A DNA stretch of 42,713 nucleotides from Bacteroidia bacterium. GTDB lineage: Bacteria; Bacteroidota; Bacteroidia; Cytophagales; JAAEPT01. Shown one piece after another: positions 1-42,713 of the stretch. Below the pieces are notes generated by a model. That model was not told where the DNA came from. It made no database searches and worked only from the letters and a program-made list of their open reading frames with translations. The translations under genes were made by a program, and so were the position numbers. Location: NCBI GenBank assembly GCA_030431525.1, contig JAUIJC010000035.1, forward strand, positions 1 to 42,713. Direction: 5' to 3'. Position 1 is the stretch's first letter, and each line of letters starts with the position of its first letter.

Positions 1-1320
1 AGGAGTTTCCTCTTGCATGTCTGCCACGGTGGCGTTTTGGACAGGGGAGGAGAGGTATCGCCAAATGCGTCGTTCAGAGCGTAGGTAACGCTCCATGCTG
101 ATTTCTCCTTGAATGGAGGCCGTACCTGAAAGGGTGCTGATTCTACCCGATTGGATTGGGTTAGATTTTAGACGAAGCAGGTTATTGGTGACTAAGGTGC
201 CATTGCGTACTTCCACCGTTCCGCTTGCTTCTACAGTGTCCCCTTCGATCATCAGTCCGTCCTCGATGGTGAGGTTGTTCAACTGAAGGTTGTTGGAAAG
301 AGAGATTTTTGGGTCCGTTCCAAGTAGCGTCAGGTTTGCGTTAGCCCCAACAATTGTTCCCTGACCATTCAGTCCCTGTTCAGTCAATTCAATATTCTGC
401 CCATTAAAATTGATGCTGGCTTGTGGCTCAACCACGACAGATTTTGCAATCACGTCCTCGGTGCAAAAAACGGAATGGTCATCCTGAATTAGGGCTATTT
501 CGTCATTGGCAGGAACGCCAAACAGCCAAGTGTCTGGATCGTGGTAGGTTCCAGTTTGGATGGTCAAATTATTACCCAATACGATTGGGGTGTTGTCAAT
601 GAGGCATGCATAGTGTTGGTTTGAAGCTCCGCCCGTAGAAGCAGAAAATCCCCAGTAAACCTGCGTGGTGCCATTAAAAATGTCGTTTACTAAATCCTTA
701 TCCTTTTGAATGAGCAGTGCTCCATCAAAGTAAATGTCCAAACGTGGAATACTTGGGTCCCAAACCATCTTGAATGCATGGGTTAGGTTGTCCTCAAGGT
801 TTGCCATTTGTACATGGTCAGTGCCATGGTTCACCACGCCATTTTCAAGGTAGGCGATATGGTCAATTTCACGTCTGTTTCTTCCTCCGCCTTTGAATGG
901 GTCTCCCTGGACAGTATTAAGGTAGGTGTCGAATTCTATGGCAATTGAAGGGGTGATGGCGTACCATTCACCGTAGTTACAAGGTCGGCTGTTAGGGCCC
1001 GCAGGGTGATTGCCATACCCCATAGTTTCCCCAATACATCCTTGGGCTTTGAGGCCTCTTGGGTCATTATGTAAGATAAAGGCCATGCCATCAGCGCCGT
1101 TGTTGTTATCGCCTAAAAAAATGTCAAACTCTAAGCTGTCCTTTGTGGATAGGTCGAACTTTTCTGTGGAAAACATCCATCCCTGCTGATAGTTTTGATC
1201 AGGGGTAAGTTCCACGCAATTCTCTGACAAAAGGGAACCATTGCCAATGAAGTTGAATTGGGCGGAGGCTAAATGCCCATGGATTGCCAAGAGAACAAGG
1301 AGAAACAACTTTTGAGTCAT
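1..1320 (-). CDS. Secreted L-type lectin-domain protein, C-terminus beyond window edge
   Basis: The gene begins at ATG 1320 and reads leftward for 440 codons without a stop, so its 3' end lies outside the window. Residues 1-20 form a signal peptide ending ASA, followed by QFNFIGN. Residues about 20-230 resemble an L-type (legume-like) lectin domain: FDIFLGDNNNGADGMAF, AIEFDTYLN and DHIAYLENG are the acidic/Asn metal- and sugar-site blocks of that fold. The part after about residue 240 is a beta-rich region with repeated Asn/Leu strands and then an RYLRSERRIWRYLSSPV stretch, a pattern I know from very large secreted Bacteroidota proteins. By inference it is a surface or secreted carbohydrate-binding protein, probably exported by the T9SS, whose sorting domain would lie off the left edge. 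It appears to have its own promoter. Confidence 0.75.
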   Translation of the reverse strand, partial: MTQKLFLLVLLAIHGHLASAQFNFIGNGSLLSENCVELTPDQNYQQGWMFSTEKFDLSTKDSLEFDIFLGDNNNGADGMAFILHNDPRGLKAQGCIGETMGYGNHPAGPNSRPCNYGEWYAITPSIAIEFDTYLNTVQGDPFKGGGRNRREIDHIAYLENGVVNHGTDHVQMANLEDNLTHAFKMVWDPSIPRLDIYFDGALLIQKDKDLVNDIFNGTTQVYWGFSASTGGASNQHYACLIDNTPIVLGNNLTIQTGTYHDPDTWLFGVPANDEIALIQDDHSVFCTEDVIAKSVVVEPQASINFNGQNIELTEQGLNGQGTIVGANANLTLLGTDPKISLSNNLQLNNLTIEDGLMIEGDTVEASGTVEVRNGTLVTNNLLRLKSNPIQSGRISTLSGTASIQGEISMERYLRSERRIWRYLSSPVQNATVADMQEETP

Positions 1321-1408
1321 CGGGAAAATGTATTAAAAGTCTAAACCAATGAGGGATCCTCTCACTAAAGCTAATGTACTGAATATGCCGATTGTGTGAT
1401 ATTTGTTA

Positions 1409-1416
1409 CAAAAGTA
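1409..1416 (-). promoter_or_regulatory. Candidate -7 promoter element of the lectin gene
   Basis: On the minus strand this reads TACTTTTG, an exact match to the Bacteroidota TAnnTTTG core, about 90 bp upstream of the lectin start codon. No TTG is visible at the expected -33 spacing, so the call is tentative. The insertion sequence at 1461 ends about 45 bp further upstream and leaves this element intact. Confidence 0.4.
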
Positions 1417-1452
1417 GAGAGCTGTTGTGTTTTTAAGGTTTATTAAATGTTA

Positions 1453-1460
1453 ACAATGTA
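1453..1460. repeat. Left target-site duplication of the IS
   Basis: ACAATGTA, repeated exactly at 2538-2545 on the other side of the element. The match extends one base on each side because the outermost IS bases happen to agree. Confidence 0.8.
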
Positions 1461-2537
1461 TGGAATTATATACTCAAATACCACAGCTCCAATATTACAT
1501 GGTTGGTCAGCTATATTGATACTTAGTTGGAAGTTCCTTGAGGAACAGTTTACCATATTCTATTCCCATCAAGATTGCGTCATGGAACCTCTCTTCTTTC
1601 CAAAGACTACGGTTGATTCGGAAACAGAACCCGTTGATGTAGGCACTTATGTGTTGGTGTGAACAGTGGTGATGGATACCTCTAACCCATGACTTGAATT
1701 GTTGACACATCCTGTTCAAAGGATTGAATGGGGTCTTCATCACACCACTATCCTGTGTAATATTAAAGGTCTCTATGTGTGGCTTGTAACCTTTCCATCC
1801 ATCTGTAACCACAAGCGTAGTCTTAGAAACATACTTTTCCATGAATACACCAAGTGTCTTGGCTGAGTAGTTCTTAATCTTTTGAGCGAAAACCCGTTTG
1901 AGTTTGAACGCCTTGGTCATGTCCTTCTCTTTCGGGTCTAACTCAGCCTCCACCGCAATGGCTACCTTCCGTTTCTTTGATTTGGAACTTCTTCCAACCT
2001 TGTTTACCTCATATCCTCCGACAACAAATTCATCCACAAAAACGACATTCTCACCCTTCCCAATATTGTCACCCAACTTCATAGGATTCTTTTCTTCTAA
2101 GGTTCTCCTAACCTTAGACATGAAGCCCCAAGCAGTCTTTTGAGTAATTTCCAGCTCCCTTGAAACTTGGAGCGAGGACATGGATTTCGTTTTGGCTGTT
2201 TCCAAGAAATAGATGTAGAAGGCTTTCCTCAACCCAAAGAGTACCTTGTGGAAAATGGTACCATTTGTTGCGGATATGTTGTAACGACACCCTTTACAGA
2301 CCTTTGTGTAGGGCTTCGAACAATTATAAGCCTTTTGGTGCCCGCAACGTGGACACGTAAATCCACTTTTCCATCTGAAATGGTACAGGTAACGGAGGCA
2401 ATCATCGTCCGTTTTGAAGGTATCAGTGAACTTGAAAATAGAGGTAGAGGAGAATGTCTTCATGGTTTCGAGGGAGTAAATCCTACTCAATCATACGGAA
2501 ACCATGATTCGTTGTTGTAACTAAGTATGTAATTCCA
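1461..2537 (-). mobile_element. IS1595-family insertion sequence (1077 bp)
   Basis: Imperfect terminal inverted repeats start TGGAATTA at both ends (1461 inward and 2537 inward). The first 14 bases of the two ends read TGGAATTATATACT and TGGAATTACATACT. The element is flanked by an 8-bp direct repeat, ACAATGTA, at 1453-1460 and 2538-2545. An 8-bp duplication is usual for the IS1595 family. It holds one transposase gene and sits between the lectin gene and the PorE-like gene, breaking no recognisable gene. Confidence 0.85.
1507..2463 (-). CDS. IS1595-family (ISXO2-like) transposase
   Basis: DDE-type transposase of about 318 residues, a usual length for the family. The N-terminal zinc ribbon is seen as CPRCG and CKGC. 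It is followed by a helix-turn-helix-like region and a catalytic core with VDEFVVGG (first Asp) and VTDGWKGY (second Asp). The last family motif, normally Y-L-x-E-F-x-x-R-x-N-R, reads YINGFCFRINR, so the expected Glu is Gly. Either this belongs to a subgroup using another third residue (several IS1595 groups use Asn or His) or the enzyme is damaged. I chose ATG 2463; a TTG at 2490 would add nine residues. It catalyses cut-and-paste movement of the element at 1461-2537. Confidence 0.85.
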   Translation of the reverse strand: MKTFSSTSIFKFTDTFKTDDDCLRYLYHFRWKSGFTCPRCGHQKAYNCSKPYTKVCKGCRYNISATNGTIFHKVLFGLRKAFYIYFLETAKTKSMSSLQVSRELEITQKTAWGFMSKVRRTLEEKNPMKLGDNIGKGENVVFVDEFVVGGYEVNKVGRSSKSKKRKVAIAVEAELDPKEKDMTKAFKLKRVFAQKIKNYSAKTLGVFMEKYVSKTTLVVTDGWKGYKPHIETFNITQDSGVMKTPFNPLNRMCQQFKSWVRGIHHHCSHQHISAYINGFCFRINRSLWKEERFHDAILMGIEYGKLFLKELPTKYQYS

Positions 2538-2545
2538 ACAATGTA
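2538..2545. repeat. Right target-site duplication of the IS
   Basis: ACAATGTA, the copy of 1453-1460. An intact duplication suggests a fairly recent insertion with no later rearrangement. Confidence 0.8.
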
Positions 2546-2608
2546 TTTATAGAATGTTTTATAGTAAAAGCAGTTTTGGGGTAAAAAGCTGATAGGTAGG
2601 GTTTTAAC

Positions 2609-2642
2609 CAAAAAATCCCCGACATTACTGCCGAGGATTTTA
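2609..2642 (-). terminator. Rho-independent terminator after the PorE-like gene
   Basis: On the minus strand a 12-bp stem (AAAATCCTCGGC with GTCGGGGATTTT, including G-T pairs) encloses a 6-nt loop and is followed by TTT. It lies about 20 bp past the stop of the gene ending at 2664. Confidence 0.7.
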
Positions 2643-2663
2643 AATTATTTGGAAGAGCTGAAA

Positions 2664-4718
2664 TTACCTTTCGTAATAAGGGTTCCAGTCCTTTCCTTCT
2701 TTTTCTGTATCGTGGATAATGATTTCCGTACGACGGTTCATTTTCTTTTCAGATTCTGTAGTTCCTTTTGTTTTTGGGAAACGGTCGCCATAACCAAATG
2801 CACGAACGCTTTTCTTAGGAATGCCTTGGCTTAGAAGGTAGTCGCGGATGGCTTCAGAACGGCGAAGGGAAAGCTCAACGTTGGTTTCACGAACACCTCC
2901 TAATTCCGTGTGACCTGCGATTTCAATTTCAAGGCTTGGGTTTTCCTTGACCATTTCGACGAAGCGGTCAATTTCAAGGTAAGCGGCTTCATTTAGCTCA
3001 GCTTGGTTGTTCTCGAAGAAGAGTTGCTCGAGCTCATAAACAATTTTCTCTACATCTCGTCCAAGTTTGAAGTTCTCCTCTTGTTCGTAGTATTTGTTTA
3101 GATGGGGGAGATCAAACTCATTCTTTTGGGAGAAATAAGCAGGTTTGTCCACCTGAATGGTGTAGTGTTTATCTGCTGGTAGGACAATGGTGTACTCTCC
3201 GCTGTGTGGGTTGGAATAGGCAGAGGCCACTTCTTCATTGGAGCCTTCCTCACGAATCATGATGTGAGCATGCAAAGGCTTTCCAGTAAGTTCGTCGGTA
3301 ATTGTGCCTTTTACCAAGATGACTTCCTTAGCATTGCTTGGCAAGGTCATCATATAGATGTCTTGGTCACCATAGCTGTCCTCATGGTGGGAGGAGAAAT
3401 AGGCGCGGGTTCCATCTGGAGACCAAACGAAGAAGATGTCATTCTCAGGGCTGTTAATTGGATAGCCCATGTTTTTTGGTTTTCCCCATTCTTTGGCTTC
3501 CTCATCCCATTCAGAGCGGAAGATGTCGTAACCACCCATCGAGTTGTGACCCTTGGAGCTGAAGTAAAGGTGCTTTCCGTCAGGATGAAGGAACGGTGCA
3601 TCTTCATCCCATTCGGTGTTGATGTTGTCGCCAAGGATTTGCGCTTCGCTCCAAGTTCCGTTTTCAAGACGGTGAGCAGTGTAGAGGTCTTCGCCACCTT
3701 TGCCACCTGGACGGTTACTGGTGAAGATAATTGTCTTTTTATCTAAGGAAATGGAAGCGCTGTTTTCCCAGTGACGGGTATTTACTCCTCCCTCAAGTTT
3801 TTCAGGAGTAGTCCAGCCATATCGTTCCAAGGAGCTGTAGTATAAATCACCAGTTCCGTGGTGGTTATTGCGGTAAAGAAGAAGGCTTTGCCCGTCAGGA
3901 GAAATAGCAACGGCTGCATCCTGGTCCTCGGTGTTGATTTTGTTGCTGATTTTCTGGGCTTTACTCCATTTTCCGTCGGATTTTTTATGGGCGATATAAA
4001 TATCCTCCATGTATTTTCCGTCGTGGTGGATTTTTCCGCCAGTGGTATTTTCCCTGCGGGAAGTGAAAATCATGGTGTTTTCATCCGCAGTGATTAGAGG
4101 AGCAATGTCCTCATATTCACTGTTGATTTCTGACCCCATGTTGATGATGGTCACCCCTTCAACAGGATTAACTACCAGTTCCTTGCCATTTTGAGCAGTT
4201 TCAATGAAATGGCTAATGACCTTCAATTCCTGCTCCTTTACCTCCTTCTTGGTATGCTTGTGCTTGGTTTTGCTCAGTTTTTTGCGGAAAGCTTCGTAAT
4301 GAGCAATGGCTTTATCAAACTCCATATGAAGTTGATAGGCACGTCCCAAGTTGTAATCCAAGTCCTCGGAAACATAGTCGTTGTGCTCTTCGTCAAACTC
4401 CAAGGTCACATCATCTCCAGCTTCTTTGAGGGTGAAGTTCGCCTCTTCAGCATTTTGGAGATGCTTAAGCGCCTTCTCGTTGTGGATGGAGTGAAGGTAA
4501 CAGATGCCGAGATGATACTCGATTTCGGGACTGTTTTTGTCAGACTCGTTAAGGCGCTGGAGATGCTTGAGCGCTTGGTCATACTCGTCGTATTCCAAAT
4601 GCTCTTGTGCTTTTTTCCAAGTAGCTTCAAATTTGTCAGAGCTCATTGAGTTCTGAGCCTGAGCCGAAAGGCCCATTGACAGTGTCAGGCCAAGTAAAAG
4701 AGAGTATCGTTTTTTCAT
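2664..4718 (-). CDS. PorE-like OmpA-family protein (TPR, PD40 propeller, CRD, OmpA)
   Basis: A 684-residue exported protein. Signal peptide residues 1-22 (ending AQAQ). TPR-like helical repeats at about 30-180, with ALKHLQRL and ALKHLQNAEEA. A PD40/WD40-like beta-propeller at about 195-460 shows repeated blocks such as IFTSRR, AVAISPDGQSLLLY, FTSNRPGG, HPDGKHLYFSSKG and WSPDGTRAYFSS. Next comes a carboxypeptidase-regulatory-like beta-sandwich (470-545) and a C-terminal OmpA peptidoglycan-binding domain (570-680). This exact order is that of PorE (PG1058 of Porphyromonas), a periplasmic T9SS component thought to anchor the complex to peptidoglycan. Other Bacteroidota paralogues share the layout, so the T9SS role is likely but not certain. 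The usual GHTD of OmpA reads GHTE. Start: ATG 4718 rather than the TTG nine bases upstream. Confidence 0.8.
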   Translation of the reverse strand: MKKRYSLLLGLTLSMGLSAQAQNSMSSDKFEATWKKAQEHLEYDEYDQALKHLQRLNESDKNSPEIEYHLGICYLHSIHNEKALKHLQNAEEANFTLKEAGDDVTLEFDEEHNDYVSEDLDYNLGRAYQLHMEFDKAIAHYEAFRKKLSKTKHKHTKKEVKEQELKVISHFIETAQNGKELVVNPVEGVTIINMGSEINSEYEDIAPLITADENTMIFTSRRENTTGGKIHHDGKYMEDIYIAHKKSDGKWSKAQKISNKINTEDQDAAVAISPDGQSLLLYRNNHHGTGDLYYSSLERYGWTTPEKLEGGVNTRHWENSASISLDKKTIIFTSNRPGGKGGEDLYTAHRLENGTWSEAQILGDNINTEWDEDAPFLHPDGKHLYFSSKGHNSMGGYDIFRSEWDEEAKEWGKPKNMGYPINSPENDIFFVWSPDGTRAYFSSHHEDSYGDQDIYMMTLPSNAKEVILVKGTITDELTGKPLHAHIMIREEGSNEEVASAYSNPHSGEYTIVLPADKHYTIQVDKPAYFSQKNEFDLPHLNKYYEQEENFKLGRDVEKIVYELEQLFFENNQAELNEAAYLEIDRFVEMVKENPSLEIEIAGHTELGGVRETNVELSLRRSEAIRDYLLSQGIPKKSVRAFGYGDRFPKTKGTTESEKKMNRRTEIIIHDTEKEGKDWNPYYER

Positions 4719-4832
4719 TTTAGGCAATTGTCAAATCTGCTCGGAGTTTGGGATACAAAGCGTTCAACACAAGTCACGCAAAAATAATTTCCCAAACGGC
4801 AACTAATATAGATTTTTTTTCTTGCAAAAGCG

Positions 4833-4895
4833 GTGTGAATGTGGCTGTTTTGTTGTGTAGGTAACTACCATTTTAACCCAATTTTTCATTCACAC
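4833..4895 (+). promoter_or_regulatory. Inverted repeat upstream of the YceI-like gene
   Basis: GTGTGAATG at 4833-4841 and its exact reverse complement CATTCACAC at 4887-4895, 17 bp before the start codon. The small palindrome GTAG-GTAA-CTAC (4857-4868) sits between the arms. It could be an operator or a 5'-leader hairpin. No known regulator site was recognised. Confidence 0.35.
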
Positions 4896-4912
4896 AAAAA
4901 ATCGATCAGTTT

Positions 4913-5587
4913 ATGAAACTTCGTACACTAACAATTGCGCTGGCTTTGGGGTTGGGACTTTGGTCCTGTGGAAGCGGTGACAAGCCTTCTGGTGACGCTG
5001 ACCACGGCAAAACCGATTCAACAATGACTTCCGCTTCTGAGGAGGACACTACGGCAAACATGGGAGATAAGGAGGTTTATACCGCCGATGTTGAAGCCAG
5101 TGAGTTAATCTGGAAGGGCACCAAGAAGATTGGTGATGGCCATGCAGGTACCATTAAACTTTCGAGCGGTACGCTTGAGGTGGCTGAGGATAAGATTGTA
5201 GGCGGTGAGTTTGTTGTTGATATGACAAGCTTGGAGACTACGGACTTTGAAGAAGGAGATGAGAAGAAAGGCAAGTTGGAAGGTCACTTGAAGAGTGATG
5301 ACTTCTTTAATGCTGAAAAGTATCCAGAGGCTAAGTTGGTTATTGCTTCTTTGGAGAACGATACTTTGAAAGGTGATTTGACTATCCGTGATAAAACCAA
5401 TCCTGTTGCCATTCCTGTTTCTGTTTCCATGGAAGGCGATTCTTTGATGGGTCAGGGAACGTTGGTGATTGACCGTACTGCTTTTGATGTGAAATACGGT
5501 TCTGGCAACATCTTTAAGGAGTTGACTCAGGATAAAATCATCAATGACGAGATGGAGTTGGAAATCAAGTTGAAAGCTGCCAAGTAA
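4913..5587 (+). CDS. YceI-like domain lipoprotein
   Basis: A 224-residue lipoprotein with a signal peptide ending LWSCG, whose Cys 19 is the likely lipidation site. An acidic, Ser/Thr-rich linker follows (about 20-55). Residues 57-222 are a YceI-like beta-barrel: ELIWKGTKKIGDGHAGTIKLSSGTL, FVVDMTSL, LEGHLKSDDFFNAEKYPEAKL, GDLTIRDKTNPVAIPV and IDRTAFDVKYGSG are all family landmarks. YceI proteins bind long isoprenoid or lipid chains in the periplasm, and the ligand here cannot be read from sequence. It is monocistronic, with a strong terminator straight after it and a convergent neighbour. Confidence 0.85.
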   Translation: MKLRTLTIALALGLGLWSCGSGDKPSGDADHGKTDSTMTSASEEDTTANMGDKEVYTADVEASELIWKGTKKIGDGHAGTIKLSSGTLEVAEDKIVGGEFVVDMTSLETTDFEEGDEKKGKLEGHLKSDDFFNAEKYPEAKLVIASLENDTLKGDLTIRDKTNPVAIPVSVSMEGDSLMGQGTLVIDRTAFDVKYGSGNIFKELTQDKIINDEMELEIKLKAAK

Positions 5588-5603
5588 GCTTGGGTTTGAT
5601 TTT

Positions 5604-5649
5604 AAGCATAAAAAAAGGGAGGCTGAATAGCCTCCCTTTTTTTATGCTT
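5604..5649. terminator. Bidirectional terminator between convergent genes
   Basis: A perfect inverted repeat: AAGCATAAAAAAAGGGAGGCT with its complement around the loop GAAT, flanked by A and T runs. It serves both the YceI-like gene (+) and the DUF4301 gene (-). Confidence 0.9.
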
Positions 5650-5662
5650 GATTTTTTAGACA

Positions 5663-7156
5663 TCAGTTTTGATGTTGTTCCCTCAACAGGTCGTTGACTG
5701 TTTTTACAGGGTTGAAAGTGATTACTGGAACTTCCACAAAGAGAGTGATCCAGTTATGCATGGCGCCATTCCAAAGTCCTGGCAATTCCTGGGCTTTCAG
5801 GTCGCGACCATTTTTTGACTTCTGGCTGATGAATCCAGTCTCTGGATTTACAAAATCTTTGAGGTTAAATGGATTTCCTTCAAAGTCTTTGATGCCACAA
5901 ATCAAATCTACTGGATTGAAGTGGGTTGCTTCCGCAACGATGGCTTTTTGAGCCTCGTTGTCCATGTCAATTTGAGAAGACTCTACGATTTGAAGAGAGT
6001 TGGTTCCATCATGCTCTTTCACCCAGAAAGGTCCGCCACCTGGTTCGCCTTCGTTTTTCACCATGCCACAAACGCGGATTGGGCGGTTCAAGGCTGAAAG
6101 GAAATACTCTTTCTTATCTGCACCTGCCGGAGCCTTAATGCCCAAAACCTGACAAAAGTTTTCAATAGTTTTTAGTTCTTCCTCTGAAACATTCCCAGTG
6201 GAAAGCTGCTTCAAGAAAGAAAATGCCTTTTCCTGTAAAGAAAGTAGGTAGCCACCTAAAGCTTTCTTGTATTGGTAGGTGTTGTCTTTTAGGCGGTCAG
6301 GAACAACATTGTCGATGTTCTTGATAAAAACAACATCTCCTTCTACCTCATTGAGGTTTTCAATTAGCGCGCCGTGTCCACCTGGGCGGAACAATGGTTT
6401 TCCATCTTCCAAGAAAGGCTCATTGTCCAAGTCCACTGCGATGGTGTCCGTGGAAGGTTTCTGCGTAGAGTAGTTGATGTCGTATTTGATGCCAAAAGCC
6501 TGTTCGTATTTAGGCAGTACATCATCAATGTGGCCGCGAATCTCATCTTCGTGTTCAGGTGAGACCGTGAAATGGATGCGAGCAGCGTCGCCAGTTTTCA
6601 CATAATTAGCAGCCTCTACCAAATGTTCCTCGAAAGCAGTGCGGCTATTGCCGTTATACTTGTGGAATTTGATGAGTCCCTTGGGTAGGTGGCCGTAGTT
6701 TAAGCCATCAGCTTCTAAGATAAAGGAGGCAATGTCAGCGTAGTTCTCAATGGAGAGCTTGTTGCTGTCAATGTTTTCTTCCTCAAGGAATTCCTCAATA
6801 TCCTGTGCGAAAGCTAATTGCTTATAGTTTCGCAACAGCTCAAGCGCCTTATGACCCTCGGATGGGTTTTGGGCGAAATCAAAGAGCTCCTTGAACATCC
6901 GGCTTGCCGCCCCAGAGGCAGGCACGAATTTTAGAAGGCTCTTTTCGGAGGCTTCTTGCTCAAAGTATTGGATGTATTGGTCAAGTTCCTTCTCCTCAAG
7001 CTGGAGGATGCCCTTGTTTGGAGTAGCTGCAGCCGTAAGAGGCATGAAGGGGAATCCTTTGCGGAAATTCTCCAGTTGCGTTTCAATCTGCTCAGTGCTA
7101 ATCCCCCGAGCCTTGAGCTCGGCAAAATTGATTTTTGTGCCCACTTCGCTTAGCAT
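5663..7156 (-). CDS. DUF4301 family protein
   Basis: A 497-residue cytoplasmic protein (no signal peptide) that matches the DUF4301 family, widespread in Bacteroidota and of unknown function. Landmarks are KFVPASGAASRMFKELFDF near residue 80, FRPGGHGALIENLNEV near 258-273, CGMVKNEGEPGGGPFWV and HFNPVDLICGIKDFEGN. The FVPASGAASRMFK and RPGGHGALIENL blocks resemble the nucleotide-sugar binding signatures of sugar-phosphate nucleotidyltransferases, so a transferase-like activity is a fair guess, not an established fact. Its ATG lies three bases after the stop of the upstream amidase-like gene, so the two are almost certainly translated from one mRNA. Confidence 0.8.
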   Translation of the reverse strand: MLSEVGTKINFAELKARGISTEQIETQLENFRKGFPFMPLTAAATPNKGILQLEEKELDQYIQYFEQEASEKSLLKFVPASGAASRMFKELFDFAQNPSEGHKALELLRNYKQLAFAQDIEEFLEEENIDSNKLSIENYADIASFILEADGLNYGHLPKGLIKFHKYNGNSRTAFEEHLVEAANYVKTGDAARIHFTVSPEHEDEIRGHIDDVLPKYEQAFGIKYDINYSTQKPSTDTIAVDLDNEPFLEDGKPLFRPGGHGALIENLNEVEGDVVFIKNIDNVVPDRLKDNTYQYKKALGGYLLSLQEKAFSFLKQLSTGNVSEEELKTIENFCQVLGIKAPAGADKKEYFLSALNRPIRVCGMVKNEGEPGGGPFWVKEHDGTNSLQIVESSQIDMDNEAQKAIVAEATHFNPVDLICGIKDFEGNPFNLKDFVNPETGFISQKSKNGRDLKAQELPGLWNGAMHNWITLFVEVPVITFNPVKTVNDLLREQHQN

Positions 7157-7159
7157 AGT

Positions 7160-8545
7160 TTAATGGAGTTGTCTTTTTGAGTAAGTTAAAATGGCTGAAA
7201 AATAAGCGTTTGCCACCTCTCGAATACGTGGAAGAGCCATCGCATCGGTAAAATTGGAGTGCGTTAGCTTTTTGTATTCATGAACATTGTCCTGATAGAG
7301 AGGTTCACCATAACAAAGCGTTCCGTGAATCTTTCGAGTCAGTGACAGGTTTCTCAAATATACACCATTCTTTGAGGTTTTTATGCAGTATCGCTCCAAA
7401 TAATACAGGGAGTCTTGGGGGGTGGCAGCTGGGATCTTCAACTGTTGTTCAAACGCCTTTTGGACCTCATTGCAGAATTCGATGGAGTTTTCAATGTCTT
7501 TATTTAATAACAGGCGAAGGAAGTCGGTTTGGTCTTGCTGTTTGTCAATCTCTCCCTCCATGAAACTCCCTGCGGCGAACACCATGCTCATGTTGGCTGT
7601 TGTGGCTTGTGTCCATGGCTTATTGTAAACGTCTACATTATAATGGAGTATCACGGTGATGTCAGGGTCGAAATCATTGATGAGGGACGCTCGTGCATTA
7701 AAGTCTAATGGGTTGTAAAGTTTTTTGAAGATATAGGCATATGCTTTTTCGGATGGGATTTTTTTATGCTGCTCCTCAAGTGCCGCTTTTTGGACTGAGT
7801 CAATCATTCCTGTTTGAAAGGCGCTGTTCAGATCTGAATAGAAGCGTTCATTTATCCATTTATAAAAAGAAGTCCCAATTGGAGGGGTGTTTAGATCGGT
7901 ATGCGTCAAGAGGACTGTGGCACCAGCCTCTTCCAATTGTTCTTTGAGAAGATAAGTGGTGGCTAAGGTAAGTTCCGATTCAAAGATTTGGGTGGCGGAG
8001 TCCGTTCCTTCGTGGAGGTCGATGAATTTTTTTTCGATGCCTTTGGCAAAGGAAAAATTAGGAGCGAGATGCCCTGGGTCCAAGGCTACTCGCAAACCGC
8101 GTAGTGGTAAGGAGTCTGAGGGGTTGAAGTGTGGTTCGAGGGGTCCCGTGATGGGCGTGATGGGTTCGGTTTTGAAAGGAAGGGTAAAGGCTTTTGCGAA
8201 GTGCTCACCACTTGGGTCTTGTTCTAAGGTGTGTATGGCTTCGCCGAGGTAGTTGAATGGAATAATGAATTTTGGGTGGGTGTCTGGTCCTGGGGTTTGG
8301 TCGGGTGCATAGAAGAGGAGACCGTCATTAGTAAATACAAAGTGTTTTGCCAGAGCGCTGTCCTTTAGCATCCATTGATGAAGTTTTGTTTCCAGCGCTT
8401 TTCGGGTGGAATCGTGGAATTTGTCCTCGTAAACTGCACTCAGATCTTTTGGGTTTTGAGTTGAGGCGTGATGCTTCTTCGAGCAAGAGACAATTAAGAA
8501 TGTCAAAAAAAATAGGGGGAGAAGCCTTAGTTTTATGGCGGTCAT
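7160..8545 (-). CDS. N-acetylmuramoyl-L-alanine amidase-like lipoprotein (Amidase_3)
   Basis: A 461-residue lipoprotein with a signal peptide ending LIVSCSKK (Cys 21). Residues about 145-450 form an Amidase_3-type zinc hydrolase fold. VALDPGH (about 153-159) supplies the first zinc His, the Glu of IFESELTLA (about 191) the second ligand, and VILHYN (about 300) the third. CYGEPLYQD near the C-terminus is likely the catalytic Glu. The family cleaves the amide between muramic acid and the peptide stem of peptidoglycan. The long N-terminal part and the insert between Glu and the second His make it larger than typical amidases. Start: ATG 8545; a GTG at 8569 would only lengthen the n-region. It is first in a two-gene operon with DUF4301, divergent from the membrane protein at 8611. 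Confidence 0.75.
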   Translation of the reverse strand: MTAIKLRLLPLFFLTFLIVSCSKKHHASTQNPKDLSAVYEDKFHDSTRKALETKLHQWMLKDSALAKHFVFTNDGLLFYAPDQTPGPDTHPKFIIPFNYLGEAIHTLEQDPSGEHFAKAFTLPFKTEPITPITGPLEPHFNPSDSLPLRGLRVALDPGHLAPNFSFAKGIEKKFIDLHEGTDSATQIFESELTLATTYLLKEQLEEAGATVLLTHTDLNTPPIGTSFYKWINERFYSDLNSAFQTGMIDSVQKAALEEQHKKIPSEKAYAYIFKKLYNPLDFNARASLINDFDPDITVILHYNVDVYNKPWTQATTANMSMVFAAGSFMEGEIDKQQDQTDFLRLLLNKDIENSIEFCNEVQKAFEQQLKIPAATPQDSLYYLERYCIKTSKNGVYLRNLSLTRKIHGTLCYGEPLYQDNVHEYKKLTHSNFTDAMALPRIREVANAYFSAILTYSKRQLH

Positions 8546-8610
8546 TTTAAATGCTTGTTTAAAAACCACAAGGAAAGGATTTTTTTAAAATCGAACAAAA
8601 ACATAATGTG

Positions 8611-9408
8611 ATGGGCTTTTTCAAAGAGTTTGTTTTGGCGGCAGGAAGTTACTTTAAGGTGTTCGGGTTTGTGAGGGGGTGGAAGGGCTTTTATGTGGCG
8701 CCAGTGGTTGCGAATGTATTGTTGTGTTTTTTGTTGTTTGGCCTGCTGTCATGGGGAGGTGCTTCGCTGAATGAGTATTTAAGTACCACCTTTTCCTTTA
8801 TGGAGGGCTGGGGTCAGTGGATTGTAGGTTTTATTACGTTAGTGGTGTTTTTGGGAATCGTTTTTTATGGCTTTCAGTTTATTTCGTTGATTCTACTTGC
8901 TCCATTATTCGCTTATCAGGCGGAGAAGGTTCATGAGCGTCTTGGGTATTCGGTGCCTGAATTTTCATGGGCTGGTTTGTGGAAAGGGATTTCACGTGGG
9001 GTGGTAACTGCTGTCCGAAATCTTTTTTTGGAGTTACTCTGTTTGCTCTTTATTTATGTGTTATGCCTTGTGGTTACTCCATTAGCGGTGCTGTTGCCAG
9101 TGCTGAGTTTTATTGTGGCAGCCTATTTTGTGGGTTATGCCATGGTGGATTATAGGAATGAGTTGAATGGGTTGAGCAGGAAGGAAAGTAAGAAGTATGT
9201 ACGGGCGCACAGGGGGCTTGTGCTTGGGAATGGGGCGGTATTCATGTTGAGTTTATTGGTGCCGGTGTTGGGGACATTTTTTGCAACGTCCTTCGGAGTA
9301 GTGGCAGCTGCCTTGGCTCAAGAGCAGATCGAAGGCGGTGTTGATGCTGAAAACTCGCTTCACGATGGAACCCATAAAGTGGGGGAGGGATCGGTGGCAA
9401 AAGTTTGA
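8611..9408 (+). CDS. EI24/CysZ-like integral membrane protein
   Basis: A 265-residue inner-membrane protein. Hydrophobic segments are visible at about 28-48, 66-100 (possibly two), 135-175 and 205-235. The opening FFKEFVLAAGSYFKVFGFVRGWKGFYVAPVVANVLL and the central YGFQFISLILLAPLFAYQAEKVHERL fit the EI24 domain of CysZ-like proteins. CysZ is a sulfate permease in enterobacteria, but most Bacteroidota members are uncharacterised and no sulfate genes sit next to this one. ATG 8611 is preferred to the overlapping GTG at 8608. It is separated by about 65 bp from the divergent amidase-like gene. Confidence 0.75.
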   Translation: MGFFKEFVLAAGSYFKVFGFVRGWKGFYVAPVVANVLLCFLLFGLLSWGGASLNEYLSTTFSFMEGWGQWIVGFITLVVFLGIVFYGFQFISLILLAPLFAYQAEKVHERLGYSVPEFSWAGLWKGISRGVVTAVRNLFLELLCLLFIYVLCLVVTPLAVLLPVLSFIVAAYFVGYAMVDYRNELNGLSRKESKKYVRAHRGLVLGNGAVFMLSLLVPVLGTFFATSFGVVAAALAQEQIEGGVDAENSLHDGTHKVGEGSVAKV

Positions 9409-9636
9409 TTTATTTTTTGGGTTGGAACCTTTTTTAGGAATTCGAAGTTTCCCGCAAACCTTATCTAAGGTCTTGGTATTGAGTGCGATTTCGGTTGATT
9501 TGGTGATTTTCTCTTGATGTATGATTTTGGGAAAATCAGCGGATGTTCGTAAATTAAAAATTCGTTTTGTACCAACATTGTTACAAATACTCCAATTTGG
9601 GAGTCTTTGAATGGTTACACCATAAAAAGGGAGGCT

Positions 9637-11901
9637 TTGAAAAAATCGTTACTTACTGCCGCCGTTGTCGCAGCCTTTATGAGCTGGGGCGAGGCCAAGG
9701 CAACGACCGACGGACCTTCCGGAGAGGAAACGGTCCTTCTCCAGAAGCAAGAGGGAGATGCTGTTGCTCCGGAGCGCACAGCCAAGTTTAAGGGCGCTAA
9801 GAGCATTGCCAGTGGCTTGGGGCTGCGATTTTCGGGTTATGCTCGAATCTTTACGCTTTATCGCGCAATGGCTGATGGTAATTTCTATCAGGACAGCGAT
9901 AATATCAACAACTCAAAGGGATTGACTCTTCCTGTCAATCTTTCGTTGGATGATGGGTCTACTCAACCGTTGTTGATGCTTCGGATTGAAGGTAACCCAA
10001 CTGCCAAAACATCTTTTCAGATTGAAGCGAGTTTGAACAACTATTTGTTAGGAAACCATACAGGTATTCCTGATGAAACTGATCAAGGTCGCTGGGCAAA
10101 TATTTTTGCTGGCTTTTGGTTGAAAGGTGCCACAGTGACCGATTATGGTCGTTTTGAGTTGACAGCTGGTGCGGGTTCCATTTGGGAGAAAATGAGCCCG
10201 ATGACGCTTTGGAACTTCCAGTACCGCGATGACATGTTTGAGCGCTATCCATGGGATCCAGCAGGATTGAACTGGAGGCGTTATGAGTGGTACTATAATA
10301 CTGGTGATATTCCTCGTGACCAACGTTGGGGTAACCGAGGTATGCAGGGATTCGTGTTGAACGCCACTGATTTGCCATTGGGCTTGGAAGCTAAGCTTCT
10401 CTATGGTAAAACACGAGATTCTGGAGGTGACCAAAACTGGTCTAATGGTATTCCTCAGTCGATGCTTGGCGCACGTGTTAGTCGTCAGTTTGGACGCTTG
10501 AATGTCGGAGGTAACTATTATAATAGTTTTGGTTTTGATGAGACTCAGTCCATTACAAGGGATAACTACTCAACAATCTATGGTTCCTTGTTGTCTGATG
10601 AGGATGCAGCAAAAACCTTTACGATAGAGAATTACAACAGGAATGCTCAAACAGTGATTACTGGTGATGCATCTCTTAATACCAATTTTGCCCGCTTTTA
10701 TGGTGAGTTTGGTGCAGGGTCGTATTTGAGCAGAACCTACTATGATTGGACCATGTTTGAAGGTGCTGAAGATGGTCAGGTCTTCGATGGCTTCAAGCGT
10801 CAGTGGTCTCCATTGGCTTACATGGAAGCGGCAATTAAAAAGCCGTTGTTGCGAGGTCGATGGAAAGTAGCGGGTTATGCTATTGGTCAACATGCGGTAA
10901 ACAACCAATCGACATTTTTGAACTCTTCCATTGAAGAGGTGTTGAAAGGTGCCAACACCTCTAATTATGAAGGTGAGGCCAAATGGAACAATATCTTCTA
11001 TGATGGCATGATTACGGAAATTGGTCAGTTGACTAATAACCGTTGGGGTGCAGAAATGACTCACAAACGTGAGCATGGTAAACTCATCGTAGAGGCGTCT
11101 TGGGCCATGAACCAAGAAGTTGTTAACCACGGTACGACTGAGCGCAAAGAGGATATGTTGAACGGTATATTTGGTAAGTCATATACCGCCCCAGATCAAA
11201 GCAACATCCTTGAGTCAAGTGGGAACTATTATTTGGACGGAACCCGCAACGTGATTTCATTTTCTCACATTGTCAACCAGTACCAACGTTCCCGCTTCAG
11301 TTATAACCAACGTTTTAATGGTCCTAACCAGAGGTTGTTGTATGACTACCGTCGTACTTGGCAAAATGTGGCCATTTTGGATACTGTGGTTGACTACAGA
11401 AAGTCCTTCAATACATTGGAACTTAGCTTGAAGTACAAGGTTAATTTCTTAGGTAGAGGGCTGATTATTACAGGTTTTGGACGTGCTAACTCTGTTGGTG
11501 ATCGTCTTTCCCCAATTCCTTCCTTTAATGCTCAAGGCGATCATACTTTCTTGACACAGTGGTACGAGGAGTTGATGCTTTTCTATAATATTCACCGCAA
11601 GGTAACTTTGATTGGTTTGGTGGCTACTGAGCAAGTACGTGGTAATAATGAACGTACTGAGCAGTGGGATCCTGATACGGATGCGCCTGCTGTAGATGCC
11701 AATGGAAAGCCTATCTTGGTAGATGGTGGTAAGGCCATCAAGCAGAATGGTTTAGGTCTTGGTATTGGTCTTGACTACGACTTTGCTAACAATGCGTGCT
11801 TAGATGTTCGCTACCGTTGGTACAAGCACGAAGACAAGCATTTCACAAATGACAAATTCCAAGGGCAGGAAGTGACCTGCGAGCTTAAAATTTTCTTCTA
11901 A
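9637..11901 (+). CDS. Large outer-membrane beta-barrel protein, first gene of surface locus
   Basis: A protein of about 754 residues, not recognised as a named family. A signal peptide (KKSLLTAAVVAAFMSWGEAKA) is followed by many amphipathic strands rich in aromatic and glycine residues and a C-terminus ending in Phe (CELKIFF), as expected for an outer-membrane barrel. Alternating blocks such as LLMLRIEGNPTAKTSFQIEASL and LGARVSRQFGRLNVGGNYY fit paired barrel strands. No in-frame ATG precedes the signal peptide, so translation must begin at a TTG, either 9637 (chosen, gives a compact signal peptide) or 9607. It is followed after 82 bp by a second barrel gene and then three lipoprotein genes on the same strand. 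A role in surface polymer export or binding is inference only. Confidence 0.7.
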   Translation: MKKSLLTAAVVAAFMSWGEAKATTDGPSGEETVLLQKQEGDAVAPERTAKFKGAKSIASGLGLRFSGYARIFTLYRAMADGNFYQDSDNINNSKGLTLPVNLSLDDGSTQPLLMLRIEGNPTAKTSFQIEASLNNYLLGNHTGIPDETDQGRWANIFAGFWLKGATVTDYGRFELTAGAGSIWEKMSPMTLWNFQYRDDMFERYPWDPAGLNWRRYEWYYNTGDIPRDQRWGNRGMQGFVLNATDLPLGLEAKLLYGKTRDSGGDQNWSNGIPQSMLGARVSRQFGRLNVGGNYYNSFGFDETQSITRDNYSTIYGSLLSDEDAAKTFTIENYNRNAQTVITGDASLNTNFARFYGEFGAGSYLSRTYYDWTMFEGAEDGQVFDGFKRQWSPLAYMEAAIKKPLLRGRWKVAGYAIGQHAVNNQSTFLNSSIEEVLKGANTSNYEGEAKWNNIFYDGMITEIGQLTNNRWGAEMTHKREHGKLIVEASWAMNQEVVNHGTTERKEDMLNGIFGKSYTAPDQSNILESSGNYYLDGTRNVISFSHIVNQYQRSRFSYNQRFNGPNQRLLYDYRRTWQNVAILDTVVDYRKSFNTLELSLKYKVNFLGRGLIITGFGRANSVGDRLSPIPSFNAQGDHTFLTQWYEELMLFYNIHRKVTLIGLVATEQVRGNNERTEQWDPDTDAPAVDANGKPILVDGGKAIKQNGLGLGIGLDYDFANNACLDVRYRWYKHEDKHFTNDKFQGQEVTCELKIFF

Positions 11902-11958
11902 GCAGTTAACATTAACAGTTAGCAGTTAACATATTTCAAAAGAGGTTAGCTGCTTTTT
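11902..11958 (+). repeat. Heptamer array with hairpin between the two barrel genes
   Basis: Directly after the stop codon come units GCAGTTA, ACATTA (6 bp), ACAGTTA and GCAGTTA. AGCAGTTAAC (11921-11930) pairs fully (one G-U) with GTTAGCTGCT (11945-11954), followed by TTTT. The structure could work as a terminator or attenuator, lowering expression of the genes after the first barrel. Confidence 0.6.
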
Positions 11959-11983
11959 GATAAAGCATTTGAATCCTACAGAT

Positions 11984-13714
11984 ATGACTAAGAAACTTCT
12001 ACTCGCTGCGCCTTTGTTCATCGCCTCGATGTTGACGGCGACCGCGCAAAAAGTTGAGTTTGGTGGATTGGGACGTGCCGAGGTTGAGAACAACCAGCTG
12101 AATGACACGACTTCTGCTTCTACGGATAAAACTACAGGTGGTAAGGTTTTGATGGACCTTGGCATCCAAGTAAGCCGCGGAGATATTCTTCGTGCAAGTG
12201 CCATCCTTCGTGTGGTAAACGGATTTGGTAGCTTCGACGGTGATGCCGTTGACTTTACATTCCGTCAGCTTCGATTGGAGGGCTTGATTGGTAAAAAAGT
12301 CAAGTATGAGATTGGTGACTTGGATGTTGCCTTGACACCATATACCATTCATTTTGAGGATGACATTTATAACGGTTTTGAATCCGAGCTTTTCGGAATC
12401 CGTCGTGATGTTGTCAACTATGAGGGCTTTGTGACAGACGAGCACACTCGTCGTATGCAGGGTGTGAATCTCTTTACTACGTTGAATTTCAAATCTGGTG
12501 TTGAAAGCCTTTTCCTTCGTGGATTTGGTAACCGCTTGATTGGTGCTGATAAGACTTCTGGTCAGCCAGACCGTTTGTTGTTTGGTGGTCGTGCAGGATT
12601 GGTACAAAGCAAGTATTTCCAGATTGGTGTGAATGCTGTAGCTATCCACGATATCGCTGGATCAATTGGTTCAGAGGATTACCAGTATCGCAACTTGGTA
12701 ACTACTACAGATTTCCGTATTGCTTACCCAATGGGTAAGATTGATTTGGAACTTACTGGTGAGTTGGGTCGTTCTCAGCACTCAGATGTGCTCGGTTCAG
12801 GTACTGAAATGGATACCTTGGATTACAAGGATGGCTTCATGGATATCGGTTTGGGAGCTGACTTTAAGGATATGGGCTTGAAAGTTCGTGGTTCTTACCG
12901 TCGCGTTGGTATTAACTACATTTCTCCAGCAGCTCAGAGCCGTATGTTCTCTGCCTTCGGAGCCATGGATGCCGAGGGAAGCCTAGCCTCGGTTAACGGA
13001 GGTACGCGTAACTATTTGTTGTACGACCGTTTTACCCCAACCTTGTTGAACAGTGAGATTTCCACTGTGTTGATGGCTTATAACCCAGCATTCAGCAATG
13101 TTACTCCATATGGCGTTGCTACTCCAAACCGTCAAGGTTTGACCTTGAACGCTACTTATGAAGACAAAAAGGACCGTTTAGAGGCTGAGTTGATTTACGA
13201 CATGTTGAGCGAGATTGTGGGTGTAAACGTGGCTGAAACTCGTCAGTTTACTTCCTTGAAAGGTGGTCTTGCTCTTCACGTTAATAACTTCATCGGCTGG
13301 AAGAAGGAGGTTACCTTACATGGTGGTGTCCGTATGGAAAGTACAAAGCGTGATGAGTTGAGCATTGATCTTTCTTCAAACATTATCAATGCCGGTATCG
13401 ATTTGGAAGTGATTCCACGTCTCCACCTTTTGGCTGGCTACAAGATGTTGACGGCTAAGGGTAATGAGTACTTGCAGGAGCGTGATGATCTTAACCAATA
13501 TCCAACAGATGGATTGGTAGTTCGTCATGATTACGATTTCACTCAAGGAATTTTGGCTGCTGGTTTGAAATACAATTTCAGCGAGAACACCTTCTTCAAC
13601 TTCCAAGTTGATCAGTTTGTAGCGGGTCAAGATGAATCTGCTGTTCCTACTGGTGAAACCTTGCAGGACTACAACATCACCCAGTTCTACTTCAACTACA
13701 CGCAGAAGTTTTAA
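11984..13714 (+). CDS. Second outer-membrane beta-barrel protein
   Basis: A 576-residue exported protein with signal peptide residues 1-22 (ending LTATAQ). The mature part is all beta: KVEFGGLGRAEVENNQL at its start, many strands alternating charged or aromatic and small residues, and a terminal FYFNYTQKF with C-terminal Phe, typical of outer-membrane barrels. KYEIGDLDVALTPYTIHFEDD lies near residue 110-130. I do not recognise a named family. ATG 11984 is chosen over a TTG at 11957 that lies inside the upstream hairpin region. The next gene starts 18 bp after the stop, so it is co-transcribed with the lipoprotein genes. Its partner is probably the upstream barrel or the lipoproteins. Confidence 0.7.
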   Translation: MTKKLLLAAPLFIASMLTATAQKVEFGGLGRAEVENNQLNDTTSASTDKTTGGKVLMDLGIQVSRGDILRASAILRVVNGFGSFDGDAVDFTFRQLRLEGLIGKKVKYEIGDLDVALTPYTIHFEDDIYNGFESELFGIRRDVVNYEGFVTDEHTRRMQGVNLFTTLNFKSGVESLFLRGFGNRLIGADKTSGQPDRLLFGGRAGLVQSKYFQIGVNAVAIHDIAGSIGSEDYQYRNLVTTTDFRIAYPMGKIDLELTGELGRSQHSDVLGSGTEMDTLDYKDGFMDIGLGADFKDMGLKVRGSYRRVGINYISPAAQSRMFSAFGAMDAEGSLASVNGGTRNYLLYDRFTPTLLNSEISTVLMAYNPAFSNVTPYGVATPNRQGLTLNATYEDKKDRLEAELIYDMLSEIVGVNVAETRQFTSLKGGLALHVNNFIGWKKEVTLHGGVRMESTKRDELSIDLSSNIINAGIDLEVIPRLHLLAGYKMLTAKGNEYLQERDDLNQYPTDGLVVRHDYDFTQGILAAGLKYNFSENTFFNFQVDQFVAGQDESAVPTGETLQDYNITQFYFNYTQKF

Positions 13715-13732
13715 TCTAAACCTTCACAGATT

Positions 13733-14209
13733 ATGAGGAATTTATTGAAAAAATACCTCCCCCTGATGGTTGGTGTGTTTGCTGTGGGAGTATTGGCTTC
13801 TTGTGATGAGGAGCAGGATCAAGATATCTTCGGTACAAATGTGAAGACGCCAAGTCCTGGTTTTAAGGTTGATAGCTTTCAGCTATTTAAAATAAGGAAT
13901 GGTAGCTTACAGCCATTAGAGACGGGAGATAGAATATATCTTAATAATGAAAAGCTTGTTGTTAAGGCTGTTTTTAATGAAAATGTAACGGCAAAAATCC
14001 GTACAACTACATTAGAAAATAGCGCAATAAGTGAGTCGTTCATTTATGATGCTTCCGTCCTGGATAGCTCAAATTATCAGTGGTCTGGGTATTCTGATAA
14101 TAATGTTCCCTTTGAGAAAGATGATAATCTAATTGTTCAGATTTCATTTTTTGCATGGGACCAAGTATATACAGATACTTTGACAATTAAAGGGGTTCCA
14201 ACTCCTTAA
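13733..14209 (+). CDS. Small lipoprotein, paralogue of the next gene's N-terminal domain
   Basis: A 158-residue protein with lipoprotein signal peptide ending VLASCDEE (Cys 24), acidic residues following the Cys. The mature part is a single beta-sandwich-like domain. It aligns with residues about 24-148 of the protein encoded next: DIFGTNVKTPSPGFK against EILGTGVKPVSSDFK, then SNYQWSGYSDNNVPFEKDDN against SNTTWKGGQDEPVSTFFKEG, and VYTDTLTIK against VYYDTIVIE. The family is unknown to me. DNA from here to about 15300 looks richer in A+T than the two barrel genes before it. Likely an outer-membrane-anchored partner of the barrels. Confidence 0.7.
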   Translation: MRNLLKKYLPLMVGVFAVGVLASCDEEQDQDIFGTNVKTPSPGFKVDSFQLFKIRNGSLQPLETGDRIYLNNEKLVVKAVFNENVTAKIRTTTLENSAISESFIYDASVLDSSNYQWSGYSDNNVPFEKDDNLIVQISFFAWDQVYTDTLTIKGVPTP

Positions 14210-14240
14210 TAAATTCTGTTAAAAAAATTCCGATACGGGT

Positions 14241-15299
14241 ATGAAAACAAAGATGCTCAATAATGTACTCGGATATAGTCTAATTTCCCTTTTGTTAGGG
14301 GCTTTGGGTTGTTCCGGAGAAGAGGAAATCCTGGGGACAGGGGTTAAACCTGTGTCTTCTGATTTTAAGTGGGAAAATCACGAAGTTCAGTTGGCGGCAA
14401 AATCTTTTGATTTTACTGATATTTCAACAGCTTTTCACTTGGATGTTGATTTTGGCGAAGAGATTACAAGTGTATTGACGATAGAAGGGTTGGAGTCAAA
14501 GGCTCAGAAGCAGTTTGTTAATACTGCTTCACAATTGACCAGTTCTAATACTACTTGGAAGGGGGGGCAAGATGAACCAGTTTCTACTTTTTTTAAAGAA
14601 GGAGAAAAGGTGGTTGTGAAATTAGAAGCTTATGGTACGAGTGATGTCTATTATGATACAATTGTGATAGAAAAAGCTCAAGCTTTTGCCGATATTTCAA
14701 CTGACATGAAAGGGGCAAATCTGAATTTTGATCCAGGAAGTGCATCTACCTTTACCTGGTGGATAAAAGCTGGAGTTGGTGATTTGGAAGATAGTTCCCT
14801 GCCAAAAATTGATGATCAGTATTTGGTGATGGAGGGAACAGCTCCATCTAATAGCGTATATGTTGGTGGTGCTTCTTATGGTGGATGGAATGGTCCCTAT
14901 ATCAAGCAAATGAATGGTGATCCACTCTCTTCTGATCCTTCACAATTGTATTTTAATATATATGTTTATGGGACAGGGGATACAGACTCAGAATTGTATT
15001 TTAACTTCTATGAGGCTGATGGAGATCATGTGGGGAGTAATGCGAAAACTGATGATGCAGTACAGCTAAAAATTGTTCCATCTCATAAGGGTTGGAAGCT
15101 ATTAAGCTATAAGTACAGTGATTTGCCTTTTAGTACCTATGCACCTGGTGGGGGTAGCGGTAATAAGATTCATGAGCCTCATAAAATTGCTTTGATTGAC
15201 ATTGCTCTGCAAGCGACTTCACAAGGAGGAAGTGCAAAGGTAGTCGTTGATTATCCGTTTTTCACGATTAATCAGCCTTTCGATCCATCAAGGTATTAA
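14241..15299 (+). CDS. Lipoprotein: shared N-terminal domain plus carbohydrate-binding-like domain
   Basis: A 352-residue protein with lipoprotein signal ending GALGCSGEEE (Cys 24). Residues about 24-148 repeat the domain that forms the whole of the preceding protein. Residues about 155-350 form a second beta-rich domain with many Trp and Tyr (FTWWIKAG, VYVGGASYGGWNGPY, LYFNIYVYGTG, LYFNFYEADGDHVG, VDYPFF). This aromatic pattern resembles jelly-roll carbohydrate-binding modules or glycan-binding surface lipoproteins, though no specific CBM family could be assigned. The layout suggests that the first domain docks to a barrel or core complex and the second contacts a ligand. It lies in the five-gene operon starting at 9637. 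Confidence 0.7.
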   Translation: MKTKMLNNVLGYSLISLLLGALGCSGEEEILGTGVKPVSSDFKWENHEVQLAAKSFDFTDISTAFHLDVDFGEEITSVLTIEGLESKAQKQFVNTASQLTSSNTTWKGGQDEPVSTFFKEGEKVVVKLEAYGTSDVYYDTIVIEKAQAFADISTDMKGANLNFDPGSASTFTWWIKAGVGDLEDSSLPKIDDQYLVMEGTAPSNSVYVGGASYGGWNGPYIKQMNGDPLSSDPSQLYFNIYVYGTGDTDSELYFNFYEADGDHVGSNAKTDDAVQLKIVPSHKGWKLLSYKYSDLPFSTYAPGGGSGNKIHEPHKIALIDIALQATSQGGSAKVVVDYPFFTINQPFDPSRY

Positions 15300-15334
15300 T
15301 GTAGAGTCACAGGTTCTACAAACGACTAAAGACA

Positions 15335-16441
15335 ATGAAAAAATCAGTTATAGCAGTTGTTTCCTTGGTGGGCTTACTATTTAGTCAATGTGTCAGCGTT
15401 CAGACCATTGACTTGGATGGTAATGCCGTATCAGGGAGAACAGGAAATAAGGAGAAAACCAAGAATCAAAAATCAGTTGCTGCCTTGCAATACCAAGAAG
15501 GTGATTTGATGGCTGAGGATTGGAAGGCTGTGGGAAACCTCACTTTAATAAAGTCTGAAGGAGGTTATGCTATCAGGGCTAAAGAAGCTGGAAATCGTGA
15601 AGCGTTACTCACTCGTGAGTTTGATCGCCCTTTAAGTTTTAATGGTGGATTGGGTATCCGTGTTGTTGGGCGTTCTGAAGGTAGTGTGGCTCCAACGTTG
15701 AAATTGGAGTTGGTGGATGAGAATGGCTACGTGACCAATGAAAAGGACATGGAGCTGGAATTGGCTCAAGGAGAGATTTCAAATGAGTATTTCTTTAACC
15801 TAAATGGTGCCTTTGTACAACTACATCCAGAGATTGCTGATGTGGATGGAAAACGTATTCGTCGAATTAACCTTTATGTGAATCCTAAAGGTGATGAGTT
15901 TACAGGGAACATCCATCTTGAGGAAATTAAGGTGATTTACGGTGCCCAGATTGTTCATGAAGGAAAAGGTCCTGAAGGAAAAGATGGAGGAGTTGTAGAG
16001 GACTTTATGAAATCGTCTTCTTGGACCTCAAATAAGAAGAACATTTCCTTATTGCCAGGTTCGGGACATCTTAGGGTTGAGATGAATGAAGTAGGCCCTT
16101 CTCATGAAAGCTTTGAAGGAGAGGTTGAAACGGTGAATGTTCAGAATGCTAAAAAGTTTACTGTAAAAGCTAAAGTTGCAGGGGAGAAGCCATTGTTCTT
16201 GCGAATGGATTTGGTTGATGCAAATGGAGTGGCTACAAACTATCTTCCTGTGATTGTTCGCTTAAATCCTTCTTCTGAAATGCAGGAGTTGGTATTTGAC
16301 TTTGAAGGGCGTCTGGAGCAGTCTTATCCAATGGCTGCTTTGGATGTAAAGAGAATTTCTGGAGTACGGATCTATCCAAATCCAGCTTACCAACCTTATA
16401 CAGGGACCTTGATCATTGAAGAAATAAAGGCCATTCCATAA
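15335..16441 (+). CDS. Lipoprotein with two tandem carbohydrate-binding-like repeats
   Basis: A 368-residue protein with lipoprotein signal ending LLFSQCVS (Cys 19). After a short linker containing GNAVSGRTG come two homologous beta-sandwich repeats at about 55-215 and 225-368. Repeat 1 has LKLELVDENGYVTNEKDMELEL and IRRINLYVNPKGDEFTGNIHLEEIKVI. Repeat 2 has LRMDLVDANGVATNYLPVIVRL and ISGVRIYPNPAYQPYTGTLIIEEIKAI. Both resemble CBM11/CBM30-type or galactose-binding-like folds. The G-R-T-G motif recurs near the N-terminus of the T9SS-exported protein encoded next. This is the last gene before a terminator, so it closes the operon. Confidence 0.7.
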   Translation: MKKSVIAVVSLVGLLFSQCVSVQTIDLDGNAVSGRTGNKEKTKNQKSVAALQYQEGDLMAEDWKAVGNLTLIKSEGGYAIRAKEAGNREALLTREFDRPLSFNGGLGIRVVGRSEGSVAPTLKLELVDENGYVTNEKDMELELAQGEISNEYFFNLNGAFVQLHPEIADVDGKRIRRINLYVNPKGDEFTGNIHLEEIKVIYGAQIVHEGKGPEGKDGGVVEDFMKSSSWTSNKKNISLLPGSGHLRVEMNEVGPSHESFEGEVETVNVQNAKKFTVKAKVAGEKPLFLRMDLVDANGVATNYLPVIVRLNPSSEMQELVFDFEGRLEQSYPMAALDVKRISGVRIYPNPAYQPYTGTLIIEEIKAIP

Positions 16442-16473
16442 ATAGGGTTATAATTTCTATTGTCATTTGATTC

Positions 16474-16514
16474 AAATCACCTTCATGGGCTATCCGTTGA
16501 AGGTGATTTTTTGT
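16474..16514 (+). terminator. Rho-independent terminator of the surface-locus operon
   Basis: AAATCACCTTCA (16474-16485) and its exact complement TGAAGGTGATTT (16498-16509) enclose a 12-nt loop and are followed by a T run. It lies 33 bp past the stop of the tandem-repeat lipoprotein gene. Confidence 0.85.
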
Positions 16515-16557
16515 TTAAGGAGCTTCAATCTTTTAGGAATAAATTTGCCACATTGTT

Positions 16558-16586
16558 TTGGAGAAGATTACAAGTTTGTATCTTGT
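16558..16586 (+). promoter_or_regulatory. Candidate promoter of the T9SS-exported protein
   Basis: TTG (16558-16560), 18 bp, then TATCTTGT (16579-16586), close to the Bacteroidota TTG...TAnnTTTG arrangement, 48 bp before the start codon. It lies between the preceding terminator and the gene, where a new promoter is needed. Confidence 0.45.
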
Positions 16587-16633
16587 GAAAGGTTTTTTAC
16601 ACTAATTGTTCACACCTAAACAATTCACTACCC

Positions 16634-17569
16634 ATGAAAAAATCAGTACTCTTCGGAATGGGCTTGTTCGCGGCCGCTTCTATGGCTTTCGCTCAAAATG
16701 AAACAAACTCAGACCAATCAGGTAACCAACCATCTGCTGGACGTACAGGTTACACTTATGAGTTCAACACACCGTTTGAAACATCTGACGAGAATGATGA
16801 TGTTCAGTGCCTAAATGAGGTAGATCCAACTTCTGGTAATCCAACTGTTTGGAATACAGAGAATCGCGCTGGTTATAGTTTCGGGACTGGTGAGGGGTCT
16901 TTGTTAATTGATCTTGATGGTTCTCAAGGAGAGTTTTCTGTACCAAACGTTCGTTTTACAGAGGATAATTGTGCTAATGTAATTGCAAATCCAATCGATT
17001 TGTCTGGTACAGATGCTACTCAAGTTAAAGTTCGTCTTCGTTCTGACGTTGATGTTGCAGATTTCCGTATCATCGTTGCTATTTTGAGCAATGACCAAGT
17101 AGTCTATGCTGATTTTGATGCAACATCAGTTGCATTGACAGGTGATAATGAGTGGCAAGAGCTTACTTTGGAAGGTGGTACTAAGCAGTGGAGTGCAACT
17201 GAACCTGATGGTGTTGTTTTGGATTTGAGCCAGGCTATTGGTTTTGGTTTCAAAGCAGTAAACGGTGCTACAGATAACCCACAAGGTACTATCGAGATTG
17301 ATTATATCACTTTCGGTGATGGTGTAATTACTTCTAACGAAGAAGCTGTTGTATCTAACGTTAACATCTTCCCTAACCCATCTACTGGTGTTGTAAACGT
17401 TGAGGCTGAAGCTGGTCAGTCTATCGTTATCCGTGACATGGTTGGCGCTGAGGTTGCTGCTGGCACTGAGAACTTGACTGTAAACGACTTGCAAGCTGGT
17501 ATCTACGTTGCTACTATCACTACTGCTGAGGGTGTAGTTGTAGAAACTCGCAAGGTTATCGTTAAATAA
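16634..17569 (+). CDS. T9SS-exported beta-sandwich protein with type A sorting domain
   Basis: A 311-residue protein with signal peptide residues 1-20 (ending MAFAQ), then a short linker with QPSAGRTG. A beta-sandwich at about 40-235 has IDLSGTDATQVKVRLRSD and FGFKAVNG followed by GTIEIDYITFGD, like carbohydrate-binding or galactose-binding-like folds. A C-terminal type IX sorting domain fills about 238-311: NIFPNPSTGVVNVE, IRDMVGAEV, LQAGIYVATI and the final TRKVIVK. The domain directs transport through the outer membrane and attachment to, or release from, the surface. It is a monocistronic gene with its own candidate promoter and terminator, directly after the barrel/lipoprotein operon. 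It is probably the secreted or surface partner of that operon, since it shares the G-R-T-G motif with the last lipoprotein. Confidence 0.8.
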   Translation: MKKSVLFGMGLFAAASMAFAQNETNSDQSGNQPSAGRTGYTYEFNTPFETSDENDDVQCLNEVDPTSGNPTVWNTENRAGYSFGTGEGSLLIDLDGSQGEFSVPNVRFTEDNCANVIANPIDLSGTDATQVKVRLRSDVDVADFRIIVAILSNDQVVYADFDATSVALTGDNEWQELTLEGGTKQWSATEPDGVVLDLSQAIGFGFKAVNGATDNPQGTIEIDYITFGDGVITSNEEAVVSNVNIFPNPSTGVVNVEAEAGQSIVIRDMVGAEVAAGTENLTVNDLQAGIYVATITTAEGVVVETRKVIVK

Positions 17570-17617
17570 GTTTAGGAGTCTATTGATTACTTGTTAATCA
17601 ATTCTTCAAAACATAGG

Positions 17618-17650
17618 AACCCGACGGGCAATGCTCGTCGGGTTTTTTTG
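17618..17650 (+). terminator. Rho-independent terminator
   Basis: AACCCGACG and CGTCGGGTT form a GC-rich stem around GGCAATGCT, followed by seven T. It lies about 50 bp past the stop at 17569. Confidence 0.9.
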
Positions 17651-17758
17651 TTTTAGGAATGAATTTTTGATGCTATTCGCTGGGAATAGATTTTCTTGTT
17701 CTTACATTTATAGTAGTTAACTGATTGAAAAATAGGTCAATAACTTTTTGTCATTTTT

Positions 17759-18016
17759 ATGAAAAGGCTTTTTTCATCATTCCTTTTACTTGGAGTGCTA
17801 ACGTCTTGTGGAGGTGAAAAACTTAATCGAGATAACTTTGAATTAGTAAGACAGGGAATGACTAAGGAGCAAGTGGAACAGATTCTGGGTCAAGGTCAAT
17901 CCAATACGACGAATACAAGGAGTGGAGAGGTGGTATCATGGAAAAGTGGTTTTAAAATTATTACCATCTCCTTTGTCCACGGTGAGGTTTCTCGAAAAAA
18001 TCAGGTAGGGCTTTAA
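17759..18016 (+). CDS. Small DUF3862/BamE-like lipoprotein
   Basis: An 85-residue lipoprotein with signal ending VLTSCGGE (Cys 17). Mature residues 22-80 carry the BamE/SmpA-like pattern of DUF3862: NFELVRQGMTKEQVEQILGQG (helix pair with G-M-T), then WKSGFKIITISFVHGEVSRK (beta strands). Proteins of this fold are envelope-assembly or protease-inhibitor-like domains, and the role here is unknown. It stands alone between a terminator and a large palindrome and converges on the epimerase gene. Confidence 0.7.
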   Translation: MKRLFSSFLLLGVLTSCGGEKLNRDNFELVRQGMTKEQVEQILGQGQSNTTNTRSGEVVSWKSGFKIITISFVHGEVSRKNQVGL

Positions 18017-18040
18017 ATTAAGCGAAAGTGAAATCATAAA

Positions 18041-18163
18041 CTGGCCCACTAAAGCGCAGTTATTTTGTTGGCTGTTTGTGGCAAGTTGATGCAGGGATAG
18101 CCTTAGCTATCGTAAATCAAGTTGATTTGAACAGCGGGCAAAAGAACAAGCCGACTGGGTCAG
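18041..18163. repeat. 123-bp imperfect palindrome (dispersed-repeat type)
   Basis: Ends are CTGGCCCA and TGGGTCAG. Arms share GTTATTTTG/CAAAAGAAC and GCTGTT/AACAGC, and the centre is GATAGC-CTTA-GCTATC (18096-18111). The region can fold into one long interrupted hairpin. It lies between convergent genes. The architecture suggests a REP/MITE-like mobile palindrome, but no second copy is in the window. Confidence 0.6.
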
Positions 18164-18181
18164 TCTATTGTTTTTCTTTTG

Positions 18182-19093
18182 CTAAAGCTTTTCCAGTGCC
18201 ATTTTTACTTCAGGGTAGAGGAACTCAAAACCTTCGTTTAGAAGTCTTGTAGGAACTACCCAACGGCTTTTTAGAACCAGTTCATTCTCTGTTCCCATTG
18301 CGAAAGTGCCCAATGTAACCATCCATGTTTTAAGTGGAATGCCAAGAGGGCATTTAACGGATTTTCTGATGGCCTTGGTAAATAATTGGTTGGGAATGGG
18401 ATTTGGGCTTGCAAGATTGAATACACCTGCCAAGCTTTCTCTTTGAATTAGAAAGTCTACAGCCAGAAGAAAGTCCTGTTCGGCAATCCAACTGACCATT
18501 TGTTTTCCAGAACCTTGTGTCCCTCCCAAACCAATTTTGGCAAGCTGTGCAAGGGTAGGGTAGACTCCACCACCTTTGCCAAGGACAAGGCTGGTTCGAA
18601 GTACGACTTTTCGAGTTGAAGGTGTTACCATTTCCTCAAATGCCTGTTCCCATTTTTGACAGACATCCACCGAAAACCCTTTTCCAATGTCCCCTGTAAA
18701 TTCATCCATTGGTCGGTCTTCGGCATGGCGATAGATAGTGGCCGAGGATGAATTCAACCATACTTTTGGAGGATGCTCACATTCTTGGATGGCTTTTCCC
18801 AAAACCCTTGTTGAGTCTTGGCGAGAGGCATAGATGGCCTTTTTATTTTCTTCGTTGTAACGGCAGTTTACAGACTTGCCAGCCAAGTTGATGACAGCAA
18901 GGCTTCCTTCTAACGCATCTTGCCAAGCACCTATAGTTTTACCATCCCAGAGAAGATAAGTGTAGGGCTGTTTGTGTTTTGGTAGTTTCCGTGAAAGGAT
19001 GATGATCTCAAAACCCTTATGATTGAAGTAGTTTGCAAGGGTTTGGCCGAGGTAGCCTGATCCGCCGGCGAGGATGATTTTTTGATTATTCAT
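18182..19093 (-). CDS. TIGR01777-family NAD(P)-dependent epimerase-like protein
   Basis: A 303-residue short-chain dehydrogenase/reductase-type protein. The N-terminal Rossmann motif is IILAGGSGYLGQTLANYF (residues 5-22), and NLAGKSVNCRYNEENKK (about 70-86) is the diagnostic block of the TIGR01777 (YfcH-like) family. The C-terminal DUF1731-like end reads SRWVVPTRLLNEGFEFLYPEVKMALEKL. Members are cytoplasmic; the bacterial substrate is unknown, and the family includes the septum-site-associated plant protein AtSulA/GC1. The gene is read toward the palindrome at 18041, with 125 bp to the next gene upstream. Confidence 0.85.
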   Translation of the reverse strand: MNNQKIILAGGSGYLGQTLANYFNHKGFEIIILSRKLPKHKQPYTYLLWDGKTIGAWQDALEGSLAVINLAGKSVNCRYNEENKKAIYASRQDSTRVLGKAIQECEHPPKVWLNSSSATIYRHAEDRPMDEFTGDIGKGFSVDVCQKWEQAFEEMVTPSTRKVVLRTSLVLGKGGGVYPTLAQLAKIGLGGTQGSGKQMVSWIAEQDFLLAVDFLIQRESLAGVFNLASPNPIPNQLFTKAIRKSVKCPLGIPLKTWMVTLGTFAMGTENELVLKSRWVVPTRLLNEGFEFLYPEVKMALEKL

Positions 19094-19127
19094 GGTTTGT
19101 GGGTTTGATGGGGGTATCTTATTTATT

Positions 19128-19197
19128 CGGTAGGTATAAAACCTACCGCTATGGATGGTGCGTGGTGTCTCCTTAGCGTAGTCCGCCAGGTGGCGGA
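19128..19197 (-). terminator. Two hairpins downstream of the DUF2071 gene
   Basis: CGGTAGGT-ATAAA-ACCTACCG (19128-19148) and TCCGCCA-GG-TGGCGGA (19182-19197). Both are perfect stems between the stop at 19219 and the epimerase start at 19093. They may terminate the upstream three-gene operon, although no long T run follows. Confidence 0.4.
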
Positions 19198-19218
19198 TTA
19201 CGTTTTCGAAGATTATTT

Positions 19219-19926
19219 TTAAAGTGTCATTTTCTTCTCCACAGAGATTTCAGACCCTTCGGCTAGGATGACCGAAGAGGGAATCAATTGATCCAAAAAA
19301 GCGAATTGAGGACCGTAGGCCTTTCCAAAATCCAAATTCACCTCACAGTTCAGGACAGGGTATTGCTCCCAACGTGGGTGCTTGACTTCGTATTCATTGG
19401 TTTTGGTTTCATTCACTTTGGAGTAGCCCCAGTAGTGTTCAGTGATAAACTCCTCTTCTGAGCCTTCCTCGATACATCTGAGCCTGTTTTGAGCCTCCAC
19501 CTGAAGTGACTGCCATTGTCCTTTGGTTCTCCACTCATAGCTCACATGAAGCTTGTCTGCCTCCGTTTTCCATTGGTGGCGCATTGGGTGGGTGACGTAA
19601 TGCTCCTTGTAGATGGTATTAGCCATTAAGCTGAGGGCAGGTTTGGGAACGATTTCTTTGATAAAAGACACTCCGCGTTTCCATTCCTTTCCATCAAACC
19701 GCTTCACATAAAAGCGAAGGTTGACTTCCTCAAAAGTGGTATGGAAGGGAACACTTATGCCTAAGAGCTTTGTGTTAGTGAAAAGGAAGCCCACCAAACT
19801 GATCATGCATTTTCCTTCCCAGAGATCGAGTTCCGTGCCGTGGGGGACAAGGTCAGTTAAAAGTTCAGGTGGGACTTCGTAGTTGACAAGGGCGAGTTTT
19901 CGCCATTCTGCAGTGAGGAAGCTCAT
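19219..19926 (-). CDS. DUF2071 (YqjF-like) family protein
   Basis: A 235-residue cytoplasmic protein of the DUF2071 family. Landmarks are EWRKLALVNYEVPPELLTDLVPHGTELDLWEGKCMISLVGFLF at the N-terminus, then FEEVNLRFYVKR and GVSFIKEIVPKPALSLMANTIY, and an acetoacetate-decarboxylase-like beta fold overall. Function is unknown in the family. Its ATG overlaps the stop of the upstream membrane-protein gene by 4 bp, so translation is coupled. A pair of hairpins follows the gene. Confidence 0.8.
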   Translation of the reverse strand: MSFLTAEWRKLALVNYEVPPELLTDLVPHGTELDLWEGKCMISLVGFLFTNTKLLGISVPFHTTFEEVNLRFYVKRFDGKEWKRGVSFIKEIVPKPALSLMANTIYKEHYVTHPMRHQWKTEADKLHVSYEWRTKGQWQSLQVEAQNRLRCIEEGSEEEFITEHYWGYSKVNETKTNEYEVKHPRWEQYPVLNCEVNLDFGKAYGPQFAFLDQLIPSSVILAEGSEISVEKKMTL

Positions 19927-20303
19927 GAGGCCACATCGTTTTTGTGTTCAAAAAATCGTCCGCTCATCACTTTGCCGATAAAGAGAAGCAAAAGAAAAAC
20001 CAGGAGAATTGCCCCTAAGAAAATGGCAAAGTTTCCCAGTCGATCACTGAGCGTTTCCACGATGTCACGGTGGTCACTGAGTTGGTATATTTTGAGCCAA
20101 CTAAAGGCAGTGCCGATGCCAAGGAGGTAGAATCCTGTTTCAAATAGTTTGTTGGTGGAATTTGCGATTTCGTCCCGTCCTCTGAAGATATCCTTCATAA
20201 AGACAAGGCTGTTCTTGAAAAGCATTTTTGCCACAAAGATGACGAGACCTAATGCTAATGGAAGGTAGATGAGATAGGCTTTTAGGTAGAGTTGGTTTTC
20301 CAT
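19923..20303 (-). CDS. Small membrane protein, paralogue of the upstream gene
   Basis: A 126-residue protein with three predicted membrane spans (about 10-28, 52-70 and 88-108). IANSTNKLFETGFYLLGIGTAFSWLKI aligns with LTDTTNRLLFTGYLLLNLGYVFTMIS of the next gene upstream, so the two arose by tandem duplication. No named family was recognised. It overlaps the DUF2071 gene by 4 bp and starts 29 bp after the stop of its paralogue, so the three genes form one operon. Confidence 0.7.
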   Translation of the reverse strand: MENQLYLKAYLIYLPLALGLVIFVAKMLFKNSLVFMKDIFRGRDEIANSTNKLFETGFYLLGIGTAFSWLKIYQLSDHRDIVETLSDRLGNFAIFLGAILLVFLLLLFIGKVMSGRFFEHKNDVAS

Positions 20304-20332
20304 GGTAGGAGGTTTGGTTTGTAGCTAAGGTT

Positions 20333-20689
20333 TTAAGCGATGTTGGTTCTATTCTTCACGAAGTAGTAGGTGTTGAAAAGAATCAAGTTGGAGCAATGGA
20401 TACTGCCTAGGGTAAGGCATATGATGCAGAGTTTGGAAGAGCAAACTTCAATGAATTCAGCGGTCGAGCTTCCCCAATCATTCGTTGATATCATGGTGAA
20501 AACATAGCCTAGGTTGAGAAGGAGGTAGCCAGTAAACAACAGCCGATTGGTGGTGTCTGTTAGTTTTTCATCATTTGAAAAGACCATCAGGAGAAAGACA
20601 CGGCCACGGTGATAGAGTTGTAACCCCACAATGATGGTAAGGTAGGAGGAGAGTGAGAGGTAGATGCCATATTGAATGTAGTTGCTCAT
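20333..20689 (-). CDS. Small membrane protein (first of a paralogous pair)
   Basis: A 118-residue protein with membrane segments at about 9-27, 48-67 and 86-108. The STN/TTNR motif and the following hydrophobic stretch are shared with the 126-residue protein encoded directly downstream. Similar paired small membrane proteins occur in other Bacteroidota, to my recollection without known function. First gene of a three-gene operon (this, its paralogue, DUF2071). The region upstream holds the convergent-side terminator of ilvC, about 120 bp away. Confidence 0.65.
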   Translation of the reverse strand: MSNYIQYGIYLSLSSYLTIIVGLQLYHRGRVFLLMVFSNDEKLTDTTNRLLFTGYLLLNLGYVFTMISTNDWGSSTAEFIEVCSSKLCIICLTLGSIHCSNLILFNTYYFVKNRTNIA

Positions 20690-20811
20690 TGTGAATATTC
20701 AGAAAAAAGTGAAACAACAAGAGCGCACTTGTCTCTGTTTGATGACTCAAACCTAGTCTTAAAAAATGGAAGTTTCAAAAAATACTGAAAATAAAAACCT
20801 GAAAAGAAATG

Positions 20812-20844
20812 AAAAAGCCCCCTGCCGAACGACAGGGGGCTTTT
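20812..20844 (-). terminator. Terminator downstream of ilvC
   Basis: AAAAGCCCCCTG and CAGGGGGCTTTT enclose CCGAACGA, a strong GC stem with A/T flanks usable on either strand. It lies about 55 bp past the ilvC stop, beyond a heptamer array. Confidence 0.9.
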
Positions 20845-20851
20845 GAAATAA

Positions 20852-20889
20852 TACGGAGAAGCTCAGTACTTAGTACTCATTACTCCGTA
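20852..20889 (-). repeat. Heptamer array in the ilvC 3' region
   Basis: Four 7-bp units on the + strand: CTCAGTA, CTTAGTA, CTCATTA, then CTCCGTA (20862-20889). The last unit pairs with TACGGAG at 20852-20858, making a hairpin between the ilvC stop and its terminator. Confidence 0.7.
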
Positions 20890-20898
20890 CCGTTATAA

Positions 20899-22374
20899 TC
20901 AAACAATTTTCTTCATGTCAGTCATCGCCTCACGAAGCTCAGCACCAACCAATTCAATTGGGTGGAAACGGATAGCCTCGTTGATGTCGATGAGCAACTT
21001 ATTGTCAACGCCAGCGTCTTTACCTTCGTTGAAGTTCTTACCGAGGATGTCAGTCTCAACGGTCTTCATGAAGTCAGTCAAGAGAGGCTTACAAGCGTGG
21101 TCGAACAAGTAACAACCGTACTCAGCAGTGTCGGAGATGATGCGGTTCATCTCGAACAACTTCTTACGAGCGATAGTGTTAGCGATCAATGGAGTCTCGT
21201 GGAGTGATTCGTAGTAAGCAGACTCTTCTTTGATGCCAGCTTCAACCATAGTTTCGAAAGCCAACTCAACACCAGCCTTCACCATAGCAACCATCAACAA
21301 ACCGTTGTCGAAGAACTCTTGCTCAGTGATCTCAACGTCGCCAGCAGTTTGCTTTTCGAAAGCCGTGTCCTCAGTGGCTGCACGCCAAGACAACAAGTTT
21401 TTGTCGCCTTCAGCCCAGTCAGCCATCATAGTGCTGGAGAAAGTACCGTCCATGATGTCGTCCATGTGCTTCTGGAACAACGGACGCATGATTTCTTTCA
21501 ATACTTCAGAAACCTCATAAGCCTTCACCTTAGCAGGGTTGCTCAAGCGGTCCATCATGTTGGTGATACCACCGTACTTCAACGCCTCAGTGATCACTTC
21601 CCAACCGTACTGGATGAACTTAGCGGCGTAACCTGGGTCAACACCTTTCTCTACCATTTTCTCGAAACCGAGGATAGAGCCAGTCTGCAACAATCCACAA
21701 AGGATAGTTTGCTCACCCATCAAGTCAGACTTCACCTCAGCAACGAAGGAAGACAACAATACACCAGCGCGGTCACCACCAGTACCTACACAGTAAGCCT
21801 TAGCGATTTCAAGACCGTCACCGTTCGGGTCGTTCTCAGGGTGAACGGCGATCAAAGTAGGAACACCGAAGCCACGCTTGTACTCCTCGCGCACCTCAGA
21901 ACCTGGAGACTTAGGAGCCACCATAACAACAGTCAAGTCCTTACGAACCTGCATGCCTTCCTCAACGATGTTGAAACCGTGTGAGTAAGCCAAAGTAGCG
22001 CCTTTCTTCATGTGAGGCATTACTTCAGTAACAACAGGAGTGTGTTGCTTGTCTGGAGTAAGGTTCATCACGAAGTCAGCAGAAGGAATCAACTCCTCGT
22101 AAGTGCCAGCAGTGAAGCCGTTCTCAGTAGCGTTCAAGTAAGACTGACGCTTCTCGTCGATAGCACCTTGACGCAATGCGAAAGATACATCAAGACCAGA
22201 GTCGCGAAGGTTCAAGCCTTGGTTCAAACCTTGGGCACCACAACCTACGATAACAATCTTTTTGCCTTCGAGTTTCTTAACGCCGTCAGGGAACTCAGTG
22301 CGGTCCATGAACTCACAAACGCCCAACTGGTTGAGCTTCTCGCGCAAAGCGAGGGTGTTGAAATAGTTAGCCAT
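20899..22374 (-). CDS. ilvC: Ketol-acid reductoisomerase, class II
   Basis: A 491-residue enzyme converting acetolactate or acetohydroxybutyrate to the 2,3-dihydroxy acids of valine and isoleucine synthesis, using NADPH and Mg2+. The Rossmann motif is [21 protein letters not shown] (about 40-60), with R/Q residues in [10 protein letters not shown] suited to [15 protein letters not shown] and YSHGFNI mark the active-site region. [26 protein letters not shown] and [12 protein letters not shown] (metal-binding Asp/Glu) follow, with a duplicated C-terminal domain as in the long E. coli/plant-type enzyme. It stands alone here, with no other ilv genes in the window. Heptamer hairpins lie on both sides, one in the 5' region and one just after the stop. 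Confidence 0.97.
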
Positions 22375-22400
22375 TGTAATGGAAGTTTTTACGTGTCAAA

Positions 22401-22480
22401 GGAGATATTAGACGTTAGAAATTAGACCTTAGCCCCGATAATGAAAGCTAAAGTCTAACGTCCAAAGTCTAAAGTCCTCC
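22401..22480 (-). repeat. Paired heptamer arrays forming a hairpin upstream of ilvC
   Basis: Left arm: units ATTAGAC, GTTAGAA, ATTAGAC and CTTAGCC (22407-22434). Right arm, inverted: CTAAAGT, CTAACGT, CCAAAGT, CTAAAGT (22448-22475). With the outer GGAG/CTCC the arms pair over about 34 bp around a 12-nt loop. It starts 27 bp upstream of the ilvC ATG, so it would lie in the 5' leader or promoter region. Confidence 0.75.
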
Positions 22481-22549
22481 ATTCAACTACAAAGCTGAGA
22501 AACTTTCCAAAAACAAGGCATATCCGAAACGTGTTTTTTTAGGTACTTT

Positions 22550-23437
22550 TTATGGATTCTGTTTCTCTCGGAATTGGAGAGGGGTAAGCTTGGTGGTCTG
22601 GCGGAAAAGTCTGGTAAAGTATGACTGGTCTTTGAAATTCAGTTGGTGGGCGATTTCCGTCACCGTCATTTCAGAATACACCAAAAGGCGCTTCGCTTCA
22701 AGGATAACCTTTTGTTTGATAAGCTCATTGGACGTTTTTCCAGTCAGTTCCCGCACAGTTTCTGTCAGGTGGCTTGGGGTGATGGAAAGTTTTTCGGCAT
22801 AATCCCGAACAGAAAGATTCTCCAAATAATGCTCATCAATCAATTGCTTGAAACGCTTGACCAAAAGGGTGCCCTTGGGAATTGTCGAGCTAGGTAAATT
22901 TTGTGGGTAAAGCCGACGACATTCCAACAACAATAAATCGAGTAGAACACTAACCATTTCCGATTCATCTGGCTGGTTAGCCATGATTTCATCACAGCCC
23001 GACACAAAGATTTTTTTGATGCGCTCGGCATCCGTGTCAGAGTCCAGATAAAGGGGAGAGGCCTGAGTTTCCAGCCCGTGGAAGAAGGGGAATTCCAACA
23101 GCTTGTTCTTGTTCGACTTGTTCAGCTGGTAAAATTCAGAGCGGAATAGGAAGATGTAACCCTCCACATCTTTAGATAAATCCAGATTGTGTACCTGCCC
23201 AGGCGAAAGGAAGAACAGGCTGTTTGGACGGATGTCGTGTGCCTTAAAGTCGATGACGTGCAATCCACTTCCTTTGGTCAAAAACAGGATTTCATAAAAG
23301 TCGTGGTGACGGTGTGGATAAGTCACCTGAAAATGGCGGTGCGCATCAAACACCTCCACCTGATACGGTTTTTTCTCCTGCCTTTTGTCAAAGGTGTCAA
23401 GACTATAGGATGGTATTTTCTCTTTGCCAGTGGCCAT
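22550..23437 (-). CDS. AraC-family transcriptional regulator
   Basis: A 295-residue regulator. The N-terminal cupin-like sensor domain (about 25-115) has VTYPHRHHDFYEILFLTKGSGLHVID and the conserved PNSLFFLSPGQVHNL. The C-terminal double helix-turn-helix (about 192-292) has VRDYAEKLSITPSHLTETVRELTGKTSNELIKQKVILEAKRLL, then IAHQLNFKDQSYFTRLFRQTTKLTPLQFR, the AraC signature. It probably senses a small molecule and controls nearby genes. The divergent membrane-protein gene at 23641 is the obvious candidate target, and the shared 203-bp intergenic region is packed with palindromes. Confidence 0.9.
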   Translation of the reverse strand: MATGKEKIPSYSLDTFDKRQEKKPYQVEVFDAHRHFQVTYPHRHHDFYEILFLTKGSGLHVIDFKAHDIRPNSLFFLSPGQVHNLDLSKDVEGYIFLFRSEFYQLNKSNKNKLLEFPFFHGLETQASPLYLDSDTDAERIKKIFVSGCDEIMANQPDESEMVSVLLDLLLLECRRLYPQNLPSSTIPKGTLLVKRFKQLIDEHYLENLSVRDYAEKLSITPSHLTETVRELTGKTSNELIKQKVILEAKRLLVYSEMTVTEIAHQLNFKDQSYFTRLFRQTTKLTPLQFREKQNP

Positions 23438-23448
23438 GGGGAGAATGA

Positions 23449-23636
23449 AGTATTATGTACAATGTATCATGTATTATGAAAGCTGATGTTGTCAGAACAG
23501 CCGCAAATAGCCGTAGGCTTTGGCAGTGTGTTTTGACAACATCAGCTTTCTTTGTTGTACAGACTGCCCAACCTTTCGGTTTTGTCAGTTGACTGAACTA
23601 ACATGTCATTGTACATAATACTTAATACATTGTACA
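23449..23636. repeat. Inverted heptamer arrays flanking the divergent promoter region
   Basis: Left array 23449-23476: AGTATTA, TGTACAA, TGTATCA, TGTATTA. Right array 23609-23636: TTGTACA, TAATACT, TAATACA, TTGTACA, the inverted form. The left array begins 12 bp from the AraC start codon and the right ends 4 bp before the ATG at 23641. Confidence 0.75.
23478..23550. repeat. 17-bp perfect inverted repeat inside the paired arrays
   Basis: GAAAGCTGATGTTGTCA (23478-23494) and its exact complement at 23534-23550, with a 39-bp interior that holds AGCC/GGCT and GCC/GGC pairing. It is either a hairpin or cruciform, or a binding site for the adjacent AraC regulator. Confidence 0.65.
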
Positions 23637-23640
23637 CCGA

Positions 23641-24036
23641 ATGAACAAGAACCTACAAACCACGCTAAAAATTGCCGGAATCTATAACCTGCTCTGGGGG
23701 ATTTGGGTAATTGCACTTCCCAATTCATTATTTGAATGGACAGGTCTGGAGTTGCCACGCTACGATATGATTTGGCAGAGCGTTGGGATGGTCGTCGGCG
23801 TTTATGGACTGGGCTATTGGTGGGCTTCCAGAGATTATGTGCGTCACTGGCCGATTGTGATGGTCGGTTTTTTAGGGAAGGTTTTTGGGCCAATTGGTAT
23901 TCTTCATCATGTGCTGATTCTTGAGGATTTATCCCCATGGTTTATGGCAGTCTCATTCTTCAATGATGCCATTTGGTGGATACCATTTATCATGATGTTG
24001 AAGGAGGCTTACGGGGTGCACAAATTCAAGGAATAG
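23641..24036 (+). CDS. Small integral membrane protein divergent from araC-type gene
   Basis: A 131-residue protein with about four hydrophobic helices (about 8-28, 42-62, 70-92 and 103-120). LKIAGIYNLLWGIWVIALPNSLFEWTG at the start, plus central GVYGLGYWWASRDYVRHWPIVMVGFLGKVFGPIG, are conserved-looking blocks of a Bacteroidota small membrane protein I cannot name. A DoxX-like fold is possible. The start ATG directly follows a heptamer array, and a 63-bp perfect palindrome begins three bases after its stop. Confidence 0.65.
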   Translation: MNKNLQTTLKIAGIYNLLWGIWVIALPNSLFEWTGLELPRYDMIWQSVGMVVGVYGLGYWWASRDYVRHWPIVMVGFLGKVFGPIGILHHVLILEDLSPWFMAVSFFNDAIWWIPFIMMLKEAYGVHKFKE

Positions 24037-24038
24037 TG

Positions 24039-24101
24039 TTTTAAGGGTTGTTTAGACCTGACAGGTTTTGGAAACCTGTCAGGTCTAAACAACCCTTAAA
24101 A
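24039..24101. repeat. 63-bp perfect palindrome (30-bp arms, 3-bp loop)
   Basis: Arms begin TTTTAAGGGTTG and contain ACCTGACAGGT; the loop is TGG at 24069-24071. The pairing is perfect over 30 bp. It could end transcription from the gene stopping at 24036. The CCTGACAGG core recurs in the terminator at 27808, which suggests a shared repeat family. Confidence 0.85.
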
Positions 24102-24183
24102 TTGAAATAATAGAATGCCTTTCAGGTTACATAATAGCGCCTTTCCATATTGACAATCGAATGTTTAAACCTTAAAAATAGAT

Positions 24184-25773
24184 ATGATAAGGCATCTTTT
24201 ATCTATTCTTTTTAGTGTAACTCTTTTTTTTCCAGTGACTTTTGGGCAAGTCAAGTTGGTGGAAAAGACTTCTGCTGATATTAATCCACATGGCAAGGAG
24301 CAAGTGAATTTTGGCTACTTGTTCGACCTCCGTGACAAGTTTGTTTGGGACGGAGAGCATTATTATGGATTCAGTTTGCAGGCGTGGGGAACCTACAATC
24401 CAATCATTCAAAAATTCGACAAGGACTTCAACTTCATTGGCCACAAGAAAATAAACTTTGAACGGTTTTTTGAGGACTTGGTATTGACCGATGATGGAAG
24501 GCTTTGTGCCATGGTTTCCCAGCGAGAGGAGAAAACCTATAAGTATTGGAGTCAGGAAATTGATAAAAATGACTTCTCCTTGAAGGAACTGAGGGAAATT
24601 ACGTCGGTGCCCTTGCCAAAGCGTTCGTATCGAGATGGTTTCTATGAATATTACTCGCCGGACTCTTCCCAAATTTTATTGGTCCATAAATACAGCAAGT
24701 ATAAAAAGAAGGCCAAGGCTTTGGGGACGATTGTGATGCATATGGATAAGAACAGGAACGTACTTTGGCAGAAGACCTGTTTTGAGCACACTTTGTCAGA
24801 TTTTAGCATTAACAACAAAGGAGAAGTCTTTTTCCTGTCTCAGAATCAGGAGACGGGAAAGGTGAAGCTTCACCTGGAAACCAAGGAAAAATCCAAGGAC
24901 TATGTGGTGAGCTATGAGAAGGAAAACCTGTTGGAGGATGGCGTTTTCAGTCTTAACCTGAGCATGAGTCCACAAGGATTTCCGTATGTGGTGGGGCTTC
25001 ATGGCACCAAACCAGATAACCCAGCTAACTCGGTGGATGGCTATTTTATTTGGGCTTTTGATGGGGAACGAAAGGAGGTGGACTGGCGGAGGATGGTGCC
25101 TTGTAGGGAATCTATCCTCAAGGAGTTTTTCTATGACCGAGAAACCTACACCATCACTGGTACAGTAGTGGAAATCTTGACCAGCTTCCTCGGCCTTGCT
25201 CAAGATGCTGACCTGAGTTCCGATGTGGAGACCTTCCCGATGAAGAAATTGGTCTTTGCGGAGGATGGCAGTTTTTATCTGACCACCGAGTTTTCAAAGA
25301 GATGGTACCATCGTTATATGGTGGATGGCCAAGTGAAGGTCAATTCCTATTATATCCACAATGAGGTGTTGGTGAGCCATTTTTCAAGTGAGGGCAAACT
25401 GTATTTTGAGGATGTTGTCAGGAAGTTCCAACAGAATTCCTCAGGGAATGGCTTGGGCTATTCCACTTATTTGAACAATGGGAAATTCTATGTGATTTTT
25501 AATGATAATGGGGGAAGTTATTCCAGCCAAGGAGCCTATGTGAAGGGAAGTCCTTTGGTGTATCCTCCAGCCCGGGGAAGGGGCAATAAAGCGCTATGCT
25601 ATCAGTCATTTTCTGCACAAGGAAAAACTAAACGCGGAGTGGTTTATTTGCACGACAAGGAAAACTTGGCATTTCGCCCCATTGGGGTGTTCAAACGAGA
25701 TAATGAACGAATCATGTTTTTGGGTTGTGCCTCAGCTAAAAACTATCAGTTCTTGACATTGGCGATGGAGTAG
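24184..25773 (+). CDS. Secreted beta-propeller-like protein of unknown function
   Basis: A 529-residue protein with signal peptide residues 1-21 (ending PVTFGQ). No named family was recognised. The mature part has repeated strand blocks with aromatic ends and short acidic turns (VWDGEHYYGFSLQAWG, IIQKFDKDFNFIGHKKI, LVLTDDGRLCAMVSQ, LHLETKEKSKDYVVSY, LVFAEDGSFYLTTEF, YLNNGKFYVIFND), the look of a beta-propeller. No sorting domain is seen at the C-terminus, so it likely stays in the periplasm or at the outer membrane. Monocistronic, ended by a strong terminator. Confidence 0.65.
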   Translation: MIRHLLSILFSVTLFFPVTFGQVKLVEKTSADINPHGKEQVNFGYLFDLRDKFVWDGEHYYGFSLQAWGTYNPIIQKFDKDFNFIGHKKINFERFFEDLVLTDDGRLCAMVSQREEKTYKYWSQEIDKNDFSLKELREITSVPLPKRSYRDGFYEYYSPDSSQILLVHKYSKYKKKAKALGTIVMHMDKNRNVLWQKTCFEHTLSDFSINNKGEVFFLSQNQETGKVKLHLETKEKSKDYVVSYEKENLLEDGVFSLNLSMSPQGFPYVVGLHGTKPDNPANSVDGYFIWAFDGERKEVDWRRMVPCRESILKEFFYDRETYTITGTVVEILTSFLGLAQDADLSSDVETFPMKKLVFAEDGSFYLTTEFSKRWYHRYMVDGQVKVNSYYIHNEVLVSHFSSEGKLYFEDVVRKFQQNSSGNGLGYSTYLNNGKFYVIFNDNGGSYSSQGAYVKGSPLVYPPARGRGNKALCYQSFSAQGKTKRGVVYLHDKENLAFRPIGVFKRDNERIMFLGCASAKNYQFLTLAME

Positions 25774-25788
25774 ATTATCAATGTTTAG

Positions 25789-25837
25789 AAACGAAAAGCC
25801 CCAATAGTTCATCAAGAAGTATTGGGGCTTTTCGTTT
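25789..25837 (+). terminator. Rho-independent terminator
   Basis: An 18-bp perfect stem (AAACGAAAAGCCCCAATA and its complement at 25820-25837) around a 13-nt loop, followed by T-rich sequence. It separates the secreted protein gene from the siroheme genes. Confidence 0.9.
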
Positions 25838-25884
25838 TAAAGGATAAAACAAAGGTTTCAACCTTAAGCCTTACCTTTGTGCCC

Positions 25885-26619
25885 ATGAGTATTTCCCCCC
25901 GTGTAACGCTGGTTGGCGCCGGTCCTGGCGATCCAGATTTGATTTCCCTGAAAGGTGTTAAAGCCCTGCAATCTGCTGATGCTGTTCTGTATGACGCTTT
26001 GGTGGATGAGTCGCTTTTGGAGCATGTGCCCAAGGAGGCAGAGCTTTTGTATGTGGGAAAACGGGTGGGAGCCTGCCAGTTCAAGCAAGAGGATATCAAC
26101 AAGCTGATTGTGGAATACGCCCAAAAGTATGGGCATGCGGTTCGGCTAAAAGGCGGTGATCCCTTTGTGTTTGGGCGTGGACAGGAAGAGAAGTTGTTTG
26201 TGGAAAGCCACGGCATTCCTGTGGAAGTGGTGCCTGGCATCTCAAGCAGTTATTCGGTACCTGAATTGGCGGGCGTGCCCTTGACCCGACGTGGGGATAA
26301 CGAAAGTTTTTGGGTGATTACGGGGACTACCCGAAACCATGAGCTGTCCGAGGATGTCCGCTTGGCGTCCAAGTCACGGGCGACGGTAGTGATTTTGATG
26401 GGCATGAGAAAGCTGGAGGAAATCGTGTCCATCTTTCAGCAGGAGGGAAAAGGAGCTACGCCTGTGGCGATTATTCAGAATGGAAGCCGTCCGACTGAAA
26501 AAAGAGCCTTCGGAACGGTGGATACCATTGTGGAGGAAGTGAAGGAAAAAGGCATGGATGCCCCTGCGGTGATTGTGATTGGCGAGGTGGTGCGCTGGGG
26601 CAATGAGGATAAGGGTTAA
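25885..26619 (+). CDS. cobA: Uroporphyrinogen-III C-methyltransferase (SUMT)
   Basis: A 244-residue enzyme that adds two methyl groups from S-adenosylmethionine to uroporphyrinogen III, giving precorrin-2 for siroheme (and cobalamin). The N-terminal VTLVGAGPGDPDLISLKGVKALQSADAVLYDALV is the SUMT signature. RLKGGDPFVFGRGQEE and VVPGISSSYSVPELAGVPLTRRG are the second and third conserved blocks. The first in-frame ATG (25822) lies inside the preceding terminator, so ATG 25885 is the real start. The precorrin-2 dehydrogenase gene follows 240 bp later, which completes siroheme synthesis for sulfite or nitrite reductase. Confidence 0.93.
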   Translation: MSISPRVTLVGAGPGDPDLISLKGVKALQSADAVLYDALVDESLLEHVPKEAELLYVGKRVGACQFKQEDINKLIVEYAQKYGHAVRLKGGDPFVFGRGQEEKLFVESHGIPVEVVPGISSSYSVPELAGVPLTRRGDNESFWVITGTTRNHELSEDVRLASKSRATVVILMGMRKLEEIVSIFQQEGKGATPVAIIQNGSRPTEKRAFGTVDTIVEEVKEKGMDAPAVIVIGEVVRWGNEDKG

Positions 26620-26622
26620 ACC

Positions 26623-26754
26623 TCATCGGAATACCTGCCAGACGTATTGTTTCAATTTTGGTTGTTGGTCGCTTTTGGACACCAATTTATTCTTGAGGAA
26701 AAAATTGAAAGCCACGAGTGCCAAGGCTCCAGAGATCAAGAGTAGCTTACGCAT
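26623..26754 (-). CDS. Possible 43-residue single-span membrane peptide
   Basis: An ORF on the minus strand between the two siroheme genes. It starts MRKLLLISGALALVAFNFF, one membrane-spanning or signal-anchor helix after two basic residues, and continues with a charged tail ending WQVFR. It overlaps no other gene and stops 3 bp past the stop codon of the SUMT gene. No family is known to me. It fills an otherwise unexplained 240-bp gap on the opposite strand, so it may be real, but such a short ORF can occur by chance. Confidence 0.4.
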   Translation of the reverse strand: MRKLLLISGALALVAFNFFLKNKLVSKSDQQPKLKQYVWQVFR

Positions 26755-26801
26755 AAACTATTTAAAGCTTAGAGGTGTTGTTGTTAAAGGCAACCTTGTC
26801 A

Positions 26802-26844
26802 GTACCATGAATGTACGTAGGGGTTTCTCTATGGTACGTAATAC
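26802..26844 (+). repeat. Weak heptamer-type inverted site upstream of precorrin-2 dehydrogenase
   Basis: GTACCAT (26802-26808) pairs with ATGGTAC (26831-26837), the latter followed by GTAATAC. The units resemble those at 23609 and 39793. It lies 16 bp before the ATG at 26860. Confidence 0.4.
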
Positions 26845-26859
26845 TTTTGTTAAAAGTTC

Positions 26860-27459
26860 ATGAACCAATTATATCCAGTTTTTCTTCGTCTTGATGCTTT
26901 TGAAACCCTGATTGTAGGCGGTTGGGGCATCGCTTGGGAGAAGCTTGAGTTGATGTTCAAGCATGCTGACAATGCCGTGGTGACCGTGGTGGCACCAGAG
27001 ATTTGCGAAGAAATCAGGGCATTGGCCAAAAAGTATCCTTCCCAAATCACTTTGAAGGAACGCAAGTTTGTTCCAGAGGATTTAGAAGGAAAGAAGTTGG
27101 TCATGGTGGCTTTGTCCTTGGCGGATGTCAAGGAGGAGGTTTGTGCTGAGGCTAACAAGCGGAATGTGTTGGTGAATGTGGCGGATACGCCTAATATGTG
27201 TGATGCCTATTTGGGCTCTGTGATTCAAAAGGGTGACCTAAAAATCGCTGTTTCCACGAATGGGAAATCTCCAACTTTGGGCAAGCGCATCCGCGAAATG
27301 TTGGAAGAGGTGTTGCCAGATAATATCTCCGAGATGGCTAATCGCCTCAAGGGGATTCGGGACGGCCTAAAGGCGGATTTTGATTATCGAGTCCGTAAAT
27401 TGGATGAAATCACTAAGGTGATGAAGGCTGAGGGGGAGGATGATAAGTTGAAAAAGTAA
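26860..27459 (+). CDS. Precorrin-2 dehydrogenase / sirohydrochlorin ferrochelatase-like protein
   Basis: A 199-residue protein of the Met8/CysG N-terminal type. It oxidises precorrin-2 to sirohydrochlorin with NAD+ and, in bifunctional members, inserts iron to make siroheme. Landmarks are YPVFLRLDAFETLIVGG at the start, VTVVAPEI, KLVMVALSLADVKEEV, VNVADTPNMCDAYLGSVIQKGDLKIAVSTNGKSPTLGKRIREMLEE. The NAD-binding loop, usually GGGxVxxxK, reads GGWGIAWEK, with Trp in place of the third Gly. The gene works downstream of the SUMT encoded 240 bp before it. A rhodanese gene starts 13 bp after its stop and is likely co-transcribed. Confidence 0.88.
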   Translation: MNQLYPVFLRLDAFETLIVGGWGIAWEKLELMFKHADNAVVTVVAPEICEEIRALAKKYPSQITLKERKFVPEDLEGKKLVMVALSLADVKEEVCAEANKRNVLVNVADTPNMCDAYLGSVIQKGDLKIAVSTNGKSPTLGKRIREMLEEVLPDNISEMANRLKGIRDGLKADFDYRVRKLDEITKVMKAEGEDDKLKK

Positions 27460-27472
27460 CTACGAATAAGCA

Positions 27473-27787
27473 ATGAAAACGATAACCGTAGCTGAACTAA
27501 AGGCCCTAATGGATGAGGGCAAGGATTTTCAATTGATTGACGTGCGCGAGCCAGCTGAGTATGAGTCGGCGAACTTGGGCGGTGAATTGATTCCTCTTCA
27601 GACTATTCCACAGAACGTGGAGAAAATCTCCAAGGAAAAGCAGGTGGTGATGCAGTGCCGTAGCGGACAGCGTAGCGCCAATGCAATCATGTTCTTGGAG
27701 CAGTTTGGTTTTGAGAACCTCTACAACCTTGAGGGGGGCATCATTGCATGGGCCCAAGAAATCGACGATTCAATCGTTGTTCAGTAA
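27473..27787 (+). CDS. Single-domain rhodanese-like protein
   Basis: A 104-residue cytoplasmic protein made of one rhodanese domain. FQLIDVREPAEYESANLGGELIPL is the N-terminal signature, and CRSGQRSANAIMFLEQFGF holds the active-site Cys loop C-R-S-G-Q-R. GGIIAW marks the C-terminus. Rhodaneses carry sulfur as a Cys persulfide. Placed 13 bp after the precorrin-2 dehydrogenase gene, it may serve sulfur handling linked to siroheme enzymes; the partner is inferred from location only. Confidence 0.92.
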   Translation: MKTITVAELKALMDEGKDFQLIDVREPAEYESANLGGELIPLQTIPQNVEKISKEKQVVMQCRSGQRSANAIMFLEQFGFENLYNLEGGIIAWAQEIDDSIVVQ

Positions 27788-27807
27788 TCCCACCTTTGGG
27801 AAAAATT

Positions 27808-27843
27808 AAAGGCCTGATAGGAGTTTAATCCTGTCAGGCCTTT
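27808..27843 (+). terminator. Terminator after the siroheme/rhodanese operon
   Basis: AAAGGCCTGATAGGA (27808-27822) and TCCTGTCAGGCCTTT (27829-27843), one G-T pair, 6-nt loop, ending in TTT. It contains the CCTGTCAGG core also present in the palindrome at 24039. Confidence 0.85.
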
Positions 27844-27872
27844 GTCGTTTATAGGCAAGGGAGGTGATTTTT

Positions 27873-28008
27873 AACCACGGAGAGAAGGAGGAAAGGAGGC
27901 CTGCATTGTTGAAAAGGAAAAGCCTATGGAGAGGACGGTTAATCCCTTCTCTCCATAGGCTTTTTCTCTAAACCATCATTCGCTCCCTTTCTCCTTCTCT
28001 CCGTGGTT
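27873..28008. repeat. ACCACGGAG-ended inverted-repeat element, copy 1
   Basis: Outer arms are 27873-27898 and 27983-28008, 26 bp each with two mismatches, beginning AACCACGGAGAGAAGGAG. An inner perfect 16-bp stem (AAAAGCCTATGGAGAG and its complement, 27918-27933 and 27949-27964) lies inside. GGAG recurs every 8 bp in the outer arm. A second copy with the same ends is at 41574. It is a MITE-like or bidirectional hairpin element between convergent genes. Confidence 0.75.
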
Positions 28009-28016
28009 TAAATTTT

Positions 28017-28721
28017 TCAATGTCCAGTCCGCGGGGTGATTTCCATTTGTTGCTGGCTTTTCAATGGCACCCAAAACATGACATTAAAAGCAATAATCTT
28101 ATCGTTACCCTCGCTATTTCCCCATTCACCCAAGTTGTCCAAATAATCCGTCATGGGATTGAGGAAGGAAGCTTGGGCTGAGAAACCAAAATCGTTTGGC
28201 AATTGATAGGTAAAGCCAAGTTGGGTGGGGAGAATCAGTGCAATGGCGGAATAGCTTTCTCCCAAATCAAGGCTTTCAAACTGGTCTTTGAGCTGTTCTC
28301 CAGATTCGTCCTTTGGAGAAAAACGCATAAGCCCAATGCCTTGTCCAATGTAAAGGCGGTATCGTTTTTTAGCCAAAATGTTCAGCCGAAGACGGTAGGA
28401 GAAATCCACATAATTTGTGGCCACAAAGGTCGCTGGAGTAGCAGAAGCATCTCCTTCGTAGACGTAACTGGAGTTTTGCCCTACAATTTTTCCAATCCCC
28501 AAACTCAGCTCACTGTTGAAGCGGTTCTTTTTGGCGAACAATACGCTGGCCCGCAAACCTGCATTCCATTGCGAATAGCTCTCATTCAAATCCCCTCGAT
28601 AGGAAAGGGCCTCGGGCCCAATGCCAAAGGAGATATTGGGGTAATGTTGTGCCATTCCCTGAAGGCTGAAACAGGTCCAGCACAGAAAAGTCAGGAAGAA
28701 TATTGCAAAGGGCTTTTTCAT
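28017..28721 (-). CDS. Outer-membrane beta-barrel protein downstream of T9SS plug
   Basis: A 234-residue exported protein with signal peptide residues 1-24 (ending QGMAQ). The mature part alternates strands typical of small eight-stranded barrels: YPNISFGIGPEALSYRG, NAGLRASVLFAKKNRF, NSELSLGIGKIVG, VDFSYRLRLNILAKKRYRLYIGQGIGLM, LGFTYQLPNDFGFSAQASF and IIAFNVMFWVPLK. No named family is certain. Start: ATG 28721 (KKPFAIFF signal); an upstream ATG at 28739 is in frame but leaves a longer n-region. It lies 34 bp after the T9SS plug gene on the same strand, so the two are probably co-transcribed. Confidence 0.7.
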   Translation of the reverse strand: MKKPFAIFFLTFLCWTCFSLQGMAQHYPNISFGIGPEALSYRGDLNESYSQWNAGLRASVLFAKKNRFNSELSLGIGKIVGQNSSYVYEGDASATPATFVATNYVDFSYRLRLNILAKKRYRLYIGQGIGLMRFSPKDESGEQLKDQFESLDLGESYSAIALILPTQLGFTYQLPNDFGFSAQASFLNPMTDYLDNLGEWGNSEGNDKIIAFNVMFWVPLKSQQQMEITPRTGH

Positions 28722-28755
28722 AGCATTAAGTCCAACCATAAACCCAGTTGGGCTG

Positions 28756-29982
28756 TCATTGGTTCACAGTGAATGGCTTGTAGGCAATCAGTCGGTCCGC
28801 GCGATCCTCTGGCGCTTTGTAATACACCAAAATGTCATAGGCATTGCTCGTTTGCCAGTGATTGCCCTCCAGCGTTGACTCATCCGAGCCATCGCCATCC
28901 AATAATACATAGCGATAGTTGTAATATCCTTGTTTCAAAAGGGTGGAACAATAATAAGCCTGATGCTCATCATCGTACTTCATCTGAAACGCTGGCTTGA
29001 ATTTCCAATCGCTTAGCGCACCAAACACATACACCTTTCCCTTGTTGAATTTTGGGCTTTTTAGATGGAAATGGGTCAGGATATAATCACTCTCCAAGGC
29101 GCCGTTTCCAAAGTCGTAGTTGTCAATAATGTATTGCCCGTTGATATCCTGCCTTGAAAGATAATTTCTGGCTTGAGGAACGTCAGGCACTAACAGGACT
29201 TGTCTTGGAGTCGTGGTGTCGCTGATGGCCTGTACGTTGAGGCCACGGAAGCGAAGCGCACGCATGTCGAACACCCGAAACTCATTTCCCGCCAAAAAGC
29301 TCATTTCCCCAGAGAAATGCTTGTACTCCAAAATGTGCTCGTTGGGGCGAATAAAGCTCGGGCGAAGGCTGTGGATGCAATTGTCCCAACGGGCGTTTTG
29401 TCTGATGACAACTTTCACATTTTCCGTCGGATTGAAAATGTCCAAGCTTGGATGACTTACAGTAAAATTGATGCGTTGGAAAGGCCGTCCCGGCGTGGTC
29501 AAAAAGGTAGGGTCCACAGTAATTTCTGCCACTTCCTCAAAAATGCAGAACCTGCGTGTAAGCAGGAGTTTTTCGTTCAAGTCATACACCTTAAGCAGGT
29601 AATTGCCTGAAACCGTCACCTTGGGAATGGTGAAGGAGAAGTGGGTGAAATTGATGCGAGTGCTGGTGGAAAACTCGTAGTTGTTTAGGTTAAACTCATT
29701 GTAATCCTCCAAGTAATCCAATGGTTGCAAGAATGATTTTGTCCAATCCGCATTGCAGTGTTCAATGCGCGCAATCATGTTTTCAGACTCATTGCCGACC
29801 ACATCAAATTCCAGCACCAAAGGCACTTTTTGCGCCAAGGAAAGAATGGGAGGGAAGATGGTTTCGTTCGTGATTTCTGTTTTTGGATAAAACTGAACGG
29901 TTTTTATCCGTGGGTCATCCTCCTGTCCAAAAGCAGAGAAGGAAAGTAGAAATGCGAACAACAGCGACAATCGAAAAGGCAT
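28756..29982 (-). CDS. DUF5103 family, type IX secretion system plug protein
   Basis: A 408-residue exported protein with signal peptide residues 1-19 (ending SAFGQ). It fits DUF5103, the family of the T9SS plug protein that closes the periplasmic face of the SprA/Sov translocon (known from Flavobacterium johnsoniae structures). Landmarks are IKTVQFYPKTEITNETIFPPILSLAQKVPLVLEFD, IARIEHCNADWTKSFLQPLDYLEDYNEFNLNNYEFSTSTRINFTHFSF and NYLLKVYD, then FLTTPGRPFQRINFTVSH. A C-terminal E-set-like domain has VYVFGALSDWKF and YYNYRYVLLDG. ATG 29982 is chosen over a TTG nine bases upstream. Together with the PorE-like gene and the sorting-domain protein it shows that this organism has a T9SS. Confidence 0.88.
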   Translation of the reverse strand: MPFRLSLLFAFLLSFSAFGQEDDPRIKTVQFYPKTEITNETIFPPILSLAQKVPLVLEFDVVGNESENMIARIEHCNADWTKSFLQPLDYLEDYNEFNLNNYEFSTSTRINFTHFSFTIPKVTVSGNYLLKVYDLNEKLLLTRRFCIFEEVAEITVDPTFLTTPGRPFQRINFTVSHPSLDIFNPTENVKVVIRQNARWDNCIHSLRPSFIRPNEHILEYKHFSGEMSFLAGNEFRVFDMRALRFRGLNVQAISDTTTPRQVLLVPDVPQARNYLSRQDINGQYIIDNYDFGNGALESDYILTHFHLKSPKFNKGKVYVFGALSDWKFKPAFQMKYDDEHQAYYCSTLLKQGYYNYRYVLLDGDGSDESTLEGNHWQTSNAYDILVYYKAPEDRADRLIAYKPFTVNQ

Positions 29983-30063
29983 AGGTAACAATTTGTCCCT
30001 AAGTTAAGGATTGTCAGCGAGGAGTTTTCCCCTTTGCTGTTGGTGGCCATTAGCCACGCCTTT

Positions 30064-31032
30064 CTACTTTTCGGTATCTACAAACTGTTCATTCGGTGGC
30101 AAATGCTCCTGAATACACTTGTTGATTTCTTTGGCGACCAATTGCTGACCTTTATGGTTGAGATGACCATGGTCAATATAACAGCTGAAGTCAGTTGTTA
30201 TGTTTTGATGCTCAGGAGTGTTGAAATCAATGAGGACGTCTTTTGAAGTGAAGAGTTCCCCAATCTTGGCTTGGAAATCTCGGTAGCTCTGTGGGTCTAA
30301 ATCCAGAATCTTTTTGGGCACTGGAGGGTAATACCCGAAAATCTGGATGCCGTTTTTTCTCAAGTGAGCAATGGTCTCAGCGAGGTCTTCATACGCCCGA
30401 GGGTCGATGTAGGTCGCTTCCTTTTCGCCGTTGGCTACCTTGTGTGTGATAATCTCCTCGGACAAGGTAGTGTCCATGGCAAGGTTGAAGTTATTGCACC
30501 CATTGGCTTCGATAAGGCTTTTCGGAAACAGTTGGGGCAGGAGCTCCTTTTGGCTCAAAGTTTTAATAGCATAAGTCTTAAGCAAGTTGGTTGAACCCAA
30601 GGCCCCATAGTACTCCTTTGGGTCGATGCGGGCGCTTTTCTTCCCGTAGTCTTTAGTGATGTAGGGAGAAAGGCATAGGACCGCAAATTTCATGTTTCCC
30701 TCCTCGGCAATTTTGATGGCCAATGGTTTCAATTCAGAAATATTGGCGCCCATGATGCTCGCATTGTAGGTGTTGTAGGACTGGATAGCATCGGGATTAA
30801 GGTTTGCGGAAAGCGAAGGGCCAAGGATAAAGCCTTCGTAGTTTTTGGGGATATACCGGTGAGATAGCAGGTACTTGCTCGTATGCTCATTCGTGTATAC
30901 CCTTAGTTGCGCGTCCGTGTTATTATCAAAGAGGCCATAGATGTCCAACTGGTAGTTTACCCCCACAAACAGGGCCATTAAGCCAAGGGAAATGACCAGA
31001 ACTCGAGAGAGAAAGGCTTTGGCGGTATACAT
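30064..31032 (-). CDS. SGNH-like membrane-anchored partner of an MBOAT acyltransferase
   Basis: A 322-residue protein with one N-terminal membrane anchor (about 8-27) and a periplasmic domain. FILGPSLSANLNPDAIQSYNTYNASIMGANISE resembles the Ser block of SGNH/AlgJ-type proteins, and CYIDHGHLNHKGQQLVAKEIN supplies the Asp-x-x-His block. Such proteins take acyl groups delivered by an MBOAT membrane protein and place them on exported polysaccharides. The MBOAT gene lies 33 bp upstream on the same strand, which strongly supports this role. The polymer is unknown; no polysaccharide synthesis genes are in the window. Confidence 0.7.
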   Translation of the reverse strand: MYTAKAFLSRVLVISLGLMALFVGVNYQLDIYGLFDNNTDAQLRVYTNEHTSKYLLSHRYIPKNYEGFILGPSLSANLNPDAIQSYNTYNASIMGANISELKPLAIKIAEEGNMKFAVLCLSPYITKDYGKKSARIDPKEYYGALGSTNLLKTYAIKTLSQKELLPQLFPKSLIEANGCNNFNLAMDTTLSEEIITHKVANGEKEATYIDPRAYEDLAETIAHLRKNGIQIFGYYPPVPKKILDLDPQSYRDFQAKIGELFTSKDVLIDFNTPEHQNITTDFSCYIDHGHLNHKGQQLVAKEINKCIQEHLPPNEQFVDTEK

Positions 31033-31065
31033 AGTCGTCTAAGCTTGTCTGCTAAAACGGGCAGG

Positions 31066-32460
31066 TTAGAAATCGAAATACAAGAAGTCACTGCTGGTAA
31101 TGGAGTTCATAAACAGGAAGCCCACCAAAATGAGCCCTGTTACATAGACCAAATGTTTTTTGTTCGGTTTGAATCGTTCCCCAAGTTCCATGGTGTTTGG
31201 GCCAAACAACAGGATAATTCCCAGAAGTATCAGCGGAAGGGAATGAGGCTCGGTGATAATGTTGATGTTAAAATTCCTGTTGGTGCCGAGGCCAAACATG
31301 GCTTTAAGAATGTTGGATGCGTCGGCAAAGGTGGGAGCCCTGAAGAACACCCAAGCCACGTTCACGAAATTGAAGGTGATTATCCATCCCAAGATTTTCG
31401 GCAGGCTAATTCCGGTCTTTGACCAAAGCCGGTGAATGACCAAGCCAACGCCATGCATCAGCCCCCAAATCACGAAGGTCCAGCCTGCTCCATGCCACAG
31501 TCCTCCCAAAAGGAAGGTCAGGACTAAGTTTCGTAAAGTCTTGGTTTCCCCACCGCGGTTTCCACCCAATGGGATATAGAGGTAGTCGCGCAGAAAACGA
31601 CTGAGTGTGATGTGCCACCTTCTCCAAAAATCTTGAATGTCTAAGGCCCGATAGGGTGAATGGAAATTGAGAGGGAGTTTAATGTTGAACATCAGGCCCA
31701 CACCAATGGCCATGTCCGAATAGCCACTAAAGTCAAAGTACAATTGGAAAGCGTAACTCAAGGAGGTAATCCAACCCTCGGGCATGGAAAGGAATTGGCT
31801 GTACTCATAGCCGGTGTTCGCGGGGTTAGCAAAGGTGTCGGCGATGATGATTTTTTTGGCCAACCCAATGAAGAAGATGTAAATGCCCTTGATGAGGTTG
31901 TCATAGTTTACAAGCTTGTTTTTCTCCTCGGTGAATTGGCCCATCATTTCGCTGTGGTGGACAATCGGTCCGGCGATGAGTTGGGGAAAGAAAGTGACGA
32001 ACAAACCGTAGTTGAAAAAGCCATACTCCTTGGTTTCTCCCTGATAGCTGTCCACCAAGTAGGCAATTTGTTGGAAGGTGAAGAAACTGATTGCAAGCGG
32101 AAGCGCTACATTCAGCAAATTGAAATCCGACTGCACCAGTACGTTGATGTTTTCAATGAAGAAGTCGGCATACTTGAAATAGCCCAACGCTCCCAAATTG
32201 ATGGCAATGCCCAATGTCAGCAATGCTTTTTTGGCTTTGCCTTCCAACTGGCCAAGTTTCCTGCCCAAGCCGTAGTTCAGCCCCATCGAGCCTAAAATCA
32301 GCGGTAAATAGATGGGGTTCCACCAGCTATAGAAAAACAGAGAAGCGACGAACAGCCATCCTTTGGCCATTGTCGTCAAGTTCCATTTGTTCAGCAGGAA
32401 GTAGACGAGAATCGTTACGGGTAAAAATCCGATTAAGAATTCAAAAGAGTTGAATAGCAT
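31066..32460 (-). CDS. MBOAT (AlgI-like) O-acyltransferase
   Basis: A 464-residue polytopic inner-membrane protein with about 11 hydrophobic segments. It has the AlgI/DltB-type MBOAT signature: FNSFEFLIGFLPV at the start, QIAYLVDSYQG, PQLIAGPIVHHSEM, FSGYSDMAIGVGLMFNIKLPLNFHSPYRALDIQDFWRRWHITLSRFLRDYLYIPLGGNRGG and LTFLLGGLWHGAGWTFVIWGLMHG. The His in LWHGAGW is the catalytic one. It moves acyl (usually acetyl) groups across the inner membrane for O-acylation of an exported polymer, working with the SGNH-like protein encoded next. Confidence 0.93.
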   Translation of the reverse strand: MLFNSFEFLIGFLPVTILVYFLLNKWNLTTMAKGWLFVASLFFYSWWNPIYLPLILGSMGLNYGLGRKLGQLEGKAKKALLTLGIAINLGALGYFKYADFFIENINVLVQSDFNLLNVALPLAISFFTFQQIAYLVDSYQGETKEYGFFNYGLFVTFFPQLIAGPIVHHSEMMGQFTEEKNKLVNYDNLIKGIYIFFIGLAKKIIIADTFANPANTGYEYSQFLSMPEGWITSLSYAFQLYFDFSGYSDMAIGVGLMFNIKLPLNFHSPYRALDIQDFWRRWHITLSRFLRDYLYIPLGGNRGGETKTLRNLVLTFLLGGLWHGAGWTFVIWGLMHGVGLVIHRLWSKTGISLPKILGWIITFNFVNVAWVFFRAPTFADASNILKAMFGLGTNRNFNINIITEPHSLPLILLGIILLFGPNTMELGERFKPNKKHLVYVTGLILVGFLFMNSITSSDFLYFDF

Positions 32461-32702
32461 TTCCGAACTGCCCTGTGGGCATTGATTCTGTATTGTTTAA
32501 GACGAGGGTGAAACCTTACGTGTTCATGGTTTATTGGCTTCCTTCAGTACGTTTTTCGATGAAAAAAAGGTTTATGTGGAGGGATGAAGGGAAGGGTTCG
32601 ATGAAAAAATCACTTTTCATATGTAAGAAATGATTCTCTTGATGAGAATTTGTGTTCTGGACAGCTTCGTGTCAGGCATCAAAAAATGTTGTAATTTGCA
32701 TG

Positions 32703-33080
32703 GAGTACAGGTCGTTCTGTCGCTGCCTCGTCATAGATGAGGGAGAGGAAAGTCCGGGCACCATAGGACATCGTGCTTCCTAACGGGAAGGGTCTGCCAG
32801 CTGGCGGATACAGAAAGTGCCGCAGAAAGCTATACCGCCTACGTCCATCTCTGATGGGCCGGTAAGGGTGAAAAGGTGGGGTAAGAGCCCACCAGTACCT
32901 CAGGTGACTGGGGTAGCTGGGTAAACCTCACGAGGTGAAAGTCCAAATAGGCTGACGCTGTAGGGCGGTCCGTCCGATGTCAGTGGGTAGGGCGTTCGAG
33001 GCTGTCGGTGACGGCAGATTTAGATAAATGACAGAAATCCGCTCCGGCGGAAACAGAACCCGGCTTATTGGCCTGTACTT
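32703..33080 (+). ncRNA. rnpB: RNase P RNA, bacterial type A
   Basis: The catalytic RNA that trims tRNA 5' leaders. The P1 stem AGTACAGG (32704-32711) pairs with CCTGTACT (33072-33079). The conserved GAGGAAAGTCCGGGC lies near the 5' end (about 32750), with AAAGTGCCGCAGAAA-type and GGTGAAAAGGTG blocks in the middle. GAGGTGAAAGTCCAAATAGG and ACAGAACCCGGCTTA lie at the 3' side. Total about 378 nt, usual for the type. A possible -7 element TAATTTG lies at 32692-32698. No classical terminator follows; instead a heptamer array hairpin begins 18 bp downstream. Confidence 0.95.
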
Positions 33081-33097
33081 TCTTTTTACTTTAGTGG

Positions 33098-33217
33098 GTA
33101 CCGAGTATTGAGTACCAAGTATTGAGTACCAAGTACCAAGTATTGCGTTGTTAGTCACTTTTCAACCAGCTACTTGGTACTTGCTACTTAGTGCTTGTTA
33201 CCCATACTAAGTACTTT
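33098..33217 (+). repeat. Paired heptamer arrays after rnpB
   Basis: Seven tandem 7-bp units at 33098-33146, mixing GTACCAA, GTATTGA, GTACCGA and GTATTGC. Inverted units TACTTGG, TACTTGC, TACTTAG and TGCTTGT follow at 33171-33198, with decayed copies to about 33217. The arms can pair. The array ends 17 bp before the response-regulator ATG and may act as the rnpB terminator. Confidence 0.8.
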
Positions 33218-33233
33218 TTAACCGAAACGACCC

Positions 33234-34385
33234 ATGCCAAAGGTTTTAATCATTGATGATGAGGCTGCCATCAGAGGCACGCTCAAAGAGATTCTTGAGT
33301 TCGAAAATTTTGAGGTGGACGAGGCCAAGGATGGCCTTGAGGGCTGTCAGATGTTCGAAAAGAACGACTACGATGCCGTGCTCTGCGACATCAAGATGCC
33401 TAAAATGGACGGCATTGAGGTGTTGGAAAAATGCAAGGAGCTTGGCAAGGACGGCCAGTTCATCATGATTTCTGCCCACGGCACCATTGAGACGGCTGTA
33501 GATGCGACCAAAAAAGGCGCATTCGATTTCATCCCGAAGCCTCCAGACTTGAACCGTTTGTTGGTAACGCTCCGCAATGCCATGGACAAATCCAATTTGG
33601 TGGTGGAGACCAAGCGTTTGAAAAAACGCGTGGCCAAGAAGTTTGAAATAGTGGGTGAGTCCGCCGCATTGGGTAAGGTGAAGGATATGATTGACAAGGT
33701 GGCGCCAACGGATGCCCGTGTCATGATTCTTGGTCCAAACGGTTCTGGTAAGGAGCTTGTCGCCCAGCAAATCCACGAGAAGAGTGAGCGTGCAGGCGCG
33801 CCAATGATTGAGGTGAACTGCGCGGCCATTCCTGCTGAGTTGATCGAAAGTGAGCTGTTCGGCCATGAGAAAGGCGCCTTTACTTCTGCCAACAAACAGC
33901 GTCAAGGCAAGTTTGAACAGGCCAATGGTGGTACTATTTTCTTGGACGAAATTGGCGATATGAGCCTATCAGCTCAAGCCAAGGTATTGCGCGCATTGCA
34001 GGAGGGAATTATTTCCCGTGTGGGTGGCGACAAGAAAATCAAGGTAGATGTACGCGTATTGGCGGCGACTAACAAGGATTTGAAAAAGGAGATTGAGGAA
34101 GGGAATTTCCGTGAGGACCTTTATCACCGCCTTAGTGTTATCGTCATCAACGTGCCACCTTTGAAGGACCGCAAGGAGGATATTCCTGCCTTGGTCGAGA
34201 AATTCTTGGGGGACATCGCCAAAGATTATGGCGCCGCCGAAAAAGGCATTGATGCAGCCGCTTTGAAGAAACTGCAGGAGTTTGATTGGACAGGTAATGT
34301 CCGTGAGTTGAGGAACGTCGTCGAGCGATTGGTCATCATGTCTGGCGACACGATTACAAAGAAGGATGTTGAGGACTACGTTTGA
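33234..34385 (+). CDS. NtrC-type response regulator lacking a DNA-binding domain
   Basis: A 383-residue protein. The receiver domain (about 3-118) has DDE at 8-10, phospho-acceptor Asp 52 (LCDIKMPKMDG) and Lys 102 (PKPP). The AAA+ sigma-54 interaction domain (about 138-370) has Walker A GPNGSGKE (167-174), GAFTSA (214-219; normally GAFTGA), Walker B GTIFLDEIGD (233-242), and the R-finger and sensor regions LREL/VRVLAATNKDL and FDWTGNVRELRNVVERL. It ends at VEDYV with no C-terminal Fis-type helix-turn-helix, so it cannot bind an enhancer in the usual way. It could still act on sigma-54 polymerase from solution. No sensor kinase is adjacent. The heptamer array precedes the gene and another begins at its stop codon. 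Confidence 0.9.
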   Translation: MPKVLIIDDEAAIRGTLKEILEFENFEVDEAKDGLEGCQMFEKNDYDAVLCDIKMPKMDGIEVLEKCKELGKDGQFIMISAHGTIETAVDATKKGAFDFIPKPPDLNRLLVTLRNAMDKSNLVVETKRLKKRVAKKFEIVGESAALGKVKDMIDKVAPTDARVMILGPNGSGKELVAQQIHEKSERAGAPMIEVNCAAIPAELIESELFGHEKGAFTSANKQRQGKFEQANGGTIFLDEIGDMSLSAQAKVLRALQEGIISRVGGDKKIKVDVRVLAATNKDLKKEIEEGNFREDLYHRLSVIVINVPPLKDRKEDIPALVEKFLGDIAKDYGAAEKGIDAAALKKLQEFDWTGNVRELRNVVERLVIMSGDTITKKDVEDYV

Positions 34386-34923
34386 TCAGTTATCAGTTAT
34401 CGGTAATCAGTTAACAGGGCGCTTGTGGCTTTTTGCAGGCGCCTTGTTTGCGTTGGGTGGCATGCTGTTGCCTTCTTGCACGGAGCTGGAGGTTTGCCAT
34501 GAGCTGACCGACAAAACCTTGAAGGTGCAGTTTTATAAGGACACCACTGATTCAAAAGACGATGAGTTTACATCGGCGATAGATACAATTTCCATCATCG
34601 CATTGTCTGACCCTGTGGACACTATTGTCAACAAACAGACGATAAGCACTGTCGAACTGGCCTTGCCACTATCTGTAGACTCTGCTCAATTTGTATTCAT
34701 CAAGGATGGTGAGTCGGACACTATAAGTCTGTTTTTCCAGCGATTCCCAAAATCGCCGTCGGCAGGTTGTGCTCTGATTATGACTTATGAGATGGACACG
34801 GCAACTTATTCCACCAATGAAATTCAACGAGCGCTATTGGTTCAGCCTGAGCTCTTTATTGAGGAGGAGCTGGTAGATGATGATGTGGATATTGAGATGG
34901 AGAACCTGAAGGTGGTTTATTGA
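34366..34923 (+). CDS. DUF6452-like lipoprotein
   Basis: A 185-residue lipoprotein; the signal peptide hydrophobic core LWLFAGALFALGGMLLPSC ends at the lipidated Cys 37. The mature domain (about 38-180) is beta-rich: ELTDKTLKVQFYKDT, VELALPLSVDSAQFVFIKDGESDTISLFFQR and CALIMTYEMDTATYSTNEIQRALLV. These match DUF6452 as I remember it, a Bacteroidota family that pairs with DUF6048, the next gene (12 bp away). The start is uncertain. ATG 34366 overlaps the regulator by 20 bp and runs through the heptamer array; TTG 34423 gives a very short n-region with no basic residue. I chose the ATG. Translation may be coupled to the regulator. Confidence 0.65.
   Translation: MLRTTFDQLSVIGNQLTGRLWLFAGALFALGGMLLPSCTELEVCHELTDKTLKVQFYKDTTDSKDDEFTSAIDTISIIALSDPVDTIVNKQTISTVELALPLSVDSAQFVFIKDGESDTISLFFQRFPKSPSAGCALIMTYEMDTATYSTNEIQRALLVQPELFIEEELVDDDVDIEMENLKVVY
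34385..34419 (+). repeat. Heptamer array overlapping the regulator stop codon and next gene start
   Basis: Units ATCAGTT, ATCAGTT, ATCGGTA, ATCAGTT, then AACAGGG, starting on the last base of the TGA stop. A GGCGC/GCGCC stem (from 34419) follows. The array sits inside the reading frame of the next lipoprotein if that starts at ATG 34366. Confidence 0.7.
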
Positions 34924-34935
34924 TAGAAGGAAGAG

Positions 34936-35694
34936 ATGGGAAAAAGGAGCAAACAAGTGAGAAAAGGACTTTTGTTTGGAGGTTTGAAACCTTTACTCTC
35001 GATTGCATTATTCTTTTTTGTGGCGTTAAATGCCCAAGCTCAAGACGAGGAGCGAAAAGTGGTGAACGATACCTTGGAGCGCACCACGGCTTTGCGTGTG
35101 GGGGTTGATTTGGTTCGTCCGATTATTGGACTGAACGATACGCTTCGCAATGGCTTTGAAGGGATTTTTGATATACGGGTTTATAGGCGGTTGTTTTTGG
35201 CGGGGTCTGTTGGTTGGGAGAGCTATGATTATGTAACTGAAAGTGTGCCCTCCACCTATTCTGCTAAAGGGATGTTTTTCCGCTTGGGAGTGGATTACGA
35301 CCTATTGGATATGACAGGTGATGATGGCGTTTTCCTTGGCGCCCGATATGCCATGAGTCCTTCTTTTACCAGAACCATTGGGACGTTTTCGTCGAATCCT
35401 TCTGAAGTCTGGGGTGATTCTTTTTCGGGTGGACCAAATACACTTAGTCAGACTGCAATGTGGCTGGAAGGTGTAGTTTCCCTAAAAGTCCAAGTGGTGA
35501 AAAACCTGTTTGTGGGGGCAAGTGCTCGCGTGAATTTGATGCTTCATACCACCAACGATCCGTATGCCTATGACCATCCCGTTCCTGGATTTGGTCGCCA
35601 TAGGCGAGAGCCCGTCAACATTGGGTTCAACTATTACATTTCCTACCAGATTCCATTTAAGCGGAAGGTGGTGGCTGTGGAGAGGAAAAAATAG
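34936..35694 (+). CDS. DUF6048 family outer-membrane protein
   Basis: A 252-residue exported protein. A long basic n-region precedes a hydrophobic core and the cleavage site LNAQAQ (about residue 35). The mature barrel-like part has TTALRVGVDLVRPI, GIFDIRVYRRLFLAGSVGWESYDY, GMFFRLGVDYDLLDM, VFLGARYAMSPSF, MWLEGVVSLKVQVVKNLFVGASARVNLML and INIGFNYYISYQIPF-like strands. The match is to DUF6048, which lies beside DUF6452 in other Bacteroidota. Probably an outer-membrane barrel partnered by the lipoprotein encoded 12 bp upstream. Function unknown. Confidence 0.75.
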   Translation: MGKRSKQVRKGLLFGGLKPLLSIALFFFVALNAQAQDEERKVVNDTLERTTALRVGVDLVRPIIGLNDTLRNGFEGIFDIRVYRRLFLAGSVGWESYDYVTESVPSTYSAKGMFFRLGVDYDLLDMTGDDGVFLGARYAMSPSFTRTIGTFSSNPSEVWGDSFSGGPNTLSQTAMWLEGVVSLKVQVVKNLFVGASARVNLMLHTTNDPYAYDHPVPGFGRHRREPVNIGFNYYISYQIPFKRKVVAVERKK

Positions 35695-35766
35695 GGTTAG
35701 GGTCTTTGTTAAAAGATGAGTTTAAGAGGAGCATGTGAATTGAGCTAATAGAAGATTAACGAGTTG

Positions 35767-36951
35767 TTACTCTTCTTCTTTCTCATGCTTCTTCTCGTCC
35801 CTTTTTTCTTCCTTCTCCTGTTTTTTTAACGCCTTCTTTTCCTTTTTTTCTTCTTTTCGTTCCTGCTTCTCTTGTTCCTTTTCAGTGGGGCCCGCATCCT
35901 TGTATTCAACGTCTTTGTCCAGTTTGTATTCAAAAGCCTCGATATAAGCGTTTTCGAAGGCACTAAAAATGGCTTTCATGATTCCCGTCTTTGGGTCGTC
36001 AATTCGCCCTTCAACGGGAATCCGAGTGGCGAACTGTTGTCTTTTCTGGTTTTCCAGTAGCTCTTGGGCTCCTTCGCTGAAAAACTCCTTGAACCAGCCA
36101 CCAAGGTTGCGGTCTTCTTCCTTCCAGTTGAAAATGCGCATGTCCTTGATGATGGGCTTCATGTAACCCGTAAAGGAGCTGTCCTTCATGGCCAATTCGC
36201 TGTACAGGCTAATGGTTCCTCCCTCGAAATCCATGTTTAAATAGTGTTTAACGGCAGGGTTGAGGCTCGTAAGGCTGAGGTTTTCCAACTTGAGATCGTA
36301 GTTGAAATCGGGCATTTGCTTCAGCAAATAAGCCTTAGAAGAGAATTTGAGACTGCCGTTTTTTCCTGAAGTCCCAGAGGCGCTGATGGTGGTGGGAAGA
36401 GAGTCTTCTGATGCCCGTTCAACATTTTGGATGTTGGTGATTTCAAGGTTGAAATTATCAAGAGGGACCTCGTTGTCTGATTTTACCAAAAGGTTGGAGA
36501 GGTAAATCTTTCCGTCAACCACCGAGAAGCGGTTAATTCTGATGGGCATCATGTCCTCGGGCAGTGCCGTCCAATCTTCTTCCACCCCTGTTTGGGATTC
36601 GTTCTCGTCCTCGCTAAAGGCAAAGTGGACCACAGGTCGGTGGCATATAAATTCCCCGACAATTTTCCCATCAAAAAGAGCTTTCCATTGGAGGCGGATA
36701 TCTATCTGATCGACCAACAGAAACGGCTCCTTGAGCTTGGTGTCTTTCTTTACGATGTGAAGTTTCTCGAGCTGGTAGGAACCATTGTAGAGCGAGATGT
36801 TCACATCCTCTACATGCCCCCAATAGACTTCCATATGGTTGAGCACCTTGTTGTTGAGGTACCATTTGATACCATAGGGTAGGGCCAAACGCACAGCCAC
36901 CAGAAAGACGAATACCCACAGAAGTATTTTCAGGCCTTTTTTCACCTTCAT
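35767..36951 (-). CDS. AsmA/DUF748-like envelope protein with lysine/glutamate-rich tail
   Basis: A 394-residue protein anchored by one N-terminal membrane helix (about 7-25). The long beta-rich periplasmic part (26-345) resembles DUF748/AsmA-type proteins: VEDVNISLYNGSYQLEKLHIVKKD, FLLVDQIDIRLQWKALFDGKIVGEFICHRPVVHF, INRFSVVDGKIYLSNLLV, FNYDLKLENLSLTSLNP and MKAIFSAFENAYIEAF. AsmA relatives are thought to carry phospholipids between membranes or help outer-membrane assembly. The last 48 or so residues are almost only Lys and Glu with Gln, Asp, Arg and His, probably a charged coiled or disordered tail on the periplasmic side. Monocistronic. Confidence 0.75.
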   Translation of the reverse strand: MKVKKGLKILLWVFVFLVAVRLALPYGIKWYLNNKVLNHMEVYWGHVEDVNISLYNGSYQLEKLHIVKKDTKLKEPFLLVDQIDIRLQWKALFDGKIVGEFICHRPVVHFAFSEDENESQTGVEEDWTALPEDMMPIRINRFSVVDGKIYLSNLLVKSDNEVPLDNFNLEITNIQNVERASEDSLPTTISASGTSGKNGSLKFSSKAYLLKQMPDFNYDLKLENLSLTSLNPAVKHYLNMDFEGGTISLYSELAMKDSSFTGYMKPIIKDMRIFNWKEEDRNLGGWFKEFFSEGAQELLENQKRQQFATRIPVEGRIDDPKTGIMKAIFSAFENAYIEAFEYKLDKDVEYKDAGPTEKEQEKQERKEEKKEKKALKKQEKEEKRDEKKHEKEEE

Positions 36952-37004
36952 ACTGCTTGGAACGCAAGAGGAAAATTGGAGGCTGTTACCCTTTCGGTTT
37001 TTCC

Positions 37005-37046
37005 CAAAAAAATACCCCCGAGACGATTTTTATCCGTTCGGGGGAA
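37005..37046 (-). terminator. Terminator of the 75-residue protein gene
   Basis: Minus strand: CCCCCGA (with CG mirror at 37038-37044) pairs with TCGGGGG (complement of 37015-37021) across a 16-nt loop and is followed by TATTTTTTT. It lies about 20 bp past the stop at 37065. Confidence 0.8.
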
Positions 37047-37064
37047 TTGGAATTGATTTTTTTT

Positions 37065-37292
37065 TCAAAGGTCATCATCGGACCGCTGGATGATTCTGAC
37101 TACAATTTCGTGCTTGTCTTGGTCCTTGTCGTGGAATTTGAAGATAAGGCGAGGGTTGTCTTCCATATCAAAGCAATCAACGCCTGTAATGGTAATGTCG
37201 CCGACTTGGGTCTGTATTTCGTCCTTCAAATTTTCTAAGGCCTTGGCGAAAGCGGTTTCAAGCGTGCTGGGATTATATGAGCTGGTTTTCAT
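37065..37292 (-). CDS. Small conserved-looking cytoplasmic protein
   Basis: A 75-residue protein with no signal peptide or membrane segment. N-terminal helix STLETAFAKALENLKDEIQTQ, then beta strands DITITGVDCFDMEDNPRLIFKFHDKDQDKHEIVVRIIQR, so an alpha-beta-beta-beta fold is likely. No family recognised. It has a clear terminator just downstream and an ATG preceded by A+T-rich DNA, which supports a real gene. The neighbours (AsmA-like protein, DinB-like protein) give no hint of function. Confidence 0.6.
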   Translation of the reverse strand: MKTSSYNPSTLETAFAKALENLKDEIQTQVGDITITGVDCFDMEDNPRLIFKFHDKDQDKHEIVVRIIQRSDDDL

Positions 37293-37503
37293 AGGCGTAA
37301 TGGATAAGGGTCTAATTTCATGAATGGAATTCCCAAAAATGGGTCTTACTGCTTATCTTGAGCAATTACATCATGTGGCGAAAGGCAATTTTTAAGCCAT
37401 TAAGGGTTTGGCTGGCCGATAAATCTTGGCAACTGGTACCCCTTATGGTATGCTTGATACCTGATTATTCGTAGGAATAAGTAAATAGTTCTCATTGTAG
37501 TAT

Positions 37504-38034
37504 ATGTTAGATAAGTACAAAAGTTTTGAGCAGGAGACGAAGTTTTGGCTTCGCGAGTTGGAGAAGTACAATGAGAAACCCTTTCAGCGCAAGCCCAGCA
37601 AAGAGGATTGGTCCATGGCCGAGCTTTATGAATATTTGACCACAAACATCTTGGAGGTCTATTCAAAGAACATTTTTGATTGCATGGAGGGCCGAGCAAA
37701 GCAGGAGGGAGGCAAGACGTTCAAAGGTGTGCTGGCCTTTATGTTTGGGAGCATGATGTTTATTCGCAAGGAGGATAAAAAAGTCACGAACGAGCCTTCA
37801 ACATTGTCGGAAGCCAAGGACAAACTCTTGCGTTGCCTGAAGAAAATGAATGAGGGTGCCGTGTTGATTTCCAATGATTCCAAGAAGGCGGAAACAATGA
37901 AAACCGAGCATCCTGTTTACGGCATGCTAAACGCCAAAGATTGGTATGCCTTAGCGGAGCGAGATTTGAAGGCACACCGAGGGTTGAAGGATAAAATTGA
38001 ACAAAGCTTGGTGGTGACTTCGGTGGAGGGGTGA
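37504..38034 (+). CDS. DinB-like superfamily protein
   Basis: A 176-residue cytoplasmic helical protein. KPSKEDWSMAELYEYLTTNILEVY at about 28-52 matches the first helices of DinB/DUF1569-type four-helix bundles, and EHPVYGMLNAKDWYALAERDLKAHRGLKDKIEQ (about 133-165) the last helix with the usual H-x-x-x-G-x-L and a His in the metal region. Canonical DinB metalloproteins have three His; only one or two of the positions are His here, so metal binding is uncertain. It is followed 54 bp later by a VOC protein gene and the two may be co-transcribed. Confidence 0.65.
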   Translation: MLDKYKSFEQETKFWLRELEKYNEKPFQRKPSKEDWSMAELYEYLTTNILEVYSKNIFDCMEGRAKQEGGKTFKGVLAFMFGSMMFIRKEDKKVTNEPSTLSEAKDKLLRCLKKMNEGAVLISNDSKKAETMKTEHPVYGMLNAKDWYALAERDLKAHRGLKDKIEQSLVVTSVEG

Positions 38035-38088
38035 TAAAAGCCATCAAGCCAAGCGTGCACTCATCATCATTTTTGAATTTTTTAAGCT

Positions 38089-38490
38089 ATGAGCAAGCCA
38101 TTGGATATCACCTCCGTGAAGGAGGTAGGCCTCTATGTGAAGGACCTTGACAGGAGCAAGGCTTTTTATCACGATTTATTGGGCTTTCCTGTGATTAGTC
38201 ATGTGCCGAACAGGCATGTGTTTTTTCGGGCAGGGGATACGGTGCTCCTTTGTTTCATTGCCGAAACAACCAAGAAGGATCAGCTTATCGGGCATTATGC
38301 CGAGGGCAAGCAACATATCGCTTTTGAGGCCAAGGAAGGGGAGTATGAGGCTTGGAAGGATTTCTTGAAAGCTAATGATATTGAATTGCTCAAGGAAATC
38401 ACGTGGGGAAATGGAAAACTCTCAGTCTATTTTGAGGATCCTGATGGTCACATGTTGGAGGTGATCGAAAATAAGCTGTGGGGGTTTTAA
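38089..38490 (+). CDS. VOC (glyoxalase/bleomycin-resistance) family protein
   Basis: A 133-residue protein with the two beta-alpha-beta-beta-beta units of the vicinal oxygen chelate fold. VKEVGLYVKDLDRSKAFYHDLLGFPV is the first, and HIAFEAKEGEYEAWKDFLKANDIEL and LSVYFEDPDGHMLEVIE are the second. In many VOC enzymes the first metal ligand is a His at the strand start; here it is Glu (EVGLYVKD), while the later His and the terminal Glu are kept. Substrate unknown. It ends 11 bp from the convergent porin gene. Confidence 0.9.
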   Translation: MSKPLDITSVKEVGLYVKDLDRSKAFYHDLLGFPVISHVPNRHVFFRAGDTVLLCFIAETTKKDQLIGHYAEGKQHIAFEAKEGEYEAWKDFLKANDIELLKEITWGNGKLSVYFEDPDGHMLEVIENKLWGF

Positions 38491-38501
38491 CTGAAAAAGG
38501 T

Positions 38502-39719
38502 CTAAATCTCCAATTCCAACTGAAACCGGAACCGCAAGCGATCTTCACCCACCTTAGGGTCCTGCCATGTAGCGTCCAGTTGGGTTTTTAGGCTATGCTT
38601 TACAAAGTATTTCGAGAGGCCAAAAGTAAATTCATCGGTTTGGATCACGGCTGAGATAGCATTGTCTGGCTTGACAAAAGTGTACCGGAAAACAGGTTGA
38701 ATATTGTTTTTAAAGACATATCCCGCTTGGATTACATATCCATGGCCTGTCCGGTAGAAAGCACTCAGGCTGTCTTCAGGAGTAGGGAGCTGATTGGTTG
38801 GCATTTTTCGATAAGCAAATTCTCCCAAGACCGACCATCCTTGGTGTTTATAAAGGAAATCAAACAGGATGGAGTGCAGGTCTTTTCCAACAAGGTTATT
38901 GTTTGGGTCCACTATAAAATCGCCCAATTGCCCACCTTGTCGGACGGCTCCATCATTAAAGTCATAAGTGAGTCCCACCGCCAGTTTTGGTTTAGGCTCT
39001 CTTTCCAAATCAGCCTCTGAGTAATCCCCTTTGTTGAGGAATTTGCCAAATGGAAGAAAGTCCAGATGGGTGGTGTAACAGTATCCGCTTATACCATCGA
39101 TAGCACTTTGTTCTGAAATGTTTCGGCCATCGCCGGTGCTGATGGCAAACTTTGGATAGAGAAGCATGTCCCGAATTTTGTAGCTACCAACGAGCTGAAA
39201 GCCCATGTCTCGGTCGATGTTGAAGTAGGCATTTACCAAACTCCGGTCTACAAGCTCCAATCTTCCAGATGAAATAACCCGCTCACGGTTTCCGGGAAGT
39301 TTTGCCTGCCCAAAGGAGATTTTCCAATGGTCGTGAAATTGGTAAATGACGTTGGCGTCAAGTATGATTCGGGTGCTGTTGTCATTGAATTCTTCCTCCA
39401 CTTCATTGCCTGTATCTCGATTGCTTAGGCCTAGTTCGAATTTGTAAGTTAATCGGGGATTGAGAGCAAATCCCGCCCATTTTAGTCGCCAACGGCGAAT
39501 AAGGGCATCAGTGGTCCATTTTTCTCCTCCATTTAATGGGCCTTGGATGCTGAGAAGTCCTTGTGTCCGAAGGTGAAATGTGGTGGACATGGAGGAGTCT
39601 TTTGCCACAAACACGAAACCCTTGCCCATGCCTGACAATCCCCAAATGGCTTTCTCAGGCTTTTGGGCCCAAGCCAAGGAGCTTAGCATTACAAAAAATA
39701 GGGTTAGGAATCTGTTCAT
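38502..39719 (-). CDS. Phosphate-selective porin O/P-like outer-membrane protein
   Basis: A 405-residue protein with signal peptide residues 1-18 (ending LAWAQ). Strands typical of OprP/OprO-like porins are visible: TTFHLRTQGLLSIQGP, LIRRWRLKWAGFALNPRLTYKFELGLSN, VIYQFHDHWKISFGQAKLPGNRERVISSG, LVDRSLVNAYFNIDRDMGFQLVG, LAVGLTYDF and FRFQLELEI at the C-terminus. The R-R-x-x-L-x-x-x-G and GQxKxPxxRE segments are characteristic of the family. In Bacteroidota such proteins are general anion or pyrophosphate porins; specificity cannot be read. The gene lies downstream of pruA, with a palindromic heptamer array between. Confidence 0.85.
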   Translation of the reverse strand: MNRFLTLFFVMLSSLAWAQKPEKAIWGLSGMGKGFVFVAKDSSMSTTFHLRTQGLLSIQGPLNGGEKWTTDALIRRWRLKWAGFALNPRLTYKFELGLSNRDTGNEVEEEFNDNSTRIILDANVIYQFHDHWKISFGQAKLPGNRERVISSGRLELVDRSLVNAYFNIDRDMGFQLVGSYKIRDMLLYPKFAISTGDGRNISEQSAIDGISGYCYTTHLDFLPFGKFLNKGDYSEADLEREPKPKLAVGLTYDFNDGAVRQGGQLGDFIVDPNNNLVGKDLHSILFDFLYKHQGWSVLGEFAYRKMPTNQLPTPEDSLSAFYRTGHGYVIQAGYVFKNNIQPVFRYTFVKPDNAISAVIQTDEFTFGLSKYFVKHSLKTQLDATWQDPKVGEDRLRFRFQLELEI

Positions 39720-39757
39720 TGGACTACCCCGAGTCAGAAAAGTTGATGGGTTGTGTT

Positions 39758-39820
39758 ATGTATTACGTACAATGAATTCAGGCGGGGAAATCATTGTACG
39801 TAATACATGATACATTGTAC
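39758..39820. repeat. Heptamer-based palindrome between pruA and the porin gene
   Basis: A perfect 18-bp stem: 39758-39775 (ATGTATTACGTACAATGA) with 39791-39808, loop 15 nt. The right arm continues as heptamers ATTGTAC, GTAATAC, ATGATAC and ATTGTAC (39793-39820). The right arm matches the array at 23609-23636 at all but a few positions. Confidence 0.8.
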
Positions 39821-39843
39821 AAAGACACATTACATTGTGCTAT

Positions 39844-41448
39844 TTATTCCATAAAGGGATACCTATAATCCCTTGGAGGATAGTGGTTGGTCTTAATCGT
39901 TTGAACGTTCGTCCAGCGGGTTAAGTTGAAAATAGCGCCTGCCTTATCATTGGTGCCCGAGGCCCTTGCTCCGCCAAATGGCTGTTGACCCACCACGGCT
40001 CCAGTCGGTTTGTCATTGATATAAAAGTTGCCTGCGGAATACTTCAAGCGGTCTTGGGCAAGCTCAATAGGTTCCTTTAAACGGCTAAAAATGGCACCTG
40101 TTAGTGCATAAGGCGAAGTGTTATTTACCAAATCCAATGTTTGCTCAAAGGCATGGTCTTCATACACATAAATGGTGAGGACAGGACCAAAAATTTCCTC
40201 TTCCATGGTGAGAAAATGCGGGTCGGAGGTTAGCAGAATGGTAGGAGTAACAAAATAGCCTTTGGTGTTGTCGTAGGTTCCTCCGCAAAGCACTTTGCAG
40301 TTATCGCTGGCCTTTGCCTTTTCGATGTAGTCCGTAATCTTATCAAAGGCCTTTTGGTCAATCACTGCATTTACAAAACAATGGAAATCCTCGGGTGGTC
40401 CCATTTTGAGGGATTCTGTAGTGTTAATCAGTTTCGACTCCAGTTTTTCCCAGATGGACTCAGGGAGATATGCGCGTGACACGGCCGAACATTTCTGGCC
40501 TTGAAACTCAAAGGCGCCTCGTACCAGTGCCGTATTAAGTGCCTCAAGGTCGGCTGAAGGGTGTGCGATAATAAAATCCTTGCCCCCCGTTTCCCCGACA
40601 ATGCGTGGGTAATCACGGTAGATATCAACATTGGCTCCGATGGTTTTCCACAGGTGTTTAAAAGTGCTGGTACTTCCCGTGAAATGTAGGCCAGCAAACT
40701 CAGGGTGATTAAATACGACCTCTCCAGCCTCAGGGCCATCACAATACACCAAGTTAATGACGCCCTCAGGGAGCCCAGCTTCCAACAGAATTTCCATGAT
40801 GATATGGGCCGAATAGATTTGGCTGTCTGCAGGTTTCCACACCACCACATTGCCCATCAAGGCGGGAGCCGTTGGCAAGTTGCCAGCGATGGAAGTAAAG
40901 TTGAACGGCGTAAGGGCGAACACAAAACCCTCCAACGGACGATAGGCTAGCCTGTTGGAAGTGCCCTCAGGGGATAGGGGTTGAATTAAGTTGATATGCT
41001 TGGCAAAATGGGCATTGAACCGCCAGAAGTCAATCAGCTCACAGGCCGCATCAATTTCCGCCTGAAAAGCGTTTTTGGATTGTCCAGCCATCGTGGCCGC
41101 ATTCATGGGTATGCGCCATTTCGTCGCCAAAAGGTCTGCCGCTTTTATAAAAATCTCATTGCGTTCCCACTGCGGTTTGTCCGCCCAAGCCTTATGCGCT
41201 TTCAGCGCTTCTTTGATGGCCTGCTCCACATGCTCCTTATTGCCTTGAGAATATTCTCCAAGGGTGAGCGAATGGTTATGGGGTGGATGAATTTCCCGTT
41301 TTTGGCCTGTGTGCACCCGTCTTCCCCCGATGTACATTGGGATTTTGACATGGCTTCGGTAGCAGTCTATAAGCACTTTTTCCAAGGCTATGCGCTCCTC
41401 GGAATGTGGACGATAGTTGAGTACGGGTTCGTTGGTGGGCAATACCAT
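39844..41448 (-). CDS. pruA: L-glutamate gamma-semialdehyde (1-pyrroline-5-carboxylate) dehydrogenase
   Basis: A 534-residue aldehyde dehydrogenase that oxidises glutamate semialdehyde to glutamate with NAD+, the second step of proline breakdown. NEPVLNYRPHSEERIALEKVL at the N-terminus and MYIGGRRVHTG are typical of the P5CDH group. FALTPFNFTSIAGNLPTAPALMGNVVVWKPADSQIYSA is the cofactor site, VGETGGKDF holds the general-base Glu, and FQGQKCSAVSRAY the catalytic Cys. EEEIFGPVLTIYVYEDHAFE and NFYINDKPTGAVVGQQPFGGARASGTNDKAG close the protein. Length fits the monofunctional enzyme. The proline dehydrogenase gene is not in the window. Confidence 0.95.
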   Translation of the reverse strand: MVLPTNEPVLNYRPHSEERIALEKVLIDCYRSHVKIPMYIGGRRVHTGQKREIHPPHNHSLTLGEYSQGNKEHVEQAIKEALKAHKAWADKPQWERNEIFIKAADLLATKWRIPMNAATMAGQSKNAFQAEIDAACELIDFWRFNAHFAKHINLIQPLSPEGTSNRLAYRPLEGFVFALTPFNFTSIAGNLPTAPALMGNVVVWKPADSQIYSAHIIMEILLEAGLPEGVINLVYCDGPEAGEVVFNHPEFAGLHFTGSTSTFKHLWKTIGANVDIYRDYPRIVGETGGKDFIIAHPSADLEALNTALVRGAFEFQGQKCSAVSRAYLPESIWEKLESKLINTTESLKMGPPEDFHCFVNAVIDQKAFDKITDYIEKAKASDNCKVLCGGTYDNTKGYFVTPTILLTSDPHFLTMEEEIFGPVLTIYVYEDHAFEQTLDLVNNTSPYALTGAIFSRLKEPIELAQDRLKYSAGNFYINDKPTGAVVGQQPFGGARASGTNDKAGAIFNLTRWTNVQTIKTNHYPPRDYRYPFME

Positions 41449-41467
41449 GCAATCTCAGGGCTTTGCT

Positions 41468-41480
41468 TAGGTAGTACCTA
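41468..41480 (-). promoter_or_regulatory. 13-bp palindrome upstream of pruA
   Basis: TAGGTA-G-TACCTA, perfect, 20 bp upstream of the pruA ATG. It is a possible operator in the pruA leader. No regulator is known for it. Confidence 0.35.
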
Positions 41481-41573
41481 CGTTTTGGGTGGGGGATAAA
41501 TTGTGTGGCATTCGATGAGGGATGTAGGAGTGGGGCTACTCCATTGTTTTCAACTTAAGAAGAGTAGGTTTTT

Positions 41574-41707
41574 AACCACGGAGAAAGGGAGGTAGGGAGA
41601 CTCAATATTGTTCAATAATGAAATGATTGGTGTGTTGGGGAAAAATAGAATACAACACCTCACTCCTCTGAGTCATGTCTTGCTCCTTTCCTCCTTTTCT
41701 CCGTGGT
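41574..41707. repeat. ACCACGGAG-ended inverted-repeat element, copy 2
   Basis: Outer arms are 41574-41599 and 41683-41707, pairing over 25 bp with three mismatches, and begin with the same AACCACGGAGA as copy 1 at 27873. GGAG again recurs every 8 bp. The interior differs from copy 1 except for an ATTGTT(G/C)AA stretch at the same place near the left arm. Confidence 0.7.
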
Positions 41708-41732
41708 AAAAAAAACTAAGCGGTAAAACATT

Positions 41733-41758
41733 CTCCTCCCTTTAGAAAAGGGGAGGAC
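41733..41758. repeat. CCTCCC/GGGAGG hairpin repeat
   Basis: CTCCTCCCTTT and AAAAGGGGAGGA form a short stem with an AGA loop, followed by CAGAGGTGGGG. It resembles a palindrome type that recurs in Bacteroidota intergenic DNA. Only one copy was seen here. Confidence 0.45.
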
Positions 41759-41880
41759 AGAGGTGGGGTTGAAACCCGCGGTAAAGAGTAACAGCAATCA
41801 AATCCCCATAAACACCTAACTTGCTTTGGCATTGTCCTTGGAAAGGGGGCGGTGCGTTTTTATCAAAAGAAGTAAATATC

Positions 41881-42713
41881 ATGAAGTCCGTTTTTAGGGT
41901 CTTAATGGCCTTGACCTTTTTATCGCTGTCTCAGCAACTTTTAGCGCAGTACGACACCACGCGCATCAACATCTATTTCGATACGGGGGCCGATTCCCTC
42001 AAACGTGTAGAAGCTCCAAAATTGGATAAGCTGGCCCTTCGCCTAAAACTTGAAAAGACTTATTTCCTTGATTTGCGGGGACATACGGACAGCCGTGGTT
42101 CAGTGGCTTATAACCAAGCCCTTTCGGAGCGAAGGATGGAGACCGTCCGTCAGTATCTGCGGAAATGGAAAATCCCCAATCGTCGCATGCAAAAGAGCGC
42201 TTGGAGTGAGCTGAGGCCAGTAGCCTCGAACGGTGATAGCATGGGCATGCAACTGAACCGTCGCGTGGAGATTGTGCTCATTATTCCTTCAAAGGAAGAA
42301 CCAATGGCTGAAGCCGAATTGGAGCCGGAAGACCAACAGGAAATTGTTGAAACAAATTCTTCCCAACTTCCCCCAGTGGTTGACCCTTCCACACCTGAAG
42401 GAAAAATCCTTGAAAAATTCGGCTCGACTCGGGATAAAAGCTTTGACCCAGTCGCCTTTGAAGAGCAGGTAGAAGGCACCGTTCCGCATGAGGACAGTAC
42501 ACTCAATGAATCTTCCACGGCCATCAGTTCCGATGGTTATGTGATTAAACGAATTCCAAAAAAGGATCCTGCTGATTCTTCACAGGTAGAGGGTAGTGCC
42601 ACGACTCAAGATTCCTTGCAAATTGTGGATGGAGTAACCCTTGCCGAAGGACAATCCTCCAAAGCGGACATGGGAGATGGCACATTTGCTGGAGCAGGAA
42701 AAACCTTGGTGGT
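41881..42713 (+). CDS. OmpA-domain exported protein, C-terminus beyond window edge
   Basis: At least 277 residues, open at the right edge. Signal peptide residues 1-22 (ending QQLLAQ). The OmpA peptidoglycan-binding domain is at the N-terminus (about 25-140), not the usual C-terminal place: RINIYFDTGADSL, LDLRGHTDSRGSVAYNQALSERRMETVRQYL with the peptidoglycan-contacting Asp and Arg both present, and LNRRVEIVLI. From about 145 onward comes a Glu/Ser/Asp-rich linker with no clear fold. The rest of the protein off the edge may carry another domain. Probably an envelope protein holding the outer membrane to peptidoglycan. Confidence 0.85.
   Translation, partial: MKSVFRVLMALTFLSLSQQLLAQYDTTRINIYFDTGADSLKRVEAPKLDKLALRLKLEKTYFLDLRGHTDSRGSVAYNQALSERRMETVRQYLRKWKIPNRRMQKSAWSELRPVASNGDSMGMQLNRRVEIVLIIPSKEEPMAEAELEPEDQQEIVETNSSQLPPVVDPSTPEGKILEKFGSTRDKSFDPVAFEEQVEGTVPHEDSTLNESSTAISSDGYVIKRIPKKDPADSSQVEGSATTQDSLQIVDGVTLAEGQSSKADMGDGTFAGAGKTLV

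Follow-up and report, generated by a model that had tools for sequence, protein, structure and literature searches.

A five-gene outer-membrane locus of the CHU_1276-1280 type, probably a SusC/SusD-independent glycan-uptake core

Introduction

How cellulolytic Cytophaga take up the products of cellulose without SusC/SusD remains an open question. Polysaccharide utilisation loci (PULs) devoid of susC/D were left aside in one paper, by its own statement (PMC6794258), and a second paper, which names 2,533 susC/D-less loci, judged most such loci to be fragments (PMC6499787). The stretch of DNA analysed here, 42,713 nucleotides from a Bacteroidia bacterium (hereafter the window), raises the question of what a run of outer-membrane barrels and surface lipoproteins is for when its operon contains no hydrolase, transporter, or regulator. 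An earlier note read the genes as an undescribed cell-surface system displaying or anchoring a glycan-binding fibre or matrix protein. The first part of that reading fails because four of the genes, A, B, D, and E, match the characterised CHU_1276, 1277, 1278, and 1279 of Cytophaga hutchinsonii, with the same order and direction. The chu_1276-chu_1280 cluster was published as an atypical PUL for cellulose, in which CHU_1276, CHU_1277, and CHU_1279 are required for cellulose use and CHU_1279 binds cellulose (PMC12016534).

Layout of the locus

The features of the locus are as follows.

9637..11901, plus strand: gene A, large outer-membrane beta-barrel without a plug domain, CHU_1276 homologue (homology, AlphaFold2 model)
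11984..13714, plus strand: gene B, outer-membrane beta-barrel without a plug domain, homologous to both CHU_1277 and A (homology, model)
13733..14209, plus strand: gene C, lipoprotein of a single domain that duplicates D's N-terminal part (Cys24 in lipobox position)
14241..15299, plus strand: gene D, longer surface lipoprotein, CHU_1278 homologue (Cys24 in lipobox position, homology)
15335..16441, plus strand: gene E, lipoprotein carrying a pair of CBM-like repeats, homologous to CHU_1279 (SGBP-B-like and cellulose-binding)
16475..16513, plus strand: hairpin resembling an intrinsic terminator, 3' of E (-17.2 kcal/mol, z of -4.65 relative to shuffled sequences, with a T run behind it)
16634..17569, plus strand: gene F, T9SS type A substrate, adjoining the block and judged not to be a member of the conserved system
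17615-17647: hairpin of F's own

All six ORFs are present, uninterrupted, and co-directional between 9637 and 17569, as the earlier note had described; for A, we infer a TTG start at 9637, with 9607 as another possibility. The note's single unit of six genes holds for A to E, which form one run, and not for F, which is split off by the hairpin closing that run (16475-16513, absent from the list of the consensus terminator scan) and is not conserved with the block. A sigma-70 promoter scan of the window gave scores no better than shuffles, and a Bacteroidota promoter pattern had a single match in the window, which lies outside the block and is what chance would give.

Scanning the single window proteins A to E against Pfam and NCBIfam returned nothing usable, the A-B pair remaining without a name save for weak general barrel models. 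The claimed lack of SusC/SusD, glycoside hydrolase, kinase, and regulator genes was upheld, no such family of Pfam or NCBIfam matching A to F above cut-off. Gene F does carry the predicted T9SS sorting domain, a type A tail matched by PF18962 and TIGR04183 (35.3 bits each, above cut-off; Por_Secre_tail, 1.4e-8). The further proposal that its fold resembles that of E found weak similarity (hhalign 48%). Among 79 genomes, close relatives of F were found in its own genome only, and F was dropped as a system member on that ground.

Two homologous barrels without a plug

The two outer-membrane barrels proposed from the sequence were borne out by structure prediction. The AlphaFold2 model of A (pLDDT 78.9, pTM 0.82) has about 22-24 strands as counted, the model of B (pLDDT 90.2, pTM 0.87) has 22, and the two proteins are homologous to each other (hhalign 99.2%, 497 columns). 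No plug family was found in 57 relatives of A and 64 relatives of B. In the model of B, strand 1 begins at residue 23 and the barrel extends from there on, and among the matches listed for B, the TonB-transporter chains join the alignment no earlier than residue 133 in their own numbering. For A, several TonB-transporter rows have their first aligned residue inside the plug of the experimental structure, for example BtuB (residue 16) and Cir (residue 34); on the side of A, these plug-overlapping rows begin at model residues 27-60, within the short disordered stretch that is all that precedes strand 1, which is too short for a plug. With no plug family in relatives and no plug room in the model, A as a TonB-dependent transporter was dropped.

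The same evidence bears on the suggestion that the locus is a canonical TonB-dependent SusC/SusD PUL whose parts have diverged beyond recognition. TBDT matches were reported for CHU_1276 (PMC12016534), the VIA structure matches include the SusC-type entry BT1762-1763 for both A (Z 14.4) and B (Z 14.9), and B has 22 strands. Nevertheless, besides the missing plug, D and 55 of its relatives match no SusD family, and neither PF07980 nor PF14322 found a match in the window genome at E 0.001, such that this explanation is regarded as highly improbable. The earlier statement that the locus is not a normal PUL is thus sustained, neither SusD nor plug having been found.

Alternatively, the barrels could serve to secrete an exopolysaccharide or fibre, or to anchor it, in the manner of AlgE. 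The strongest Foldseek matches to B are AlgE chains (E 2.6e-10), a pilus usher heads the VIA list for both barrels, and the T9SS substrate F adjoins the block. These likenesses are, however, generic, with 7-15% identity and with TonB-transporter barrels, porins, and ushers close in Z. Sequence searches of the PDB with the window proteins gave no convincing relative, B returning only an OprF chain (E 0.0023 over 124 columns) and one chance-level row. Export or display is further opposed by the lack of conservation of F, by the hydrolases and sugar transporters linked to the core in relatives, and by the finding that C. hutchinsonii cells without CHU_1279 keep their adhesion to filter paper while losing growth on cellulose (PMC12016534). 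Such a role is accordingly considered unlikely, and the fibre-anchoring function proposed in the earlier note goes unsupported, given an F that is not conserved with the block, the hydrolase linkage in relatives, and the CHU_1279 mutant phenotype.

The long loops of A and B, placed on the extracellular side from strand order, appear to be more conserved than the remainder, although the signal is suggestive only: two long loops comprising about 20% of B hold 18 of its 48 conserved columns (binomial p 0.007), and the long loops of A hold 11 of 38 (p 0.09).

The lipoproteins and their C. hutchinsonii counterparts

The three lipoproteins of the earlier note are supported by cysteines in lipobox position at residue 24 of C, 24 of D, and 19 of E; in the alignments of D and of E this cysteine is invariant. 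Its pairing of a one-domain lipoprotein with a longer one sharing the same domain was likewise correct: homology links C to the N-terminal portion of D (hhalign 98% against the D profile). The E family is homologous to a protein cluster (cluster 0; hhalign 97.6%) whose representative matches CBM30 (1.2e-15).

Identities to the C. hutchinsonii proteins are modest: 34% for A against an ORF of 747 aa (E 6e-120), 38% for B against an ORF of 606 aa (E 7e-121), 30% for D against CHU_1278 (E 1e-27), and 25% for E against CHU_1279 (E 1.7e-33, query residues 3-367). The CHU_1279 ORF was identified from its 375 aa length and from the presence of W89, F92, F180, Y253, F256, and F343 at the published positions. 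Its cellulose-binding residues Y253, F256, and F343 correspond to H257, F260, and Y347 of window E, leaving aromatics at two of three positions, while the N-terminal repeat of window E has E89, L92, and Y181, with an aromatic at one of three. The substrate of the window copy is therefore kept general, since no hydrolase is linked to it and residues at the CHU_1279 cellulose-binding sites have changed. Mutants of chu_1279 and chu_1276 were also reported to grow poorly on low glucose, and CHU_1279 was termed SGBP-B-like and CHU_1278 likened to an SGBP (PMC12016534).

Conservation and enzyme partners in relatives

The earlier note had proposed a search for the block in other genomes, and the block was found there for A, B, D, and E, not for F. 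The relatives were collected by scanning genome contigs with two peptide patterns, and the sample consequently leans towards B proteins with the two scanned motifs. It comprises 77 named loci, two of which (L095 and L099) were left out for having no plus-strand B in the gene calls; some loci are near-duplicates, such as L075/L077, L078/L079, and L064/L087. Gene A immediately precedes B in 65 of the 66 loci where B starts beyond base 600 (the miss being L080), and D lies within two genes downstream in 65 of the 66 with more than 600 bases beyond B (the miss being L089). An E or E-like gene is present in 50 of the 57 loci with more than 2,600 bases after B; six of the seven without one (L034, L040, L044, L047, L051, L052, and L076) have D-D tandems.

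Hydrolase or sulfatase genes accompany the core in 45 of the 50 loci with more than 4,000 bases downstream of B. The enzyme family is firmly assigned in 41 (GH9, GH3, GH16, GH18, GH30, and others), and a weakly assigned TIM barrel is the sole enzyme in L038, L039, L045, and L089; BLAST to the representatives found no enzyme among the neighbours in L043, L044, L049, L055, and L061. Of the 196 co-directional neighbours outside the core, 74 encode enzymes, compared with 23 of the 288 other genes, an excess biased upwards because nine of the 15 BLAST representatives behind the enzyme calls were drawn from in-run genes. Other neighbours include an SSF symporter, an MFS sugar transporter, and regulators. 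In Phaeocystidibacter luteus, the copy (L074) is linked to GH16 and GH30. A single TonB_dep_Rec protein was seen near the relatives, on the other strand in L037, and phmmer with this protein over 847 proteins gave one more match, in L068; the family tally of 65 proteins covers the best 25 of 100 families, below which single SusC/SusD matches may sit.

The copies group by enzyme partner, the B tree showing 14 changes of label where none of 500 shuffles gave fewer than 19, the labels being set by a fixed priority rule and their sorting confounded with phylogeny. GH9 is present in 21 of 26 B-positive and 148 of 364 B-negative genomes, and four or more GH9 matches in 16 of 26 and 11 of 364, respectively, an association likewise confounded with phylogeny and based on three scored candidates per genome in one scan and four in the other.

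Among the families searched, the window genome itself has few relevant hydrolases, with one GH9 (3e-40, on a different contig from the block), one GH5, and two GH3; away from the locus, it encodes candidate T9SS-tailed enzymes of cellulase and chitinase type (GH5, GH9, GH19), the GH5 and GH19 in a cluster. It is conceivable, if rather doubtful, that the window copy is a relic or repurposed CHU_1276-type core, no longer with an enzyme of its own and acting as a general porin for sugars together with lectins, or else decaying. The unlinked hydrolase, the altered binding face of E, the long terminal branch of window B (1.01 against a median of 0.49), and the resemblance of C to a shortened D would all suit this explanation; it is countered by five uninterrupted ORFs in a retained gene order and by the T9SS-tailed enzymes encoded elsewhere.

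Proposed function

The evidence points instead to A-E as an outer-membrane capture-and-uptake core of the CHU_1276-1280 type, belonging to a SusC/SusD-independent class of PUL, which is considered the probable explanation. The lipid-anchored C/D and E would capture the glycan or its oligosaccharides at the cell surface and dock onto barrels A and B in a complex, and the barrels would pass oligosaccharides or sugars inwards to the periplasm, independently of TonB and with no TonB plug. Gating by the long conserved loops of A and B and/or by the lipoproteins may replace the TonB-driven plug, and periplasmic hydrolysis together with inner-membrane sugar transport would pull the flux. For the window copy, the hydrolases would be encoded outside the operon, with the T9SS-tailed GH5, GH9, and GH19 as candidates. 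Weighing against this explanation are the lack of a hydrolase, transporter, or regulator in the window operon, the changed residues of E, the few relevant hydrolases of the genome, the plug-overlapping rows for A, and the exporter AlgE as best Foldseek match of B.

A broader proposal is favoured somewhat over its negation: that A-B-D-E constitutes a second general, TonB-plug-free glycan-uptake core of Bacteroidota, parallel to SusC/SusD, in which a barrel pair gated by conserved loops and by lipoproteins, with as many as five paralogues in one genome, supports enzyme-matched use of cellulose, chitin, xylan, beta-glucan, and sulfated glycans. If so, some of the hydrolase clusters called "SusC/D-less" and taken for PUL fragments today would be complete systems of the A-B-D-E kind, and the A-B pair offers a handle for finding loci missed by susC/susD-based predictors.

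Comparison with known systems

SusC/SusD PULs likewise combine surface lipoproteins bearing glycan-binding-like repeats with large outer-membrane barrels, have hydrolases in the same run (as in the relatives), and have paralogues sorted by enzyme partner. They differ in that neither SusD nor a TonB plug was found in A-E, and in having one transporter rather than two homologous barrels. As in SGBP-B type proteins, the lipobox cysteine of E is followed by a pair of CBM-like repeats; unlike them, the SGBP-B-like protein of C. hutchinsonii is essential in a cluster without an SGBP-A (SusD) (PMC12016534).

The AlgE exporter and the OprD/Occ porins are also plug-free barrels of similar overall fold. 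AlgE and OprD have 18 strands, whereas B has 22, and at about 10% identity no sequence relation to them is shown.

The closest known system is chu_1276-1280, which was reported in three related cellulolytic species (PMC12016534). It contains the GH9 endoglucanase CHU_1280, whereas the window block has neither a downstream GH9 nor any linked hydrolase, carries the extra one-domain lipoprotein C ahead of D, differs at the binding face of E, and shares only 25-38% identity overall. The core described here extends to several orders, to other classes of the phylum, and to other hydrolases. While the C. hutchinsonii cellulose cluster was already known, the breadth of the A-B-D linkage and of its enzyme partners is new, and it widens the published cluster into a testable family with a conserved outer-membrane core of its own.

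Gene layout in the window

The region 9637-17569 holds six co-directional ORFs:

A, 754 aa from a TTG start: large outer-membrane beta-barrel, predicted to be plug-less
B, 576 aa: second such barrel
C, 158 aa: one-domain lipoprotein
D, 352 aa: longer lipoprotein
E, 368 aa: lipoprotein with two CBM-like repeats
16475-16513: strong terminator-like hairpin, after A-E and before F
F, 311 aa: T9SS type A substrate

The earlier note had read these as a six-gene unit. A-E are tightly packed; F stands apart, 3' of the hairpin and with a hairpin of its own. A-E were unnamed by Pfam and NCBIfam, both of which recognised the type A sorting tail on F. Among the 79 genomes searched, close relatives of F were confined to its own genome (46, 42 and 44% identity, the latter two being repeats within one 911-aa ORF on another contig), and F was therefore left out as a system member. 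Matches in 14 other genomes lay mostly from about residue 200 on, around the sorting tail; one that extended further (genome G064, residues 79 to 302, 27% identity, E 2.4e-7) was on a different contig from those carrying B there. Judged by its sequence, F is a member of a small T9SS family.

G+C was 0.40 in the two 2-kb blocks spanning D to F (14001-18000) as opposed to 0.43-0.48 in the rest of the window. A small lipoprotein-like ORF at 17759-18016 showed weak BamE/OsmE similarity, below curated cut-offs, and 32704-33083 encodes a bacterial RNase P class A RNA (Rfam RF00010, 281 bits).

Conservation of the core

B was found in 10 of the 79 genomes (own included) at 23 places, with up to five per genome. 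Within fetched stretches extending at most about 1.5 kb either side, tblastn recovered A at 21 of the 22 non-window B loci (missing in L017) and D at 20 (missing in L016 and L018). By profile, B was detected in 26/390 genomes of the order and 6/395 of the phylum, four of the six belonging to other classes, all four with A, B and D together. At the loci L123, L124, L125 and L127 from other classes, an ORF 5' of A matched the D profile (15.8 to 57.4 bits); that of L123, the single one scanned for domains, is T9SS-tailed.

A scan of named genomes, mostly MAGs, yielded 77 loci from Cytophaga, Sporocytophaga, other Cytophagales, Saprospiraceae, Chitinophagales and Flavobacteriales. The expectation that the block would recur elsewhere was borne out for A, B, D and E: A lay immediately 5' of B (median gap 4 bases), and D 3' of B, each in 65 of 66 testable named loci. 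E or an E-like cluster was present in 50/57, and six of the seven loci lacking either carried two D-type lipoproteins, a pairing that the window C-D pair resembles. Profile comparison by hhalign related A to B (99.2%, E 3e-19, 497 columns), E to cluster 0, the CBM30-matching E-like family (97.6%), and C to the N-terminal part of D (98%).

Barrel models

Counting along the secondary structure assigned to the A model gives approximately 22-24 strands, the first at residue 63, with residues 15-59 of low confidence; the B model has 22, the first at residue 23. Ushers, TonB-transporter barrels, porins and AlgE scored close together as structural matches, and on these models the resemblance is generic. 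None of the TonB-transporter chains displayed for B aligned ahead of its own residue 133, leaving only the barrel part in the match. Several rows for A started earlier, within the plug of the solved chain (e.g. BtuB 16, Cir 34), in a disordered model stretch too short for a plug. No plug family of Pfam was matched by 57 A or 64 B relatives; the general barrel model OMP_b-brl matched 12 of the latter. Two long loops of B hold part of its strongest conservation and are a candidate gate or docking face.

Linked enzymes

Recurrent neighbour enzymes, assigned through representatives, were GH3, GH9, GH16, GH18, GH30, GH43, GH67, sulfatase and a TIM barrel weakly matching GH2/GH5, accompanied by sodium:solute symporter and sugar MFS transporters and by NrtR/AraR-like and Y_Y_Y-LuxR regulators. 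Of the 50 loci whose sequence continues for over 4 kb beyond B, 45 had one or more hydrolase or sulfatase genes, counting both strands, and 41 had an enzyme of a firmly assigned family. Counting non-core genes that encode 150 aa or more, such enzymes made up 74/196 in the same run versus 23/288 others of the same loci (Fisher 1.7e-15), a contrast inflated because 9 of the 15 BLAST representatives were drawn from in-run genes.

On a tree built quickly from 66 B proteins, enzyme labels changed 14 times over 38 labelled rows against at least 19 (mean 22.2) in 500 shuffles, and six times over 17 rows against at least seven in 500 shuffles for Cytophagales-type copies, taxonomy being partly confounded with the labels. 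The GH9-, GH18- and TIM-barrel-linked copies of a single MAG, Prado077, clustered with like-linked copies of other genomes rather than with one another. GH9 was present in 21/26 B-positive versus 148/364 B-negative genomes of the order (Fisher 1e-4), and at least four matches in 16/26 versus 11/364, both uncorrected for relatedness; it was not found in five B-positive genomes (G001, G012, G091, G144 and G202).

Two SusD families were unmatched in the window genome, and the earlier note's reading that this is not a normal polysaccharide utilisation locus is supported. Genome-wide, the three hydrolase families searched gave a single match each for GH9 (E 3e-40) and GH5 and two for GH3. Contig C16 of this genome (L129:6222-13999) encodes a GH5, a GH19 and an uncharacterised protein, all T9SS-tailed, together with a DUF748 protein and a regulator of LuxR type that weakly matches Y_Y_Y; this GH5/GH19 cluster may be the enzyme partner of the operon in the window. 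The A-B-D-E type core is genuine, conserved and SusC/SusD-independent, and its role is most likely glycan uptake.

Comparison with known systems

Locus L101, taken as the chu_1276-1280 cluster of C. hutchinsonii, carries ORFs of 747, 606, 380 and 375 aa followed by a GH9 ORF, and the 375-aa ORF has W89, F92, F180, Y253, F256 and F343, the residues mutated in CHU_1279 in PMC12016534. The four are homologues of window A, B, D and E, in the same order (34% identity, E 6e-120; 38%, E 7e-121; 30%, E 1e-27; 25%, E 1.7e-33, respectively), so that the core is not undescribed, as had been proposed. The chu_1276-1280 cluster is termed an atypical PUL, reported from C. hutchinsonii, C. aurantiaca and S. 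myxococcoides, with CHU_1279 shown to bind cellulose and essential for growth on it (PMC12016534); CHU_1277 is described as an outer-membrane protein with a critical part in cellulose use (PMC5553014), and CHU_1276 and CHU_1277 are named as essential (PMC7906972). In window E, aromatic residues are kept at two of the three positions with which CHU_1279 binds cellulose, and since the third is a histidine, the ligand of E may be a beta-glycan other than cellulose.

Among the titles and abstract openings of the best matches in the open-licence literature, none takes such a core beyond these three cellulolytic species. PMC6499787 judges most susC/D-less loci fragmentary, and PMC6794258 and PMC9122927 mention non-canonical PULs, with no such core named in the text examined. 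Window A-E is a variant, not described before, of the kind of core published as chu_1276-1280 of C. hutchinsonii, and the wider family of such cores is a more surprising result than the window copy.
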